Made by a program: the position numbers and the translations under genes. Positions 1 to 64,000 of a stretch of 64,000 nt of DNA are shown here, one piece after another; the first letter of the stretch is position 1; each line of letters starts with the position of its first letter. The stretch is from the NCBI GenBank assembly GCA_017792345.1, contig CP051228.1:2170001-2234000 (forward strand), in the 5' to 3' direction. The stretch is from Mesoflavibacter sp. Lineage in GTDB: Bacteria > Pseudomonadota > Alphaproteobacteria > UBA8366 > Aestuariispiraceae. The notes beneath the pieces were generated by a model. It ran no database searches. It was not told where the DNA came from and saw only the letters and a list, made by a program, of their open reading frames with translations.

Positions 1-2925
1 GAAGCCCAGCTCGAAGCGCGCGTGCTGATGATGTCCACGAACAACATCCTGTCGCCGGCCAACGGCAAGCCGATCATCGTGCCGTCGCAGGATATCATTC
101 TGGGCCTGTACTACATCACGCATGAACGCAACGACGCGCCGAGCCCGGTCGTCCATATGGACAGCGTCGACGCCCTGACGGCCGCCCTGGAGCGCGACGA
201 TGTCGTGCTGCGCGACGCCGAAACCGGCGCGTTGCTGACCGAAAGCGACCCGAAGGTCGGCTTCAAGCTGATCACCGACGGCAAGGCCAAGGCCCATCGT
301 GTTCCGGTCTACGCGACCCTCGCGGAGATGGAACATGCGATGGAAACCAAGGCGATCAGTCTGCACAGCCGGATCAAGTCGATCTACGATACGATCGACG
401 CCGACGGCAATCAGGTGCGCCAGCGCGTGGTCACCACGCCGGGCCGCATGATGCTGGCGCAGATCCTGCCGCGCGATCCGCACCTGCCGTTCAGCCTGAT
501 CAACCGTCTGCTGACCAAGAAGGACATCTCCAACCTGATCGACGTGGTCTACCGCCACACCGGTCAGAAAGAGACCGTGATCTTCTGCGACAAGCTGATG
601 GGGCTGGGCTTCGGCTGGGCCTGCCGCGCGGGCATTTCCTTCGGTAAGGACGATCTCTTGGTGCCGGAAGCCAAGACGGCCCTGATCGAAGAAGCCCAGG
701 CGCAGGTCAAGGAATACGAACAGCAGTATCTCGACGGTCTGATCACCCAGCTTGAAAAGTACAACAAGGTGGTCGATCTGTGGTCGGGCACGACCGACAA
801 GGTCGCCGACGAGATGATGAAGATCATGCAGAGCGGCAAGGGCCTGAACTCGGTCTACATGATGGCCCATTCCGGGGCCCGTGGGTCGCCCGCGCAGATC
901 AAGCAGCTGGCCGGCATGCGCGGCCTGATGGCCAAGCCGTCGGGTGAGATCATCGAAACGCCGATCATCTCAAACTTCAAGGAGGGCCTGACCGTCCTTG
1001 AATACTTCAACTCCACCCACGGCGCCCGTAAGGGGCTGGCGGATACGGCGTTGAAGACCGCGAACTCCGGTTACCTGACGCGCCGTCTGGTCGACGTCGC
1101 CCAGGACGCCATCGTGGTGGAAGAGGATTGCGGCACCTCGCACGGTCTGACCATGCGTGCGGTCATCGAAGGCGGCGACGTCATCGAAGGCCTGGCCGAA
1201 CGGATCCTGGGCCGCTGCACGGCGGAAGACGTGGTAGACCCGCTGAGCGGCGAGATCATCGTCAAGAAGGGCGATCTGATCACCGAACCGGAAGCCGACG
1301 CGATCGAAACCGCCGGTATCGTCTCGGTCAAGATCCGCTCGGTCCTGACCTGCGAAACCAAGGTCGGCGTCTGCGGCACCTGCTACGGCCGCGACCTGGC
1401 CCGTGGGACCATGGTCAATATCGGCGAAGCCATCGGCGTCATCGCGGCGCAGTCGATCGGCGAGCCGGGCACGCAGCTGACGATGCGGACGTTCCACATC
1501 GGCGGGGCGGCCCAGCGCGGTGCCGAACAGAACTCGGTCGAAAGCTCGGTCGACGGCGTGCTGAAGATCAACAACCGCAACGTGGTGACGGACTCCGAAG
1601 GCCGCCTGGTCGTCATGGGCCGGAATTGCGAGCTGGTTCTGGTCGACGAACATGGCCGTGAGCGCGCGAAACACCGTGTGCCTTACGGCGCGCGTCTGCG
1701 CATCGACGATGCGGCGCAGGTGGTGAAAGGCCAGACCCTGGCCGAATGGGACCCGTATACGATCCCGATCATCACGGAAACCGAAGGTGTCGCGCACTAT
1801 GTCGACCTGGTCGAGGGCGTCTCCGTCCGCGACGTGGTCGACGAGGCCACGGGCATCGCGTCGAAAGTCGTCATCGACTGGAAACAGCAGGCCCAGGGCA
1901 ACGATCTGCGTCCGCGGATCACGCTGCGCGGCACGGACGGCGAAGTCGTCACCCTGCCGAACGGCATGGAAGCGCGCTACTTCATGTCCGTCGACGCCAT
2001 CCTGTCGGTCCATAACCAGACCGAAGTGAAGGCCGGCGACGTGCTGGCCCGCATTCCGCGGGAAAGCTCGAAGACGCGCGACATTACCGGGGGTCTGCCG
2101 CGGGTGGCCGAACTGTTCGAGGCGCGCAAGCCCAAGGACTTCGCCATCATCGCCGATCAGGACGGCTATATCGAATTCGGCAAGGACTATAAGACCAAGC
2201 GCCGGATCGTTATCCGCCCGGCCGACGAGGAGAAGGAAACGTCTGAATTCCTGATCCCGAAAGGCAAGCACATCACCGTCCAGGAAGGCGACTTCATCCA
2301 GAAGGGTGAGATGCTGATGGACGGCAACCCGGTGCCGCACGACATTCTGGAAGTGCTGGGCGTGGAAGCGCTGGCCGACTATCTCTGCAAGGAGATCCAG
2401 GACGTCTATCGTCTGCAGGGCGTGAAGATCAACGATAAGCATATCGAAGTGATCGTCCGCCAGATGCTGCAGAAGGTCGAAGTGATGCATCCGGGCGACA
2501 GCTACATGCTGGTCGGCGAGCAGTTGGACCGTTACGAGGTCCAGACGATGAACGAGAAGCTGGAGAAGGACGGCAAGACGCCGATCTCGGCGAAGCCGGT
2601 GCTGCAGGGCATCACGAAGGCGAGCCTGCAGACCAACTCCTTCATCTCGGCCGCGTCCTTCCAGGAAACCACCCGCGTGCTGACCGAAGCCGCCGTCAAC
2701 GGCAAGATCGACACGCTGGAAGGCCTGAAGGAAAACGTCATCGTGGGTCGCCTGATCCCGGCCGGTACCGGTTCGGTGATGAAGCGTCTGCGCGGCGTCG
2801 CCGTCGGTCGCGACAAGGTGATCCAGGCGGAACGCGCTGCCGCGCAGGCCGCCCTGGAAGCCGAACAGGCCGCCCAGTCCGGTGCGGACGCGCCCGAAAC
2901 GCAATCGTCGGACGCCGCCGAGTAA
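1..2925 (+). CDS. rpoC: DNA-directed RNA polymerase subunit beta' (5' truncated by window edge)
   Basis: Largest subunit of RNA polymerase. The reading frame is open from base 1, so the start lies outside the window; the first residues correspond to about residue 475 of the E. coli protein, just after the catalytic NADFDGD loop, which is therefore not visible. Seen here: the [14 protein letters not shown] stretch, the CGTSHGL and CGTCYGRD cysteines that form the second zinc site, the bridge/trigger region [29 protein letters not shown], a long insertion within the trigger-loop region (SI3-type, as known in proteobacteria), and the C-terminal GRLIPAGTG segment with an Ala/Glu-rich tail. About 974 codons are present. 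rpoB is expected upstream. An intrinsic terminator follows the stop codon. Confidence 0.98.
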
Positions 2926-2947
2926 GACCGGCTGTATAGAATTGAAG

Positions 2948-2976
2948 AAGGGCCCCGATCCGTCGGGGCCCTTTTT
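2948..2976 (+). terminator. Intrinsic terminator after rpoC
   Basis: A 9-bp G+C-rich stem (GGGCCCCGA pairing with TCGGGGCCC, 4-nt loop) is followed directly by a run of T. It starts about 23 bases after the rpoC stop and lies between rpoC and the convergent acetyltransferase gene, so it may also stop transcription from the other side. Confidence 0.9.
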
Positions 2977-2998
2977 CTTTGTTAGCGGATTTCTTTAG

Positions 2999-3457
2999 TT
3001 AGCGGCAGTCGCGCGTCATGAAGGCGCTGTGCGGGTCGGGACGATACGCGCCGAACGGCCCGGTGGCGACGAATCCGTACTTGGCATAAAGGCCGCGTGC
3101 GGGCAGGAAATGGTCGGTCGATCCGGTTTCCAGGCTCAGGCGCTCATACCCTCTGGAATCGGCGACGCCCAGGATATGCCGCAGCAGCAGGTCGGCGACG
3201 CCGCGTCCCCGGCTGGCGGCACTGGTATGCATGGATTTGATCTCGCCATGGAACGGGTCGAGTTCCTTGAGCGCGCCGCACCCCAGCAAGCTGTCGCCGT
3301 CCCAGACCGTCCAGAATGTGATATCCGGCTGACGCAGCTTGTCGAGGTCCAGCGCATGGACGCTCTCCTCCGGCGAAATGGAGCGCATCAGATCCAGATG
3401 CGCTTCCAGCAGCTTGGCGATTTCCGGCCCGGTCAGGTCGTCTTCGCGAATGTCCAA
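2999..3457 (-). CDS. GNAT family N-acetyltransferase
   Basis: Small cytoplasmic acetyltransferase of 152 residues, a usual length for a single GNAT domain. The acetyl-CoA binding loop is seen as the ASRGRGVADLLLRHIL segment (about residues 81–96), after the conserved beta strands LLGCGALKEL and GEIKSMHTS; the C-terminal YAKYGFVATGPF is also typical. The start is TTG at 3457: the sequence AAGGAG (3465–3470) sits 7 bases upstream and no in-frame ATG fits better. The acceptor substrate cannot be told from sequence. The gene converges on rpoC and is separated from it by the terminator. It begins a minus-strand block with two binding-protein genes, but nothing visible ties their functions together. 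Confidence 0.85.
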   Translation of the reverse strand: MDIREDDLTGPEIAKLLEAHLDLMRSISPEESVHALDLDKLRQPDITFWTVWDGDSLLGCGALKELDPFHGEIKSMHTSAASRGRGVADLLLRHILGVADSRGYERLSLETGSTDHFLPARGLYAKYGFVATGPFGAYRPDPHSAFMTRDCR

Positions 3458-3535
3458 CGGGATGCTCCTTCGAATGGGCGGCGCGGATAGGGTAAATTTA
3501 GGCCGCGTCCGGCGAAGAGGGCAATGGTCGGCGTA

Positions 3536-4684
3536 TTACTGACCCAAGACCGCTTTCAGATAGCTGTTCACGTTGAAATCGTATTGTTGAAGGGCGGGAT
3601 TGGCGGCGCGGCTGAACCGGCGGAAATCGATGCGATCCCAGGCGCCGGCGATCATGATCCGGCCGACCTGGGCGACGTTCTTCCGGTACAGGAAGGAAAA
3701 ATCCATCGAGTAGTTCAGCCCCAGATCCGCAAAGTCGCGCCCCCTGGCATGGTCGTGCGCCAGGATCAGCGCTGCCGCGCCCTGTATGAAATGGCCGCCC
3801 GCGACATACTGAACCTTGTTCTGCAGAATCGCCGTCATCATCGGCTCGGTCCAATGAAACGCGCCGATAAACGTATCCGTGCCGACCTTGCGATGGGTGT
3901 TGCGCAGAACGTTGATGACGCCCAATGCCATATTGTCGTCGGCCACCCACCAGATCGGGGACGATGCGGCGTGTCGGAAGGCTTTGTACGCCTCCCGATC
4001 CGCGACGCGGGTGTCCCAATCGCCGGGAAAGGCATGCAGCAGTCGCGCATTGCCGATCTTGCTGATGCCCCGTTTCAGGCCGAAGATCCGGACCTGCGAC
4101 CCGATATCCTGTTCCGGCCCGCTCATCGCGACGATCTCGATCACGCCCTTCGCCCCGGTGCCTTGAACCTCACGAACCAGAAGATTGCCCAGGCTTTCGC
4201 CCGCCGTGGCGGCATCGGGGACTACCTGGCCCAGCCAGGTCGACACTTTCTCGCGCGGGCCGCCGATCTGTTTGATTTCGTTGCTATGCAGCGGGGCATC
4301 GATGGTGATCGTGTTGATCCCGGCGTAGTGGGCGGCCTGAAACACCTTGATCGCGACATTGTCGACATTGCGGAAAATGATGTAGTGCGGCTTTACATCC
4401 CGCTGCGTCGCCAGGGTGACGTATTTCAGGGTATAGGCGGCGCTGTAGAAGGCGTTCTGGACCTCCAATTCGACATTCAGATCCGCGGCCGCCGCGCGCA
4501 TGACATCGGTGACGATGCCCCAGTGCTTGTCCTCCGGCGGCGCGGGATTGATGAACAGAATGCGGATCGGGCCCGAGATCGGTGTCTGCGCAGAAGCGTC
4601 GGCGGCTAAGGGAAGGGCGAGGGGCAGGACCGTTAGAACGGCCATAACCAGCCCGGCATACGCCCGTACCAAACTGGCAACCAT
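3536..4684 (-). CDS. Periplasmic sugar-binding-like protein (type I fold), orphan copy 1
   Basis: 382-residue exported solute-binding protein. An N-terminal signal peptide is seen: basic MVASLVR, a hydrophobic core to about residue 26, and an ADASA-Q type cleavage site near residue 32. The mature part has the two-lobe pattern of type I periplasmic binding proteins of the ribose/LuxP kind (IRILFINPAPPEDKHWG at the front, WWVADDNMALGVINVL in the middle, YVAGGHFIQGAAALILAHDHARGRDFAD near the end). It is clearly paralogous to the next protein upstream (4789–5928). No permease or ATPase gene lies nearby, so it may serve a distant ABC transporter or, like LuxP, pass a signal to a membrane sensor; this is inference. 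Ligand unknown. The sequence AAAGGA precedes the ATG. Confidence 0.8.
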   Translation of the reverse strand: MVASLVRAYAGLVMAVLTVLPLALPLAADASAQTPISGPIRILFINPAPPEDKHWGIVTDVMRAAAADLNVELEVQNAFYSAAYTLKYVTLATQRDVKPHYIIFRNVDNVAIKVFQAAHYAGINTITIDAPLHSNEIKQIGGPREKVSTWLGQVVPDAATAGESLGNLLVREVQGTGAKGVIEIVAMSGPEQDIGSQVRIFGLKRGISKIGNARLLHAFPGDWDTRVADREAYKAFRHAASSPIWWVADDNMALGVINVLRNTHRKVGTDTFIGAFHWTEPMMTAILQNKVQYVAGGHFIQGAAALILAHDHARGRDFADLGLNYSMDFSFLYRKNVAQVGRIMIAGAWDRIDFRRFSRAANPALQQYDFNVNSYLKAVLGQ

Positions 4685-4788
4685 CCGCTACGATCCTTTG
4701 TTCCGCAGGCCGACCGGCTGGTTATGCCATGGGCGGACGGGCGCGTCACGACCCTGGCGGAAAACCCAACCCGGGGGCGGATCGTGCC

Positions 4789-5928
4789 CTATTTCATCGC
4801 GGCGAGAAAGGTCATCGCGTCGAACTCGTAACCCTGCCAGTTCGGGTTCATCACCCGACTGAAGACGCGGAAATCGATGCTGGAGAAATCGTTGCGCACC
4901 ATGCGCTGATAGACGGCGCGGACATTGGCCTTGGTCACAAGTCCATGATCGTTGGTGAAACTCGTTCCCTGATCCGCGAAATCCTGACCGCGCGAATGAT
5001 CGAACAACAACACGATCGCGGCACCGGCCTCCATGAAATGTCCGCCCAGCACGAATTCGATCTGATTCTCGGCGACGGCCTTCAGCGCCCAGGGTGACCA
5101 ATTGAAACAGCCGATCAGCGTGTCGACCCCGGGGATTCGCCGGGTGCGCTCGAACGTATCCAGCGCGCCCAGCGCCATCAGGTCGTTTGCGACCCAGTAC
5201 AGCGAGGCTGTCGGTTGTTTCTCGAAGGCGCGGGCGGTGATTGCCCGGGCCTTGATCCGGGACCAGTCGGCCACCGCGCGCATGGTGATGTCGCCGTGAT
5301 AGTATTCTTCCGCTGCCAGTTTGGCGCCGTCCTGGCGGTCGATCGCGGCAACGTCGCCGACGCTGCCATTCATCACGATCATCTTGTACCGGCCGGACGC
5401 GCTGACCAGTTTGCGTTCATGGGCCGCCCGGAACATCATCCGCGCCAGAGAGTAGCCGCCGCCGACATTGTCGGTGCGCAGCTCGCCCAGCCATTTCTTG
5501 AAATTGACGCGTGGTCCCTTGACCTGATCCTGCACGCTGTCGGACAGGCGGGTGCCGACCAGGAAGGCGAAAATGCCATTCCGCTCCGCCGCGTTCAGAA
5601 TATAGGGCGCGGCTCCCTCGTAGTTATGGAACAGGATATAGTCGGGCTTGTCCTGGGCCCGTGCCGCGACAGCCTTACCGGTCGCCAGCAGGCGCTTGGC
5701 GTCGTTGAAGGCATAATGGACCTCCAGAACGAAACCCAGATCGTCTGCCGCCGCCTGCGCGAAGGCATGGGCGCTTTGCCAGAAAGGTTCTTTGTTGCTG
5801 CCGGGGATCAGATAGGCAATGCGCAATGGCGCGGCTGCCGTGCCAATCCCGGGGCCGAAGCTTGTAACCGGAACCAAGTTGATGAGCGCAACCAAACAGA
5901 CCGCCAATGGCAGCACAAAACGACGCAT
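4789..5928 (-). CDS. Periplasmic sugar-binding-like protein (type I fold), orphan copy 2
   Basis: 379-residue exported binding protein of the same family as its neighbour. The ATG at 5928 is chosen although the frame stays open to 6009, because GGAGGGGG lies a few bases upstream and a signal peptide begins there (MRRFVLPLAVCLVALINLVPV, cleavage probably near residues 30–33). It shares with its paralogue the core IAYLIPGSNKEPFWQSAHAFAQAAADDLG, the SLYWVANDLMALGALDTF segment and the C-terminal GGHFMEAGAAIVLLFDHSRGQDFADQG segment. The 104-base gap to the downstream copy holds no strong terminator, so the two are probably co-transcribed. No transporter or sensor gene is adjacent. The long spacing to rpsL (over 600 bases) would hold the promoters of both divergent units. 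Confidence 0.8.
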   Translation of the reverse strand: MRRFVLPLAVCLVALINLVPVTSFGPGIGTAAAPLRIAYLIPGSNKEPFWQSAHAFAQAAADDLGFVLEVHYAFNDAKRLLATGKAVAARAQDKPDYILFHNYEGAAPYILNAAERNGIFAFLVGTRLSDSVQDQVKGPRVNFKKWLGELRTDNVGGGYSLARMMFRAAHERKLVSASGRYKMIVMNGSVGDVAAIDRQDGAKLAAEEYYHGDITMRAVADWSRIKARAITARAFEKQPTASLYWVANDLMALGALDTFERTRRIPGVDTLIGCFNWSPWALKAVAENQIEFVLGGHFMEAGAAIVLLFDHSRGQDFADQGTSFTNDHGLVTKANVRAVYQRMVRNDFSSIDFRVFSRVMNPNWQGYEFDAMTFLAAMK

Positions 5929-6172
5929 AGGAACCCCCTCCGAGAAATCTGACATATACAATCCTCGGAAACCGTTCTCGCGCCAAGGGAAAACACCGCC
6001 GCCCCGCACCTGGCCGGAAGCCCCTCTGAAAGGCGTCCAGTGGCCTGGTCCGGTGGGCCGTGCGGGAAATCGGGAAAATTCCGCCGAATGTTGAAATAAA
6101 GTTGCTCAAATCGCCTGTCACAGAGTTATAATAAAAGACGGAAAGATTCCCAAAAAACCCTGAGAATCGCGC

Positions 6173-6201
6173 TTGACGCGGGTAGGGTGCGTGAATAGTA
6201 T
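6173..6201 (+). promoter_or_regulatory. Candidate sigma-70 promoter of the str/S10 gene run
   Basis: TTGACG (6173–6178) and TAGTAT (6196–6201) are separated by 17 bases, an optimal housekeeping spacing. It lies about 360 bases before rpsL, in the divergent region between the binding-protein genes and rpsL, and no better match was found closer to rpsL. Confidence 0.55.
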
Positions 6202-6560
6202 CCGCGCGCCTTGGAAAGGGGCTGGCGGTAGGCCCGATCTGGTGATGAACGAGCAATCGGACAGCATCGGACGCTTCGACTGACCGGGGAAGGTTTCGGC
6301 CTTCTCTCGCGTGACACCGGAAGCGGTATGAGCCTAAACGCAGCTCAGGCATACCAGAGCTGACTTGGCGTCTTCGCCCATTGGGTGAGGGCGCCGAACA
6401 TAATTGAGTTTTCATGCGTGGCGGGGTCGGAAGGACTTTCTTCCGCCGTCGTTACGGTTCGCTTCGTGCCGGGTTAAGCCGGTCGGTGCGATTTGGATGG
6501 ACCAGGGTACCCGGATGTTCCGGGGTGGCCCCAGAAGAGAAACGGCGACGGGAAGATCAT
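6202..6560 (+). other. Long untranslated leader before rpsL
   Basis: About 350 bases without a convincing gene lie between the candidate promoter and the rpsL ATG. Short hairpins are seen, for example CGGAAG (6428–6433) with CTTCCG (6440–6445), but no known riboswitch or ribosomal-protein leader could be recognised. The rest of the upstream gap (5929–6172) holds only A+T-rich stretches around 6090–6160 that could carry the divergent promoter. Confidence 0.4.
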
Positions 6561-6932
6561 ATGCCGACGATCAACCAGCTGATCCGCAAAGCGCGGAAGG
6601 ACAAGCCGGTCCGGGAAAAGGTCCCGGCGCTGGAAGCGTGCCCGCAGAAACGCGGCGTTTGCACGCGCGTTTACACGACCACGCCGAAGAAGCCGAACTC
6701 GGCCCTTCGTAAGGTTGCGCGCGTCCGCCTGACCAACGGGTTCGAAGTGACCAGCTATATTCCTGGTGAAGGCCATAACCTGCAGGAGCACTCGGTGGTT
6801 CTGATCCGTGGCGGTCGTGTGAAAGACCTTCCCGGTGTCCGTTACCACACCATTCGCGGTACGCTCGATACGCAGGGCGTCAAAGATCGTCGCCAGCGCC
6901 GTTCGAAGTACGGCGTCAAGCGGCCGAAGTGA
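6561..6932 (+). CDS. rpsL: 30S ribosomal protein S12
   Basis: 123-residue decoding-site protein. The ATG at 6561 gives the canonical start [16 protein letters not shown]; the frame is open further upstream but that part has no family similarity. The conserved [12 protein letters not shown] block contains Lys43 and the [14 protein letters not shown] block contains Lys88, the two positions where streptomycin resistance changes usually occur; both are the normal lysines here. The protein ends with the basic [14 protein letters not shown] tail. It is the first gene of the str operon, 17 bases before rpsG. Confidence 0.98.
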
Positions 6933-6949
6933 TCGGGAGACCCTAAGAC

Positions 6950-7420
6950 ATGTCTCGTCGTCATAGTGCAGAGAAGCGCGAAATCATTCCGGACGCGAAG
7001 TTCGGCGATGTCGTGCTGTCGAAATTCATCAACTCGGTCATGCTGGACGGCAAGAAGTCCACGGCCGAACGCATCGTTTACGGTGCGCTGGACCGCATGG
7101 CCGGTCGCGGCGGCGCCGATCCGATGAAGGTTTTCCACGAAGCGCTGGAAAACGTGAAACCGCATCTGGAAGTCCGCTCCCGCCGCGTCGGTGGTGCGAC
7201 CTACCAGGTTCCGGTCGAAGTCCGCCCGACCCGCGCCCAGGCGCTGGCCTTCCGGTGGATCATCGATATGGCTCGTAAGCGTTCTGAAAACACCATGGTC
7301 GAGCGGCTGTCCGGCGAATTGCTGGATGCCGCCAATAACCGGGGCGCCGCGATCAAAAAACGCGAAGACACCCACAAGATGGCGGAGGCCAACCGCGCCT
7401 TCTCCCATTATCGCTGGTAA
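6950..7420 (+). CDS. rpsG: 30S ribosomal protein S7
   Basis: 156-residue primary binder of the 16S rRNA 3' major domain. The sequence [47 protein letters not shown] is a near-perfect family start and the length is normal. The conserved [25 protein letters not shown] segment is present. It is second in the str operon and in E. coli is the translational repressor of that operon; whether that holds here is not visible from the sequence. It is 12 bases before fusA. Confidence 0.98.
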
Positions 7421-7432
7421 GGAGCGTCGACC

Positions 7433-9511
7433 ATGCCCCGCATTACCCCGATCGAACGGTACCGCAATATCGGCATTATGGCCCATATTGATGCCGGCAA
7501 GACGACCACGACCGAGCGCATTCTGTACTACACCGGCCGTTCGCATAAGATCGGCGAAGTCCATGACGGCAATGCCACGATGGACTGGATGGAGCAGGAA
7601 CAAGAGCGCGGTATCACGATTACGTCCGCCGCCACGACCTGCTTCTGGCGTGAGCACCGGATCAACATCATCGACACCCCCGGCCACGTCGACTTCACGA
7701 TTGAAGTCGAGCGTTCGCTGCGCGTGCTCGATGGTGCCGTCGCCGTGTTCGATGCCGTCGCCGGCGTCGAGCCGCAGTCGGAAACCGTCTGGCGCCAGGC
7801 TGACAAGTACGGCGTTCCGCGCATGTGCTTCGTCAACAAGATGGACCGCATGGGTGCCGACTTCTATCGCTGTGTCGACATGATCGTCGATCGCCTGGGC
7901 GCCACGCCGCTGGTCGTGAACCTGCCGGTCGGCGCGGAAGCCGATTACGACGGTCTGATCGACTTGATCCGCATGAAGCACGTTGTGTGGAAGGGCGAGG
8001 ATCTGGGCGCGGCCTTTGAATATGTCGACATTCCGGAAAGCATGGCCGAGCAGGCCGCGGAATACCGCGAGAAGCTGGTTGAGCTGGCCGTCGAACAAGA
8101 CGACGCTGCCATGGAAGCCTATCTGGAAGGCACCGAGCCGGACGTTGAAACGCTGATCAAGTGCATCCGCAAGGGCACGATCACCAGCGCCTTCGTCCCG
8201 GTCCTGAACGGCACCGCCTTCAAGAACAAGGGTGTTCAGCCGCTGCTCGACGCCGTGATCGACTTCATGCCGTCGCCGTTCGACGTTGATAACGTCCAGG
8301 GCGTCTCCACGAAGGATCCGGAAGTGAAGATGGAGCGGAAGACGCGCGATGACGCGCCGTTCTCTGCGCTGGCCTTCAAGATCATGGCCGACCAGTTCGT
8401 CGGTTCGCTGACCTTCTGCCGCGTCTATTCCGGTACGCTGGAATCCGGCTCCTACGTCATGAACTCCGTTAAGGAGAACAAGGAGCGCGTTGGCCGTATG
8501 CTGCTGATGCATGCGAACAGCCGGGAAGACATCAAGGACGCGATGGCGGGCGATATCGTCGCGATCGCGGGTCTGAAGAACACGACGACCGGTGACACGC
8601 TGTGCGATCCGGCCAACCCGATCATCCTGGAGCGGATGGAATTCCCCGATCCGGTCATTGAGATCGCGGTCGAGCCGAAGACCAAAGCGGACCAGGAAAA
8701 GATGTCTCAGGCGCTGCAGCGTCTGGCCGCTGAAGATCCGTCCTTCCGCGTGAAGACGGACGAGGAATCGGGGCAGACCATCATCGCCGGCATGGGCGAA
8801 CTGCACCTGGACATCATCGTCGACCGCATGAAGCGCGAATTCAAAGTGGACGCCAATATCGGCGCCCCGCAGGTCGCCTATCGCGAAACGATCACGAAGT
8901 CGGTTTCCGTGGATTACACCCACAAGAAACAGACCGGTGGTTCGGGTCAGTTCGCGAAGATCAGTCTGGAATTCGAACCGCATCAGCCGGGTGAAGGCTT
9001 CACCTTCGAGAGCAAGATCGTTGGTGGTTCGGTGCCGAAGGAATACATCCCGGGCGTCCAGAAAGGGATCGAATCCCAGATGGACAGCGGCATCATGGCC
9101 GGCTTCCCGGTCATCGACTTCGGCGTTCGCTTGGTCGACGGCGCCTATCACGACGTTGACTCGTCGGTCCTGGCCTTCGAAATCGCGGCCCGCGCCGCGT
9201 TCCGCGAAGCCATGGAAAAGGCCGGCCCGCGTCTGCTGGAGCCGGTGATGAAGGTCGAGGTTGTGACCCCGGAAGATTACATGGGCGACATCATCGGCGA
9301 CCTGAACAGCCGTCGTGGCCAGGTCAGCAGCATGGATCAGCGCGGGATCGCCCGCGTCGTGAACGCCATGGTGCCGCTGGCCAACATGTTCGGCTATGTG
9401 AACACGCTGCGTTCGCTGAGCCAGGGTCGTGCCCAGTACACGATGCAGTTCGACCATTACGAGCCGGTGCCGCAGGCCGTCGCCGACGAAGTCAAGGCGA
9501 AGATGGCCTAA
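7433..9511 (+). CDS. fusA: Elongation factor G
   Basis: 692-residue GTPase that drives ribosomal translocation. The GTP-binding motifs are visible: [15 protein letters not shown] (P-loop, from about residue 17), the DTPGHVDF G3 motif and the NKMD G4 motif. The later domains (from about residue 400) include [16 protein letters not shown] and the domain IV segment [15 protein letters not shown]. Length is normal for EF-G. It is third in the str operon. The antisense strand has a very long open frame here, which is only a product of codon bias. Confidence 0.98.
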
Positions 9512-9574
9512 GGCCGAACCCGCATCAGGAATAATGACCGTCGGCCAAGCGCCGACGTGGAATGGAGAGAAGAG

Positions 9575-10765
9575 ATGGCGAAGGAAAAGTTCGAGCGTAC
9601 GAAACCGCACTGCAACATTGGCACGATTGGCCACGTTGACCATGGCAAGACGACGCTGACGGCGGCGATCACGAAGACGCTTGCGGAGACGGGCGGCGCG
9701 ACGTTCATGGACTACGCGAACATCGACAAGGCTCCGGAGGAGAAGGCTCGCGGGATCACGATCAACACGGCGCATGTGGAGTATTCGACGGACGCGCGTC
9801 ACTATGCGCATGTCGACTGCCCCGGCCACGCTGACTATGTGAAGAACATGATCACGGGTGCGGCGCAGATGGACGGCGCGATCCTGGTTGTGAACGCGGC
9901 GGACGGCCCGATGCCGCAGACGCGCGAACACATTCTTCTGGCGCGTCAGGTCGGCGTTCCGGCGATCGTGGTTTTCCTGAACAAGGTTGACCAGGTCGAC
10001 GACGAAGAGCTGCTGGAGCTGGTTGAGATGGAAGTGCGCGAGCTGCTGAGCTCGTACGACTTCCCGGGCGACGACATTCCGATCGTCGCGGGTTCGGCGC
10101 TGGCCGCTCTGGAAGGCCGTGACGACAGTATCGGCAAGGAGAAGATCCTTGAGCTGATGGCGGAAGTCGACAAGTACATCCCGCAGCCGGAGCGTCCGAA
10201 GGACCGTCCGTTCCTGATGCCGATCGAAGACGTGTTCTCGATCTCGGGCCGTGGCACGGTTGTGACGGGCCGCGTTGAGCAGGGTATCGTGAAGGTCGGT
10301 GAGGAAATCGAGATTGTCGGTATCCGCACGACGCAGAAGACGACGGTGACGGGCGTTGAGATGTTCCGCAAGCTGCTGGACAGCGGTGAAGCGGGCGACA
10401 ACATCGGCGCGCTGCTGCGCGGCATTGGCCGTGACGACGTTGAGCGCGGTCAGGTTCTGGCGAAGCCGGGCTCGATCACGCCGCACACGAAGTTCAAGGG
10501 CGAAGCCTACATTCTGACGAAGGAAGAAGGCGGTCGTCATACCCCGTTCTTCACCAACTACCGTCCGCAGTTCTACTTCCGCACGACGGATGTGACGGGC
10601 ACGGTGACGCTGCCGGAAGGCACGGAAATGGTGATGCCGGGCGACAACATTTCGATGGATGTCGAGCTGATCGCCCCGATCGCGATGGACGAAGGCCTGC
10701 GCTTCGCCATCCGTGAAGGCGGCCGCACCGTCGGTGCCGGCGTCGTCGCCTCCATCATCGAGTAA
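9575..10765 (+). CDS. tuf: Elongation factor Tu
   Basis: 396-residue GTPase that brings aminoacyl-tRNA to the ribosome. The ATG at 9575 gives the standard start [28 protein letters not shown]; a GTG at 9557 in the same frame is less likely. Motifs: GHVDHGKT P-loop, [12 protein letters not shown]. Length is exactly the usual one. Codon choice is odd: up to about 10,500 Thr and Ala codons are almost all ACG and GCG, while the last part and the neighbouring genes use ACC and GCC freely. Many alphaproteobacteria have a second tuf near rpoB, so gene conversion could explain this; that copy is outside the window. Confidence 0.98.
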
Positions 10766-10779
10766 GTAGAGACTCCATA

Positions 10780-10808
10780 GCGGCGGTCCTCATATCCGGG
10801 GCCGCCGC
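10780..10808 (+). other. Hairpin in the tuf–rpsJ spacer
   Basis: GCGGCGG (10780–10786) pairs with CCGCCGC (10802–10808). It is not followed by a T run, so it is probably not a classical terminator; a second small CCCC/GGGG hairpin follows at 10816–10827. It could modulate read-through from the str genes into the S10 genes. Confidence 0.4.
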
Positions 10809-10874
10809 AATCCTTCCCCTAGCGGGGTGGCCGGAAATCGGCCCGAACGACGGGGATGACAGAGGGTGAACGGC

Positions 10875-11183
10875 ATGGAAAGCCAGAACATTCGCATCCG
10901 CCTGAAGGCGTTCGATCACCGGGTCCTCGACCAGTCGACCAAGGAGATCTGCAACACCGCGAAGCGGACCGGCGCGGAAGTCCGGGGACCGATCCCGCTT
11001 CCGACCCGCATTGAGAAGTTCACGGTGTTGCGCTCGCCGCACATCGATAAGAAGAGCCGTGAACAGTTCGAAGTCCGTACGCATAAGCGCGTTCTGGACA
11101 TCGTCGATCCGACTCCGCAGACGGTGGACGCGCTGATGAAGCTCGACCTCGCCGCCGGCGTTGATGTCGAGATCAAGCTCTGA
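10875..11183 (+). CDS. rpsJ: 30S ribosomal protein S10
   Basis: 102-residue protein of the 30S head that also acts as NusE in transcription antitermination. The ATG at 10875 gives [21 protein letters not shown], the usual alphaproteobacterial start, with a GAGGG sequence at good distance; a GTG three codons upstream is possible but less likely. Conserved [35 protein letters not shown] is present. First gene of the S10 operon; no strong promoter was found between it and tuf, so it is probably transcribed together with the str genes. Confidence 0.97.
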
Positions 11184-11199
11184 CGCGGGGGTTGGACCG

Positions 11200-11994
11200 A
11201 TGAGAACCGGCGTTATCGCGAAGAAACTGGGCATGACCCGCATCTGGACCGATGAGGGCGTGCATGTGCCTGTCACCGTTCTGCAGATGGACGGTCTCCA
11301 GGTTACGGGTGTGCGCACCCAGGAAACGGACGGCTACACCGCGGTGCAGCTGGGCCTGGGCAAGCGTAAGGTGAAACATACCAGCAAGGCCATGCGCGGC
11401 CACTTCGCCAAGGCGAAGGTCGAGCCGAAGCGCAAGCTGGCGGAATTCCGGGTCGATCCGGACAATCTGCTGGCGGCCGGCGACGAACTGCAGGCGGATC
11501 ACTTTGTGACCGGCCAGTATGTCGACGCCACGGGCATCAGCATCGGTAAGGGCTTTGCCGGTGCGATGAAGCGGCACAATTTCGGCGGCCTGCGGGCCAG
11601 CCACGGCGTGTCGGTCTCGCACCGCGCGCATGGCTCGACCGGGCAGTGTCAGGACCCGGGCAAGGTGTTCAAGGGCAAGAAGATGGCCGGTCACATGGGC
11701 GCGTCCCAGGTGACGAAACAGAACCTGGAAGTCGTGTCGACCGATGTCGAGCGCGGCCTGATCCTGGTGAAGGGCGCCATCCCGGGTTCGAAGAACGCCT
11801 GGATCCTGCTGAAGGACGCCGTCAAGAAGGCGCTGCCGGAAGGCCTGCCGACCCCGGCTTCGCTGAAGCCGGCCAAATCGGACGAACAAGCGCCGGTCGA
11901 AGCCGCTGCCGAAGAGGCCGCCGCTGAAGCCACTGCCGCCGACGCGACGGAGGCCCCGGCCGCCGACGCTGACGGCGACAAGAACGACGCGTAA
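11200..11994 (+). CDS. rplC: 50S ribosomal protein L3 with acidic C-terminal tail
   Basis: 264-residue 23S rRNA binding protein that reaches toward the peptidyl transferase centre. The ATG at 11200 gives [16 protein letters not shown], the family start. The conserved [17 protein letters not shown] loop and the [10 protein letters not shown] segment are intact. L3 is normally about 210–220 residues; here roughly the last 40 residues form an Ala/Glu/Asp-rich tail that follows the normal end. Such tails are known in some alphaproteobacterial L3 proteins; the role is unknown. It lies 16 bases after rpsJ. Confidence 0.97.
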
Positions 11995-12007
11995 GAGGTA
12001 AGGCATT

Positions 12008-12628
12008 ATGAAAACCAAGATCCTCACGCTCGAAAACAAGGCCGCCGGCGACATCGACCTGAGCGATGACGTCTTCGGCCTGGAGCCGCGCAAGGACATC
12101 CTGGCGCGCATGGTCAATTACCAACTGGCGAAGCGCCGCGCGGGGACCCACAAGGTCAAGAACCGTGCCGAGATCAATGGCAATGGCCAGAAGATCTATC
12201 GCCAGAAGGGCACCGGCCGCGCCCGTCAGGGTAACGGTAAGGCGCCGCAGTTCCGTGGCGGCGGACGGGCTTTCGGTCCGACCCCGCGCGATCATGCGCA
12301 CGACCTGCCGAAGAAGGTTCGCGCCCTGGCGCTGAAGCACGCCCTGTCGTCCAAACTGGCCGACGGCAAGCTGATCGTCCTGGACGACGCCATTGCGACG
12401 GAAGCCAAGACGAAGGCCGTCAAGGCGCAGCTGACCGCGCTGGGCCTGGCCAATGCGCTGATCGTCGGCGGTGCCGAAGTGGACCGCAACTTCGCGCTGG
12501 CGGCTCGGAACATCCCGAATATCGATGTTCTGCCGACCCAGGGCGCCAATGTGTACGACATCCTGCGCCGCGACACGCTGGTTCTGACCAAGGCGGCCGT
12601 CGAAGGACTGGAGGCCCGGTTGAAATGA
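12008..12628 (+). CDS. rplD: 50S ribosomal protein L4
   Basis: 206-residue 23S rRNA domain I protein; in E. coli it also represses the S10 operon. The RNA-binding loop is seen as [43 protein letters not shown], and the C-terminal globular part as [32 protein letters not shown]. Length is normal. It starts 13 bases after rplC and its stop overlaps the rplW start by 4 bases (ATGA), which suggests translational coupling. Confidence 0.97.
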
Positions 12629-12948
12629 GCTGGAAATTTCTGAATAAGTCGACGCCCAGCATGGAGCGTATGTACGACGTCATCGTCGCCCCGGTGATTA
12701 CCGAGAAGGCAACGCTGGCCGGCGAACATAACGCCGTGGTCTTCAAGGTCGCGAAAGACGCGTCCAAGCCGGAGATCAAGGCTGCTGTCGAGAAGATCTT
12801 CGACGTGAAGGTGAAAGCCGTGAACACGTCGGTGGTGAAGGGCAAGACCAAGCGTTTCCGCGGCCGTATGGGCGTGCGTAGCGATTGGAAGAAAGCCGTC
12901 GTGAGCCTGGAAGAAGGGCATTCGATCGACGTCGGCGCCGGCGTCTGA
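12625..12948 (+). CDS. rplW: 50S ribosomal protein L23
   Basis: 107-residue protein at the nascent peptide exit, docking site for trigger factor and SRP. The family core starts at [16 protein letters not shown]; before it there are about 15 extra residues ([15 protein letters not shown]), a short N-terminal extension that is supported by the tight ATGA overlap with rplD. The later [32 protein letters not shown] segment is typical. An internal start at the later methionine cannot be excluded. Confidence 0.96.
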
Positions 12949-12990
12949 GCCGGACCGCGACCGATACGGGATCGATAGAGGAGTTAAGCC

Positions 12991-13821
12991 ATGGCGCTTA
13001 AGAGCTACAAGCCGATCACCCCGGGCCAGCGCGGCCTGGTCCTGGTCGACCGCTCGGACCTGCACAAGGGCGAGCCGGTCAAGTCCCTGACCGAGGGTCT
13101 GACCAAGAAGGGTGGCCGTAACAATACCGGTCGCATCACCCAGCGTCGCCGCGGCGGCGGGGCGAAGCGCCGTTACCGCGTCGTCGATTTCAAGCGCCTG
13201 AAGCGGGATATGTCCGCGACGGTTCAGCGCCTGGAATACGATCCGAACCGGACGGCCTTTATTGCGCTTATCGAATACGAAGACGGCGAGCTGAGCTACA
13301 TCCTGGCGCCGCAGCGTCTGAAAGCGGGCGACAAGGTCGAAGCCGGCCAGAAGGTCGACGTGAAGCCGGGCAATGCGATGCCGATGGCCAACATGCCGAT
13401 CGGGACCATCATCCACAATGTGGAGATGAAGCCGGGCAAGGGTGGTCAGATCGCCCGTTCCGCCGGGACTTATGCCCAGCTGGTCGGTCGCGATCAGGGC
13501 TATGCCCAGCTGAAGCTGTCGTCTGGCGAGTTGCGCGTCGTGCGGGCCGAATGTATTGCCACGGTCGGCGCGGTGTCGAACCCGGACCAGCAGAACATCA
13601 ACCTGGGTAAAGCGGGCCGTAGCCGCTACCTGGGCAAGCGTCCGTCGGTGCGCGGCGTGGTCATGAACCCGGTCGATCACCCGCATGGCGGTGGTGAAGG
13701 CCGGACCTCGGGCGGTCGCCATCCGGTGACGCCGTGGGGCAAGCCGACCAAGGGCAAGCGCACCCGTTCCAACAAGTCGACGGATAAGTACATCATCCGT
13801 CGCCGCCACGCGAAGAAGTAA
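12991..13821 (+). CDS. rplB: 50S ribosomal protein L2
   Basis: 276-residue core protein of the large subunit, needed for peptidyl transfer and subunit association. It begins [22 protein letters not shown] and contains the conserved [24 protein letters not shown] and the [26 protein letters not shown] segment with the functionally important histidine. Length is normal. It follows rplW after 42 bases with a GAGGAG ribosome site and precedes rpsS by 12 bases. Confidence 0.98.
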
Positions 13822-13833
13822 GGGTTAGAGACC

Positions 13834-14112
13834 ATGGCACGCTCTGTATGGAAAGGTCCCTTCGTGGAGCTCAGCCTTCTGAAGAAGGCGGAGAAGACCC
13901 GCGAATCCGGCCGCAAGGAGGTGATCAAGACCTGGTCCCGCCGGTCCACCATCCTGCCGCAGTTCGTCGGACTGACGTTCGGCGTCCACAACGGTCAGAA
14001 GTTCGTGCCGGTGATGGTCAACGAACAGATGATCGGCCACAAATTTGGCGAGTTCGCGCCGACCCGGACCTATTACGGTCACGCGGCCGATAAGAAGGCG
14101 AAGAGGAAGTAA
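13834..14112 (+). CDS. rpsS: 30S ribosomal protein S19
   Basis: 92-residue protein of the 30S head that contacts 23S rRNA and P-site tRNA. It begins [21 protein letters not shown] and contains [61 protein letters not shown], which is close to the family consensus. Length is normal. Only 2 bases separate its stop from the rplV start, so translation is probably coupled. Confidence 0.98.
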
Positions 14113-14114
14113 CG

Positions 14115-14495
14115 ATGGGTAAGGCGGCAAGAGAACGCACGCTGGCCGACACGGAAGCCCGCGCGGTCGTGAACGCGATCCGGGTCAGCCCGCAGAAGCT
14201 GAACCTGGTTGCGGCGATGATCCGCGGCAAGGCTGTCGGCGCGGCGCTGAACGACCTGACCTTCAGCCGTCGTCGGATCTCCGACACGGTGAAGAAGGCG
14301 CTGGAATCGGCGGTGGCGAACGCTGAAAACAATCATCAGCTCGACGTCGACCGGCTCTACGTCAAGGAAGCCTATGTCGGGAAGGCCTTCGTCATGAAGC
14401 GTTTCCGTCCGCGTGCCCGTGGCCGCGTCGGCAAGATCCAGAAGCCGTTCTCGAACCTGACCATCGTCGTCCGCGAGCGCGAGGAGACCGAATAA
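14115..14495 (+). CDS. rplV: 50S ribosomal protein L22
   Basis: 126-residue exit-tunnel protein. The family core is visible as [52 protein letters not shown], and the tunnel-lining loop as [34 protein letters not shown]. Slightly longer than the E. coli protein (110) because of a short N-terminal extension, which is common in alphaproteobacteria. Its stop codon shares one base with the rpsC start (TAATG). Confidence 0.97.
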
Positions 14496-15205
14496 TGGGC
14501 CAGAAAATCAATCCGATCGGCCTGCGCGTCGGCATCAACCGGACCTGGGATTCCCGTTGGTTCGCCGGTAAGAACTACGCCGATCTGCTGCACAAGGACG
14601 TGGCCATGCGGGAATACCTGCAGGACCGTCTGAAGGCCGCCGGTATCAGCCGCGTCGTCATCGAACGTCCGGCCGGTCGCGCCCGCGTCACGATCCACAC
14701 CGCCCGTCCGGGCGTGGTGATCGGCCGCAAGGGTCAGGATATCGAAAAGCTGCGTCGCGATCTGTCGACGAAGTTCGGTGGCGACGTCGCCCTGAACATC
14801 GTTGAGATCCGCAAGCCGGAACTGGACGCCAAGCTGGTCGCCGAGAATATCGCGCAGCAGCTGGAGCGCCGCGTCGCGTTCCGCCGCGCCATGAAGCGTG
14901 CGGTTCAGAACGCCATGCGTATGGGCGCCGAAGGCATCCGTATCAATTGCGGCGGCCGTCTGGGCGGCGCGGAAATCGCGCGCACGGAATGGTACCGCGA
15001 AGGCCGCGTGCCGCTGCATACGCTGCGCGCCGACATCGACTACGGTACGGCCGAAGCCGAAACCACCTACGGCATCTGCGGCGTGAAGGTCTGGATCTTC
15101 AAAGGCGAGATCATGGCCCACGACCCCTATGCCCAGGACAAGCGTACGGCCGACCAGCAGGGCAGCGCGTCCTCGACGGGCGGCTCCGGCGGCGGAAACC
15201 GCTAA
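14495..15205 (+). CDS. rpsC: 30S ribosomal protein S3
   Basis: 236-residue protein at the mRNA entry tunnel. It starts [35 protein letters not shown]. The N-terminal KH domain shows [17 protein letters not shown] (GxxG loop, about residue 70), and the C-terminal domain contains [44 protein letters not shown] Gly/Ser-rich tail ends the protein. It overlaps rplV by one base and is 72 bases before rplP. Confidence 0.98.
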
Positions 15206-15277
15206 GTCGGGTTTGTAAGGAACGAAGGGTTTACGCGGCGCTGATCGCCGCAAACCGAGAGAAAACGGGTTAGAACG

Positions 15278-15691
15278 ATGCTGTCACCGAAGCGCACGAA
15301 ATTCCGCAAGCAGCACAAGGGCCGGATCCATGGCAATGCCAAGGGCGGCACGGCGCTGAACTTCGGCTCCATCGGCCTCAAGGCCATGGAACCGGGCCGG
15401 GTCACGGCTCGCCAGATCGAAGCGGCCCGCCGTGCGCTGGTGCGTCGCATCCGGCGTCAGGGCAAGGTCTGGATCCGGATCTTCCCGGATGTTCCGGTCT
15501 CGGCCAAGCCGGCGGAAGTCCGCATGGGTAAAGGTAAGGGTTCTCCGGAATTCTGGGCCTGCCGTGTGAAGCCGGGCCGTATGATGTTCGAAATGGACGG
15601 TGTGCCGAACGACGTCGCCACCGAAGCTTTCGAGCTGGCGGCGGCCAAAATGCCGATCAAGTGCAAGATCGTCACCCGCATTGGTGCGTAA
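15278..15691 (+). CDS. rplP: 50S ribosomal protein L16
   Basis: 137-residue protein of the A-site/central protuberance region. It begins [24 protein letters not shown] and contains the conserved [47 protein letters not shown]; length is normal. The 72-base gap upstream to rpsC is the widest in this part of the operon but shows no promoter or terminator. rpmC follows after 12 bases. Confidence 0.98.
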
Positions 15692-15703
15692 GGAAGCGAA
15701 GCC

Positions 15704-15916
15704 ATGACTAAGATCGCCGATCTGCGTCCGAAGACGGACGACGAATTGAAAGACCAGCTCGCCGAGTTGCAGAAGGAGCAGTTCAATCTGCGCTTCCAGG
15801 CTGCGTCCGGCCAGTTGGAAGATACCGCACGCGTTCGTACGGTGCGCCGCGACATCGCGCGCATCAAGACGCTGCTGAACGATCGTCGGGGCCCTGCCTC
15901 GGCGGCCACGGCCTGA
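15704..15916 (+). CDS. rpmC: 50S ribosomal protein L29
   Basis: 70-residue two-helix protein near the exit tunnel and part of the trigger factor/SRP docking site. The pattern [55 protein letters not shown] matches the family (LRxxS/TxEEL, FNLRFQ, [12 protein letters not shown]). Length is normal. It lies 12 bases after rplP and 28 before rpsQ. Confidence 0.96.
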
Positions 15917-15944
15917 TCCGGCCGCGCATTAGGAGGTTCGGATA

Positions 15945-16184
15945 ATGCCGAAACGCATTCTGCAGGGGACGGTGGTCTCCAACGCGACTGACAAGACCAT
16001 TGTGGTCAAGGTCGAACGCCGGGTAAAACACCCGGTCTTCGGTAAGTTCGTGCGCCTGTCGAAGAAATTCATGGCGCATGACGAAAGCAACTCGGCGCAG
16101 GTCGGTGATACCGTCCGCATCCGCGAGTGCCGCCCGATTTCCAAGCGTAAGTCTTGGGAATTGGTCACCGGCGCGGACGCTTAA
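15945..16184 (+). CDS. rpsQ: 30S ribosomal protein S17
   Basis: 79-residue OB-fold protein that binds 16S rRNA early in assembly. [74 protein letters not shown] matches the family closely. AGGAGG lies upstream of the ATG. It is the last gene of the classical S10 operon; 28 bases separate it from rplN with no terminator, so S10 and spc genes appear continuous. Confidence 0.98.
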
Positions 16185-16212
16185 CGCCACAGCCTGATCG
16201 GGAGTAGGTGCA

Positions 16213-16581
16213 ATGATCCAGATGCAAACCACCCTCGATGTCGCGGACAATTCCGGGGCCCGGAAAGTCCAGTGCATCAAGGTTCTCGGCGGTTCCAAGC
16301 GCCGGTTCGCGTCGGTGGGCGACATCATCGTCGTCTCCGTCAAGGAAGCCATTCCGCGTGGCCGCGTGAAGAAGGGCGCCGTTCATCGCGCCGTCATCGT
16401 GCGGACCGCGAAAGAGATCGCCCGTCCGGACGGTTCGACGATTAAGTTCGACACGAACGCCGCCGTGCTGATCAACAAACAGAAAGAGCCGATCGGCACC
16501 CGTATTTTCGGCCCGGTCGTGCGTGAGCTGCGTGCGAAGCAGTTCATGAAAATCGTGTCTTTGGCGCCGGAGGTGATCTGA
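16213..16581 (+). CDS. rplN: 50S ribosomal protein L14
   Basis: 122-residue intersubunit bridge protein. [55 protein letters not shown] is a textbook match, and the C-terminal [28 protein letters not shown] is complete. Length is exactly usual. It is the first gene of the spc block and is followed after 2 bases by rplX. Confidence 0.98.
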
Positions 16582-16583
16582 TC

Positions 16584-16901
16584 ATGGCTGCGAAGATCAA
16601 AAAGGGCGACACCGTCGTGGTCCTTACCGGCCGCGACAAGGGCAAAGAAGGCGAAGTGCTGAAGGTCCTCCCGAAGGAAGGCCGTGCACTGGTCCAGGGC
16701 GTGAATATGGTCAAGCGCCATACGCGTCCGACGCAAGCTTCCACCGGCGGCATCGTCGACAAGGAAGCGTCGATCGCGTTGTCGAACATCGCGATCAAGG
16801 ATCCGAAGAACGGTCAACCGACCCGCGTCGGATTCAAGGTTCTCGAGGACGGTCGCAAGGTGCGTGTCGCCAAGCGGTCCGGCGAAATCATCGACGCCTG
16901 A
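16584..16901 (+). CDS. rplX: 50S ribosomal protein L24
   Basis: 105-residue early-assembly protein of the large subunit. The KOW motif is seen at the start: [48 protein letters not shown], followed by [47 protein letters not shown]. Length is normal. It begins 2 bases after the rplN stop. Confidence 0.98.
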
Positions 16902-16938
16902 TGTGGGCGACGGTTTAAGAAGGTAAGGGATACGAGCG

Positions 16939-17496
16939 ATGGCTGAAGATCGTTACGTCCCGCGGCTCAAGAAGCTCTACGACGACAAGGTCAAGAGCGA
17001 ATTGCTGCAGGAATTCGGGTATGACAACCCGCTGCAGGTGCCGCGGCTGGACAAGATCGTCATCAACATGGGCGTCGGCGAAGCGGTTGCAGACCGTAAA
17101 AAACTGACCAACGCCATGGCTGAATTGGCGCGGATCACCGGGCAAAAGCCGGTGGCCACGAAAGCGAAGAAGTCTGTTGCCAGCTTCAAGATCCGCGACA
17201 ACATGGCGATCGGCTGCAAGGTGACCTTGCGCCGTGAGCGCATGTGGGAATTCCTGGATCGTCTGATCAATATCGCGCTGCCGCGCGTCCGCGACTTCCG
17301 CGGCGTGAACAGCAAGAGCTTCGACGGGTATGGCAACTATGCCATGGGTCTGAAAGAACAGATCGTTTTCCCGGAGATCGAATACGATCAGATCGACGAA
17401 CTGCGTGGCATGGACATCGTGATCTGCACGACGGCTGGAACGAATGAGGAGGCCAAGAGCCTGCTCACCAAGTTCAACATGCCGTTCCAGGCCTAA
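16939..17496 (+). CDS. rplE: 50S ribosomal protein L5
   Basis: 185-residue 5S rRNA binding protein of the central protuberance. Features include [83 protein letters not shown] and the C-terminal [18 protein letters not shown]. Length is normal (about 180). It lies 37 bases after rplX. Confidence 0.98.
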
Positions 17497-17515
17497 GGCG
17501 GAGGAATGACGAGAC

Positions 17516-17821
17516 ATGGCTAAGAAAAGCGCCATCGAAAAGAACGAACACCGCCGGAAGCTGGCCAAACGCTACGCGAAGAAGCGTGCGGCCCTGAAGG
17601 CGCTGATTCACGACCGCGAACTGCCGCCGGAAGACCGCTTCTCTGCGGTGATGAAGCTGGACGCTCTGCCGAAGAACGCCAGCCCGATCCGCGTGCGCAA
17701 CCGGTGCCAGGTCACCGGTCGCCCGCGTGCGTTCTACCGCAAGTTCCGTATCTCCCGTATCGCGCTGCGTGACATGGCCTCTCTTGGCCTGGTCCCCGGC
17801 GTGGTCAAGTCGAGCTGGTGA
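17516..17821 (+). CDS. rpsN: 30S ribosomal protein S14 (zinc-free form)
   Basis: 101-residue 30S head protein. It begins [31 protein letters not shown] and ends with [33 protein letters not shown]. The length and the absence of the paired CxxC motifs show that it is the long, zinc-independent type usual in proteobacteria. Only one cysteine (NRCQVTGR) is present. It sits 19 bases after rplE and 13 before rpsH. Confidence 0.98.
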
Positions 17822-17834
17822 GGAGGATCCAATC

Positions 17835-18233
17835 ATGGCGATGAGCGATCCGCTCGGCGATATGCTGACCCGTATTCGCAACGGCCAACACGCCCGCAAG
17901 GCGGTGGTGCCGGTGCCGGCGTCCAAAATGCGTGCCCGCGTTCTGGACGTGCTGCAGCGCGAAGGGTTCATCCGCGGCTACTCCGAGACGGAACTCCGTC
18001 CGGGCGTCCGTGAGCTGTCCGTCGAACTGAAGTACCACGATGGCGAACCTGCCATCCGTGAAATGATGCGCGTCTCGAAGCCGGGCCGCCGCGTCTATTC
18101 GAAAATCAAGGATCTGCCCCGTTTCTACAACGGCCTGGGCATTCAGATTCTCAGCACCCCGCAGGGTGTGATGTCTGATGCCGAAGCCCGCGAAGCGAAT
18201 GTCGGCGGCGAGATCCTGTGCCGCGTCTTCTAA
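17835..18233 (+). CDS. rpsH: 30S ribosomal protein S8
   Basis: 132-residue 16S rRNA central-domain protein; in E. coli it represses the spc operon. The ATG at 17835 has AGGAGG upstream and gives MAMSDPLGDMLTRIRNGQHARK, the usual start; the frame is open upstream but without family similarity. The C-terminal LGIQILSTPQGVMSDAEAREANVGGEILCRVF is complete. Length is normal. Confidence 0.98.
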   Translation: MAMSDPLGDMLTRIRNGQHARKAVVPVPASKMRARVLDVLQREGFIRGYSETELRPGVRELSVELKYHDGEPAIREMMRVSKPGRRVYSKIKDLPRFYNGLGIQILSTPQGVMSDAEAREANVGGEILCRVF

Positions 18234-18249
18234 CCGGGAGGATCGAACG

Positions 18250-18789
18250 ATGTCACGAGTAGGTGTCTATCCGGTCGCGATCCCCACTGGCGTCGATGTT
18301 TCGATTGCCGACGGTGCGGTGAAGGCCAAGGGCAAGAACGGCGAACAGATCGTCAAGATTCTCGACAATGTCGAGGTCACGATCGAAGACAACGCGGTCA
18401 AGGTGACGCCGGTCAAAATGACCAAGCGTGCCCGTCAGGCATGGGGTACGACCCGTGCGCTGATCGCGAACGCGGTCCAGGGTGCGAACGAAGGCTTCGT
18501 CCGCCGGCTGGAAGTGAACGGCGTTGGTTACCGCGCGCAGGTCCAGGGCTCGACCCTGAAGCTGGCGCTCGGTTTCAGCCACGACGTGAACTATCCGATC
18601 CCGTCGGATCTGAAGATCGAGATCGAAGGCGACCGTAACAACATCATCGCGATCTCCGGCGCCTCGAAGCAGCGCGTCGGCCAGGTGGCGAGCGAAATTC
18701 GCGCCTTCCGTCCGCCGGAGCCTTACAAAGGCAAAGGTGTGAAATACGCGGAGGAAACCATCCTCCGTAAGGAAGGCAAGAAGAAGTAA
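18250..18789 (+). CDS. rplF: 50S ribosomal protein L6
   Basis: 179-residue protein near the factor-binding site. The ATG at 18250, preceded by GGGAGG, gives MSRVGVYPVAIPTGVDVSIADGAVKAKGKNGEQ. The two repeated L6 domains are seen, the second ending in the conserved GASKQRVGQVASEIRAFRPPEPYKGKGVKYAEETILRKEGKK. Length is normal. Confidence 0.98.
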   Translation: MSRVGVYPVAIPTGVDVSIADGAVKAKGKNGEQIVKILDNVEVTIEDNAVKVTPVKMTKRARQAWGTTRALIANAVQGANEGFVRRLEVNGVGYRAQVQGSTLKLALGFSHDVNYPIPSDLKIEIEGDRNNIIAISGASKQRVGQVASEIRAFRPPEPYKGKGVKYAEETILRKEGKKK

Positions 18790-18801
18790 GGAACCGGACA
18801 G

Positions 18802-19164
18802 ATGCTCAAGACGAAAGATCTTTTCGCGCGTCGCAAGGAGCGGACCCGGTTCAAGGTCCGCAAACTGTCGAATGGCCGTCCGCGCCTGTCGGTGTTCCGG
18901 TCGTCCAAGCAGATCTATGCCCAGATCATCGACGATCGGGCCGGCCGCACGCTGGCAGCCGCCTCGTCGGTCGACAAGGACCTGAAAGGCAAGCTGAAGA
19001 CGGGTGCCACGGTGGAAGCCGCGGTCGAAGTCGGCAAGCTGCTGGCCGCTCGGGCGAAGGATGCCGGTGTCGAGACAGTCGTCTTCGACCGCGGCGGGTA
19101 CAAATTTCATGGCCGGGTGAAGGCGCTGGCGGATGCCGCGCGTGAATCCGGTCTGAATTTCTAA
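18802..19164 (+). CDS. rplR: 50S ribosomal protein L18
   Basis: 120-residue 5S rRNA binding protein. It contains [47 protein letters not shown] and the C-terminal [28 protein letters not shown], both close to family consensus. Length is normal (about 118). It lies 12 bases after rplF and 16 before rpsE. Confidence 0.98.
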
Positions 19165-19180
19165 GTCGGGAGCCGTTGAT

Positions 19181-19795
19181 ATGGCACAAGGACCCAGAGA
19201 AGACCGGGGCGGCCGTGGCCGCGGGCGTGATCGCGACAATCGCGACAACCGCGACAGCAACGAACCGGAACTGACCGAAAAGCTGGTCGCGATCAATCGC
19301 GTCGCCAAGGTCGTTAAGGGTGGCCGTCGCTTCGGTTTCGCGGCGTTGGTAATCGTCGGTGACGGTCGTGGCCGCGTCGGCTTCGGATCGGGCAAGGCGC
19401 GTGAAGTGCCGGAAGCCATCCGCAAGGCGACGGACCAGGCCCGCAAGACGATGATCCGCGTCCCGCTGCGCGAAGGCCGCACGCTGCACCATGACATTCG
19501 CGGCCGCTTCGGCGCCGGTAAGGTCATGATGCGTGCCGCCCCTCCGGGCACGGGTATCATCGCGGGCGGTCCGACCCGTGCGGTGTTCGAGGCGCTGGGC
19601 GTCCAGGACGTCGTCGCGAAGTCGGTCGGCACGTCGAACCCGTACAACATGATCAAAGCCGCGTTCGACGGCCTGAAGAACAGCAACTCGCCGCGCATGG
19701 TCGCGACGCGTCGCGGTCTGAAGGTTGCCGAGCTGGTCGGTCGCCGCGATGACGGCGTCGACAACAGCGCCCAGGAGGCCCTGAGCAATGGCTGA
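19181..19795 (+). CDS. rpsE: 30S ribosomal protein S5
   Basis: 204-residue decoding-fidelity protein. The S5 core is clear: [49 protein letters not shown], then [46 protein letters not shown]. It is about 35 residues longer than the E. coli protein because of an N-terminal Arg/Asp/Gly-rich tail (about residues 1–30, with repeated RDN), and it has a short C-terminal extension. Both are known among alphaproteobacteria. It overlaps rpmD by 8 bases. Confidence 0.98.
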
Positions 19796-19982
19796 TAAGA
19801 AAACCGTCACCATTCGGCAGACCGGTAGCCCGATCCGCCGCCCGAAAGAACAGCGCGATACGCTGATCGGTCTGGGTTTGAACAAGATGGGCCGGGTCCG
19901 CACGCTGGAAGATACCCCGGCGGTTCGCGGGATGATCCGCAAGGTCCATCACATGGTGGAAATCGTCGAGGAGTCGAAGTAA
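19788..19982 (+). CDS. rpmD: 50S ribosomal protein L30
   Basis: 64-residue protein. [59 protein letters not shown] matches the family (the RxxxxRxTLxGLGLxKxxRxxxLxDTP pattern). The ATG lies inside the last codons of rpsE, so translation is likely coupled. 56 bases separate its stop from rplO. Confidence 0.97.
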
Positions 19983-20038
19983 CCGCGGCTTAAGCCGGCG
20001 GCCTTCCCGCTTCTCTCAATCGTTTGAGGATGAGTGCT

Positions 20039-20578
20039 ATGAAACTCAACGAACTCGCCGACAAAGACGGTGCCCGGAAGGATCGCACCCGAGTCGGCCG
20101 TGGTGCCGGATCCGGCAAAGGCAAGACCGGCGGCCGCGGCGTGAAAGGTCAGAAGTCGCGGACGGGCGTGTCGATCGCGGGCTTCGAAGGCGGTCAAATG
20201 CCGCTGTACCGCCGCCTGCCGAAGCGCGGCTTCAATAACCCGACCCGCAAGGACTTCGTCGAGGTCAATCTGGGCCGTGTCCAGAAAGCGATCGACGCGA
20301 AGAAGCTGGACGCCGGTAAGCCGGTCGACGGCGAGGCCCTGGTGGCCGCGGGCGTGATCAGCCGGGTGCGCGACGGTGTGCGCCTGCTGGCCAAGGGCGA
20401 GCTGTCCGCCAAGGTTGCCTTCTCGGTCGCCGGCGCCTCCAAGGCTGCCGTCGAAGCCGTTGAGAAGGCCGGCGGTTCGGTGACCCTGCCGGCACCGGTC
20501 GAAAAGGTCGAAGGCAAGCGCGTCGCCCGCCGCAAGGAAGCGGCCGCGAAGCGTGCCGCCCGCCTGGCCGGCGAGTAA
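20039..20578 (+). CDS. rplO: 50S ribosomal protein L15
   Basis: 179-residue late-assembly protein. The ATG at 20039, preceded by GAGGATGAG, gives [44 protein letters not shown]; the in-frame ATG five codons upstream is less well placed. The [15 protein letters not shown] motif is present. The C-terminal tail is extended by a Lys/Arg/Ala-rich segment compared with E. coli (144 residues). A strong hairpin with T run lies between this gene and secY. Confidence 0.97.
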
Positions 20579-20613
20579 TCGCGTGACCGGCCGGAACGGG
20601 TCGGAGAGTTAAG

Positions 20614-20668
20614 CGCGCGGGTAGGGGCGACAGGCGACATTCTGTCCTTTCGCCCCTCCCGCGCGTTT
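20614..20668 (+). terminator. Terminator-like hairpin between rplO and secY
   Basis: CGCGCGGG (20614–20621) pairs with CCCGCGCG (20658–20665); inside it AGGGGCGA pairs with TCGCCCCT, and ACAG with CTGT. Three T follow. The stem is very strong but the T tract is short, so partial termination (attenuation) between the ribosomal-protein genes and secY-adk is more likely than a full stop. Confidence 0.65.
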
Positions 20669-20739
20669 CCTATATAACACCAACCTTGATAGATCGGCCG
20701 GGCAGCTTTCCAGCCTGGCCCTGAGGACAGGACGGACCC

Positions 20740-22092
20740 ATGGCTTCAGCCGCGGAACAACTGGCAGCGAACTTCAATTTCGGCTCGATCGCCAAGGCGA
20801 CGGAACTGAAACAGCGGCTTTGGTTTACGCTGGGCGCGCTGATCGTCTATCGCATCGGGACCTATATCCCGCTGCCGGGCATCGATCCCCTGGTCCTGTC
20901 GGACATTTTCGAACAACAGCGCGGCGGCGTGCTGGACATGGTCAACGCCTTCGCCGGCGGTGCCATCGGCCGCATGGCGATCTTCGCGCTGAACATCATG
21001 CCGTATATCTCGGCCTCCATCATCATGCAGCTCCTGACGGCCGTCTTCCCGACGCTGGAGCAGCTGAAGAAGGAAGGCGAGAGCGGCCGCAAGAAGATCA
21101 ACCAGTATACCCGCTACCTGACGGTCGTCCTGGCTGCGGTGCAGGGGTATGGCATCGCGGTCGGCCTGGAGGGGCTCAATACCTCCGCCGGATCCAGCGC
21201 GGTGATCGAGCCGGGCTGGTATTTCCGCGCCACGGCCGTGATTACCCTGGTCGGCGGGACCGTCTTCCTGATGTGGCTGGGCGAGCAGATCACCCAGCGC
21301 GGCGTCGGCAACGGGATCTCCCTGATCATCTTCGCGGGCATCGTCGCGGAATTCCCGGCCGCTCTGGCTGCCACGTTCGAACTGGGCCGCAGCGGTCAGC
21401 TGTCGACCCCGATCCTGCTGGGCTTCCTGTTGCTGGCGATGGCGGTGATTGTCTTCATCGTCTTTGTGGAACGCGCCCAGCGCCGGATCCTGGTCCAGTA
21501 TCCAAAGCGTCAGATGGGTAACAAGATGTATGGCGGGGATACGTCTCACCTGCCGCTGAAGCTCAATACCGCCGGGGTTATCCCGCCGATTTTCGCCAGC
21601 TCCATCCTGCTTATGCCGCTGACGGTCGCCAACTTCTCGGGCCCGGGTGGCGCCGATGGCGGTCTGTTGGCCGAAATCTCGTCCTATCTGGGGCGCGGCC
21701 AGCCGATGTATCTGGCGATGTATATCGGCATGATCGTCTTCTTTGCCTTCTTCTACACGGCGGTCGTCTTCAATCCGCAGGACACGGCGGACAATCTGAA
21801 GCGCAATGGCGGCTTCGTGCCCGGCATTCGTCCCGGCAAGAACACGGCCGACTATCTGGATTATGTGCTGACGCGGCTGACGGTCGTCGGGGCGGCCTAT
21901 CTGGCCCTGGTCTGTCTGTTGCCGGAACTGTTGATCAGCCAGTTTGCGGTCCCGTTCTATCTGGGCGGCACGACGCTTTTGATCGTTGTCACCGTCACGA
22001 TGGACACCGTTACGCAGATTCAGAGCCATCTGATCGCCCACCAGTATGAAGGGCTGATCAAGAAGGCCAAATTGAGGGGGAAGAAGCGATGA
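20740..22092 (+). CDS. secY: Protein translocase subunit SecY
   Basis: 450-residue inner-membrane channel of the Sec translocon, with ten transmembrane helices. The start [49 protein letters not shown] and the plug region [27 protein letters not shown] are typical; the cytoplasmic [13 protein letters not shown] loop, which contacts SecA and the ribosome, is intact. Length is normal for alphaproteobacteria. The usual position after rplO is kept, but a hairpin separates the two. It overlaps adk by 4 bases. Confidence 0.98.
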
Positions 22093-22733
22093 ACATCATT
22101 CTGCTCGGCCCGCCGGGCGCCGGTAAAGGAACCCAGGCGAAGCGACTCGAAGAATCGCGCGGCCTGGTCCAGCTTTCGACCGGCGACATGCTGCGCGCCG
22201 AAGTGCAGAGCGGCAGCCCGCTCGGCAAGGAAGCCAAGGCGGTCATGGAAGCCGGGCAGTTGGTGTCGGATGAACTGGTCATCGGGATCATCGCCAACCG
22301 GATCGATCAGCCGGACTGCAAGAACGGCTTCATCCTCGATGGTTTCCCCCGCACCGTGGCCCAGGCCGAGGCGCTGGACGCGATGCTGTCGGAAAAGGGC
22401 ATGCAACTGCATGCCGTCATCGAAATGGAAGTCGACGACGCGGCCCTGACGGAACGCATTACCGGGCGCTATACCTGCGCCAAATGCGGTCAAGGCTATC
22501 ACGATTCCTTCCAGAAGCCGGCCACGGACGGCACGTGCGACAAGTGCGGTTCGACGGAGTTCAAGCGCCGCGCCGACGACAATGCCGAAACGGTCACCTC
22601 GCGCCTTGCCGCCTATCACGATCAGACGGCCCCCATCCTGCCCTACTATCGGGACAAGGGGATGCTGAAGAAGGTCGACGGCATGGCCGAAATCGACGAA
22701 GTAACCCGGCAGATCGAAGGCGCGCTGGGCTAA
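22089..22733 (+). CDS. adk: Adenylate kinase with four-cysteine LID
   Basis: 214-residue enzyme that equilibrates ATP + AMP with 2 ADP. The P-loop GPPGAGKGT is at residues 7–15, and FPRT (AMP binding) near residue 86. The LID carries Cys130, Cys133, Cys150 and Cys153 in two CxxC pairs (YTCAKCG and GTCDKCG), the zinc-binding arrangement of Gram-positive enzymes and of Paracoccus, in contrast to E. coli, where the cysteines are absent. Metal binding is inferred. The gene overlaps the end of secY (ATGA), a common alphaproteobacterial arrangement. Confidence 0.97.
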
Positions 22734-22799
22734 ATCGCCCGGCAGCGCCGCATCGCCGGAAAAAACACAGAAACCGGGCATTTTCCGGCTTCTGCTGCG

Positions 22800-22827
22800 T
22801 TGACAAGCAGGCACTTTTGCCTATACT
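22800..22827 (+). promoter_or_regulatory. Strong sigma-70 promoter before rpsM
   Basis: TTGACA (22800–22805) and TATACT (22822–22827) are separated by 16 bases, almost a consensus promoter. It lies about 215 bases before rpsM and would let the alpha-operon genes (rpsM, rpsK, rpoA, rplQ) be transcribed apart from secY-adk. Confidence 0.75.
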
Positions 22828-23043
22828 CCGCGCGCTTCGCAGGGTGGAGCAAGCGGAAGCGCTTGAAAAATAAGCGACTTCGGGGTTGGCGCTTCAATAC
22901 CAATCCCAGTTACGGGTCGATTGAGCCGCATGGGGATATCCCAGAGGATATTCCGAGGCGAAGCCGATCCGACCGGAACGAGATGGATCGATGGACGGAG
23001 GCGTCAATGACGTCTCCTAAACACGTTTGAAGGAGTACGCGAC
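22828..23043 (+). other. Leader region before rpsM
   Basis: The gap from adk to rpsM is about 310 bases. It holds an imperfect hairpin around 22755–22790 (GCCGGAAAA with TTTTCCGGC) that may end the secY-adk transcript, the promoter above, and a 215-base leader without an ORF that I can support. In E. coli S4 binds the rpsM leader; no such structure could be confirmed here and rpsD is not in the window. Confidence 0.4.
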
Positions 23044-23412
23044 GTGGCACGTATCGCCGGCGTTAACATTCCGACCAATAAGCGGGTGCTGGTCGCGCTG
23101 ACCTACATCACGGGGATCGGTCGCACCAAATCCCAGGAAATCCTGGCCGCGTGCAACGTCGAGCCGACGACGCGCGTGAACGAGCTGGGTGAAGACGAGC
23201 TGGCTCGCATTCGCGAAGTCATCGACCGCGACCATACGGTCGAAGGCGACCTGCGCCGCGAAGTCGCGATGAACATCAAGCGTCTGATGGACCTCGGTTG
23301 CTACCGCGGCCTGCGTCACCGCAAGGGCCTGCCGGTCCGTGGTCAGCGCACGCACACCAACGCGCGCACCCGCAAGGGCCCGGCCAAGGCGATCGCCGGT
23401 AAGAAGAAGTAA
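23044..23412 (+). CDS. rpsM: 30S ribosomal protein S13
   Basis: 122-residue protein of the 30S head that contacts P-site tRNA. It begins at GTG (23044) with AAGGAG upstream and gives (V/M)[33 protein letters not shown]. The helix-two-turn-helix and the C-terminal [35 protein letters not shown] are complete. Length is normal. The rpmJ gene found before rpsM in E. coli is absent, as is common in alphaproteobacteria. Confidence 0.98.
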
Positions 23413-23416
23413 TTCC

Positions 23417-23437
23417 GACCGCCCGTGACGGGCGGTC
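23417..23437 (+). other. Hairpin in the rpsM–rpsK spacer
   Basis: GACCGCCC (23417–23424) pairs with GGGCGGTC (23430–23437). There is no following T run, so it is not a classical terminator; it could protect the rpsM transcript end or tune the levels of the two proteins. Confidence 0.4.
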
Positions 23438-23485
23438 CGGCGCGCGGCATCGATTCGCGCGGCAAGACGAAGGACGAAAGAGACA

Positions 23486-23872
23486 ATGGCTAAGGCTCCT
23501 GTTCGCAAGCGTAAGGAACGGAAGAATATCGCATCGGGCATCGCTCATGTGAATTCCACGTTCAACAACACGATGATCACCATTACCGACGTCCAGGGGA
23601 ATGCGATCTCCTGGTCCTCCGCCGGTTCTAAGGGCTTCAAGGGCAGCCGTAAGTCGACGCCGTTCGCGGCGCAGATGGCCGCCGAAGAAGCCGGTGCGAA
23701 GGCTCAGGATCACGGCGTGAAGACGCTGGAAGTCAACGTCAAGGGCCCGGGTTCGGGGCGTGAATCGGCCCTGCGCGCGCTGCAGTCCGTCGGCTTCCAG
23801 ATTACCGCGATCCGCGACGTGACGCCGATCCCGCATAACGGCTGCCGTCCGCGCAAACGCCGTCGGGTCTGA
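23486..23872 (+). CDS. rpsK: 30S ribosomal protein S11
   Basis: 128-residue platform protein next to the E site. It shows [57 protein letters not shown] and the C-terminal [15 protein letters not shown], nearly identical to the family consensus. Length is normal. It is followed by a 128-base spacer with a terminator-like hairpin before rpoA. Confidence 0.98.
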
Positions 23873-23932
23873 CCGATTTCTCGGGGCGGCCGTCCGGTTT
23901 CACCGACGGCCCGCCGCCAGCGACCAAGGCGG

Positions 23933-23958
23933 ACGGCGCCATTCAGCGCCGTTTTCTT
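23933..23958 (+). terminator. Attenuator-like hairpin between rpsK and rpoA
   Basis: ACGGCGC (23933–23939) pairs with GCGCCGT (23946–23952) over a 6-base loop and is followed by TTTCTTC. It resembles a modest intrinsic terminator placed inside the operon. As rpoA shows no separate strong promoter, partial read-through is the likely mode. Confidence 0.5.
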
Positions 23959-24000
23959 CGCCCGGTCCCACGCTTACTTAAGCTATGAGGCGAGAACCAA

Positions 24001-25035
24001 ATGAGTGATATTGCCGCGAACGCCCAGAAAAACTGGCAGGCCCTGATTAAGCCGAAGAAGCTGGAAGTCAGCCCCGGCTACGATCCGCGCCGCATCGCCA
24101 ATGTCGTCGCCGAGCCGCTGGAGCGTGGTTTCGGCCTGACGCTGGGCAACGCGCTGCGCCGGGTACTGCTGAGCTCTCTGCAGGGCGCGGCCGTGACCTC
24201 GATCCAGATCGACGGCGTGCTGCACGAATTCTCGTCGATCCCGGGTGTCCGCGAAGACGTCACCGACATCGTCCTGAACGTTAAGGCCCTGGCCCTGCGT
24301 ATGCATGGCGAAGGCCCGAAGAAGATGCGCCTGTCCTGCGAAGGCCCGTGCGAAGCGACCGCGGGCATGATCGAAACCGGCCATGACATCGAAGTCATGA
24401 ACCCGGATCTGGTCCTGTGCACGCTGGACAGCGGCGCCAAGCTGAACATCGAATTCACGGTCGACAATGGCATGGGCTATGTCCCGGCGACCCAGAACCG
24501 TCCGGAAGACGCGCCGATCGGCCTGATCCCGGTCGACTCGGTCTTCAGCCCGGTCCGCAAGGTCTCCTACAAGGTGGAAAACACCCGCGTCGGTCAGGTC
24601 ACGGACTATGACAAGCTGTCCATGGCCCTGGAAACCAACGGTGCCGTGACCCCGGAAGACGCCGTGGCGCTCGCCGCCCGCGTCCTGCAGGACCAGCTCC
24701 AGATCTTCATCAATTTCGAAGAGCCGGAAGTCCGCACCGAGGAAGACCGCCCGTCGGAACTGCCGTTCAACAAGAACCTGCTGCGCAAGGTGGACGAACT
24801 GGAACTGTCCGTCCGCTCGGCCAACTGCCTGAAGAACGACAACATCGTCTATATCGGCGATCTGGTTCAGAAGACGGAATCCGAAATGCTGCGCACGCCG
24901 AACTTCGGCCGCAAGTCGCTGAACGAGATCAAGGAAGTTCTCGGTCAGATGGGCCTGTCGCTCGGCATGGAAATCACCAACTGGCCGCCCGACAACATCG
25001 AAGACCTGGCCAAGAAGCTGGAAGAACCCTTCTAA
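24001..25035 (+). CDS. rpoA: DNA-directed RNA polymerase subunit alpha
   Basis: 344-residue assembly platform of RNA polymerase. N-terminal domain: [51 protein letters not shown]-terminal domain (from about residue 260), which binds UP elements and activators: [63 protein letters not shown]. Length is a little above E. coli (329). It is in the usual place between rpsK and rplQ. Confidence 0.98.
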
Positions 25036-25131
25036 GAAGGCCTTCCGCGTTTCGTCCCCCGCCGGCTGTAGCCTTGAGCGACCGGCGGAGACGCACCTGA
25101 AACCACTGTTACCTATGGAAGGACGAGTACA

Positions 25132-25551
25132 ATGCGGCATCTGAACAAAGGGCGTAAGCTCAACCGTACGGCCGAACACCGCAAGGCGATGTTCGCCAAC
25201 ATGGCTAACGCGCTGATCAAGCACGAGCAGATCGTGACGACCCTGCCGAAGGCGAAAGAACTGAAGCGCGTTGCCGACAAGCTGATCACCCTGGGCAAGA
25301 AGGGTGGCCTGCACCGCCGCCGTCAGGCCTATTCGCAGCTGCGCGACGATGCCATGGTCAAGAAGCTGTTCGACGAGCTGGGCCCGCGTTACGAAGCCCG
25401 CCCGGGCGGTTATACCCGCGTCCTGAAGGCCGGTTTCCGCTATGGCGACAGCGCCCCGATGGCGGTCATCGAACTGGTCGACCGCGACGAGAGCGCGAAG
25501 GGCCAGGACAGCGGCCCGACCCAGGAAGTCGAAGCTGCCGCGGAAGAATAA
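25132..25551 (+). CDS. rplQ: 50S ribosomal protein L17
   Basis: 139-residue protein. It begins [58 protein letters not shown] and contains [26 protein letters not shown]. The tail after about residue 120 is Glu/Ala-rich, as in many alphaproteobacteria. It is the last gene of the alpha operon; a clear terminator follows. Confidence 0.98.
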
Positions 25552-25578
25552 TCCGCGACGCGACTGAATGTTACGGCA

Positions 25579-25608
25579 AAGGCGGCGCCCACTCGGCGCC
25601 GCCTTTTT
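25579..25608 (+). terminator. Intrinsic terminator after rplQ
   Basis: A perfect 9-bp stem (GGCGGCGCC at 25581–25589 with GGCGCCGCC at 25595–25603, 5-base loop), preceded by AA and followed by TTTTT. It closes the ribosomal protein gene run. Confidence 0.93.
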
Positions 25609-25666
25609 CGTGCTTTCGGCCGGGCGCGTCGCAGGTTAGACCGGTAGTCCGTTAGGGAGGCCGGAC

Positions 25667-26950
25667 ATGAAGATACTGCTTTTGGGGGCTACAGGTTTCA
25701 TCGGCCGGCGCATCGCGGGACGGCTAACCGGCGCAGGGCATCAGCTGCGCTTGGCAGTCCGTAACACGGCCTCTGCAGAGCGGCGGTTCCCCGCTGCTGA
25801 GATCATTGGCTGCGATCTGGCGAGGGACACGGCCGGAGACTGGGCCGCGCGCCTGCGGGGCGTCGACGCGGTCGTCAATGCGGCGGGACTGTTGGACAAT
25901 GGCCGCGCGGGAAGTCTCACCGCCGTTCACCGAGACGGGCCGCTATCCTTGTTCGAGGCCTGCCGGGACTCAGGCGTAAGCCGCGTGGTTCATATCTCCG
26001 CCATCAGCGCGGTTGCCGATGCCGGGACCGAATACGCCGATACGAAACGGGCGGCTGATCAGGCTTTATCAAACATGGATCTCGACTGGGTGATCCTGAA
26101 ACCATCCCTGGTTTATGGCAGCGGGTCCTTCGGCGGAACGTCCCTGATCCGTGGCTTGGCGGGATTGCCAGGAATACTGCCCCTACCGGGGAACGGCGGC
26201 TTCGAATTTCAGCCTATTCATATCGACGATCTTGCGGAAACGGTCTTGCGGGCGGTCGATGGCCGTATTGCCCCACGAGCCATTTTGGAACCGGTTGGTC
26301 CGGAGGTCCGGACCCTGCGGGAAATTTTGCGGGACACGCGCCAGTGGCTCGACTTGCCGCCGGCCCGGACGGTCCCGGTCGATATGCGATTCATCCGTCT
26401 TGCCGGCTGGGTTCTGCGGCCCTTCGGGTCGGGACCGGTGTCGCCGACGGCGGTTCGGCAAATGGAGATAGGCAATACCGGCGATTACGACCGGTTCGCT
26501 CGGCTATCCGGGATCGACGCGCGCTCGATGAAGGCGGCCTTTGCCGCCAAACCGTCAACGGTGCAGGACCGTTGGCATGCCCGAGTGTATTTCATGCGAC
26601 CGGCGCTCAGGCTCAGTCTGGTTATCCTCTGGCTTGTGTCCGGTATTGTCGGATTGCTCTTTGGTCTGGATGAAGCCGGACGCATCGCCGGAATGATCGG
26701 CATGCCCAGTCTGGCGGTTCCGATCCAGTACGGCTTTTCGCTGTTGGACATTGTCCTGGCCGTGGGCCTGCTGATACCAAGCGCGCGCCGAAGAACCCTC
26801 GTGGTGCAGTTTGCTCTGGTCGCGCTATACACCGCCGGGATCGGCTGGCTCGATCCGTCGCTTTGGACAAATCTGTATGGGCCGCTGTTGAAGAATATCC
26901 CGATCTTGGCCGCCATCGCGACGCTGTGGTTACTGGAAGAGGACAAGTGA
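25667..26950 (+). CDS. NAD(P)-binding SDR protein with C-terminal DoxX-like membrane domain
   Basis: 427-residue fusion. Residues 1 to about 290 form an atypical SDR/NmrA-like Rossmann domain: the GATGFIGRRIAGRL dinucleotide motif at residues 7–20 and a TKRAADQAL stretch near residue 125; the region about 140–210 is typical for complex-I NDUFA9-like proteins. From about residue 305 there are four hydrophobic segments (LSLVILWLVSGIVGLLFG, IQYGFSLLDIVLAVGLLI, LVVQFALVALYTAGIGW and IPILAAIATLWLL) of DoxX-like type. The substrate is unknown. It is preceded by GGAGG and its stop overlaps the GTG of the next membrane gene, so the two act together, perhaps as a membrane redox unit (inference). Confidence 0.8.
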   Translation: MKILLLGATGFIGRRIAGRLTGAGHQLRLAVRNTASAERRFPAAEIIGCDLARDTAGDWAARLRGVDAVVNAAGLLDNGRAGSLTAVHRDGPLSLFEACRDSGVSRVVHISAISAVADAGTEYADTKRAADQALSNMDLDWVILKPSLVYGSGSFGGTSLIRGLAGLPGILPLPGNGGFEFQPIHIDDLAETVLRAVDGRIAPRAILEPVGPEVRTLREILRDTRQWLDLPPARTVPVDMRFIRLAGWVLRPFGSGPVSPTAVRQMEIGNTGDYDRFARLSGIDARSMKAAFAAKPSTVQDRWHARVYFMRPALRLSLVILWLVSGIVGLLFGLDEAGRIAGMIGMPSLAVPIQYGFSLLDIVLAVGLLIPSARRRTLVVQFALVALYTAGIGWLDPSLWTNLYGPLLKNIPILAAIATLWLLEEDK

Positions 26951-27429
26951 GCTTCGACGACCCTTATCTGCTGCTGAAGGCGATCCATATCCTAAGTGCG
27001 ACAATCCTCTTCGGAACCGGGCTTGGGACGGCCTTCCATATGTGGCTCACCCATCTGAAAGGCGATACGAGCGCGATCGCGGTCGTTGCCGGAAACGTGG
27101 TGCTGGCGGATTGGCTGTTCACACTACCCGCCGTGATCGTGCAGCCGTTCTCGGGTTTCGCGTTGGTCTATCTGATTGGGTATGACGTCCTGGCGCCGGG
27201 CCTGCTTGCCGTCTACGGATTATACGGACTGGCTGGGCTGTGCTGGATCCGCGTCGTTTTCTTGCAGTACCGCATCCGCGACCTCGCACGCCGGGCGGTA
27301 GCCGAGGGACATGCCCTGCCGCCAGCTTATCACCGCGCCATACGGGAGTGGTTTGCGTTGGGGGGGCCGGCCTTTCTAGCGGTTCTGGCAATTTTCTGGA
27401 TCATGGTCGCGAAACCCGGCTGGGCATGA
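26947..27429 (+). CDS. DUF2269 family integral membrane protein
   Basis: 160-residue membrane protein of unknown function. It starts at GTG 26947, overlapping the stop of the SDR/DoxX gene by 4 bases, and begins (V/M)SFDDPYLLLKAIHILSATILFGTGLGTAFHMWL, the typical DUF2269 start with a conserved histidine in the first helix. Four hydrophobic helices are seen (about 13–30, 50–75, 80–100 and 135–155). Homologues are often paired with the same SDR/DoxX protein; a joint role is inferred only. Upstream in-frame starts lie inside the previous gene and were not used. Confidence 0.8.
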   Translation: MSFDDPYLLLKAIHILSATILFGTGLGTAFHMWLTHLKGDTSAIAVVAGNVVLADWLFTLPAVIVQPFSGFALVYLIGYDVLAPGLLAVYGLYGLAGLCWIRVVFLQYRIRDLARRAVAEGHALPPAYHRAIREWFALGGPAFLAVLAIFWIMVAKPGWA

Positions 27430-27440
27430 TCCTGACGTCT

Positions 27441-27468
27441 TTCAAACAGGCGCCGCGCTTCCTACACT
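27441..27468 (+). promoter_or_regulatory. Possible promoter immediately before the HtrA gene
   Basis: TTCAAA (27441–27446) and TACACT (27463–27468) with a 16-base spacer lie just ahead of the ATG at 27475. If used, the transcript would begin at or next to the ATG and be leaderless. The -35 element is weak, so this is a guess. Confidence 0.3.
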
Positions 27469-27474
27469 AAGGGG

Positions 27475-28881
27475 ATGACGATACGCTCCCTTCCGGCCTT
27501 CGGGCTCGCCGTTCTGATGGGTGTGGCCGCGGGCCTGCCCGCCGCCGCACAGCAGGTGCCGCAAAGCCGTGAACAGATCACGCTCAGCTACGCGCCGCTG
27601 GTCGAACAGGTCGCGCCGGCCGTCGTGAACATCTATGCGACGAAAGTGGTGGAGACGGCGCGGTTCCGCAGCCCGCTGTTCAACGACCCGTTCTTCCAAC
27701 GCTTCTTCGGCGACAATTTCGGCGGAACGCAGCGCCGGTCGGAAAACTCCCTCGGTTCGGGCGTGATCGCGACGGAAGACGGTCTGGTCGTCACCAACCA
27801 TCACGTCATCGCGGATGCCGACGATATTCAGGTCATCCTGCGGGACCGGCGCGAGTTTCAGGCGGAACTGATCCTGTCGGACGAGCGCACGGATCTGGCA
27901 ATTCTGAAATTGAAGAACCCGCAGGGCGACCTGCCGGTCGTCACGCTGGGCGATTCCGATTCCGTCGCCGTCGGCGATCTCGTCCTGGCCATCGGCAACC
28001 CGTTCGGGGTCGGTCAGACCGTCACCAGCGGCATCGTGTCGGGCCTGGCGCGGACCTCCGTCGATATTTCCGACTATCAATCCTTCATTCAGACCGACGC
28101 GGCGATCAACCCGGGCAATTCCGGCGGCGCGCTGGTGGCGATGGACGGGCGGCTGATCGGGATCAACACGGCGATCTTCTCAGGCAGCGGCGGATCCCAT
28201 GGCATCGGCTTTGCCATCCCCTCCAACATGGTCGCCGCCGTCCTGCGCAGCGCCGCCTCGGGCGAAACATTGATCCGCCCCTGGCTGGGCTTCACCGGGC
28301 GGGCCGTGGATTGGGACATCGCCGCGGCATTGGGCATGGACCGGCCGCATGGCGTGATCGTGGAACAGGTCCGTGCGGACGGACCGGCGGAGGCGGCCGA
28401 TCTGCGCGGCGGCGACATCGTGACCGAGGTCGATGGTAAGCCCGTCGAGGATATCAAAAACCTGCGGTTCCGCGCGGCCACGAAAGGCGTCGGCGAGACG
28501 GTGGAACTGACGGTGATCCGGGAGGGCACGGTACTGACCCGGGACTTCGCCCTGGTCGCCCCGCCGGAAATCCCGCCGCGAGAGCCGATCACCATTCGCC
28601 GCAACGCGCCCTTTGCCGGGGCGGTCTTCCTGAACCTATCACCGGCCGTGACGGAGGAGTTGGGCCTGCCGCGCGACCGCGACGGCGTCATGGCCGTGGA
28701 AATCGCCAACGGATCACCCGCCGCACGGCTGGGCCTGAAACCGGGCGACATCCTGAGCGCGATCAACGGTTTCGAAATCGGGACGACCAAGGATATCGCC
28801 CGGGTCATGGAAGACCCGCCCTCGGTTTGGCGCCTGGTGATCGACCGGAACGGCGACCGGAAGACGGTCGAGGTCCGATAG
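27475..28881 (+). CDS. degP: HtrA/DegP-type periplasmic serine protease
   Basis: 468-residue envelope quality-control protease and chaperone. Signal peptide MTIRSLPAFGLAVLMGVAAGLPAAAQQ (cleavage after about residue 25). Catalytic triad visible: His110 in VVTNHHVI, Asp140 in DERTDLAIL, Ser216 in NPGNSGGAL. Two PDZ domains follow (about 275–360 and 380–465). Length fits the DegP/DegQ/Do family. The symbol is by family; DegQ or MucD are equally possible names. The only purine-rich sequence (AAGGGG) touches the ATG with no spacer, which is unusual. rarA follows after 2 bases. Confidence 0.92.
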   Translation: MTIRSLPAFGLAVLMGVAAGLPAAAQQVPQSREQITLSYAPLVEQVAPAVVNIYATKVVETARFRSPLFNDPFFQRFFGDNFGGTQRRSENSLGSGVIATEDGLVVTNHHVIADADDIQVILRDRREFQAELILSDERTDLAILKLKNPQGDLPVVTLGDSDSVAVGDLVLAIGNPFGVGQTVTSGIVSGLARTSVDISDYQSFIQTDAAINPGNSGGALVAMDGRLIGINTAIFSGSGGSHGIGFAIPSNMVAAVLRSAASGETLIRPWLGFTGRAVDWDIAAALGMDRPHGVIVEQVRADGPAEAADLRGGDIVTEVDGKPVEDIKNLRFRAATKGVGETVELTVIREGTVLTRDFALVAPPEIPPREPITIRRNAPFAGAVFLNLSPAVTEELGLPRDRDGVMAVEIANGSPAARLGLKPGDILSAINGFEIGTTKDIARVMEDPPSVWRLVIDRNGDRKTVEVR

Positions 28882-28883
28882 GC

Positions 28884-30212
28884 ATGGCCCCGCCCGCCTC
28901 CGGGCCCGCGCCGGGCCTGTTCGAAGCCGATGCGCCGCGGCCTCTGGCCGACCGGCTGCGGCCCCGGACTCTGGATGAGGTCGTCGGGCAGGACCATCTG
29001 ATCGGGCCGGACGGGTCGTTGCGGCGGATGCTGGATAATGGCCGGCTGACGTCGCTGATCCTCTGGGGCGGTCCGGGATGCGGCAAGACCACGCTGGCGC
29101 GGCTCCTGGCGGAACGCAGCGGCCTGAAATTCGAGCCGCTTTCCGCCGTGTTTTCCGGCGTCGCCGATCTGCGCAAGGTGTTCGACCGGGCGACGTCCCG
29201 CCGTCAGGCGGGGGAGGGCACGCTGCTTTTCGTCGATGAGATCCATCGCTTCAACCGCGCGCAGCAGGACGGGTTCCTGCCGGTGGTTGAGGATGGAACG
29301 ATCGTGCTGATCGGTGCGACCACGGAAAATCCCAGTTTCGAATTGAACGCGGCCCTGCTGTCCCGCTGTCAGGTCTATGTGCTGAACCGCTTGGACGAGA
29401 CCGCTCTGGGCCGCATGCTGCAACGCGCGGAGGAGGCGGAGGGCCGCGCCCTCCCGCTCGACGACGACGCGCGCACGGCCGTGATCGCCATGGCGGACGG
29501 GGACGGGCGCTATCTCCTGAACATGGCGGAGGCGCTGTTCGCGCTCGGCACGACCGAGAAGATGAACCCGGCCGGGCTGGCTGCTGCGGTACAGCGGCGC
29601 CTTCCGGTCTATGACAAGCATCAGGACAGCCATTTCAACCTGATCAGCGCATTGCATAAATCCCTGCGCGGATCGGATTGCGACGCGGCGCTCTATTGGT
29701 TCGGGCGCATTCTCGAAGGTGGCGAGGACCCGCTTTATGTCGCGCGCCGCCTGGTGCGTTTCGCCTATGAGGATATCGGTCTCGCCGATCCGCAAGCCGC
29801 GCATCAGGCGTTGATGGCCTGGGATACCTATGAACGCCTGGGCAGCCCGGAGGGCGAACTGGCCTTGGCCCAGGCGGTGATCTATCTGGCGACCGCGCCG
29901 AAGTCGAACGCCGCCTATGGCGCCTACAAATCGGCGCGGCGGACGGCGAAGGAAACCGGGTCGCTGATGCCGCCGAAACATATCCTGAACGCACCGACCC
30001 GCCTGATGAAGGACCAGGGTTACGGCAAGGATTACGCCTATGATCACGATGCGCCGGACGGTTTCTCGGGACAGAACTACTTCCCGGAAAACATGTCCCG
30101 GGCGAAACTGTATCAGCCGGTGGAGCGCGGGTTCGAACGCGAGATCCGGAAGCGGTTGGAATACTGGGACGGTCTGAGAAAGAAACGCCGGCAGGCCGAA
30201 ATCGAGGAATAG
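28884..30212 (+). CDS. rarA: Replication-associated recombination protein RarA (MgsA family AAA+ ATPase)
   Basis: 442-residue AAA+ ATPase related to clamp loaders and RuvB, acting at stalled replication forks. The ATG at 28884, 2 bases after the protease stop, gives [41 protein letters not shown]. Walker [12 protein letters not shown] is near residue 63 and Walker [12 protein letters not shown] near residue 115; the sensor 1 [19 protein letters not shown] and the C-terminal tetramerisation part ([41 protein letters not shown]-like) are present. Length is normal. Confidence 0.95.
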
Positions 30213-30224
30213 GGGACGCCCGAG

Positions 30225-30965
30225 ATGGATATCATGACGCTGGCCGCCAGCCCGGAGGCCTGGATTGCCCTGCTGACGTTGATCGTGATGGAAGTCGTCC
30301 TGGGCATCGACAATCTGGTCTTCATCTCGGTCCTGACCAACAAACTGCCGGAGGCCGAGCGTCCCCGCGCGCGCCGGGTTGGGATCGGGGCGGCCCTGAT
30401 CATGCGGCTGTGCCTGCTGAGCCTGCTGTTCGTGCTGGTCGGACTGACCAAGCCGGTCCTGACCGTCTTCACGCTGGATTTCTCATGGCGCGACCTGATC
30501 CTGATCGCCGGCGGTCTGTTCCTGGTCTGGAAGGCGACGATGGAAATCCATCACCATGTCGATCCCGGCGAGGAGGAAGAAAAGCCGTCGGCCGGGGGCA
30601 AGATCGGTTTCGGTCTCGCCATCGTTCAGATCCTGCTGCTCGACATCGTCTTTTCCGTCGACAGCATCCTGACGGCGGTCGGCATGACTCCGCATCTGCC
30701 GATCATGATCTGCGCGGTCATCGTCTCGGTGCTTGTGATGCTGGTGGCCAGCGGTCCCCTTGCCCGGTTCATCGAACGCAACCCGACCGTGGTCATGCTG
30801 GCGCTCAGCTTCCTCCTGATGATCGGCATGATGCTGATCGCGGAAGGCTTCGGCGCGCATGTGCCGAAGGGCTATGTCTATGCCGCGATGGCCTTCTCCG
30901 GCCTGGTCGAGGTGCTGAACATGCTCGCGCGCCGCGCCCGGCGGCTTCGGAAGGAAACCGAGTAG
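30225..30965 (+). CDS. TerC family integral membrane protein
   Basis: 246-residue inner-membrane protein with about seven hydrophobic helices. The TerC signature is seen: [23 protein letters not shown] near the N-terminus with the conserved acidic residues in the membrane, and a second copy of the pattern, [20 protein letters not shown]. Members are linked to metal (manganese) export and tellurite resistance; the exact substrate here is unknown. It follows rarA by 12 bases and may be co-transcribed. Its stop codon lies in a hairpin shared with the convergent PAS gene. Confidence 0.85.
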
Positions 30966-30981
30966 AACGACGGCCGTTCTA
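30963..30981. other. Hairpin spanning both stop codons of convergent genes
   Basis: TAGAACG (30963–30969) pairs with CGTTCTA (30975–30981) over a 5-base loop. The left end is the TAG stop of the TerC gene; the right end, read on the minus strand, is the TAG stop of the PAS gene. No T run follows, so its use as a bidirectional terminator is uncertain. Confidence 0.4.
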
Positions 30982-31536
30982 GTCGTTGATCGAAATGCGG
31001 AACTGCTCGGCCTCGGCGGAGCCGATCGGCCAGTCCGGGCGGTAGCGCGCGGTCAGATCGACCATCGGATTGCGGCTGGCGATGAAGACCAGGACGTTCA
31101 TCAGCATCGTTATACGGCCGTCCTTGCCCAGGGGCAGGATCGCCTCCTCCACGCCGCGCACCTCCGGCACGGGGCCGTAATAACCCAGATAGTCGACATG
31201 CGGTTCGCCGGTCCGGACGACCTGTTCCATCGCCTTCCAGATACCCGATCCCGGACCTTTCTGGGGAATGTCGCGATGCCGCTTGCCGGTATAGGACCCG
31301 CTGACATGACGGTCGACATAGGTGCCGATCAGACGAAACCGGAAATCCAGCGGGTCATGCTCGACATCGATCAGGATGATATGCGGGATGATCCCAGGGA
31401 TATCGATCGGGTCGATATCCTCGCGGCTGGGCATCGGCCGGTCACCCCGCTTGCGGTTCCAATAGGTATAGGCCTCTTGGATAACAGGGTGCAGATTGCC
31501 GATGTGATTGCTTCGGACCATGGGCTTCCCAAACAT
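30979..31536 (-). CDS. PAS domain-containing protein (PAS_5/DUF1457 type)
   Basis: Small cytoplasmic PAS-like protein with no attached output domain. The frame extends further upstream, but similarity begins at NLHPVIQEAYTYWNRKRGDRPMPSREDIDPIDIPGIIPHIILIDVEHDPLDFRFRLIGTYVDRHVSGSYTGK, so the start is put at ATG 31536; ATG 31521 is an alternative with a GGGAAG sequence close by. The conserved acidic/aromatic pattern matches a group of alphaproteobacterial proteins of unknown function. About 185 residues from this start. It converges on the TerC gene. Confidence 0.7.
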   Translation of the reverse strand: MFGKPMVRSNHIGNLHPVIQEAYTYWNRKRGDRPMPSREDIDPIDIPGIIPHIILIDVEHDPLDFRFRLIGTYVDRHVSGSYTGKRHRDIPQKGPGSGIWKAMEQVVRTGEPHVDYLGYYGPVPEVRGVEEAILPLGKDGRITMLMNVLVFIASRNPMVDLTARYRPDWPIGSAEAEQFRISIND

Positions 31537-31709
31537 CGGATTTGGATCATGTTCGAGGGAACCGCGGAAATCCGCGATTGCGAAGCGCCTTTCTGGCCGC
31601 GGGCCGCATGCTAGCCCATTCAATTCGGTTTGAATAGGCGCTAATCCTGCCCAATGTTCCGACCGGCGGCGCTTGCATCCGGCCCTGCCCGGACGCATAA
31701 CCTCATTCC

Positions 31710-32090
31710 ATGAATGCGGTACTTGCCATCGCCGCCGGCGGCGCCCTTGGGGCCTTGGCCCGGCATTATTTCGCGGACCAGGTGATGCGCTGGACGGCGG
31801 GTGGGTTCCCTTGGGGAATCTTCGCCGTGAACGTTCTGGGCAGCATCCTCACGGGCGTCGCGATCCACGCCCTGACCCATATATCGGAACCCATGCCCGG
31901 ATTGCGCGCCTTCCTGACCGTCGGGTTTCTGGGGGCGTTCACAACCTTTTCGACTTATGCGCTGGACGTCGTGCTGCTGATCGAGCGCGGCCAGATGGCG
32001 CTGGCAGCGGCCTATGCGCTGGGATCGGCGGTCTTGGCGGTTCTTGGCCTTATCGGCGGCATTGCGTTCGCCAGGATGGTACTGGGATGA
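31710..32090 (+). CDS. crcB: Fluoride ion channel CrcB/Fluc
   Basis: 126-residue membrane protein with four hydrophobic helices, a dimeric fluoride exporter. Motifs: GGALGALARHYF in helix 1, WGIFAVNVLGSILTG in helix 2 (conserved Asn), and GFLGAFTTFSTYALD in the helix 3 break, which holds the phenylalanines and the central Na+ site. Length is normal. No fluoride riboswitch was recognised in the 90 bases upstream. Its stop overlaps the start of the pseudouridine synthase gene by 4 bases, an arrangement common in alphaproteobacteria. Confidence 0.93.
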   Translation: MNAVLAIAAGGALGALARHYFADQVMRWTAGGFPWGIFAVNVLGSILTGVAIHALTHISEPMPGLRAFLTVGFLGAFTTFSTYALDVVLLIERGQMALAAAYALGSAVLAVLGLIGGIAFARMVLG

Positions 32091-33079
32091 GTGGAGTGCA
32101 AACCTTGGAGGTCCGACCGGAAGAAGAGGGCATGCGCCTGGACCGGTGGATCAAGACGCGCTGTCCGGATATGCCGCATAGCCGCATGCAGAAGGCGCTG
32201 CGCAAGGGCGAAATCCGGCTGGATGGCGGCCGGGCCAAGACGGATGCGCGGGTCGCCGCCGGACAATCCGTCCGGATACCGCCCTATGACGCCGCCCCGC
32301 CCCCGGGGCAGCGCCCGCCCAAGGGGCCGGATCCGCGCGATGAGGCCTTCGTGCGCAAACTGGTCATCTTCCGCAACGCCGCCATTCTGGGTTTGGACAA
32401 ACCGCCGGGACTGGCGGTGCAGGGCGGCAGCAAGACGGACCGGCATCTGGACGGCATGCTGGAATTCCTGACCTTCGATGCGCAGGAGAAGCCGCGTCTG
32501 GTCCACCGTCTGGACAAGGATACCAGCGGCGTGATGCTGCTGGCCCGGGACCGGGAAACGGCGACGGAGCTGGGGCGTGCCCTGAAGGGCCGTCAGATGC
32601 AGAAAATCTATTGGGCGATCACGGCCGGTGTGCCGGATCCGGAACAGGGCACGATCCGTATTCCCCTGTCCAAGCAGGGCGGAGCGGGCGGCGAGCGGGT
32701 CGTTGCCGATCCCGATGAGGGCCAATCGGCGGTGACCGAATTCCGCGTCATGGAACGGGCGGCACGGAAGGCGGCGCTGGTCGCCCTGTGGCCCCGCACC
32801 GGCCGGACCCATCAGATCCGCGCCCATCTTGCGGCGCTCGGCACGCCGGTCCTGGGCGACGGCAAATATGGCGGCAAGGACGCGTTCCTGCCCGGTGACG
32901 AGCTTCCCAAGGGCCTGCATCTACATGCCCGCTCGCTTACCTTGCCGCCCGGCGTGCCGGGGGCAGGCGCGCGGATCGTCGCCCAACCGCCGCCACATTT
33001 TCGTAAGACACTTTCCCTCTTCGAATTCGAAACCGGGGGCCCGGATTTCGACGATCCCTTCGCCGAATTGACGGAGTGA
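32087..33079 (+). CDS. rluC: RluC/RluD-type pseudouridine synthase
   Basis: 330-residue RNA-modifying enzyme that converts uridines in 23S rRNA to pseudouridine. The ATG at 32087 overlaps the crcB stop and gives MSGVQTLEVRPEEEGMRLDRWIKTRCPDMPHSRMQKALRKGEIRLDGGRAK, an S4 RNA-binding domain. The catalytic motif HRLDKDTSGVMLLAR (catalytic Asp) and the later LWPRTGRTHQIRAHLAALGTPVLGDGKYGG are intact. The target positions cannot be read from sequence; RluC is the usual name for this location. Only 2 bases separate it from the next ATG. Confidence 0.92.
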   Translation: MSGVQTLEVRPEEEGMRLDRWIKTRCPDMPHSRMQKALRKGEIRLDGGRAKTDARVAAGQSVRIPPYDAAPPPGQRPPKGPDPRDEAFVRKLVIFRNAAILGLDKPPGLAVQGGSKTDRHLDGMLEFLTFDAQEKPRLVHRLDKDTSGVMLLARDRETATELGRALKGRQMQKIYWAITAGVPDPEQGTIRIPLSKQGGAGGERVVADPDEGQSAVTEFRVMERAARKAALVALWPRTGRTHQIRAHLAALGTPVLGDGKYGGKDAFLPGDELPKGLHLHARSLTLPPGVPGAGARIVAQPPPHFRKTLSLFEFETGGPDFDDPFAELTE

Positions 33080-33081
33080 CC

Positions 33082-33759
33082 ATGACAACGCCGAGGCTCA
33101 TCGTTTTCGATTGCGACGGGACCCTGGTGGACAGCGGGCATATCATCGTATCGACCTTGTCGGCGGCCTGGCGCGCCGAAGGAATGGAGCCGCCGGACCC
33201 GGACCTGATGCGCCACCAGATCGGCCTTCCGCTGGTCGAGGCGATCGCGAATCTGGCGCCGCAAGCCGGCCGGGCCCTGCACGAGAAGCTGGCGGAAAAC
33301 TACAAGTCGGTGTTCGTCGGCGGCCGGGAAGTTGGCGCTCATGAGGAGCCGCTTTATGAGGATTGTGCCACAATCCTCGCATCCTTGGCGTCCGAGGAGC
33401 GTTATCTGCTAGGGGTCGCGACCGGTAAGGGGCGGCGCGGTCTGGGGCATACCTTGACCCGCCACGGCATCGGTCACCATTTCGCGGTCCTGAAAACGGC
33501 TGATGACGGGCCGGGAAAACCGAACCCGGACATCTTGATTGACGCGATGGACGAGTTAGGTGTTAAGCCCTGGCATACGGTCATGATCGGCGATACGGTA
33601 TTTGACGTGACGATGGCGGTCCGGGCCGGTGCCCATGCGATAGGGGTTTCCTGGGGCTATCACCCGCCCGCCGAACTGCGAAAAGCGGGTGCCCGCGTTG
33701 TCGCCGAACGCTTCGCTGAAATTCCCGGCCTTCTGCAAACGATATGGAGCGATGAGTAA
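33082..33759 (+). CDS. HAD-IA family hydrolase (phosphoglycolate phosphatase-like)
   Basis: 225-residue haloacid dehalogenase-superfamily phosphatase. Motif I FDCDGTLVDSG holds the nucleophilic Asp and the general acid Asp; the KPNPDILIDAMDELGV segment holds motif III lysine, and MIGDTVFDVTMAVRAGAHAIGVSWG is motif IV. ATG 33082 has GGAG at a good distance; a GTG two codons earlier overlaps the previous stop and is an alternative. The substrate is not predictable. The stop TAA overlaps the ATG of the AsmA-like gene (TAATG). Confidence 0.88.
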   Translation: MTTPRLIVFDCDGTLVDSGHIIVSTLSAAWRAEGMEPPDPDLMRHQIGLPLVEAIANLAPQAGRALHEKLAENYKSVFVGGREVGAHEEPLYEDCATILASLASEERYLLGVATGKGRRGLGHTLTRHGIGHHFAVLKTADDGPGKPNPDILIDAMDELGVKPWHTVMIGDTVFDVTMAVRAGAHAIGVSWGYHPPAELRKAGARVVAERFAEIPGLLQTIWSDE

Positions 33760-36700
33760 TGCGTCGAATTCTGAAAATTGTAGGCGGAATCCTGGCCGGC
33801 GTGGTCGTTCTCGTGGTCGGCGCCGTCGTCTACATCCTGAATGTCGACCTCAACGCCTGGAAGCCTGAAATCCAGGAAGCGGTTCAGGATTCCACCGGCC
33901 GCCTGTTGGTGATCAATGGCCCGATCGAATTCGAACTGGGATCCGATACCTTCCTGAAGGCCAGCGACATCACCCTGACGAATGCGGAATGGGGTTCGCG
34001 GCCGCAGATGGTCGAGGTCGGGTCCGTCGATATCGAACTGAAACTGTTCTCGCTGCTGGGCGACACACCGGACATTACCCGCGTGCATGTCGACAATGTC
34101 CGCGCGATCGTCGAAACGAATGCGCAGGGCATGAGCAACACCGATTTCGGCACGGCCGCCGAGGAGGAAGAGCCCAAAATCTCCGGCGGCGACGCCGATC
34201 TGGTTCTGCCGATCATCCGCGATCTGCGCATCGCCGATGTCGAAGTCGTCATGAAGGACGGCGTTCAGAACACCGAACAGACCTTCCGTCTGACCGAACT
34301 GACGCTGGGCAGCGAGGCGGCCGACGCGCCGCTGGCGCTCAATCTCGACGCGGCGTTCGACGATCTGGCCCTGATCATGACCGGGCAAATGGGCTCGCTT
34401 CAGTCGATGACCGACGCCGGTCAGCCGACGCCGGTCGATTTCGTCGGAAATCTGGCCGGCATCGACGTTTCCATCATCGGGCAGATTCAGGATCTGGCCG
34501 GTCAGCAAGGCATCGACGTGACGGTCAGCGCGCTGGGCCAGGAATTGGCCGATGCGGCCAAGATCGCCGGCATTCAGGTCCCCAGCCTGGGCGGGTTCAA
34601 GGTCGATGCGACCCTGAAAGGCAGCGGCGATGCGCTGTCGGTCGATCCGCTGATCGTGGATATCGGTAAGCCCGATGTCATCCATACCACCGTCAACGGC
34701 AAGATCGCCGACGCGCTGGGCCAGGAAGGGATTGAATTGGCGGTCGCGGTGAAGAGCACCGAAGTCGGCCGCCTTTCGCCGATCACGCGCGCCTTCGCCG
34801 GTCAGGACGTGCCGGATCTGGGGCCGTTGGACGTGAAGCTGAACGTTCTGGGCGGTCTGGAAGACGGGCTGCAGGTCTCCGGCTTGAACGCGCGTCTCGG
34901 CAAGGACGATCTGATCCTCGTCAATGCCGCGGGCGATATCCAGGACGTGATGCGTCAAAAGGGTATCGCGCTGAATATCGACGTGACCTCGCCGCAGATC
35001 GGTAATCTGACCCCGGTCGTGCAGCAGATTGCGGGTCCGGATCAAAGCATCCCGCCGCTCGGCCCGATGAGCCTGAAGGTCGCCGTCAATGGCGGCATGG
35101 ATTCGGGCCTGGCGGCCGAGGGGCTGGACCTGACGCTGGGCGGGGCGGATACGCTGCTGCTGTCTGTCACGGGCGGCGTGGGCGATCTGTTGAAGCAGGA
35201 TGCGATCGATCTGAACATCGCCGCGAAGTCGCCGGAACTGGGCAATCTGTCCGATATCGCCAAATCCTATTCCGGCCAGGGAATCCCGGATATCGGTCCG
35301 ATGAACATGACCGCCAAAGTATCCGGCGGCATGGAATCCGGGCTGGGCTTGAACGATCTGGCGGTCGATTTCGGTCGGCCGGAAACCATCAAGGTCCAGG
35401 CCAATGGCGGGATTGCCAATCTGATGGCCCAAACCGGCGTCGACCTGACGGTCAAGGCGGTTTCGCCGGAAGTCGGCAACCTGTCGCCGCTGGTGGAGGC
35501 GTTCAGCGACGCTGCCGTCCCGGCGCTGGGCCCGCTGGACATGTCCCTACGCGTGGCCGGCGATGCGAACGGCACGATGTCGCTCAGCGAGCTGGCTCTG
35601 GCGCTCGGCAAGGCCGAAACCCTGCTGGTGGAGGCCAACGGCACCGTCGCGGATCTGGTCAAGATGTCCGGCGCGGATCTCGGCTTCAAAGTGGTCTCGC
35701 CCGATCTGTCGGTCCTGTCGGATGTCGCCGGAACGGATGTTCCGGCCATCGGACCTGTGGACATTTCCGGCCAGTTGAAGGGCGACGCCGGGGAACCGAT
35801 GTCGCTGGAACCCTTCGTGGCCAAAATCGGCGACAGCGACATTTCCGGCACCGTGACCTTCGACGGGACCGGCGACGTGCCCAGCATTGTCGCGCGTCTG
35901 AACTCGGACCGTTTCGACCTCAAGGATGTGTCGCCGCCGTCGGAAGGCGGGCAAACCGCTTCGGGTGGCGCGGCTACGTCCGGCGGGGCGTCGCAGCCGG
36001 ATGACGGCAGGGTGATCCCGGCCGATCCGCTGCCGTTCGAAATGCTGTCCTTGGTCAATGCCGACATTCAATACAAGGCGGGCACGTTGATCGCCGTGTC
36101 GCAATTGACCGATCTGGACGTGGCCATTTCGCTTCAGAACGGCAGTCTGACGGTCTCGCCCTTCAAGGCGGGTGTCGGTGCCGGGTCGATCAGTGGCACG
36201 ATCGCGCTGGACGGCAGCCAGGCGGAAGCGCCGCTGGCCATCGTTCTGAACGGCGACAAGATGGGGCTGGACGCGCTGCTGGCCGGTTCCGGCATGGCGG
36301 AGAAGGTTGAAGGCCCGCTGGATATGGCGATCGACCTCAAAGGGGTCGGTAACAATCCGCGCGCCATCGCCGCCTCGCTGGACGGCAAATTCCAGATGAG
36401 CGTCTATGACAGCCGCGTGCTGAAAAAGGCGTTCCAGGATGCTTTCGGCGACCTGATTGCCAACATGCTGGCGTCGGAGGGCGGCTGGATCCTGCTCGAC
36501 TGTGCGGTCTTCGACTATGATCTGACAAAGGGCTTGGCCGAGACGAAGGCCGGCTATACCGCGTCGGGTCCGGTCACGGTGACCACGCGCGGGGAGATCA
36601 ATCTGGGGACGGAGCAACTGGACCTTGCGGTGAAGCCGCGCGGCGCCGGCCTTGCGACCCTGCCGCTGCAGGTCTCGGGTTCCTTCACCAACCCGTCCGT

Positions 36701-36953
36701 CATCCCCGATCCGACCACGGTCGGTATCGGTATCCTGACCGGCGTGCTGACCGGCGGGATTGCCCCGGCGCTGCTGGCGGTGGTCGGCGATCTGCCGGAA
36801 GACCACCCCTGCCGCAAGGAAGTGGCGGAAAGCCAGGAACAGCTTGAGAAGCAGCCTGAGGAATCCGGTGCCGCCGCCAACCCGGTGGAGAACCCGGCCA
36901 AGGCTATTGAGGAAGGGATCGGCGGGGCCGTGAAGAACCTTTTCGGCAACTGA
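33759..36953 (+). CDS. AsmA family protein with internal repeats
   Basis: 1064-residue envelope protein. One N-terminal transmembrane anchor (ILKIVGGILAGVVVLVVGAVVYIL) is followed by the AsmA start (LNAWKPEIQEAVQDSTGRLLVINGPIEFELG) and a long periplasmic beta-rich region. From about residue 276 to 663 there are five tandem units of about 78 residues, each beginning (x)LGPxxxxxxVxGG and containing a ...GNLSP-type stretch. The end (from about residue 880) is the conserved AsmA C-terminal part (SVYDSRVLKKAFQDAFGDLIANML...). AsmA proteins are relatives of TamB/bridge-like proteins and affect outer-membrane lipid make-up; role here is inferred. It is translationally coupled to the HAD gene and ends with a terminator. 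Confidence 0.88.
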   Translation: MRRILKIVGGILAGVVVLVVGAVVYILNVDLNAWKPEIQEAVQDSTGRLLVINGPIEFELGSDTFLKASDITLTNAEWGSRPQMVEVGSVDIELKLFSLLGDTPDITRVHVDNVRAIVETNAQGMSNTDFGTAAEEEEPKISGGDADLVLPIIRDLRIADVEVVMKDGVQNTEQTFRLTELTLGSEAADAPLALNLDAAFDDLALIMTGQMGSLQSMTDAGQPTPVDFVGNLAGIDVSIIGQIQDLAGQQGIDVTVSALGQELADAAKIAGIQVPSLGGFKVDATLKGSGDALSVDPLIVDIGKPDVIHTTVNGKIADALGQEGIELAVAVKSTEVGRLSPITRAFAGQDVPDLGPLDVKLNVLGGLEDGLQVSGLNARLGKDDLILVNAAGDIQDVMRQKGIALNIDVTSPQIGNLTPVVQQIAGPDQSIPPLGPMSLKVAVNGGMDSGLAAEGLDLTLGGADTLLLSVTGGVGDLLKQDAIDLNIAAKSPELGNLSDIAKSYSGQGIPDIGPMNMTAKVSGGMESGLGLNDLAVDFGRPETIKVQANGGIANLMAQTGVDLTVKAVSPEVGNLSPLVEAFSDAAVPALGPLDMSLRVAGDANGTMSLSELALALGKAETLLVEANGTVADLVKMSGADLGFKVVSPDLSVLSDVAGTDVPAIGPVDISGQLKGDAGEPMSLEPFVAKIGDSDISGTVTFDGTGDVPSIVARLNSDRFDLKDVSPPSEGGQTASGGAATSGGASQPDDGRVIPADPLPFEMLSLVNADIQYKAGTLIAVSQLTDLDVAISLQNGSLTVSPFKAGVGAGSISGTIALDGSQAEAPLAIVLNGDKMGLDALLAGSGMAEKVEGPLDMAIDLKGVGNNPRAIAASLDGKFQMSVYDSRVLKKAFQDAFGDLIANMLASEGGWILLDCAVFDYDLTKGLAETKAGYTASGPVTVTTRGEINLGTEQLDLAVKPRGAGLATLPLQVSGSFTNPSVIPDPTTVGIGILTGVLTGGIAPALLAVVGDLPEDHPCRKEVAESQEQLEKQPEESGAAANPVENPAKAIEEGIGGAVKNLFGN
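34584..35744 (+). repeat. Five tandem ~235-bp coding repeats in the AsmA-like gene
   Basis: The units begin at the SLGG, DLGP, PLGP, DIGP and ALGP positions of the protein and end before AIGP at residue 663, with spacings of 77–80 residues. They are divergent at the DNA level but share the pattern GGxxxGLxxxxLxxxLGxxDTLxVxxxGxxxDLxxxxGxDLxxxxxSPExGNLS. They probably arose by internal duplication. Confidence 0.75.
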
Positions 36954-36975
36954 TCCCGTCCTGGACTTGAGCAAG

Positions 36976-37009
36976 AGCCCCGGCTGTCCTAAGCAGCCGG
37001 GGCTTTTTT
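36976..37009 (+). terminator. Intrinsic terminator after the AsmA-like gene
   Basis: An 11-bp perfect stem (AGCCCCGGCTG with CAGCCGGGGCT, 7-base loop) followed by a run of T. It closes the crcB-to-AsmA transcript and sits only about 15 bases before the start of the ATP12 gene, which thus needs either read-through or a promoter embedded here. Confidence 0.92.
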
Positions 37010-37023
37010 CATGGAAGGGCGCG

Positions 37024-37722
37024 ATGAAACGATTCTACAAGACCAGCAGCATCGGCGCGGTGGAGGGCGGTTTCTCCGTCCTGTTGGACGGCAAGCCCGT
37101 CCGCACGCCGGCCAAGGCGCCGCTGACCCTGCCCAATCGGGCGTTGGCCGAGGCGGTGGCGGCGGAATGGGCAGATCAGGGCGACAAGATCGTCCCGGAT
37201 ACCATGCCGCAAATGACCCTGTCGGCGACCGCCATCGACCGCGTCACGGTCGCCGCCGCACAGGTCGCCGCGGACGCCGCGGGCTATGCCGGGTCCGATC
37301 TGCTGTGTTACCGCGCCGACACCCCAGTGGAACTGGCGCAGCGTCAGGCGGAAGGCTGGGATCCGGTTCTGGCCTGGGCGTCGGAACGCTATGACGTACA
37401 ATTCCAGACGACCGCCGGGCTGATGCCGGTCGACCAACCCGAGGAAACCCGGGCGCGATTCCGGTCCGTCGCGGAATCTTTCGACCCGTTCCAGTTGACC
37501 GCCGTTCATGTTCTGACGACGGCGACCGGCTCCTTCCTCTTGGCGCTTGCCGTGGTCGAAGGCCGTTGCGCGCCGGCGGAAGCCTTCGCCCTGTCCCGTA
37601 TCGACGAAACCTATCAGGAGGAGTTGTGGGGCGTCGACGAGGAGGCCGCCAAGCGCCGCGATCGGCTGGCGCGGGAGATCGATCAGGCGCACCGTTTCCT
37701 GACCCTTCTCGCATCTGCGTAA
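37024..37722 (+). CDS. ATP12-type F1-ATPase assembly chaperone
   Basis: 232-residue soluble chaperone that, in mitochondria and alphaproteobacteria, binds the F1 alpha subunit during assembly. The start MKRFYKTSSIGAVEGGFSVLLDGKPVRTPAKAPLTLPNRALAEAVAAEW is typical, with GGAAGGG upstream; the frame is open earlier, inside the terminator, and that part was rejected. The SDLLCYRADTPVELAQRQAEGWDPVLAWA segment and the C-terminal SRIDETYQEELWGVDEEAAKRRDRLAREI are family hallmarks. Length is normal. Confidence 0.9.
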   Translation: MKRFYKTSSIGAVEGGFSVLLDGKPVRTPAKAPLTLPNRALAEAVAAEWADQGDKIVPDTMPQMTLSATAIDRVTVAAAQVAADAAGYAGSDLLCYRADTPVELAQRQAEGWDPVLAWASERYDVQFQTTAGLMPVDQPEETRARFRSVAESFDPFQLTAVHVLTTATGSFLLALAVVEGRCAPAEAFALSRIDETYQEELWGVDEEAAKRRDRLAREIDQAHRFLTLLASA

Positions 37723-37806
37723 TCGTACCGCTGGTCACCGCCGTAACCGCCCTGTAAAACACTGGGTCGAAACAAGACGAAAACGCATTCAAGCGGGGGG
37801 ATTCCC

Positions 37807-39339
37807 ATGCAGGACATTCTTCAACGCCTGGAGGACATGCGCGCCGGGGCCCGGATGGGCGGCGGCCAGGCCAGGATCGACGCCCAGCACGGTAAGGGCA
37901 AACTGACGGCGCGGGAGCGGCTGGATCTGCTGCTGGACGAAGGGTCCTTCGAAGAATGGGACATGTTCGTCGAACATGACTGCACCGATTTCGGCATGGA
38001 CGAAAACCGGGTGCCAGGCGACGGCGTCGTCACCGGACACGGCCTGGTCAACGGCCGCCGGGTCTTCGTCTTCTCCCAGGACTTCACTGTCTTCGGCGGG
38101 TCGCTGTCCGCCGCCCATGCCCGCAAGATCTGCAAGGTCATGGATCAGGCGATGAAGATCGGCGTCCCGATCATCGGCCTGAACGATTCCGGCGGCGCGC
38201 GGATTCAGGAAGGCGTCGCCTCTCTGGCCGGATATGCCGATGTGTTTCAGCGCAACGTGCTGGCGTCCGGTGTCGTGCCGCAGATTTCCATGATCATGGG
38301 GCCCTGCGCCGGCGGCGCGGTCTATTCGCCCGCCATGACCGACTTCATCTTCATGGTCCAGGATTCGTCCTACATGTTCGTGACCGGACCGGAAGTCGTG
38401 AAGACCGTCACCAATGAAACGGTGACGGCCGAGGAACTGGGCGGCGCGTCGACCCACACGTCGAAATCCGGCGTCGCGGATCTGGCCTTTGAAAACGATG
38501 TCGAGGCCATCCTGCAGCTGCGCCGTTTCCTGGGCTTCCTGCCGCTGAACAACAAGGAACAGCCGCCGCACCGCCCGACGGACGACCCGATCGACCGGCC
38601 GGACCTGTCCTTGGACACGCTGGTGCCGCCGAACCCGAACAAGCCCTACGATATCAAGGAACTGATCCATAAGATCTCGGACGAGGGCGACTTCTTCGAA
38701 CTGCAGCCGAACAATGCGGCGAATATCGTCGTCGGCTTCGCGCGGATCGAAGGCCACCCGGTCGGCATCGTCGCCAACCAGCCCATGGTTCTGGCCGGCT
38801 GCCTGGATATCGCCAGCTCGATCAAGGCCGGCCGTTTCGTGCGCTTCTGCGACGCGTTCAATATCCCCATCGTGACCCTGGTCGACGTCCCCGGCTTCCT
38901 GCCCGGCACGGCCCAGGAATATGGCGGAATCATCAAGCACGGCGCCAAACTGCTCTACGCCTATGCCGAGGCGACGGTGCCGAAGGTCACGGTCATCACC
39001 CGCAAGGCCTATGGCGGCGCCTATGACGTCATGGCGTCCAAGCATCTGCGCGGCGACGTGAACTATGCCTGGCCGTCCGCCGAAATCGCGGTCATGGGTC
39101 CGAAAGGCGCGGTGGAGATCATTTTCCGCGGCGACCGCGACGATCCAGAGAAGCTGGCGGAGAAAGAAGCGGAATACCGCAGCAAGTTCGCCAATCCCTT
39201 CGTCGCCGGAAAGCACGGCTTCATCGACGACGTCATCATGCCCCACAACACCCGCCGCCGCGTGGCCCGCGCGCTATCCATGCTGCGCACCAAGGACCTG
39301 AAGAACCCGTGGAAGAAACACGGGAACATTCCGCTCTAG
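37807..39339 (+). CDS. pccB: Propionyl-CoA carboxylase beta subunit
   Basis: 510-residue carboxyltransferase subunit that moves the carboxyl group from carboxybiotin to propionyl-CoA, giving methylmalonyl-CoA. It shows the [26 protein letters not shown]-like start ([18 protein letters not shown]), [26 protein letters not shown], and the C-terminal carboxyltransferase oxyanion segment [51 protein letters not shown]. Length is standard. The partner pccA lies downstream on the same strand but is separated by an A+T-rich gene that is not part of this pathway. Confidence 0.96.
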
Positions 39340-39351
39340 GGGGAGGGAGAG

Positions 39352-40104
39352 ATGGAAAAGAAAAAATTGAATACATACTTCTTTATTGGGCAAACGATCT
39401 GCAGAATCCAGAGAGTAGAAGTAAAAGATAAGTCTACGACTGGGAAAGGGGTCTTTCACGACGTTCAACGATTGGTGAAAGCTCTAGATGATGTCGGGTT
39501 TAGGGTGTCTATGGGGGTTGCAGAAAGATTCGTAGAACAAATGAAAAAGTGGTCCCGTGATGGAAATTTTGAGGTTAACGAAAACAAAAAGAAAATCATA
39601 GAAAGGAATGTGAATAGTATTTTTGATTGTATGAATTCGGAGTTAAATGAATCGTTTGTATTTTCATTAACTCAAAAGAACTTCGATGTTAACAATCTTA
39701 TGTCAGGCATGGCGGGGATAGTGGGGGTCGATGTTTATGAGAAGCTCCCGGGGCTTGCGAAGTACGATCTTGATGAGGCCGGAAAATGCATTGCCTTTGA
39801 ACGAGCAACTGCAGCGGCATTCCATTTGATGCGATGCACGGAATGTGTGCTGAATTCATACTACGAAAAGTATAAAAAGCAGAAAAGACTGAAAGTTAGA
39901 ATGTGGGGCCCAATCGTGAGTGAATTAAGGGCGCGGCGCTCTGCCCCAGATAAAGCTATTTTGGATCATTTGGATAATATAAGAAGTAATTTTAGGAACC
40001 CTACGCAGCACCCAGAAAAAATTTACGATATGTCTGAGGTTCAAAATCTGCTTCACGTGTGTATTGATGTGATAAGTAGAATGGTTTTGGACAAGAAGTG
40101 GTGA
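39352..40104 (+). CDS. Unknown protein with HEPN-like RNxxxH motif, foreign gene inside the pcc operon
   Basis: 250-residue soluble protein, mostly helical by appearance, with no signal peptide. Not assigned to a named family. The central EAGKCIAFERATAAAFHLMRCTECVL (about residues 142–167) and the later NFRNPTQHPEKIYDMSEVQNLLHVCIDVISRM (about 214–244) resemble a widespread group of uncharacterised bacterial proteins; RNPTQH (Arg215–His220) fits the R-x4-H signature of HEPN ribonuclease-type domains. Base and codon use differ sharply from the neighbours (many AAA, AGA, TTA and ATA codons). A good GGAGG site lies 5 bases before the ATG. A role in defence or stress is possible but only inferred. 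It splits pccB from pccA. Confidence 0.75.
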   Translation: MEKKKLNTYFFIGQTICRIQRVEVKDKSTTGKGVFHDVQRLVKALDDVGFRVSMGVAERFVEQMKKWSRDGNFEVNENKKKIIERNVNSIFDCMNSELNESFVFSLTQKNFDVNNLMSGMAGIVGVDVYEKLPGLAKYDLDEAGKCIAFERATAAAFHLMRCTECVLNSYYEKYKKQKRLKVRMWGPIVSELRARRSAPDKAILDHLDNIRSNFRNPTQHPEKIYDMSEVQNLLHVCIDVISRMVLDKKW

Positions 40105-40119
40105 TTTTTATCTACGTGC

Positions 40120-40136
40120 CATAGATTTTTTCTATG
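40120..40136. other. Small hairpin after the A+T-rich gene
   Basis: CATAGA (40120–40125) pairs with TCTATG (40131–40136) over a five-T loop. The T run lies in the loop and not after the stem, so it is not a standard terminator. It lies within the candidate cassette, 16 bases after the stop codon. Confidence 0.35.
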
Positions 40137-40186
40137 TCAAGTGATGGGCGTGGTGTGCCCTCATCTAGGGACAGAGGTGATTGAAG

Positions 40187-42196
40187 ATGTTCAAGAAGAT
40201 CCTGATTGCCAACCGGGGCGAAATCGCCTGCCGCGTGATGCGCACCGCGCATAAGATGGGCATCACCCCCGTCGCGGTCTATTCCGAGGCCGATGCCGAG
40301 GCGCTGCATGTGAAGACGGCGCTGGCGCTGGGCGGAGAGGCTGTGCCGGTCGGCCCCGCAGCCTCGTCCGAAAGCTATCTGGTCATCGACCGCATCGTCG
40401 AGGCCTGCAAGCAGACCGGCGCCGAAGCCGTGCATCCGGGCTATGGGTTCCTCAGCGAGAACAAGAATTTCGCCCTGCGCCTGGAAAAGGAAGGCATTGC
40501 TTTCATCGGCCCGCCGGTCGGCGCGATCGAGGCGATGGGCGACAAGATCGAATCCAAGAAGATCGCCCAGGCCGCCGGGGTCAACACGGTGCCGGGCCAT
40601 CTGGCGGCCGTGACGGACCCCGAAGAGGCGGTCCGGATCTCCAAGGAAATCGGTTATCCGGTGATGCTGAAAGCGTCGGCCGGGGGCGGCGGCAAGGGCA
40701 TGCGCCTGGCCTGGAACGATGCCGAGGCGCGGTCCGGCCTGGTTTCCGCCATGAACGAGGGCCGCAATAGTTTCGGCGACGACCGCGTCTTCATCGAGAA
40801 GTTCATCGAGGAACCGCGCCATATCGAAATCCAGGTCATGGCCGACGGCCATGGCAATTGCGTCTATCTGGGCGAACGCGAATGTTCTATCCAGCGCAGG
40901 CACCAGAAGGTCATCGAGGAAGCGCCGTCGCCTTTCCTGGACGACGCGACCCGCAAGGCCATGGGCGAACAGGCCGTCGCCCTGTCGAAACAGGTGAACT
41001 ACCGCACCGCCGGGACGGTCGAGTTCATCGTCGACAAGAACCGGAACTTCTATTTCCTGGAAATGAACACCCGTCTGCAGGTCGAACATCCGGTGACGGA
41101 ATTCGTGACCGGTTTCGATCTGGTCGAATTGATGATCCGCGTGACCGATGGCGAAAAGCTGCCCTTCACCCAGAAGGATGTGACGCTGAAGGGCTGGGCC
41201 ATCGAGGCGCGGCTTTATGCCGAAGATGCTGAGCGCGGATTCCTGCCCTCGACCGGCCGTTTGAGCCGCTATATCGAACCGGGCGCGCAGGGCAATCGCG
41301 TGCGCGTCGACAGCGGCTGTTACGAGGGCGCCGAAATTTCCATGTTCTACGATCCGATGATCTCGAAGCTGATCGTCGGCGGGAAGGACCGGGCCGAGGC
41401 GATCCAGGAGATGCGCCGGGCCATTGACGGCTATCATGTGCGCGGCCTGAGCCACAACATGCCCTTCCTGGCCAATCTGGCGAAGCATCCGCGTTTCGCC
41501 GAGGGGCAGATCACGACGAATTTCATCGCCGAGGAATATCCCGAAGGTCTGACCGGAGGCCATCTGAAGCCGGAAGATCCGGGTCTGTTCGCCGCCGTCG
41601 CCGCCGTCATTCAGGACCGGTTCGAAGCACGCGAACGCCGCCTGACCGGTCAGGAGGAAAACCGCGCCCCGAAACTGCCGACGGACTACACCGTCTTTCT
41701 GGGCGACAAGGACCTGACCGAGGTGACCTTGCATCTGGAGCGGCTGACCGACGGAACGCGGCTGACGGTCGATGGTCGGGAGATTGTCGTCGAAAGTGGC
41801 TGGAAGCCGGGTTCTCCGATTTTCCGTGCTAGCATCGACGGGGCCGAACGCCTGTTCCAGATCGACCGTGACGGCGCGGGATTCGTCCTCAGCCATGACG
41901 GCGCGCGTATCCGGGCGCTGGTGTTGGAAAGCCGGCATGCGAAGCTGCGCCGGTTGATGCCCTACAAGCCGCCGCCCGACATGTCGAAATTCCTGCTGTC
42001 GCCGATGCCGGGCCTGTTGGTCCGCCTGATGGTTCAGGAAGGCGATACGGTCGAAGCGGGCAAGGAACTGGCCGTCGTGGAAGCCATGAAGATGGAAAAC
42101 GTGCTGCGCGCGACCAGCGGCGGCACGGTCCTGAAGGCCCACGCCGCGGAGGGTGACAGCCTGGCCGTCGATCAGCCGATCCTGGAATTCGAATGA
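40187..42196 (+). CDS. pccA: Propionyl-CoA carboxylase alpha subunit (biotin carboxylase and biotin carrier)
   Basis: 669-residue biotin-dependent subunit. The ATG at 40187 has AGAGGTGA 6 bases upstream and gives MFKKILIANRGEIACRVMRTAHKMG. Biotin carboxylase domain to about residue 450: HPGYGFLSENKNFA, KASAGGGGKGMRL (ATP-binding glycine loop), EMNTRLQVEHPVTE. A PCC-specific linker domain follows, and the biotinyl domain at the end has EAMKMEN with the biotinylated lysine at about 635. It pairs with PccB to make methylmalonyl-CoA from propionyl-CoA, the exit path for odd-chain fatty acids, valine and isoleucine. Confidence 0.95.
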   Translation: MFKKILIANRGEIACRVMRTAHKMGITPVAVYSEADAEALHVKTALALGGEAVPVGPAASSESYLVIDRIVEACKQTGAEAVHPGYGFLSENKNFALRLEKEGIAFIGPPVGAIEAMGDKIESKKIAQAAGVNTVPGHLAAVTDPEEAVRISKEIGYPVMLKASAGGGGKGMRLAWNDAEARSGLVSAMNEGRNSFGDDRVFIEKFIEEPRHIEIQVMADGHGNCVYLGERECSIQRRHQKVIEEAPSPFLDDATRKAMGEQAVALSKQVNYRTAGTVEFIVDKNRNFYFLEMNTRLQVEHPVTEFVTGFDLVELMIRVTDGEKLPFTQKDVTLKGWAIEARLYAEDAERGFLPSTGRLSRYIEPGAQGNRVRVDSGCYEGAEISMFYDPMISKLIVGGKDRAEAIQEMRRAIDGYHVRGLSHNMPFLANLAKHPRFAEGQITTNFIAEEYPEGLTGGHLKPEDPGLFAAVAAVIQDRFEARERRLTGQEENRAPKLPTDYTVFLGDKDLTEVTLHLERLTDGTRLTVDGREIVVESGWKPGSPIFRASIDGAERLFQIDRDGAGFVLSHDGARIRALVLESRHAKLRRLMPYKPPPDMSKFLLSPMPGLLVRLMVQEGDTVEAGKELAVVEAMKMENVLRATSGGTVLKAHAAEGDSLAVDQPILEFE

Positions 42197-42215
42197 TGCG
42201 GACGGCGGGGCGGCG

Positions 42216-43673
42216 TCAGCCTTCCCGCCGGTTCAACGCGTCCAGCACCGCCTGGCGCTGGACCTTGCCGCTCGTCGTGCGCGGGATCTGATTGACGGTC
42301 AGGATGTTGATCGTCCCGATCAGATCGGGCAGGGCGGTCGAAACCAGATCGGCCAAGGTATCGAAGGGCATCTCCGCAGCGCTGACGACGGCGACCCAGA
42401 TCTCGTTCTCGCCCTTGTCGTTCGGCCGGGACAGCAGGCAGGCATCCGCGATTTCCGGCAAGGCAGTCAGAACACGTTCGTGATCCTCGGCGGAGAATTT
42501 CACGCCCCCGACATTTATCAGGGAATCTTCCCGGCCCAGGATGCGGAACAGCGCCGCGTCCGGCTTCACGCCGACATCGCCCGGATAGAACCAGCCGTCG
42601 CGGAATTTCTCGGCGCTGGCCCGCGCATTATAGATATAGCCCGGCACCATGCCGGTCTTCCGGATGCGGACGATCCCCTCCGCGCCCGGCGGCAGCGGCC
42701 GGTGATCCCCATCGACGATCTGGACCTCGGAACCGGGGCAGCATTGATAACTGCCGTCGGTCAGCCGCACCGCAATGGTGCCCAGCTCGTTCGTGGCATA
42801 GGTTTCGAACAGCCGGATATCCGGCCGTGCCTGACGGAACCGCGCCCGAACCGGCTCAGGGACCGCCCCGCCGTAACTGGTAATCGTCAGCCCCTCAGGA
42901 AGGGCCAGCAGCGTCTCGTCCGATTCCAGCATCGTGAAATGGAAGGGCAGGACGGCCGTATGGGTTGCCTTCTTTTCCGCTAGGCCGTCCCACAATTCGG
43001 ACAAGCCGACATGGATGCCGGTCCCGCCCGCCCGCAGACAGGCGGAGGCCTGGAACTGTGCGCCCTGGAAGGTATAGGGCATGCAATGGACAAAACGGGA
43101 CGCGGCGGAAAATCCGACCATCCATTGAATGACGTCCAGTCGCCGCTCGGTCTGGCCCAGCGTGATCGCGATGACCTTGGGCGCGCCGGTCGTGCCGGAA
43201 CTGGTCACCATGCGATAGACCGATGCGGGATCGATCGGGGGCTTGGGCGGATCGCCCGCCGCCTTGAGCCCGGCACCCAATGTGGCGATCCCCATGGTTC
43301 TGCGCGCCGCGCCCGCCAGCGGCCGGTCGCTCAAGACCAGGTCGGCATGGGCCAGCATTTCGGCATGATCCTGGGCGGCCGCGTCGGGCAGGAAAGACGC
43401 GCTGGCCGCGCCGAGGCTCTCCAGCCCCAGGACCAGGGGCATATGGTCCAGTAGCCCGGTCCATTCCACGCAGACAAATCCGCCCGGCCCGATCCCGGCC
43501 TGCGCCAGGGCGGACGCGGCGAACCGCGCCCGATCCCGCAGTTCGGCGAAACTCAGGGACCGCCCATCCGCGATCAACGCCGTCGCCTGGGGGCGCAGGG
43601 CGGCGTGGAAGGACAGGTAGTCGCCCGTGCGGGCGACACCGTCTGCCGGTTGGGGGAGCGCTGGGTCAGCCAC
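42216..43673 (-). CDS. AMP-forming acyl-CoA synthetase/ligase (ANL superfamily)
   Basis: 485-residue adenylate-forming enzyme. It begins at GTG 43673, overlapping the dehydrogenase gene upstream by 8 bases. Motifs: VTSSGTTGAPKVIAITL (P-loop, about residues 157–173), ETYATNELG (A5-like), GWFYPGDVGVKPDAALFRILGREDSLINVGGVKFSAEDHERVL (A7–A8), and the catalytic lysine in PRTTSGKVQRQAVL (A10). Substrate is unknown; it could activate a fatty, aryl or hydroxy acid, perhaps the product of the coupled dehydrogenase. It converges on pccA with 19 bases between the stops. Confidence 0.88.
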   Translation of the reverse strand: MADPALPQPADGVARTGDYLSFHAALRPQATALIADGRSLSFAELRDRARFAASALAQAGIGPGGFVCVEWTGLLDHMPLVLGLESLGAASASFLPDAAAQDHAEMLAHADLVLSDRPLAGAARRTMGIATLGAGLKAAGDPPKPPIDPASVYRMVTSSGTTGAPKVIAITLGQTERRLDVIQWMVGFSAASRFVHCMPYTFQGAQFQASACLRAGGTGIHVGLSELWDGLAEKKATHTAVLPFHFTMLESDETLLALPEGLTITSYGGAVPEPVRARFRQARPDIRLFETYATNELGTIAVRLTDGSYQCCPGSEVQIVDGDHRPLPPGAEGIVRIRKTGMVPGYIYNARASAEKFRDGWFYPGDVGVKPDAALFRILGREDSLINVGGVKFSAEDHERVLTALPEIADACLLSRPNDKGENEIWVAVVSAAEMPFDTLADLVSTALPDLIGTINILTVNQIPRTTSGKVQRQAVLDALNRREG

Positions 43674-44622
43674 GTCGGGCGGTCACCTCGTATCCTGGTT
43701 CTTCCGGTTCGTCGTCGACCAGTTCCGACGGGAAACCAGGGGCGACGATGTGCATGTCACAGGCGTCTTCCAGGCGCCGGATGATGTTGGACGACCATTC
43801 GCGGGGACCATAGCGGTCCTGACCGTCCTCAAATATCTTAATCAGCAACGGGTTCAGTTCCAAGGGGACGCCGACCTTTTCCGCGACGCTTTGGAACAGG
43901 CCGATATCCTTCAGCACCAGATCCATCGTGAAGCTGATGTCGCGGCTGCCGTTCAGGATGACCTGGCTTTCGGTCTCGTGAACGAAGGAATTGCCGGACG
44001 AGATCTTGATGCCTTCGAAAGCCATGCCGAGATCCAGCCCGGACTTGCCGGCGACCATCAGCGCCTCGCAGACGCTGACCAGATTGGCGGTCGCCAGATA
44101 ATTGGTGATGACCTTCAGAATCGACGCACTGCCCAGCGGGCCGGTATGCAGAACCCGGCGGCCCAGCACGGTCAGGACCGGCAACAGGCGTTCGAAGGTC
44201 GCCCGTTCGCAGCCCGCGAAGATCGCGATATTGCCGGTATCGGCGCGGTGACAACCGCCGGAGACGGGGCAGTCGACGGGCGCCGCGCCCTTGGCCTCGA
44301 CCAGTTTGCCCAGACGCGTGATCTCGGCGCTGTCGGTCGTGCTCATCTCCGCCCAGATCTTACCGTCGGACAGGCCGGCCAGGATGCCGTCCTCGGCCTC
44401 CATCACGGCGGCGCTGGCGGCGGGGGAGGGCAGGCAGGTGATGACGATATCGCAGGCCTCGGCCATCGCCTTCGGACTGTCGGCCCATGCCGCGCCGCCG
44501 TCCAGGAAGCGCTGGGCGGTCTCCCGGTTCAGGTCGCGGACCATCAGGTCCACACCGTTGCGCAACAGGCTGCCCGCCAGCTTGCCGCCGACATTGCCCA
44601 GTCCGATAAAACCAATTTTCAT
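43666..44622 (-). CDS. NAD(P)-dependent beta-hydroxyacid dehydrogenase (3-hydroxyisobutyrate dehydrogenase family)
   Basis: 318-residue oxidoreductase. N-terminal Rossmann motif KIGFIGLGNVGGKLAGSLLRNG (GxGxxG), the family segment DCPVSGGCHRADTGNIAIFAGC (substrate-binding DxPVSGG), and the catalytic lysine in SASILKVITNYLATANLVSVCEALMVAGKSGLD. Length is slightly above the usual 290–300 because of a C-terminal acidic tail. It is first in a two-gene minus-strand operon with the ligase. The substrate (3-hydroxyisobutyrate, tartronate semialdehyde or another) cannot be fixed. It faces ipdC divergently across 184 bases. Confidence 0.88.
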   Translation of the reverse strand: MKIGFIGLGNVGGKLAGSLLRNGVDLMVRDLNRETAQRFLDGGAAWADSPKAMAEACDIVITCLPSPAASAAVMEAEDGILAGLSDGKIWAEMSTTDSAEITRLGKLVEAKGAAPVDCPVSGGCHRADTGNIAIFAGCERATFERLLPVLTVLGRRVLHTGPLGSASILKVITNYLATANLVSVCEALMVAGKSGLDLGMAFEGIKISSGNSFVHETESQVILNGSRDISFTMDLVLKDIGLFQSVAEKVGVPLELNPLLIKIFEDGQDRYGPREWSSNIIRRLEDACDMHIVAPGFPSELVDDEPEEPGYEVTARRG

Positions 44623-44806
44623 TCAGTACGCTCCCTTGCAGATGGGTAACGGCATTGCCGAATTGTGGAGATTGCGCCGCGTAGCGTTTCACGGATTCCG
44701 ACACTTGCATATCGTGTGTTGCGTATTTCGGGACCCCAATTGCGCCAAAAATTTTCACTGGTCATAGTGCTGAAATCAACGGTGCGACCGGACAGGGGAC
44801 AATGCG

Positions 44807-46441
44807 ATGCCGGGATTGGCGGAGGCGGTTCTGACCGCCCTGAAAGCGCGTGGCGCGGGGGAGGTCTTCGGCATTCCGGGCGACTTCGCCCTGCCGTTTT
44901 TCAAGATCATGGAATCGAGCGCGATCCTGCCGCTCTATACTCTGAGCCACGAGCCGGGCGTCGGCTTCGCTGCCGACGGGGCCGCGCGGTTCACCAGCCG
45001 CCTGTCGGTTGCCTGCGTCACCTATGGGGCGGGGGCGCTGAACATGATCAACCCGGTCGCCCAGGCCTATGCGGAGAAGACGCCGATGGTCGTCATCTCG
45101 GGCGCGCCGGGGGCGGGGGAGGGATCGCGCGGCCTGTTGCTGCACCACCAGGTGAAGCGGCTGGATTCGCAATGGGAGATCTTCAAGGAACTGACCTGCG
45201 ATCAGGCGCGGCTGGACGATCCGGCGACGGCCCCGGCGCAGATCGCGCGGGTGCTGGACCGTTGCCTGCACGAATCCCGTCCGGTCTATCTGGAAATTCC
45301 GCGCGATCTGGTCGCCGCCGAGGTGGCGCCGGTGCCGGACTACCAGCCGCCGCAGGGCCATGCCGAAGCCGCGGAATCGGCGGCGCGCGAAGTCCTGGCC
45401 CGCCTGAAAGGCGCCGCGCGGCCGGCAATGATGGTCGGCGTCGAGGCGCGGCGCTATGGCGTTGAAGAAAAGATCGCCGAACTGGCCCGGGTCCTGAAAA
45501 TCCCGGTCACGACCAGTTTCATGGGACGCGGCCTGATGGCGGGCAAGAACATCCCGCTGGCCGGCACCTATCTGGGTGCGGCGGGCAAGCCGGAGGTCAG
45601 CGCCGTCGTCGAGCAATCCGATTGTCTGCTGATGCTGGGTGTCATCCTCTGCGACACGAATTTCGGCGTTTCCGGCGGCAAGGTCGATATGCGTCACGCG
45701 ATTCATGCCTTCGACGGGCAGGTGCGCGTCGGCCTGCATTACTATCCCGAAGTTTTGCTGGGCGCCTTCGTCGATGCGCTGCTGAACGAGGCCGAGGCGC
45801 TGGGCGATGCGCAGTCCGGTCTGCGGCCGCATGACCTGGGGCCGTTGCAGGCGGATGGCGAGATGCTGCATCCGATGGATATCGCGCGCGGCATCAACGA
45901 TCTGTTCGACCGGCACGGGGTCATGCCGATGACGTCGGATATGGGCGACTGCCTGTTCACGGCAATGGATATCGACAATTCCGAACTGGCCGCGCCGGGC
46001 TATTACGCCAGCATGGGATTCGGGGTGCCGGGCGGGTTGGGGGTGCAGGCGGCGACGGGACGGCGCCCGCTGATCCTGGTCGGCGACGGCGCGTTCCAGA
46101 TGACCGGCTGGGAATTGGGCAACTGCCGCAAATACGGCTGGAACCCGATCGTCGTGCTGTTCAACAACGCCAGTTGGGAAATGCTGCGCGTGTTCCAGCC
46201 GGGGCCGGGCTATCACGACCTGCCGGATTGGCAATTCGCCAATCTGGCCGACGGGCTGGGCGGGCGCGGGCACCGGGTTACGACCCGCGCCGAACTGGCC
46301 GCCGCGCTGGAAGCCGCCCATGCCGATGAAAGCCGGTTCCAACTGATCGAGGCGATGCTGCCCCGGGGTGCGATCTCCGACACGTTGCAGCGGTTTGTCG
46401 ACGCCATTCGATCCTTGTCTGCCCTGGCGCAGGACGGGTAG
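44807..46441 (+). CDS. ipdC: Thiamine-diphosphate phenylpyruvate/indolepyruvate decarboxylase
   Basis: 544-residue enzyme that decarboxylates aromatic 2-oxo acids; the product of indolepyruvate is indole-3-acetaldehyde, a precursor of auxin. As I recall it, the Azospirillum brasilense protein is similar along the whole length: FGIPGDFALPFFK (Asp26), LSHEPGVGFAADGAARF (activating Glu49), GLLLHHQ (His113-His114), RRYGVEEKIAELA, GLQADGE-like linker, and the ThDP/Mg motif VGDGAFQMTGWELGNCRKYGWNPIVVLFNNASWEML. All catalytic residues are present. ATG has AGGGGA upstream. Aromatic amino acid breakdown, without auxin, is an equally valid role. Confidence 0.88.
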   Translation: MPGLAEAVLTALKARGAGEVFGIPGDFALPFFKIMESSAILPLYTLSHEPGVGFAADGAARFTSRLSVACVTYGAGALNMINPVAQAYAEKTPMVVISGAPGAGEGSRGLLLHHQVKRLDSQWEIFKELTCDQARLDDPATAPAQIARVLDRCLHESRPVYLEIPRDLVAAEVAPVPDYQPPQGHAEAAESAAREVLARLKGAARPAMMVGVEARRYGVEEKIAELARVLKIPVTTSFMGRGLMAGKNIPLAGTYLGAAGKPEVSAVVEQSDCLLMLGVILCDTNFGVSGGKVDMRHAIHAFDGQVRVGLHYYPEVLLGAFVDALLNEAEALGDAQSGLRPHDLGPLQADGEMLHPMDIARGINDLFDRHGVMPMTSDMGDCLFTAMDIDNSELAAPGYYASMGFGVPGGLGVQAATGRRPLILVGDGAFQMTGWELGNCRKYGWNPIVVLFNNASWEMLRVFQPGPGYHDLPDWQFANLADGLGGRGHRVTTRAELAAALEAAHADESRFQLIEAMLPRGAISDTLQRFVDAIRSLSALAQDG

Positions 46442-46491
46442 TGTCCGCGCCCGTGGGGGGCCTTGCGCATTTCCGAGGAGGAGTTAGGGCC

Positions 46492-46773
46492 GTGACGGAT
46501 CGACATGTCCATGTGGTGGTCGAAGGGAAAGTTCAGGGCGTTTGGTTTCGCGCCTGGACGGAAAAGGCCGCCAACAGGCACGGCCTCGCCGGATGGGTGC
46601 GCAACCGGTCCGACGGCACCGTCGAGGCGGTGTTCAGCGGCCCGCCGGACAGTATCGACATCATGCTGAAGGATTGCCGGGACGGCCCGCCTTTGGCGCA
46701 GGTCACGGGCCTGCATGTCACCGACTGCGATGCGCCCGGAACCAAAGGCTTTCAGATTCGTCCTGATGGATAA
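46492..46773 (+). CDS. acyP: Acylphosphatase
   Basis: 93-residue small enzyme that hydrolyses acyl phosphates. GTG 46492 with AGGAGGAG upstream gives (V/M)TDRHVHVVVEGKVQGVWFRAWTEKAANRHGLAGWVRNRSDGTVEAVFSGPPDSIDIML; the frame is open from 46441 but the longer start lacks a site. The catalytic arginine (GVWFR) and asparagine (VRNRSDGTVE) are present. Length is normal. It lies 50 bases after ipdC and may be transcribed with it. Confidence 0.92.
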   Translation: MTDRHVHVVVEGKVQGVWFRAWTEKAANRHGLAGWVRNRSDGTVEAVFSGPPDSIDIMLKDCRDGPPLAQVTGLHVTDCDAPGTKGFQIRPDG

Positions 46774-47042
46774 GAGGACGTGAAGTCAAACCCGGTATGG
46801 GCTTAGGCATTCGCGCTGCTGCAACGCACAATTACTCTGTGTGCGCTGCGAATACATGACTTGAGGGTGCAAAATCGGGCCGTCGACTGTCGAAAACGGC
46901 GCGAATACGGCGTTTTTGTCCAATTGGGCGTCGGTTTTCCGCTACTGTGGCCCCGATCTTGCGTTACGCTAAGGGACCGGCGCTGCATCGGACTAGGCGG
47001 CAGGCGGTCAGCGACAGAAGACCAAAACCCTGGAAGGTCGAT
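46774..47042. other. Gene-poor stretch with an imperfect inverted repeat
   Basis: No gene could be supported between acylphosphatase and lipB except the tiny ORF listed next. At 46809–46853 ATTCGC and GCGAAT frame an inner partial match (CGCACA and TGTGTG), giving an imperfect hairpin of about 45 bases. It might end the ipdC-acyP transcript or act as an operator; there is no T run. Confidence 0.35.
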
Positions 47043-47108
47043 ATGACGATGGACGAGAAGGAACGGAATCAGGACCACCCGTTGCGGGGTCCGCATCCGA
47101 CCGACTGA
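47043..47108 (+). CDS. Possible 21-residue small protein
   Basis: ATG 47043 is preceded by GGAAGG at 5 bases and opens a 21-codon frame (MTMDEKERNQDHPLRGPHPTD) that ends in TGA. It is hydrophilic and charged, resembles nothing I know, and is followed at once by a small hairpin. Such short frames occur by chance, so this is only a candidate. It lies between acyP and the convergent lipB. Confidence 0.2.
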   Translation: MTMDEKERNQDHPLRGPHPTD

Positions 47109-47128
47109 CCCGCCGAGCCGGCTGCGGG
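47109..47128. other. Hairpin before the lipB stop
   Basis: CCCGC (47109–47113) pairs with GCGGG (47124–47128), and CCGG lies in the loop. It sits between the small ORF and the lipB stop and may help end both transcripts; there is no T run. Confidence 0.3.
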
Positions 47129-47129
47129 G

Positions 47130-47840
47130 TCACACCTTGCGGCCGATCGGTCCGAATACTTCCGCGAAGGCGGATTCCAGCGCGACGTCCAGATCGTGCA
47201 GGGTCGCTGGCAGGCCCAGATCGACCAAGGATGTCACGCCCAGATTCGCATCGCCGATACCGCAGGGCACGATGCCGCCGAAATGCGACAGGTCGGGTTC
47301 GACATTGATCGCGATGCCGTGAAACGTGACCCAGCGCCGGACCCGCACCCCGATCGCGGCAATCTTGTCCTCGCGCCCGTTCCCCCCGGGGTCCGTTCTG
47401 GCGACCCAGATACCGACCCGGCCTTCGCGCCGTTCGCCGACAACATTGAAATGTGCCAGCGCCCGGATCACCCATTCTTCCAGATCATGGACATAGCAGC
47501 GCACATCCGCGCCGCGTTCCTTCAGATCCAGCATGGCATAGGCAATGCGCTGGCCCGGCCCGTGATAGGTATATTGTCCGCCGCGCCCGGTCTGATAGAC
47601 CGGGAACCGGTCCGGCGTCAGCAGGTCTTCCGGTTTCGAACTGGTCCCGGCGGTGTAGAGCGGCGGATGCTCCAGCAGCCAGACCTGTTCCGGCGCGCCC
47701 TCGGCCCGGATCGCGGCAGCCCGCGCCTCCATTTCCGACAGGGCGGTTTCATAATCCGTCAGCCCGTCGGAGATGCGCCATTCCGGCCGCGCCGTCTCGC
47801 TGCGCCGCGCCGAATTGCAGGCTGTTGCCGTCTCGCTCAT
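47130..47840 (-). CDS. lipB: Lipoyl(octanoyl) transferase
   Basis: 236-residue enzyme that moves octanoate from acyl carrier protein to lipoyl domains of 2-oxoacid dehydrogenases and the glycine cleavage H protein. The ATG at 47840 is chosen because family similarity begins at [22 protein letters not shown]; the frame is open further upstream through the tRNA gene, which is not coding. Motifs: [34 protein letters not shown], the lysine in [24 protein letters not shown] and the catalytic cysteine in [18 protein letters not shown]. Divergent from the tRNA-Leu gene. Confidence 0.94.
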
Positions 47841-47951
47841 CGTTCCGTCGATTTCCTGGGTTTCCAGCACTCCGCCCGCTTGATCGGGCGCGCACGATTG
47901 GCTATACCATCGGCCTTCCGGGGGCGAAACCCCTCGGCCCGGCATGATTGT

Positions 47952-48038
47952 GCGGTCGTGGCGGAATTGGTAGACGCGCAGCGTTGAGGTCGCTGTCCGG
48001 TAACACGGGTGGAAGTTCGAGTCTTCTCGACCGCACCA
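47952..48038 (+). tRNA. tRNA-Leu (anticodon GAG)
   Basis: 87 bases. The acceptor stem is GCGGTCG with CGACCGC, followed by discriminator A and an encoded CCA. The anticodon arm CAGCG-TTGAGGT-CGCTG gives anticodon GAG at 47986–47988, reading CTC/CTT. The long variable arm (class II) fits leucine, and the T arm contains GTTCGAGTC. Confidence 0.96.
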
Positions 48039-48173
48039 TTGCCTGCCCCCGAATGGCGCTAAGCGCTGCAGGGAGGCACTTTCCCCCACCGGCAAATTCG
48101 CTAAGATGATCGCGCTGCATCGGTCGGTCGCGAGTCCGCGCCGGGTTATCATTCAATCGGGGGATATCCACGC

Positions 48174-50447
48174 ATGGCGAAGAATTTCGACCAGGAGGCG
48201 CTGTACTATCACCGGCTGCCTCCCTACGGGAAACTGAGCGTCGTCGCGACCAAGCCGCTGGCCAATCAGCGCGACTTGAGCCTCGCCTATTCGCCCGGTG
48301 TCGCCGCCGCCTGCCGCGAGATCGAACGCGATCCGGCGGAGGCTGCGACCCTGACCGCGCGGGCCAATCTGGTCGGCGTCATCTCCAACGGCACGGCCGT
48401 TCTGGGCCTGGGCTCCATCGGTCCGCTGGCGGCCAAGCCGGTGATGGAGGGCAAGGCCGTTCTGTTCAAGAAATTCGCCGGGATCGACGTCTTCGATATC
48501 GAAGTCGACGAGAAGGATGTCGACCGGTTCTGCAATGTCGTCGCGGCGCTGGAACCGACCTTCGGCGGGATCAATCTGGAAGACATCAAGGCGCCGGAAT
48601 GTTTCGAGATCGAACGCCGCCTGCGCGAGAAGATGAACATCCCGGTTTTCCATGACGACCAGCACGGCACGGCGATCATCGTGTCCGCCGCCGTGTTCAA
48701 CGCGCTGGAACTGGTCGGCAAGAAATTCGAGGATATCAAGATTGTCGCGTCCGGTGCTGGCGCGGCCGCGCTGGCCTGCCTGGCGATGCTGGAGGCGATG
48801 GGCGCGCGGCGTGAGAATATCTGGGTCACCGATATCGACGGCCTGGTCTATGAGGGCCGCGAACAGATGGATCCCTATAAGGGGATCTATGCCAAGAAGT
48901 CGGACCTGCGCAGCTTGAACGACGTGATCGACGGGGCCGACGTCTTCCTGGGCCTGTCCGCGCCGAATGTGCTGACCCCGGATATGGTGAAGCGCATGGG
49001 CAAGGCGCCGATCATCATGGCGCTGGCCAATCCGAACCCGGAGATCCTGCCGGAAGATGCGCAGGAGGCACGCCCTGACGCCATCGTCGCCACGGGCCGT
49101 TCCGATTACCCGAACCAGGTAAACAACGTCCTGTGCTTCCCCTTCATCTTCCGCGGCGCGCTGGATGTCGGCGCGACGACGATCAATGAGGAAATGAAGG
49201 TCGCCGCCGCCAAGGCCATCGCGGCCCTGGCGCGGCGCGAGGTCTCGGAAGTGGTCGCCAAGGCCTATGGCAAGACCGGCGGCTTCGGCAGGGAACACCT
49301 GATCCCGAAGCCCTTCGATCCGCGCCTGATCCTGGAAATCGCCCCCGCCGTCGCCAAGGCGGCGATGGAAACCGGCGTCGCGACCCGCCCGATCGAGGAT
49401 TTCGAAGCCTATAATTCGCGGCTGGAAAGCTTCGTCTATCGCTCCGGCACGGTGATGAAGCCGATCTTCGACCGTGCCATCGGCGATCCGAAGCGGGTCG
49501 TCTATGCCGAGGGCGAGGAGGAGCGCGTGCTGCGCGCCGTCCAGGTCGTGGTCGACGACAAGATCGCCCATCCGATCCTGATCGGCCGCCGCAAGGTCGT
49601 GAAGAACCGGATCGAGAAACTGGGGCTGCGGCTGAAGATCGACCGGGATTTCGAACTCTGCGATCCGGAGAACGACCCGCGCTATAAGGATTACTGGACC
49701 GAATATCACGATCTGACGGGCCGGCAGGGCGTGTCGCCCGAACTGGCGCGAGAGGTCGTGCGCACCCGGACAACGGTGATCGGCGCGCTGATGCTACGCC
49801 TGGGTCAGGCCGATGCGCTGATCTGCGGCACGATCGGGCGGTTCCGCGATCATCTTAAGCATGTCCGCCGGGTCATCGGTGTCCGTTCCGGCGCGCGCGA
49901 CTTCTCGACCCTGAACATGCTGATCCTGAACAAGGGGATCTATTTCTTCGCCGATACCCATGTCAGCTTCGACCCGACGGCCGAGGAAGTCGCGGAAATG
50001 GCCATCCTGGCGGCGGAGGAGGTGAAGCGCTTCGGGATCGAACCGAAGATCGCCCTGCTGTCCCATGCGAATTTCGGCAGTTCGGATTCGCCGACATCGA
50101 TCAAAATGCGTCAGGCGGTTGCCATTTTGCAGCGCGAGACCGATCTTGAAGTAGAAGGCGAAATGCATGCCGACACCGCGCTGGACGAAACGCTGCGGGC
50201 GACATTGCTGCCGGACAACAAGCTGACCGGGCTGGCGAACCTGTTGATCATGCCGACCCTGGATGCCGCGAATATCGCATATAATGCGGTGAAGATGCTG
50301 GGGGACGGGTTGTCGGTGGGGCCGATCATGGTCGGCGCCTCGCGGCCGGTGCATGTGTTGACGACGTCGGTGACCGCGCGCGGCATCGTCAATATGACCG
50401 CGGTGGCCGTGGTCGACGCGCAAATGGAAGCCCTGCCCGCGGAGTAA
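48174..50447 (+). CDS. maeB: NADP-dependent malic enzyme with phosphotransacetylase-like domain
   Basis: 757-residue enzyme converting malate to pyruvate and CO2 with NADP. The N-terminal 430 residues are the malic enzyme: [20 protein letters not shown], the catalytic region [53 protein letters not shown], and the Rossmann [21 protein letters not shown]. From about residue 440 a phosphate acetyltransferase-like domain follows, known to be catalytically inactive and regulatory (acetyl-CoA sensing) in homologues. Length is standard for this fusion type. It follows the tRNA by 135 bases without a visible terminator. Confidence 0.95.
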
Positions 50448-50485
50448 CCGGGCCGGCGAACAGGCTGGGATAGGCGGACCACGCG

Positions 50486-51886
50486 ATGTCGGAGGCGCTG
50501 GAACAGACGGAATCGGAGGACGCGGACGCGTTCGACGAACTCTATGGTCTCAGTCACGAGATCGTCGAGGCCGTCGAGACCGCCGTCGACGAAGGCGAAT
50601 CGCCAAGCGCGATCCGGGCGCTGGTCATCCCGCTGCACGCCGCCGATCTGGCCGACCTTTTGGAGCGCCTTCCCAAGGACGACCGGCTGGCCGTCGTGCA
50701 CGCGCTGGGCGAAGAGCTCGATTCCGATGTCTTCTCCTATCTCGACGATTCGGTGCGCGAGAGTATCGTCGACGAGCTGCCGAACGCCGTTCTGGCCAAT
50801 ATCGTCCGCGATCTGGAATCCGACGACGTCATCGATTTCCTGGAGGATCTGGACGAGGAGGATCAGCGCGAGATCCTGGACAGCGTCCCCGCCGAGGACC
50901 GGGTTCTCTACGAACAAAGCCTGAGTTTCCCGGAATATTCCGCCGGCCGCCTGATGCGGCGCGAGACGGTGACGATCCCGGAATTCTGGACTGTCGGTCA
51001 GACCATCGACTTCATGCGCGGGGAGGATACGGACCTTCCGGACGACTTCTACAATCTGATTGTCGTGACCCCGGCCCATAAGCCTGTCGGTCTGGTACAG
51101 CTTTCGAAACTGTTGCGGACCAAGCGCGTGGTGCCGATCTCGGCGGTGATGGAAACCGACAACAAGGTCATGCCCGCCGATATGGATCAGGAGGACGTGG
51201 CCTTCCTGTTCCGGCAGTACGGGCTGGTCGAAGCGCCGGTCGTCGACGGCGACGGGCGCCTGGTCGGGGTGCTGACCATCGACGATATCGTCGATGTCAT
51301 GGACGAGGAGCATGAGGACGACATCCTGAAGCTCGGCGGGGTCAGCGAGGACGATTTCTATTCCGACTTCATGGAGACGACCCGGCTGCGATTCTCCTGG
51401 CTGCTGGTCAATCTGGCGACCGCCATTGTCGCGTCGCTGGTCATCGCATTGTTCGAAGATGCACTGGCGAAGGTTGTGGCCCTGGCGGTGTTGATGCCGA
51501 TCGTTGCCTCCATGGGCGGCAATGCCGGAACCCAGACGCTGACCGTTGCCGTGCGCGCTCTTGCGACCAACGAACTGACCACCAAGAACGCATTGCGGAT
51601 TCTGGTGAAGGAGGTCCTGGTGGGCGGCGCCAATGGGATCCTGTTCGCCATCATCATGGGAATCATCGCCTGGCTCTGGTTCGGCGATCCGCTCCTGGGT
51701 GGGGTGATCGCCACGGCGATGATCGCCAATCTCCTGATCGCGGGGTTGAGCGGCGTCCTAATACCGCTGGGCATCGAAAAGATCGGCCAGGACCCGGCAA
51801 TCGCGTCGACGGTCTTCCTGACGACGATCACGGATGTCGTCGGATTTTTCGTCTTCCTGGGCTTGGCAAGCTGGGTCCTGCTCTAG
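50486..51886 (+). CDS. mgtE: Magnesium transporter MgtE
   Basis: 466-residue Mg2+ channel. Acidic N-terminal helical domain with MgtE_N pattern (ALVIPLHAADLADLLERLPKDDRLAVVHALGEE), two CBS domains (about 145–270, ISAVMETDNKVMPADMDQEDVAFLFRQYGLVEAPVVDGDGRLVGVLTIDDIVDVM), then five transmembrane helices with the pore segment PIVASMGGNAGTQTLTVAVRALA and a C-terminal VFLTTITDVVGFFVFLGLA, holding the conserved pore Asp. No Mg2+ riboswitch was seen in the 38 bases upstream. Probably co-transcribed with maeB. Confidence 0.95.
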   Translation: MSEALEQTESEDADAFDELYGLSHEIVEAVETAVDEGESPSAIRALVIPLHAADLADLLERLPKDDRLAVVHALGEELDSDVFSYLDDSVRESIVDELPNAVLANIVRDLESDDVIDFLEDLDEEDQREILDSVPAEDRVLYEQSLSFPEYSAGRLMRRETVTIPEFWTVGQTIDFMRGEDTDLPDDFYNLIVVTPAHKPVGLVQLSKLLRTKRVVPISAVMETDNKVMPADMDQEDVAFLFRQYGLVEAPVVDGDGRLVGVLTIDDIVDVMDEEHEDDILKLGGVSEDDFYSDFMETTRLRFSWLLVNLATAIVASLVIALFEDALAKVVALAVLMPIVASMGGNAGTQTLTVAVRALATNELTTKNALRILVKEVLVGGANGILFAIIMGIIAWLWFGDPLLGGVIATAMIANLLIAGLSGVLIPLGIEKIGQDPAIASTVFLTTITDVVGFFVFLGLASWVLL

Positions 51887-51939
51887 GCACGACTCTTGCT
51901 TTGAGGGCGGAGTATATCCGTCAAGCCAGGGCCGCTCTC

Positions 51940-52614
51940 ATGCCGCAGACCTTCAGTTCCGACATTTTCCGCGTCGCCACCGCCTATGAGGCGTCCAATG
52001 ACTCCCGCACGGTCGTGCCGGATGCGGCCGAGGGGGTGCGGGCTCAGGGCCGGGCGCGGTTCTATGATGCGCTGGCCGGGCGCTACGGCCTGCCGGGATC
52101 GATCTTCGCGGAGGGGAGCCGCGACGACACCGCACGCAATCCGGTTTCCGACTATTTCAATCTGCGCGCCATGACCTTCAACCAGACCGACGGACTGGCC
52201 GACATGCTGCGCGATACGGGGCGGTTGGATCGGACGGACAGCGACCTTCTGAGCTACCGGTTGGGCGGATTATCCTATGCCGGCGATGCCGTTTTCTCGA
52301 CCTCCCCCGTCGCGCAATTCGCGCGGCAAATGGCCGGCGCGCGCGGGACGGACCGGACGACGGACCTGATCGCCCAGCAGGAAGAACAGTTGGGCTATCT
52401 GACCGAGAACGATGCCGACCCCAAGGCGATCCGGGGCGCGCGGAACGTGCTGACGCAACTGCGCCAGCTTCAGATCGAACAGAGCCTGTACGCCCAGTTC
52501 GACTCTGCGCGGGACCGCCGTTCCGGAAAGGACGGCGGGTTCGGTCCTTTCGGCGCGGCGGTGGACATGATCAGCCTGCCGCCCTCGGCTATCGCCCTGT
52601 TCTCTCAGCGCTAA
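51940..52614 (+). CDS. Uncharacterised protein
   Basis: About 224 residues from ATG 51940; a TTG at 51901 would add 13 residues and cannot be excluded. It is not recognised. No signal peptide or membrane helix is seen. It is rich in Arg, Asp and Ala. A helical region (RTTDLIAQQEEQLGYLTENDADPKAIRGARNVLTQLRQLQIEQSLYAQFDSARDR, about 150–205) may form a coiled coil. The conserved-looking FNLRAMTFNQTDGLADMLRDTGRLD part suggests a real gene, and the base composition agrees with its neighbours. It lies 53 bases after mgtE on the same strand and is followed by a strong hairpin. Confidence 0.6.
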   Translation: MPQTFSSDIFRVATAYEASNDSRTVVPDAAEGVRAQGRARFYDALAGRYGLPGSIFAEGSRDDTARNPVSDYFNLRAMTFNQTDGLADMLRDTGRLDRTDSDLLSYRLGGLSYAGDAVFSTSPVAQFARQMAGARGTDRTTDLIAQQEEQLGYLTENDADPKAIRGARNVLTQLRQLQIEQSLYAQFDSARDRRSGKDGGFGPFGAAVDMISLPPSAIALFSQR

Positions 52615-52970
52615 CGCGCGGTTTCCCGTCACCGCCCCCAAAAGTCGCCGCCGCCCGAGTGGGTCTCGGACGGCGGCGGGGCGGGGAGGGAATGTGTGAA
52701 CACAAGTCGAAGGCGTTCACGGGAAAAATCTAACATCCTCTGCGAGCACTTGGGAAGAGAAATATGTCCTATAAGGCGCTTTGGGTAAAAATAATCGAGT
52801 ATTTAGTGTATTTTGAATCGACTTCTGCGAGCGGTCGGCAGGCGGTTTCCCCTCACGCATTCTCGATGTGAATAAATCGAATTTTCCGATGTGAGAAAAA
52901 AGTTAATTCGTTATGCGCGATGTCAAAACCGCCTTAGCGTGGCGGCGATTCACCCCGCCGGAGCAAGGCC
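52615..52970. other. Intergenic region with hairpin and A+T-rich control stretch
   Basis: Near the start CCGCCGCCCGAG (52648–52659) pairs with CTCGGACGGCGG (52665–52676), one mismatch, and probably ends the mgtE-side transcript although no T run follows. From about 52730 to 52920 the region is unusually A+T-rich. It holds the direct repeat CGATGTGA at 52864–52871 and 52887–52894 (23 bases apart), a possible regulator site for the DMT transporter. No gene was found. Confidence 0.5.
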
Positions 52971-54086
52971 ATGGCCGCAGGAACGATCGCCCAGACGCAA
53001 ACGGAAGACAGCGGCTCGATGCTCGGCGTCTGGCTTCTGTCCGTCGGTCTGCTGATCTTCACCTTCCAGGATGTGATCGTTCGGGAATTGAGCAGCGGCT
53101 ATCCGGTTCATGAACTGATTTTCCTGCGCGGCACTTTGGCGATCTGGCTGATGGGCTTCTATGTCTATTGGCGCTACGGATTCGACGGATTCCGGATCTA
53201 CCTGCCGTGGCTGGTCGTGCTGCGCGGGATGATCGGCGTGACCTGTTTCACCTTCTATTATCTGGCGCTGGCGAAGCTGACCCTGGCGGACACGGTCACC
53301 ATCACCTTCGCCAGTCCGATCGTCATTGCCGTCCTGTCGGTCCTGATCTTGAAGGAACCCGTAGGCTGGCGGCGCTGGTGTGCCATCCTCTTCGGCTTCC
53401 TGGGGGTGATCGTCGTGGTGGGGCCGGCCGGACAGTTCGATGATCCGGCGGTTCTGTTCGCGATCGGCGGCACGGTGACCTATGCCATTCAGAACATCAC
53501 CACGCGGTTCCTGCGCAACGGCATGACCGGCCCCGGTATCGCCTTCTATCAAATGGCGCTGTTCGTCACCTTCAGCGGGATTGCCGGGCTGATCCTGGGG
53601 CATGGCGCGTTCTTCGACGACGGACAGCATGCCAGCATCCAGTTCTTCCTGCGGCCCTGGCAAATTCCGGAATGGACGGATTACGGGTTCATTGCCATCA
53701 CCAGCGTGATCGCGGCCGTCGGGTTCATTCTGCTGACCAATGCCTATGCCGTCTCGTCGCCCGCCCTGGTCGCGCCGTTCGAATATACCGGCGTGCTGTG
53801 GGGCGTCATGGCCGGATGGGTCTTCCTGAACGAGGTCCCGGGCCTGTGGACAGTGGCGGGCGCGCTGATGATCGTCGGCAGCGGCCTCTACATTCTCTAC
53901 CGGGAATCGCGTCATGGCAGCCCGGCGCGGTCGCCGCACAATCCGGCATCGGCAATGCCGGACCCGCCGGATGTCGATGTCCGGAATCCGCCGGAAGCGG
54001 AGCGGCTGCTGGAGATCCTGTCCCCCGCCACGCCGCCCGCCGCCGACCCGCCCGCGCCGCCGGCGGACAACCGCTCGCCCGCCTGA
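52971..54086 (+). CDS. DMT superfamily (EamA-type) transporter
   Basis: 371-residue inner-membrane protein with about ten hydrophobic helices in two EamA repeats (about 17–145 and 160–300). Typical parts: LSVGLLIFTFQDVIVRELSSGYPVHELIFLRGTLAIWLMG, YYLALAKLTLADTVTITFASPIVIAVLSVLILKEPVGWRRW, and in the second half YAVSSPALVAPFEYTGVLWGVMAGWVFLNEVPGLWTVAGALMIVGSGLYILYRE. A Pro/Ala-rich tail of about 60 residues follows the last helix. The substrate, usually a small metabolite exported, is unknown. Confidence 0.88.
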   Translation: MAAGTIAQTQTEDSGSMLGVWLLSVGLLIFTFQDVIVRELSSGYPVHELIFLRGTLAIWLMGFYVYWRYGFDGFRIYLPWLVVLRGMIGVTCFTFYYLALAKLTLADTVTITFASPIVIAVLSVLILKEPVGWRRWCAILFGFLGVIVVVGPAGQFDDPAVLFAIGGTVTYAIQNITTRFLRNGMTGPGIAFYQMALFVTFSGIAGLILGHGAFFDDGQHASIQFFLRPWQIPEWTDYGFIAITSVIAAVGFILLTNAYAVSSPALVAPFEYTGVLWGVMAGWVFLNEVPGLWTVAGALMIVGSGLYILYRESRHGSPARSPHNPASAMPDPPDVDVRNPPEAERLLEILSPATPPAADPPAPPADNRSPA

Positions 54087-54128
54087 CCTGCCGGACGCAT
54101 CCCCGCACCCGAATACCGTGTTTGTTTC

Positions 54129-54150
54129 TTGACGTTAACGTAAACGTCAA
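54129..54150. promoter_or_regulatory. Palindromic operator before the MerR-type regulator (LiuR-like box)
   Basis: A 22-base near-perfect palindrome with half-sites TTGACGTT and AACGTCAA around a central AACGTA, one mismatched pair. It overlaps a TTGACG -35-like element and lies 65 bases before the regulator gene. It resembles sites known for LiuR-type MerR regulators of branched-chain amino acid breakdown; that it controls this cluster is inferred. Confidence 0.7.
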
Positions 54151-54214
54151 CTAAACGAGATATCCAACAGACGCCGAATCCAAATCGGCGCGGATCGACA
54201 AGGGGAGAGCGCGC

Positions 54215-54625
54215 GTGACCGATACGACGGTCAAAACCATCGCAGACCTGACCCGTGAGTTCGGCGTGACGGCCCGGACCATTCGCTTCTATGAGGCGGA
54301 GGGCATGCTGTCGCCGGAACGGGCGGGGACGCAGCGCCTCTATCATCCGCGCGACCGCGTGCGCCTGAAGCTGATCCTGCGCGGCAAGCGCCTCGGCTTC
54401 TCCCTCGCCGAAATCCGCGAGATCATCGATCTCTATGACAGCGCGCCCGGCGAAGTCGCGCAGCTTCATCACTTCCTGGACAAGATCGCGGAACGCCGCG
54501 CTGATCTGGCGCAGAAACAGCGCGATATCGAGGTTACAATGAAGGAGCTGCAGCAGGTCGAGGAAAGCTGCCGGTCGCGCCTGTCCGAACTGGCACCCCG
54601 CGACGGCCGGGAGGCGGCGGAATGA
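54215..54625 (+). CDS. liuR: MerR family transcriptional regulator (LiuR-like)
   Basis: 136-residue DNA-binding regulator. The winged helix-turn-helix is at the start: TIADLTREFGVTARTIRFYEAEGMLSPERAGTQRLYHPRDRVRLKLILRGKRLGFSLAEIREIIDLYD, then a coiled-coil dimerisation helix (AQLHHFLDKIAERRADLAQKQRDIEVTMKELQQVEESCRSRL). It has no metal-binding cysteine pair, so it is not a metal sensor; in this family acyl-CoA pathway genes are the usual targets. GTG start with AAGGGGAGAG upstream. It overlaps the next gene by 4 bases, and its operator lies just upstream. The symbol is by similarity and context. Confidence 0.82.
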   Translation: MTDTTVKTIADLTREFGVTARTIRFYEAEGMLSPERAGTQRLYHPRDRVRLKLILRGKRLGFSLAEIREIIDLYDSAPGEVAQLHHFLDKIAERRADLAQKQRDIEVTMKELQQVEESCRSRLSELAPRDGREAAE

Positions 54626-55077
54626 ACGATTTTCACGAAGATCCGGTCATGGCGCGCGGCACGGTCTATCCGGAGCATTGCGACCATATGGGGCATATGA
54701 ATGTCGCGGCCTATACGAAGAAATTCGACGAAGCGACATGGTCGCTTTGGGTCACCGTCGGGTTCAGCCACAAGGCGATGAATGCCGAAGAGACAGGTCT
54801 GGCGGCCTTGGAGAGCAACTTCACCTACCGGCGCGAATTGTTTCCGGGGGATACCTATATCGTCCGATCCCGGTTCCTGAAATTGCGCGACCGGACCGCG
54901 ACCTTCCATCACCGCATGTATGTTCTGGACGGGGAAGAGGAAGCACTGGCGGCGACCTGTACCTATACCGCCGCGTGCCTGGACCGGGCCGCCCATAAGG
55001 CACGGCCGTTTCCTGACGCGGTGGCAGGCAAAATCCGGACGCAGTTGAAACCCCTTGCAGAGGAGGCGTCGCAATGA
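54622..55077 (+). CDS. Acyl-CoA thioesterase, hotdog fold (4-hydroxybenzoyl-CoA thioesterase type)
   Basis: 151-residue cytoplasmic thioesterase. The start RGTVYPEHCDHMGHMNVAAYTKKFDEATWSL carries the Asp/His-rich hotdog active-site loop (CDHMGHMN), followed by ESNFTYRRELFPGDTYIVRSRFLKLRDRTATFHHRMY. The length suits a single domain. The stop overlaps the start of the next gene, another hotdog thioesterase. Substrate is unknown; release of an acyl-CoA that blocks the pathway is a common role for such genes (inference). Confidence 0.82.
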   Translation: MNDFHEDPVMARGTVYPEHCDHMGHMNVAAYTKKFDEATWSLWVTVGFSHKAMNAEETGLAALESNFTYRRELFPGDTYIVRSRFLKLRDRTATFHHRMYVLDGEEEALAATCTYTAACLDRAAHKARPFPDAVAGKIRTQLKPLAEEASQ

Positions 55078-55532
55078 CCACGCCCCAGCCTCGCAATCCG
55101 GACTATGCCGCCCGCGTGCGCGACAGTTTCGGGCGTCAGGCCTTCATGGCGACGATCGGCGCCGAACTGACGGACGTCGCGCCGGGCCATGTCGAAATGC
55201 GCCTGCCCTATCGCCCGGAACTGGGCCAGCAGCACGGCTTTTTCCATGGCGGTGTCATCGGCACCTTGGCCGACAATGCCGGCGGTTACGCCGCCTTCAC
55301 GCTGATGTCACCGGAAGATTCAATCCTGACGGTCGAATACAAGATGAACATCGTCTCGCCCGGCCGGGGCGACGCGCTGGTCGCGGTCGGCACGGTGTTG
55401 AAGCCGGGCCGGACACTGACCGTCTGCGAGGTGAAGGTTTACGCGGAAATGGCGGGCGAGCGGAAACTCTGCGCCACCGCGATTTGCACCCTGATGACCA
55501 TGAAAGACATGTCGGACGACAAGGCCGAGTGA
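55074..55532 (+). CDS. PaaI-type acyl-CoA thioesterase, hotdog fold
   Basis: 152-residue thioesterase of the PaaI/YdiI kind. The key motif is QQHGFFHGGVIGTLADNAGGYAAFT (HGG with the following catalytic Asp), preceded by APGHVEMRLPYRPELG and followed by TVEYKMNIVSPGRGDALVAVG. Translationally coupled to the preceding thioesterase by an ATGA overlap and placed 27 bases before the isovaleryl-CoA dehydrogenase gene. The two thioesterases are only distantly alike, so they are probably not a recent duplication. Confidence 0.85.
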   Translation: MTTPQPRNPDYAARVRDSFGRQAFMATIGAELTDVAPGHVEMRLPYRPELGQQHGFFHGGVIGTLADNAGGYAAFTLMSPEDSILTVEYKMNIVSPGRGDALVAVGTVLKPGRTLTVCEVKVYAEMAGERKLCATAICTLMTMKDMSDDKAE

Positions 55533-55559
55533 ACGGCCCGATCCAACGGAGAGGAAACC

Positions 55560-56732
55560 ATGATCCCCAACAGCTACCCCAGTCTCGACTTCGACCTCGG
55601 CGAAACCGTCGAGATGCTGCGCGACAGCGTAAAGACCTTCTCGTCCGATGAGATCGCGCCGCGCGCGGCGGAGATCGACCGGACCGACCAGTTCCCGATG
55701 GATCTGTGGAAGAAGATGGGCGACCTGGGCGTGCTGGGCATCACGGTCGAGGAGGAATATGGCGGCGCGGGCATGGGCTATCTGGAACATGCCATTGCGA
55801 TGCAGGAAATCAGCCGCGCCTCGGCCTCGGTCGGGCTCAGCTACGGCGCGCATTCCAATCTCTGCGTGAACCAGATCCGCCGCAACGGCACGGCCGACCA
55901 GAAGCAGCGCTATCTGCCGAAGCTGATTTCCGGCGACCATGTCGGGGCGCTGGCCATGTCCGAACCGGGCGCCGGGTCCGATGTCGTGTCGATGAAGCTG
56001 CGCGCGGACAAGAAGGGCGACCGCTATATTCTGAACGGCAGCAAGATGTGGATCACCAACGGCCCGGATGCCGATACGATGGTGATCTATGCCAAGACCG
56101 ACGCCGATGCCGGGCCGAAAGGCATCACTGCTTTCCTGGTGGAGAAAGGCTTCAAGGGATTCTCCGTCGCCCAGAAGCTCGACAAGCTGGGCATGCGCGG
56201 GTCGCATACCGGCGAGCTGGTCTTCGACAATTGCGAAGTGCCGGAAGAAAACGTCCTGGGTGAGGTCAACAAGGGCGTCCGCGTCCTGATGAGCGGCCTG
56301 GATTACGAACGCGCGGTCCTGGCCGCCGGGCCGGTCGGCATCATGGATGCCTGCATGGACATCGTGATCCCCTATATCCACGAGCGGAAACAGTTCGGCC
56401 AGTCGATCGGCGAATTCCAGCTGATGCAGGGCAAGATCGCCGACATGTATACGACGATGAACGCGACCAAGGCCTATGTCTATGCCGTCGCCAAGGCTTG
56501 CGATCGCGGCCAGACGACCCGCAAGGACGCCGCCGGTGCGATCCTCTATGCCGGGGAAAAGGCGACCTGGATGGCGCTGGAGGCGATCCAGGTGCTGGGC
56601 GGCATGGGCTATATCAACGAAAGCCCGACCGGCCGCCTGCTGCGCGACGCGAAGCTTTACGAAATCGGCGCCGGCACGTCGGAGATCCGCCGCATGCTGA
56701 TCGGCCGCGAACTGTTCAACGAGACGGCCTGA
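55560..56732 (+). CDS. ivd: Isovaleryl-CoA dehydrogenase
   Basis: 390-residue flavoprotein that oxidises isovaleryl-CoA to 3-methylcrotonyl-CoA in leucine breakdown and passes electrons to ETF. Besides the general family motifs ([42 protein letters not shown]) it has [25 protein letters not shown]: the glutamate in LDYERA is the catalytic base at the position special to isovaleryl-CoA dehydrogenases. The C-terminal segment [19 protein letters not shown] has Gly where other acyl-CoA dehydrogenases have the catalytic Glu. Length is normal. Methylcrotonyl-CoA carboxylase genes are not in the window. Confidence 0.93.
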
Positions 56733-56739
56733 ATTCGTC

Positions 56740-56759
56740 ATTCCCGCGAAAGCGGGAAT
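56740..56759. repeat. Extragenic palindrome, ATTCCC-N8-GGGAAT
   Basis: ATTCCCGC and GCGGGAAT face each other around a GAAA loop, 8 bases after the ivd stop. This has the form of the dispersed repeats found between genes in many proteobacteria and of the neisserial dRS3 element. Only one copy was noticed in this window. It might act as an RNA stem between ivd and the thiolase gene. Confidence 0.65.
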
Positions 56760-56837
56760 CCAGGGACACCGGTACTAGCCGAGCATTTGGCGTGAACCCC
56801 GCCCTAGCGGGGGACGTCACAAGGAGAGAATGAAACC

Positions 56838-58028
56838 ATGACCACGCACGATCCCATCGTTATCGTCGGTGCCGCCCGCACGCCCATGGGCGGCTTCCAG
56901 GGTGAGTTGAAGGACATGACCGCTGCCGAGCTGGGATCCGCCGCCATCGCGGCCGCGCTGGGCCGCGCCGGTGTGCCCGCCGGCGATGTCGAGGAACTGA
57001 TCTTCGGCAATGTCCTGCCCGCCGGTCAGGGCCAGGCCCCGGCGCGTCAGGCCAGCAAGGGCGCGGGCATTCCCGACGCGACCGGCTGTACGACGATCAA
57101 CAAGATGTGCGGATCGGGCATGAAGGCGACCATGCTGGCGCATGATCTGCTGAAGGCCGGGACCGCCGATATCATGGTGTCGGGCGGCATGGAGAGCATG
57201 ACCAACGCGCCCTATCTGCTGCCCAAGGCGCGCGGCGGGATGCGGCTGGGCCATGGCCAGGTCGTCGACCACATGTTCATGGACGGGTTGGAAGACGCCT
57301 ATGAACGCGGCCGCCTGATGGGGACCTTCGCGGAGGAGACCGCAACCCATTACCAATTCACCCGCGAGGCGCAGGACGCGTTCGCCATCGAAAGCCTGAC
57401 CCGCGCCCAAAAGGCACAGCAGGACGGTACCTTTGCGGAGGAGATCGCGCCGGTCACGGTCAAGACCCGCAAAGGCGAGGTCGAGGTGGCGTTGGACGAA
57501 CAGCCGCGCACCGCCAATCCGGCCAAGATCCCGACCCTGAAACCGGCCTTTGCGAAGGACGGCACGGTGACGCCCGCTAATTCCTCGTCGATTTCCGACG
57601 GGGCGGCGGCGCTGGTGCTGATGCGCCTGTCGGAAGCGGAAAGGCGCGGCCTGGCCCCGATTGCCGAGATCGTGTCACACGCGACCCACGCTCAGGCTCC
57701 GGCCTGGTTCACCACCGCACCCGTCGACGCCATGCGCAAATGCCTGGACAAGGCGGGCTGGGACGCGAAATCGGTCGATCTGTTCGAGGTCAATGAGGCC
57801 TTCGCCGTCGTCACAATGGCGGCGATGCACGACCTGGATCTGCCGCATGACAAGGTCAATGTGCATGGCGGGGCCTGCGCGCTGGGCCATCCGATCGGCG
57901 CGTCGGGGGCGAGAATTCTCGTCACCCTCCTTAACGCGCTGAGGAAATATGATATGGAGACGGGCGTCGCGTCGCTGTGTATCGGCGGCGGAGAGGCGAC
58001 GGCCATGGCCGTGAAGCGGATTCACTGA
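56838..58028 (+). CDS. Acetyl-CoA C-acyltransferase (thiolase)
   Basis: 396-residue biosynthetic-type thiolase joining or cleaving acetyl-CoA units. Nucleophilic Cys91 is in TTINKMCGSGMKAT, His in GGACALGHPIGASGARI and the second catalytic Cys in SLCIGGGEATA. Length is standard. It could be the acetoacetyl-CoA thiolase (AtoB/PhaA) that finishes leucine or acyl-CoA breakdown in this cluster, but the chain-length preference cannot be read. It follows ivd after 105 bases that contain the extragenic palindrome, and GGAG precedes the ATG. Confidence 0.92.
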   Translation: MTTHDPIVIVGAARTPMGGFQGELKDMTAAELGSAAIAAALGRAGVPAGDVEELIFGNVLPAGQGQAPARQASKGAGIPDATGCTTINKMCGSGMKATMLAHDLLKAGTADIMVSGGMESMTNAPYLLPKARGGMRLGHGQVVDHMFMDGLEDAYERGRLMGTFAEETATHYQFTREAQDAFAIESLTRAQKAQQDGTFAEEIAPVTVKTRKGEVEVALDEQPRTANPAKIPTLKPAFAKDGTVTPANSSSISDGAAALVLMRLSEAERRGLAPIAEIVSHATHAQAPAWFTTAPVDAMRKCLDKAGWDAKSVDLFEVNEAFAVVTMAAMHDLDLPHDKVNVHGGACALGHPIGASGARILVTLLNALRKYDMETGVASLCIGGGEATAMAVKRIH

Positions 58029-58047
58029 CCGGAGGACCCCCGATCCA

Positions 58048-58710
58048 ATGCCCTCAATCCTGATCACCGGCGCCAATCGCGGCATCGGCAAACGTTTGGC
58101 GGAACTGTATGACGCGGATGGTTGGACCGTCATTGCGGCCAGCCGCGATCCGGCAAATTGCAACGCGCCGGGCGAGAAGATCGCCCTGGACGTGACCGAC
58201 GATACCAGCGTCGCGGCGGCGGCTGAAGCGCTGTCGGGCCGCCCGATCGATGTTCTTTGGAACAATGCCGGCGTCTATCTGGACAAGAACGTGCCGCTGG
58301 ACCGGTTGGATCTGGACAAGTGGGAAGAGACGTTCCGCGTCAACACGATCGGCCCGATGCGTCTGGTGCGGGCGCTGATGGACAATGTCGCTCGGTCGGA
58401 CCGGAAGACGCTGGCCTTCACGACCAGCAAGATGGGGTCGATCTCGCTTCTGTCCAGCGGCGCTTACGCGTATCGTTCGTCCAAGACCGCGCTTAACATG
58501 GCGGTCGCGGTGCTGACCAAGGATGTCGCGCCGCAGGGCATCAAGACCGTGCTGTTGCATCCGGGCTGGGTCCGGACCGACATGGGCGGCGGCGGCGCCG
58601 ATATCGACACCGATGCGTCGGCGGCCGGCATGAAGTCGGTCGTGGACGCGCATGACATGGCCCAATCGGGCAAGTTCCTGAATTTTGACGGCAGGGAGTT
58701 TTCCTGGTGA
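58048..58710 (+). CDS. Short-chain dehydrogenase/reductase (C-factor-like)
   Basis: 220-residue SDR. The cofactor motif TGANRGIGKRLAELYDADG is at residues 7–25, the NNAG motif is at LWNNAGVYLD, and the active-site YRSSK (Tyr and Lys) is in SGAYAYRSSKTALNMAV. The compact form and the C-terminal HPGWVRTDMGGGGADIDTDASAAGM are like C-factor/sniffer-type SDRs. Substrate is unknown. It starts 19 bases after the thiolase, and its stop overlaps the start of the carbonic anhydrase gene (GTGA). Confidence 0.87.
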   Translation: MPSILITGANRGIGKRLAELYDADGWTVIAASRDPANCNAPGEKIALDVTDDTSVAAAAEALSGRPIDVLWNNAGVYLDKNVPLDRLDLDKWEETFRVNTIGPMRLVRALMDNVARSDRKTLAFTTSKMGSISLLSSGAYAYRSSKTALNMAVAVLTKDVAPQGIKTVLLHPGWVRTDMGGGGADIDTDASAAGMKSVVDAHDMAQSGKFLNFDGREFSW

Positions 58711-59360
58711 TTCCGATTAATCGACTGCTCGCGGGCTATCGCAGCTACAAGGCGCTCTATCACGAAAAACGCGCGGAACTGACCCAGCGTCTGGCCGACG
58801 AAGGACAGCGTCCGGCGATTCTGGTGATTGCCTGTTCCGACAGTCGCGTCGATCCGGCCATCCTGTTCAACGCCGATCCGGGCGAAATTTTCGTTGTGCG
58901 CAATGTCGCGGCACTGGTCCCGCCCTATGAGCCGGACGGCAGCCATCACGGTACGTCATCGGCCATCGAATACGCCGTCAAGGACTTGAAGGTCGAAGAG
59001 ATCATCGTTCTGGGCCACCATAAATGCGGCGGCATCCAGGCCATGCGCTCCATCGTGTCGGGCGAGGTGGAAGACAATCACGAATTCGTCGGCACCTGGA
59101 TGAATCTGGCGCGGGACGCCTGCACGCTGCATGGCGCGGACGACCCGAATTCCGGTGCGTCGGTCGAAATGGCGACGATCAAACTGTCGGTGAAGAACCT
59201 GAAATCCTTCCCCTGGATCCAATCCCGGATCGACGAAGGGAAGCTGCGGGTGCACGGCTGGTGGTTCGATATCTCCAATGGCGAACTGTACGGCCACGAC
59301 CCGCGTACCGGCCAATTCAGCGTGGTGGAAAAACTGGCGCCGGTCGGCGCGTCGGAATAA
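58707..59360 (+). CDS. Beta-class carbonic anhydrase
   Basis: 217-residue zinc enzyme that interconverts CO2 and bicarbonate. Zinc ligands and the Asp-Arg dyad are seen: Cys43, Asp45 and Arg47 in ACSDSRVDP, His104 and Cys107 in GHHKCGG. Length is normal. It begins at GTG 58707, overlapping the SDR stop by 4 bases, so it is made together with acyl-CoA enzymes. A supply of bicarbonate to biotin carboxylases (such as PccAB or a methylcrotonyl-CoA carboxylase elsewhere) would explain this place, but that is inferred. Confidence 0.93.
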   Translation: MIPINRLLAGYRSYKALYHEKRAELTQRLADEGQRPAILVIACSDSRVDPAILFNADPGEIFVVRNVAALVPPYEPDGSHHGTSSAIEYAVKDLKVEEIIVLGHHKCGGIQAMRSIVSGEVEDNHEFVGTWMNLARDACTLHGADDPNSGASVEMATIKLSVKNLKSFPWIQSRIDEGKLRVHGWWFDISNGELYGHDPRTGQFSVVEKLAPVGASE

Positions 59361-59378
59361 CGCAAGAGGAAGCGACCC

Positions 59379-60512
59379 ATGATCCTGAACGAAGAACAAC
59401 AGATGATCCGCGACATGGCGCGCCAGTTCGCGCAGGAACGTCTTGTTCCCAATGCGGAGGAATGGGATCGCGAGGCGCGTTTTCCGAAAGAGGCGCTGGA
59501 CGAGATGGCGCAGCTGGGCATGCTGGGCATGATGGTGCCGCCGGAATGGGACGGCGCCGGAACCGACTGCGTTTCCTATGCCATGGCACTGGAAGAGATC
59601 GCCGCCGGGGACGGCGCGGTCTCCGCCATCATGAGCGTCCATAACTCCGTCGGCTGCATGCCGATCCTGCGCTACGGCACCGAGGAGCAGAAGGAAAAAT
59701 ACCTGAAGCCTTTCGCGCGCGGCGAAATGATCGGCTGTTTCTGCCTGACCGAGCCGCAGGCCGGGTCGGACGCGTCGGCGCTGAAAACCACCGCACGGCG
59801 TGACGGCAACAAATGGGTGATCGACGGCGCCAAGCAGTTCATCACCAATGGCTCGTCGGCTGGGCTGGCCATCGTCTTCGCGGTGACCGATCCGGATGCG
59901 GGTAAGCGCGGGATTTCCGCCTTCCTGGTGCCGACCGACAGCGACGGTTACATCGTCGAACGGGTCGAGAAGAAGATGGGCCTGAACGCGTCCGATACCT
60001 GTGCCCTGCGCTTCGAAGGGGTCGAGGTGACGCCGGACATGATACTGGGCGAGGAAGGCCAGGGCTATAAGATCGCCCTGTCGAACCTGGAAGGCGGCCG
60101 GATCGGAATCGCGGCCCAGGCGCTGGGCATCGCCCAGGCGGCGCTGAACTATGCCGTCGAATACGCCAAGGACCGCACCTCGATGGGGCAGCCGATCATG
60201 AACCACCAGGCGGTCGGCTTCCGGCTGGCCGATGGTGCGGCGAAGCTGCAGGCGGCCCGGCAGTTGATCCTGCATGCCGCCGCGATGAAGGATGCCGGCA
60301 TCCCCTGCCTGACCGAGGCGTCGATGGCAAAACTGTTCGCGACGGAAACGGCGGAAACGGTCGTGTCCGACGCGCTGCAGACCTTCGGCGGTTATGGCTA
60401 TATGAAGGACTATCCGCTGGAACGCCTGGCCCGTGACGTGCGCGTGACCAAGATCTACGAAGGTACCAGCGATATTCAGCGCATGCTGATCGCCCGGTCC
60501 CTCGCTGCTTAA
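59379..60512 (+). CDS. Acyl-CoA dehydrogenase
   Basis: 377-residue FAD enzyme of the short/branched-chain type. Motifs: FCLTEPQAGSDASALKTTARRDG, IDGAKQFITNGSSAGLAIVFAVTD, LSNLEGGRIGIAAQALGIAQAALNYA, and at the end KIYEGTSDIQRMLIARSL with the catalytic Glu in YEGTS, unlike the isovaleryl-CoA dehydrogenase in the same cluster. Isobutyryl-CoA, 2-methylbutyryl-CoA or butyryl-CoA are the likely substrate types; the sequence does not decide. It lies 18 bases after the carbonic anhydrase gene. Confidence 0.92.
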   Translation: MILNEEQQMIRDMARQFAQERLVPNAEEWDREARFPKEALDEMAQLGMLGMMVPPEWDGAGTDCVSYAMALEEIAAGDGAVSAIMSVHNSVGCMPILRYGTEEQKEKYLKPFARGEMIGCFCLTEPQAGSDASALKTTARRDGNKWVIDGAKQFITNGSSAGLAIVFAVTDPDAGKRGISAFLVPTDSDGYIVERVEKKMGLNASDTCALRFEGVEVTPDMILGEEGQGYKIALSNLEGGRIGIAAQALGIAQAALNYAVEYAKDRTSMGQPIMNHQAVGFRLADGAAKLQAARQLILHAAAMKDAGIPCLTEASMAKLFATETAETVVSDALQTFGGYGYMKDYPLERLARDVRVTKIYEGTSDIQRMLIARSLAA

Positions 60513-60525
60513 CCGGGGCGGGGCG

Positions 60526-61263
60526 ATGGGTATCCTGGACGGCAAGGTGATCTTGATCACCAAGGTGACGGAATTCGTTGGCGCGGCCGTGGTCGACAGC
60601 TGCCTGGCTGAAGGCGCCGTCGTCGTCGCCCAGGATGCGTCCTTTGCGGATACCGCCGAACAGACCCGCTTCGAAAGCGCCCATCCCGGTGTCATCGCGC
60701 TGGGTGTCGGGGATTTCGAAACCGCCGTGTCCGACGTGATCGCCGGGCAGGGGCGGATCGACGGTCTGGTTCCAAATGACGGGTTCCCGGCAATCCGCGC
60801 CAAGGTCGAAGACGCCAAACCGGAAGACATGCGCGCCGGTCTGGACGCGATGGTCGTCGAGCCGTTCCGCCTGATCGGCGCCGTGGTGCCGCATATGAAG
60901 GAACAAGGTGGCGGGCGGATCGTGCTGGCGACCTCGGCGGTGCCGTATCGCGGGCTGTCGAATTACGGCATGTATGTCACCGGGCGCGGGGCCCAGAACG
61001 CGATGGTCCTGACCCTGGCGCGCGAATTGGCGAAGACCGGCATCACCGTCAACGCCGTCGCCCCGAATTTCGTCGAAAACCCGTCCTATTTTTCCGAGGC
61101 GTTGTTGAGCGACGAGGACGCCAAGGCCAAGATCCTGTCGCAGATTCCGATGGGCCGCTTCGGCAAGCCGCAGGAAATTTCGGACCTGATTGCCTTCCTG
61201 CTGTCGGACAAGGCGGGTTTCACCACCGGCCACGTCGTCCCGGCGGCCGGCGGCTGGGCCTAA
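60526..61263 (+). CDS. Halohydrin dehalogenase-like SDR-fold protein
   Basis: 245-residue protein with an SDR fold but without normal SDR motifs. In place of TGxxxGxG it has T12-x4-F17-x-G19 (TKVTEFVG), and in place of the Ser-Tyr-Lys triad it has Ser137-x12-Tyr150-x3-Arg154. These are the two signatures of halohydrin (haloalcohol) dehalogenases, which close vicinal haloalcohols to epoxides without NAD(P). DASFADTAEQTRFESAHPG, the PND segment and PNFVENPSYF also recall the HheA sequence as I remember it. Enzyme activity is inferred. It sits between an acyl-CoA dehydrogenase and a DsbA-fold isomerase, with 13- and 10-base gaps. Confidence 0.75.
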   Translation: MGILDGKVILITKVTEFVGAAVVDSCLAEGAVVVAQDASFADTAEQTRFESAHPGVIALGVGDFETAVSDVIAGQGRIDGLVPNDGFPAIRAKVEDAKPEDMRAGLDAMVVEPFRLIGAVVPHMKEQGGGRIVLATSAVPYRGLSNYGMYVTGRGAQNAMVLTLARELAKTGITVNAVAPNFVENPSYFSEALLSDEDAKAKILSQIPMGRFGKPQEISDLIAFLLSDKAGFTTGHVVPAAGGWA

Positions 61264-61273
61264 GGGGGTTCCG

Positions 61274-61876
61274 ATGACCGGTGCGATCGACTTCTATTTC
61301 GAATTCTCCTCCCCATTCGGCTATATCGCGGCGGAACGCATCGGGGCGTTTGCGGCGAAACATGACCGTACCGTCAACTGGAAGCCGTTCCTGCTGGGCG
61401 CGGCCTTCAAGCGGGAAGGCACGCAGTCGCTCGTTTCCTATCCGATGAAAGGGCCGTATTCGCGCCGGGACATTGAACGCTCCGCTGCCTTCTACGGCAT
61501 TCCCTTTCAATGGCCGCCGGAGTTTCCGGTCTTCACGGTGACGGCCGCACGGGCAACCCTGTGGACGCAGGAACAGGCACCGGAAAAAGCGGTCTCCCTG
61601 ATCCTCGCGATCTACCGAAAGGCTTTCGCGGAAGGCGCCGATATCGGGCAGGCGGACGCCGTCCTGGCCGCGGCGCAGTCTGTAGGGCTGGGCCGGGATG
61701 CCGTCGCCGCCGGTATGGCATCCCCGGATATCAAGGCCCGCCTTAAGGACGAGAACGAGGCGGCGCTGGACCGCGGTGTCTTCGGATCGCCGTTTTTCAT
61801 CGTCGACGGAGAGCCGTTCTGGGGCGTCGACCGGATGGACATCATGGACGCCTGGATCACGCGGGGCGGCTGGTAG
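61274..61876 (+). CDS. 2-hydroxychromene-2-carboxylate isomerase/DsbA-like (GST kappa family) protein
   Basis: 200-residue thioredoxin-fold protein. It starts MTGAIDFYFEFSSPFGYIAAERIGAFAAKHDRTVNWKPFLLGAAFK, where the FSSPFGY stretch carries the catalytic serine of HCCA isomerases in the place of the DsbA CxxC, and ends with ALDRGVFGSPFFIVDGEPFWGVDRMDIM, the cis-proline region. Homologues use glutathione, in naphthalene breakdown or in unknown reactions. The ATG at 61274 is preceded by GGGGG; the frame is open earlier within the previous gene. The true substrate is unknown. Confidence 0.85.
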   Translation: MTGAIDFYFEFSSPFGYIAAERIGAFAAKHDRTVNWKPFLLGAAFKREGTQSLVSYPMKGPYSRRDIERSAAFYGIPFQWPPEFPVFTVTAARATLWTQEQAPEKAVSLILAIYRKAFAEGADIGQADAVLAAAQSVGLGRDAVAAGMASPDIKARLKDENEAALDRGVFGSPFFIVDGEPFWGVDRMDIMDAWITRGGW

Positions 61877-61881
61877 GCGTC

Positions 61882-62841
61882 ATGTCGGATCGCGGTGTTT
61901 CCTTCGTTGTGCCGGTCTATAACAAGGCGGACTGGCTTCCGGCGGTGATCGACCGGATCGCCGCCCAGCGGGGCGATTTCGACCGGCAATTCGTCTTTGT
62001 CGATGACGGGTCGACCGATGACTCGCTGGAAATCGTCCGGCGGAAGACCGACGGTTGGAAGAACGTCGTCATCGAAAGTCAGGCCAATGCCGGTTCCGCC
62101 GCCGCGACCAATCGCGGCATCGCGCTGGCCTCCATGCCCTATGTGAAGTTCGTTGACGCCGACGATCTGCTGCACGCGGATGCGACACAGGTTCTGCTGG
62201 ATGCGCTGCAGGGCGATGACCGGGCCTGTCTGGCATTCGGCGGGTACAGCCTGTTCCGGGATCAGGCGGATCTCGATCTGGACGGGGTGCTGGGGCGTCC
62301 GGCGATGCGCCGCCATGTGCGCCCGCTGCGCGCCGCGATCTCCCGGTCGCTGTTCAATCCGACCCAGTTCCTTGCCCGCACCGATGCGCTGCGCGCCGTC
62401 GGGGGGTGCGACGAGCGGGTCGTGTTCAGTCAGGAATATGCCTTGACCATGCGCCTTGCCCGGCAATGGGACTTCCTTGAACTCGACGCCGTGATCGCCT
62501 ATTGGCCGGAGGTCGTGGGGGCGCGGCTGTCGAACAATCAGGGACGCCAGTTGCAGCGGGTCACCCGGGCGGTTCAACTGTTCCTGGAGGACTATCCCGA
62601 CACGCCCTGGTCGCTGCGTCAGTATATATCCCGGCGTATGGCCTATCGCGCCTGGAAGTATCATCGCCGGGCGAACCGGGCCTACTGGCCGACCAGCCCG
62701 GTGTTCTGGCGTCAGGCAATGGCGTGGCTGCCGATCCTTGGCGGGCATGCGGCCTTCGTCGAACGTTGCGGCAAGGTGTATGAATCGGCGGAGATCAGCG
62801 CCGTCACAAGCGGGAACGAGGGGCGGGTTCATGGGCAGTAG
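61882..62841 (+). CDS. Family 2 glycosyltransferase
   Basis: 319-residue GT-A fold glycosyltransferase. Nucleotide-sugar binding starts at VSFVVPVYNKADWLPAVIDRIAAQ, then FVFVDDGSTDDSLEIV and the metal-binding DxD as KFVDADDLLHAD. The later SQEYALTMRLARQWDFLELD is the usual acceptor/catalytic region. No membrane helix is evident. It begins 5 bases after the isomerase gene and overlaps the methyltransferase gene by 11 bases. It probably opens a cell-surface polysaccharide or lipopolysaccharide cluster that goes on beyond the window. Confidence 0.88.
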   Translation: MSDRGVSFVVPVYNKADWLPAVIDRIAAQRGDFDRQFVFVDDGSTDDSLEIVRRKTDGWKNVVIESQANAGSAAATNRGIALASMPYVKFVDADDLLHADATQVLLDALQGDDRACLAFGGYSLFRDQADLDLDGVLGRPAMRRHVRPLRAAISRSLFNPTQFLARTDALRAVGGCDERVVFSQEYALTMRLARQWDFLELDAVIAYWPEVVGARLSNNQGRQLQRVTRAVQLFLEDYPDTPWSLRQYISRRMAYRAWKYHRRANRAYWPTSPVFWRQAMAWLPILGGHAAFVERCGKVYESAEISAVTSGNEGRVHGQ

Positions 62842-63607
62842 CGATTACAATCCGGGCTATGACCACGGCTTTTATGCCGATCTGGAAAACACCGCCCTGC
62901 CGTCGGCGCGCAAAATCGTGCCCATGCTGCGCGACTGGTTCCCGATCCAAAGCGCTGTCGACGCCGGATGCGGAGACGGCTCCTGGCTGTCGGTCATTCT
63001 GGAAACCGGTGCGGACCGCGTTCTGGGGCTGGACGGTCCCTGGGTCGACGCCGCGCAGCTGAAAATTCCGCAGGACAGTTTCCGTCGTTGCCGGATCGAC
63101 GAGAAGATCGAGGCCGATCCCGCCGACCGGTTCAACCTGGCGGTCAGCCTGGAAGTCGCCGAACACCTGCCGCCCGCCCGGGCCGCCGGTTTCGTTTCGG
63201 AACTCTGCGCGCTGGCTCCGGTGGTCCTGTTTTCCGCCGCGATTCCGGGGCAGGGCGGACACCACCACGTCAACGAACAATGGCCGGAATACTGGGCCGA
63301 CCTGTTCGCCGCGCAAGGCTACCGGCCGGTGGACACCTTGCGCCTGTCGGTCTGGAACGATCCGTCGGTGTGCTGGTGGTACAAGCAGAACCTGATGCTG
63401 TTCGCATCGGATGCGGCGCTGACCGGCAATCCGAAACTGAAGGCGGAAGCCGACCGGACGCAGATCCCGCCGGTGCCGCTGGTTCATCCCGAAGTGTTCG
63501 GGCAGATGCAGCGCCTGGCCTTCCCGTCCTTCGGGCGCTGGTTGAAGCAGGGCCGCAAGGCCTTCGCGCGGTCCGCCGCGAAACGCAAAGCGAAGCGGGG
63601 GCGCTGA
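62831..63607 (+). CDS. Class I SAM-dependent methyltransferase
   Basis: 258-residue methyltransferase. The SAM-binding motif I is SAVDAGCGDGSWLSVILETGADRVLGLDGPWVD (about residues 39–71), and a later LAVSLEVAEHLPPARAAGFVSELCALAPVVLFSAAIPGQGGHHHVNEQWPEYWADLFAAQGY stretch is typical of methyltransferases of surface-sugar clusters. The C-terminus is strongly basic (RKAFARSAAKRKAKRGR). The ATG at 62831 lies inside the end of the glycosyltransferase gene. The acceptor is unknown. Confidence 0.86.
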   Translation: MGSSDYNPGYDHGFYADLENTALPSARKIVPMLRDWFPIQSAVDAGCGDGSWLSVILETGADRVLGLDGPWVDAAQLKIPQDSFRRCRIDEKIEADPADRFNLAVSLEVAEHLPPARAAGFVSELCALAPVVLFSAAIPGQGGHHHVNEQWPEYWADLFAAQGYRPVDTLRLSVWNDPSVCWWYKQNLMLFASDAALTGNPKLKAEADRTQIPPVPLVHPEVFGQMQRLAFPSFGRWLKQGRKAFARSAAKRKAKRGR

Positions 63608-63614
63608 CCGGATC

Positions 63615-64000
63615 ATGTGCGGGATCGCCGGTTTCATCGACACGACACGCGGACGCGATGCCGACTCACTGACCGCCATCGCCAAGGCGATGTCGGACAG
63701 CATGCTGCATCGTGGCCCGGACGATGACGGCGTCTGGTGCGAGGTCTCGACCGGGGTGGCGCTGGGCTTCCGGCGGCTGGCGATCCAGGATCTCAGCGCC
63801 GACGGCGCGCAGCCGATGGCCTCGCCCGACGGCCGCTTCACCATCGTCTTTAACGGCGAGATCTACAATTTCCTGGAATTGCGGCGTGAGCTGGATAGCG
63901 GCCGGAACTGGCGCGGCCATTCCGATACCGAGGTTATGCTGGCGGCCTTCGACGCCTGGGGCATCGATGGGGCGCTGGCCCGGTTCGACGGCATGTTCGC
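63615..64000 (+). CDS. asnB: Asparagine synthase (glutamine-hydrolysing), cut by window end
   Basis: The first 128 residues of a longer protein. It begins MCGIAGFIDTTRGRDADSLTAIAKAMSDSMLHRGPDDDGVW: Cys2 is the N-terminal nucleophile of the class II glutamine amidotransferase domain, and RGPDDDG, FRRLAIQDLS, GRFTIVFNGEIYNFLELRREL and SDTEVMLAAFDAWG are further glutaminase motifs. The synthetase domain lies outside the window. In polysaccharide clusters such enzymes often amidate a sugar acid or another compound and do not make free asparagine, so the symbol is by family only. It lies 7 bases after the methyltransferase stop. Confidence 0.9.
   Translation, partial: MCGIAGFIDTTRGRDADSLTAIAKAMSDSMLHRGPDDDGVWCEVSTGVALGFRRLAIQDLSADGAQPMASPDGRFTIVFNGEIYNFLELRRELDSGRNWRGHSDTEVMLAAFDAWGIDGALARFDGMF

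Follow-up and report, generated by a model that had tools for sequence, protein, structure and literature searches.

A predicted halohydrin dehalogenase of the HheA/HheC branch is an accessory gene in the liu operon of an alphaproteobacterial family

Introduction

Halohydrin dehalogenases (HHDHs) are defined in print by two motifs, T-x4-F/Y-x-G and S-x12-Y-x3-R, as given in passages of PMC4989007 and PMC11976700, and the mechanism of one member, HheC, is described in a part of the former. According to passages of PMC11976700, the gene of HheC shares an operon with that of an epoxide hydrolase, and the substrates tested are probably not the natural ones of this enzyme. Of the HHDH genes known at the time, passages of PMC4989007 place only two together with an epoxide hydrolase in one operon, and they leave room for other physiological functions, and a part of PMC11536340 names detoxification and degradation of haloalcohols as the presumed natural function. 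Among the listed titles and abstract openings of open-access papers, none was seen to describe a liu (leucine/isovalerate catabolic) operon with an HHDH in it, and we found no open-access paper that pairs “halohydrin dehalogenase” with “isovaleryl-CoA dehydrogenase.”

Here, we describe a gene within a window of 64,000 nucleotides (the whole stretch of DNA that was analyzed) whose product appears to be a further member of this known enzyme family, in a setting that is apparently undescribed. An earlier note, made from the letters of the window, had proposed an HHDH-type enzyme; we follow up this proposal by placing the protein within its family, by describing the operon around its gene, and by comparing both with relatives.

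Results

The gene at 60526..61263 on the forward strand runs from an ATG to a TAA and encodes a protein of 245 amino acids, in which both HHDH motifs can be read. Motif 1, T12-K-V-T-E-F17-V-G19 (residues 12 to 19, TKVTEFVG; 60559..60582, forward strand), fits T-x4-F/Y-x-G and stands in place of the glycine-rich NAD(P) motif of SDRs, and motif 2, S137-x12-Y150-x3-R154 (SAVPYRGLSNYGMYVTGR; 60934..60987, forward strand), fits S-x12-Y-x3-R in place of S-x12-Y-x3-K. Both replacements are present as the earlier note had read them. The ordinary-SDR signature, T-G-x3-G-x-G together with the Ser-Tyr-Lys triad, is broken at F17 and R154. A third segment, P180-N181-F182-V183 ... Y188-F189 (61063..61092, forward strand), aligns to the halide-site loop of HheC; position 181 is Asn in 43 of 47 HHDH-like rows versus Gly, from the P-G motif of SDRs, in all nine ordinary SDRs. 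We take Asn-for-Gly in the anion pocket loop to be an HHDH trait, and presumably the position of N181 is the one that takes part in halide binding in HheC.

The six signature residues are kept in 9/9 rows of alignment A1 (query included) and, with F, Y, or W allowed at the aromatic position, in 38 of the 47 HHDH-like rows, the nine rows without the full set all being genome derived. In the host genome, 34 places match the window protein at E<=1e-3; among the 27 of these inspected by sequence, S-x12-Y-x3-R occurs in the window gene only and one place (L004) shows the loose motif 1 pattern alone, so that the occurrence of the motif goes beyond chance.

A maximum-likelihood tree separates the 47 HHDH-like rows from the nine ordinary SDRs (seven from the host genome and two from one plasmid) with support of 100/100. 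Its references are HheA, HheB, HheC, HheD2, and 6a41 only, with types E, F, and G as well as HheA3 and HheA5 left out, and neither the partial homologues L190 to L192 (because of their length) nor L011/G013 are included. The window protein shares a branch (support 96/96) with HheA, HheC, and 6a41, and HheB and HheD2, the latter being the name given to 7b73 in a part of PMC9629495, form a separate branch (100/99). Inside the A/C branch, a group supported at 98/92 unites the window protein with one copy of its own genus, those of two Kiloniellales MAGs, and two of another genus in the family. In terms of the published A to G scheme, the protein is placed in the joint A/C branch, the inner forks of which are mostly weak in this tree without HheA3 and HheA5. 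The check by phylogeny that had been suggested along with the HHDH proposal thus leaves the protein outside the ordinary SDRs, with respect to the references named.

Sequence matches in the PDB are led by the 6a41 “dehalogenase” (228 bits), followed by HheA entries (131 and 129 bits) and HheD2 (104 bits); the first FabG (95 bits) ranks ahead of HheC (about 90 bits). An AlphaFold model of one chain of what would, as an HHDH, be a homotetramer was built with nine homologues and has a mean pLDDT of 85.3 and a pTM of 0.86. Its top Foldseek match is again 6a41 (TM 0.90, 47% identity) and its second is a FabG, and since HheA, HheC, and the best FabG-type SDR all stand equal at a TM of about 0.87, the fold alone does not discriminate between them, while the tree does.

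Two other identities have to be weighed against that of an HHDH. An ordinary NAD(P)-dependent SDR carrying the motifs by chance would have the same fold, and Pfam and NCBIfam indeed place the protein only as a generic SDR, under the curated cut-off of all 25 NCBIfam families listed; against this stand the tree, the lost glycine motif, and the changes of Lys to Arg and of PG to PN, and on tree and residues we reject an identity that we consider hardly credible. A protein of HHDH descent that has shifted to another epoxide or alcohol reaction, or to a noncatalytic role, would be in keeping with a branch that drifts, the catalytic Tyr being lost in L167, L188, and L189 and the Arg in L185_1, L186_1, and L187_1; however, no signature residue is lost in any of the nine A1 rows, that of the window protein included, and we think such a shift improbable here. 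The motifs, the tree, and the nearest solved structure all support the type named in the earlier note, and we regard the window protein with good confidence as an HHDH of the HheA/HheC branch, its catalysis being predicted from sequence.

The dehalogenase gene is part of a cluster of genes on the forward strand, headed by a MerR-family regulator (54215..54625; Pfam MerR_1), which by its position may be LiuR-like. This is followed by two hotdog proteins, one thioesterase-like (54622..55077; Pfam 4HBT_2) and one PaaI-like thioesterase (55074..55532; TIGR00369 over cut-off), and by isovaleryl-CoA dehydrogenase, LiuA (55560..56732), which reaches 670 bits to the solved 4o5m and 4kto versus 326 for the best other acyl-CoA dehydrogenase. 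Next come an acetyl-CoA acyltransferase (thiolase; 56838..58028; TIGR01930 over cut-off), an ordinary SDR with a TGANRGIG motif (58048..58710; Pfam adh_short), a beta carbonic anhydrase (58707..59360; Pfam Pro_CA), and a second acyl-CoA dehydrogenase (59379..60512; by Pfam, and 515 bits to the acyl-CoA dehydrogenase 4u83), which ends 13 nt before the dehalogenase gene. Ten nucleotides after the latter begins the gene of a DsbA-fold HCCA isomerase/GST-kappa-like protein (61274..61876; Pfam DSBA; 163 bits to 3fz5, a possible 2-hydroxychromene-2-carboxylate isomerase). A glycosyltransferase-2-like gene (61882..62841; family assigned by sight, order conserved in relatives) and a methyltransferase-like gene (by sight) follow, and past the window end, on the same strand, lie genes for an asparagine-synthase-like amidotransferase, a 535-amino-acid carboxyltransferase, a crotonase, and a biotin carboxylase. 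The last three are putatively LiuB, LiuC, and LiuD, names that we assign from gene order and what we take to be general knowledge of such operons, the carboxylase subunits having generic NCBIfam matches only.

With isovaleryl-CoA dehydrogenase and the downstream carboxyltransferase, crotonase, and biotin carboxylase, the cluster is a liu operon. The neighbors that the earlier note had listed, namely two acyl-CoA dehydrogenases, a thiolase, and a GST-kappa-like protein, are all present by Pfam, TIGR, or PDB matches. From spacing and strand, the dehalogenase gene is probably cotranscribed with the operon. The beta carbonic anhydrase, which precedes the second acyl-CoA dehydrogenase here and follows it in G004 and G006, may supply bicarbonate to methylcrotonyl-CoA carboxylase. 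The stretch from 61882 to 63607 of the window and on to the amidotransferase gene (L197) places glycosyltransferase-, methyltransferase-, and amidotransferase-like genes between the GST-kappa gene and liuB, and the glycosyltransferase-like and amidotransferase genes are seen at the same place of the liu operon in G038, which belongs to another family of the order.

Among relatives, 6 of the 14 family genomes searched have an HHDH match at E<=1e-50, and the make-up of their operons was read from tblastn. In five of these (G000, G012, G013, G007, and G008, from two genera, with L011 of Pacificispira spongiicola as the case of G013) the gene is flanked by those of the second acyl-CoA dehydrogenase and the GST-kappa-like protein, and the sixth (G005) has it outside the liu operon. 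In three genomes of the same genus (G009, G010, and G011) the flanking genes are direct neighbors, 19 to 23 nt apart, without a dehalogenase, and they are likewise adjacent in G001 and G002. A carbonic anhydrase gene occupies the site of the HHDH in G004 and G006, and in G003 the second acyl-CoA dehydrogenase lies outside the operon. The GST-kappa gene is present with or without the dehalogenase. Since the liu operon exists without the dehalogenase in relatives, the latter is an accessory of this operon.

When the presence of the gene in the operon is mapped on a tree built from the operon proteins of 13 genomes (without G005, which has its HHDH outside the operon), no fewer than two changes are required: either the gene was gained twice at one site, or it was gained once and lost twice. 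Its common site would favor the latter. The gene is intact and under purifying selection between the window's genome (G000) and G012 (dN/dS 0.058), and between G007 and G008 of the second genus the ratio is 0.253 for the HHDH and also higher, at 0.148, for a neighbor gene. Its GC content of 0.648 and GC3 of 0.833 are like those of the neighbor genes. As composition matches the neighbors and the setting is common to two genera, we reject a recently acquired xenobiotic island; no mobile-element genes were recognized by eye in the list of open reading frames between 50 and 64 kb of the window.

We also considered a unit formed by the HHDH gene and the downstream glycosyltransferase-like and amidotransferase genes, which had been favored by the presence of the glycosyltransferase gene in 6/7 genomes with an HHDH versus 0/8 others (15 searched). 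This unit is rejected, as the glycosyltransferase gene occurs in 0/26 other HHDH genomes searched, and it is also contradicted by G038, whose liu operon has both downstream genes and no dehalogenase, its HHDH being on another contig and its second acyl-CoA dehydrogenase also elsewhere. Our reading is that the glycosyltransferase-like and amidotransferase genes are an older part of the operon.

Beyond the family, a search with the nine-row alignment at a threshold of E<=1e-50 finds a close homologue in 42 alphaproteobacterial genomes, one of them the window's own, out of 385 sampled, a frequency that speaks against the rarity ascribed to the enzyme type in the earlier note. In a sample of the phylum, 2 of 398 genomes match, namely that of the window and the alphaproteobacterium G108, which is no proof of restriction to the class, the classes of this sample being seen only in part. 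With the single protein as query, 7 of 43 genomes of the order match. The motif 2 string is found in all of the best 30 loci of the alignment search, and weaker matches include copies without the catalytic Tyr or Arg. Within the best 30, motif 1 has Trp at the aromatic position in L109 to L111, and its Thr is replaced by Ser in L115 and L129, as read by column from the longer versions of these loci, L172 and L179; natural variants at this Thr position have been reported only recently, according to a part of PMC11976700.

When the 41 homologue loci besides the window were searched for operon markers, four liu-operon cases emerged (L011, L097, L099, and L100). No isovaleryl-CoA dehydrogenase operon was found at the other 37 loci, where several contigs are short or cut, so that this absence is a lower bound. 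Distant acyl-CoA-type genes occur at 5 of these 37, being a crotonase at L168 and L184, an acyl-CoA dehydrogenase (about 30% identical) at L178 and L186, and, at L194 and no closer than about 4 kb, a pair of carboxyltransferase and biotin carboxylase (34% and 48%); a distant DsbA-type gene (28%) adjoins L164, and the remaining 31 of the 37 show no operon marker. By eye, the neighborhoods elsewhere look unrelated among those listed. NIPSNAP-like neighbors are seen, by sight, at L101 and L179, too few to draw on. A 1,116-amino-acid open reading frame in G108 (L174) is rejected as a natural fusion, the part upstream of the gene being, by eye, a chance open frame.

Two tandem HHDH genes are present at L185, L186, and L187 (G247, G139, and G336), in alphaproteobacterial genomes of 1.6 to 2.3 Mb. 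One copy has the Tyr and Arg, and the other has Gln for Arg and no motif 1 aromatic, making a pair of active and inactive subunits possible. At L167, L188, and L189 (G189, G394, and G077), motif 1 (with Tyr as the aromatic), the Ser, and the Arg are kept, and the catalytic Tyr is replaced by Pro or Ala.

Discussion

By homology to HheC, the residues observed in the window protein suggest the following chemistry. S137 would hold the hydroxyl of a vicinal haloalcohol, and Y150, its pKa lowered by R154, would remove the proton from that hydroxyl, upon which the alkoxide would close to an epoxide and expel the halide. The halide would go to an anion pocket made of motif 1 (T12-F17-G19) and the P180-N181 loop, at the place where an SDR would hold NAD(P), and in the reverse direction epoxides would be opened with small anions. 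Such an enzyme is expected to be cofactor independent. No obvious partner that would take the epoxide product emerges from a search for EHN-type epoxide hydrolases: none is found in the five genomes with the HHDH in the operon, and among 13 family genomes searched only G002, which has no HHDH, carries one. Type II haloacid dehalogenases are over cut-off in 13/13 family genomes, with or without an HHDH; neither enzyme marks the carriers of the dehalogenase.

The gene appears to have been inserted into a preexisting liu operon of this alphaproteobacterial family, in which its product would act as an accessory enzyme of detoxification or scavenging and not as a step of leucine breakdown. Most likely, the cell uses the dehalogenase for protection or scavenging and expresses it alongside leucine catabolism. 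The detoxification part of this reading agrees with the presumed function given in PMC11536340, as far as its statement on haloalcohols goes.

The earlier note had seen in the acyl-CoA context a hint at a (halogenated) fatty- or branched-acid substrate. As a substrate hint the context is weak: the operon occurs without the HHDH in relatives, none of the 37 other loci examined shows the operon, and the GST-kappa gene is present with or without the HHDH. These same three observations tell against a dedicated role in which the substrates of the enzyme would be halohydrins or epoxides derived from branched C5 acids, with 3-methylcrotonyl units as an example source, and the GST-kappa-like protein would take the epoxide. 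Tight placement within the operon in five genomes of two genera and a constrained sequence speak for such a role, which we nevertheless judge unlikely. A bolder version would make the HHDH an integral member of branched-chain acid catabolism that is produced along with isovaleryl-CoA dehydrogenase and, where halide is plentiful, clears the halohydrins or epoxides arising from unsaturated C5 acids or the CoA esters of these; we judge it unlikely as well, and we assume that members of the family live in the sea. If it is true, A/C-type enzymes would gain a first class of natural substrates with no tie to man-made epichlorohydrin. At the other end, the gene may be a neutral passenger, coding for a generally useful detoxification enzyme whose location says nothing about its function, as the unrelated neighborhoods of the homologues listed would have it; yet its presence at the same site in two genera and its constrained sequence suggest that expression with the operon may be selected, and we hold this reading to be quite possible though short of an even chance. 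The evidence for a functional importance of the liu-operon setting is thin, and the setting is a weak hint, and no proof, of a natural role in leucine breakdown. Protection or scavenging alongside leucine catabolism remains our preferred reading. Being conserved and chromosomal, the operon offers a defined, deletable case for probing the native role of an HHDH, and the wider branch, spread over the alphaproteobacterial genomes counted above, holds many further candidate enzymes.

Among described systems, 6a41 (“Dehalogenation enzyme,” released 2019) is like the window protein in carrying all signature residues, yet it forms a separate lineage in the tree, and its near-identical copies in G320 and G397 (L173 and L196) are, unlike the window gene, not in a liu operon. 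HheA (4z9f and 1zmo) and HheC (1pwx) share the tree branch, the motifs, and the fold of the window protein but differ from it in sequence, at about 33% and 27% identity, respectively. On a Microbacterium plasmid, an HheA gene has an annotated epoxide hydrolase gene and IS transposases as neighbors, as expected of a xenobiotic pathway, whereas no epoxide hydrolase gene is seen adjoining the window gene. HheB (4zd6) and HheD2 (7b73) have Ser-Tyr-Arg in common with the window protein and stand apart from it by their branch.

With the classical liu operon, the cluster shares isovaleryl-CoA dehydrogenase, the MerR regulator, the carboxyltransferase, the crotonase, and the biotin carboxylase. Compared with this classical gene set, it is extended by the second acyl-CoA dehydrogenase, the SDR, the carbonic anhydrase, the GST-kappa-like protein, the glycosyltransferase, the amidotransferase, and the dehalogenase itself.
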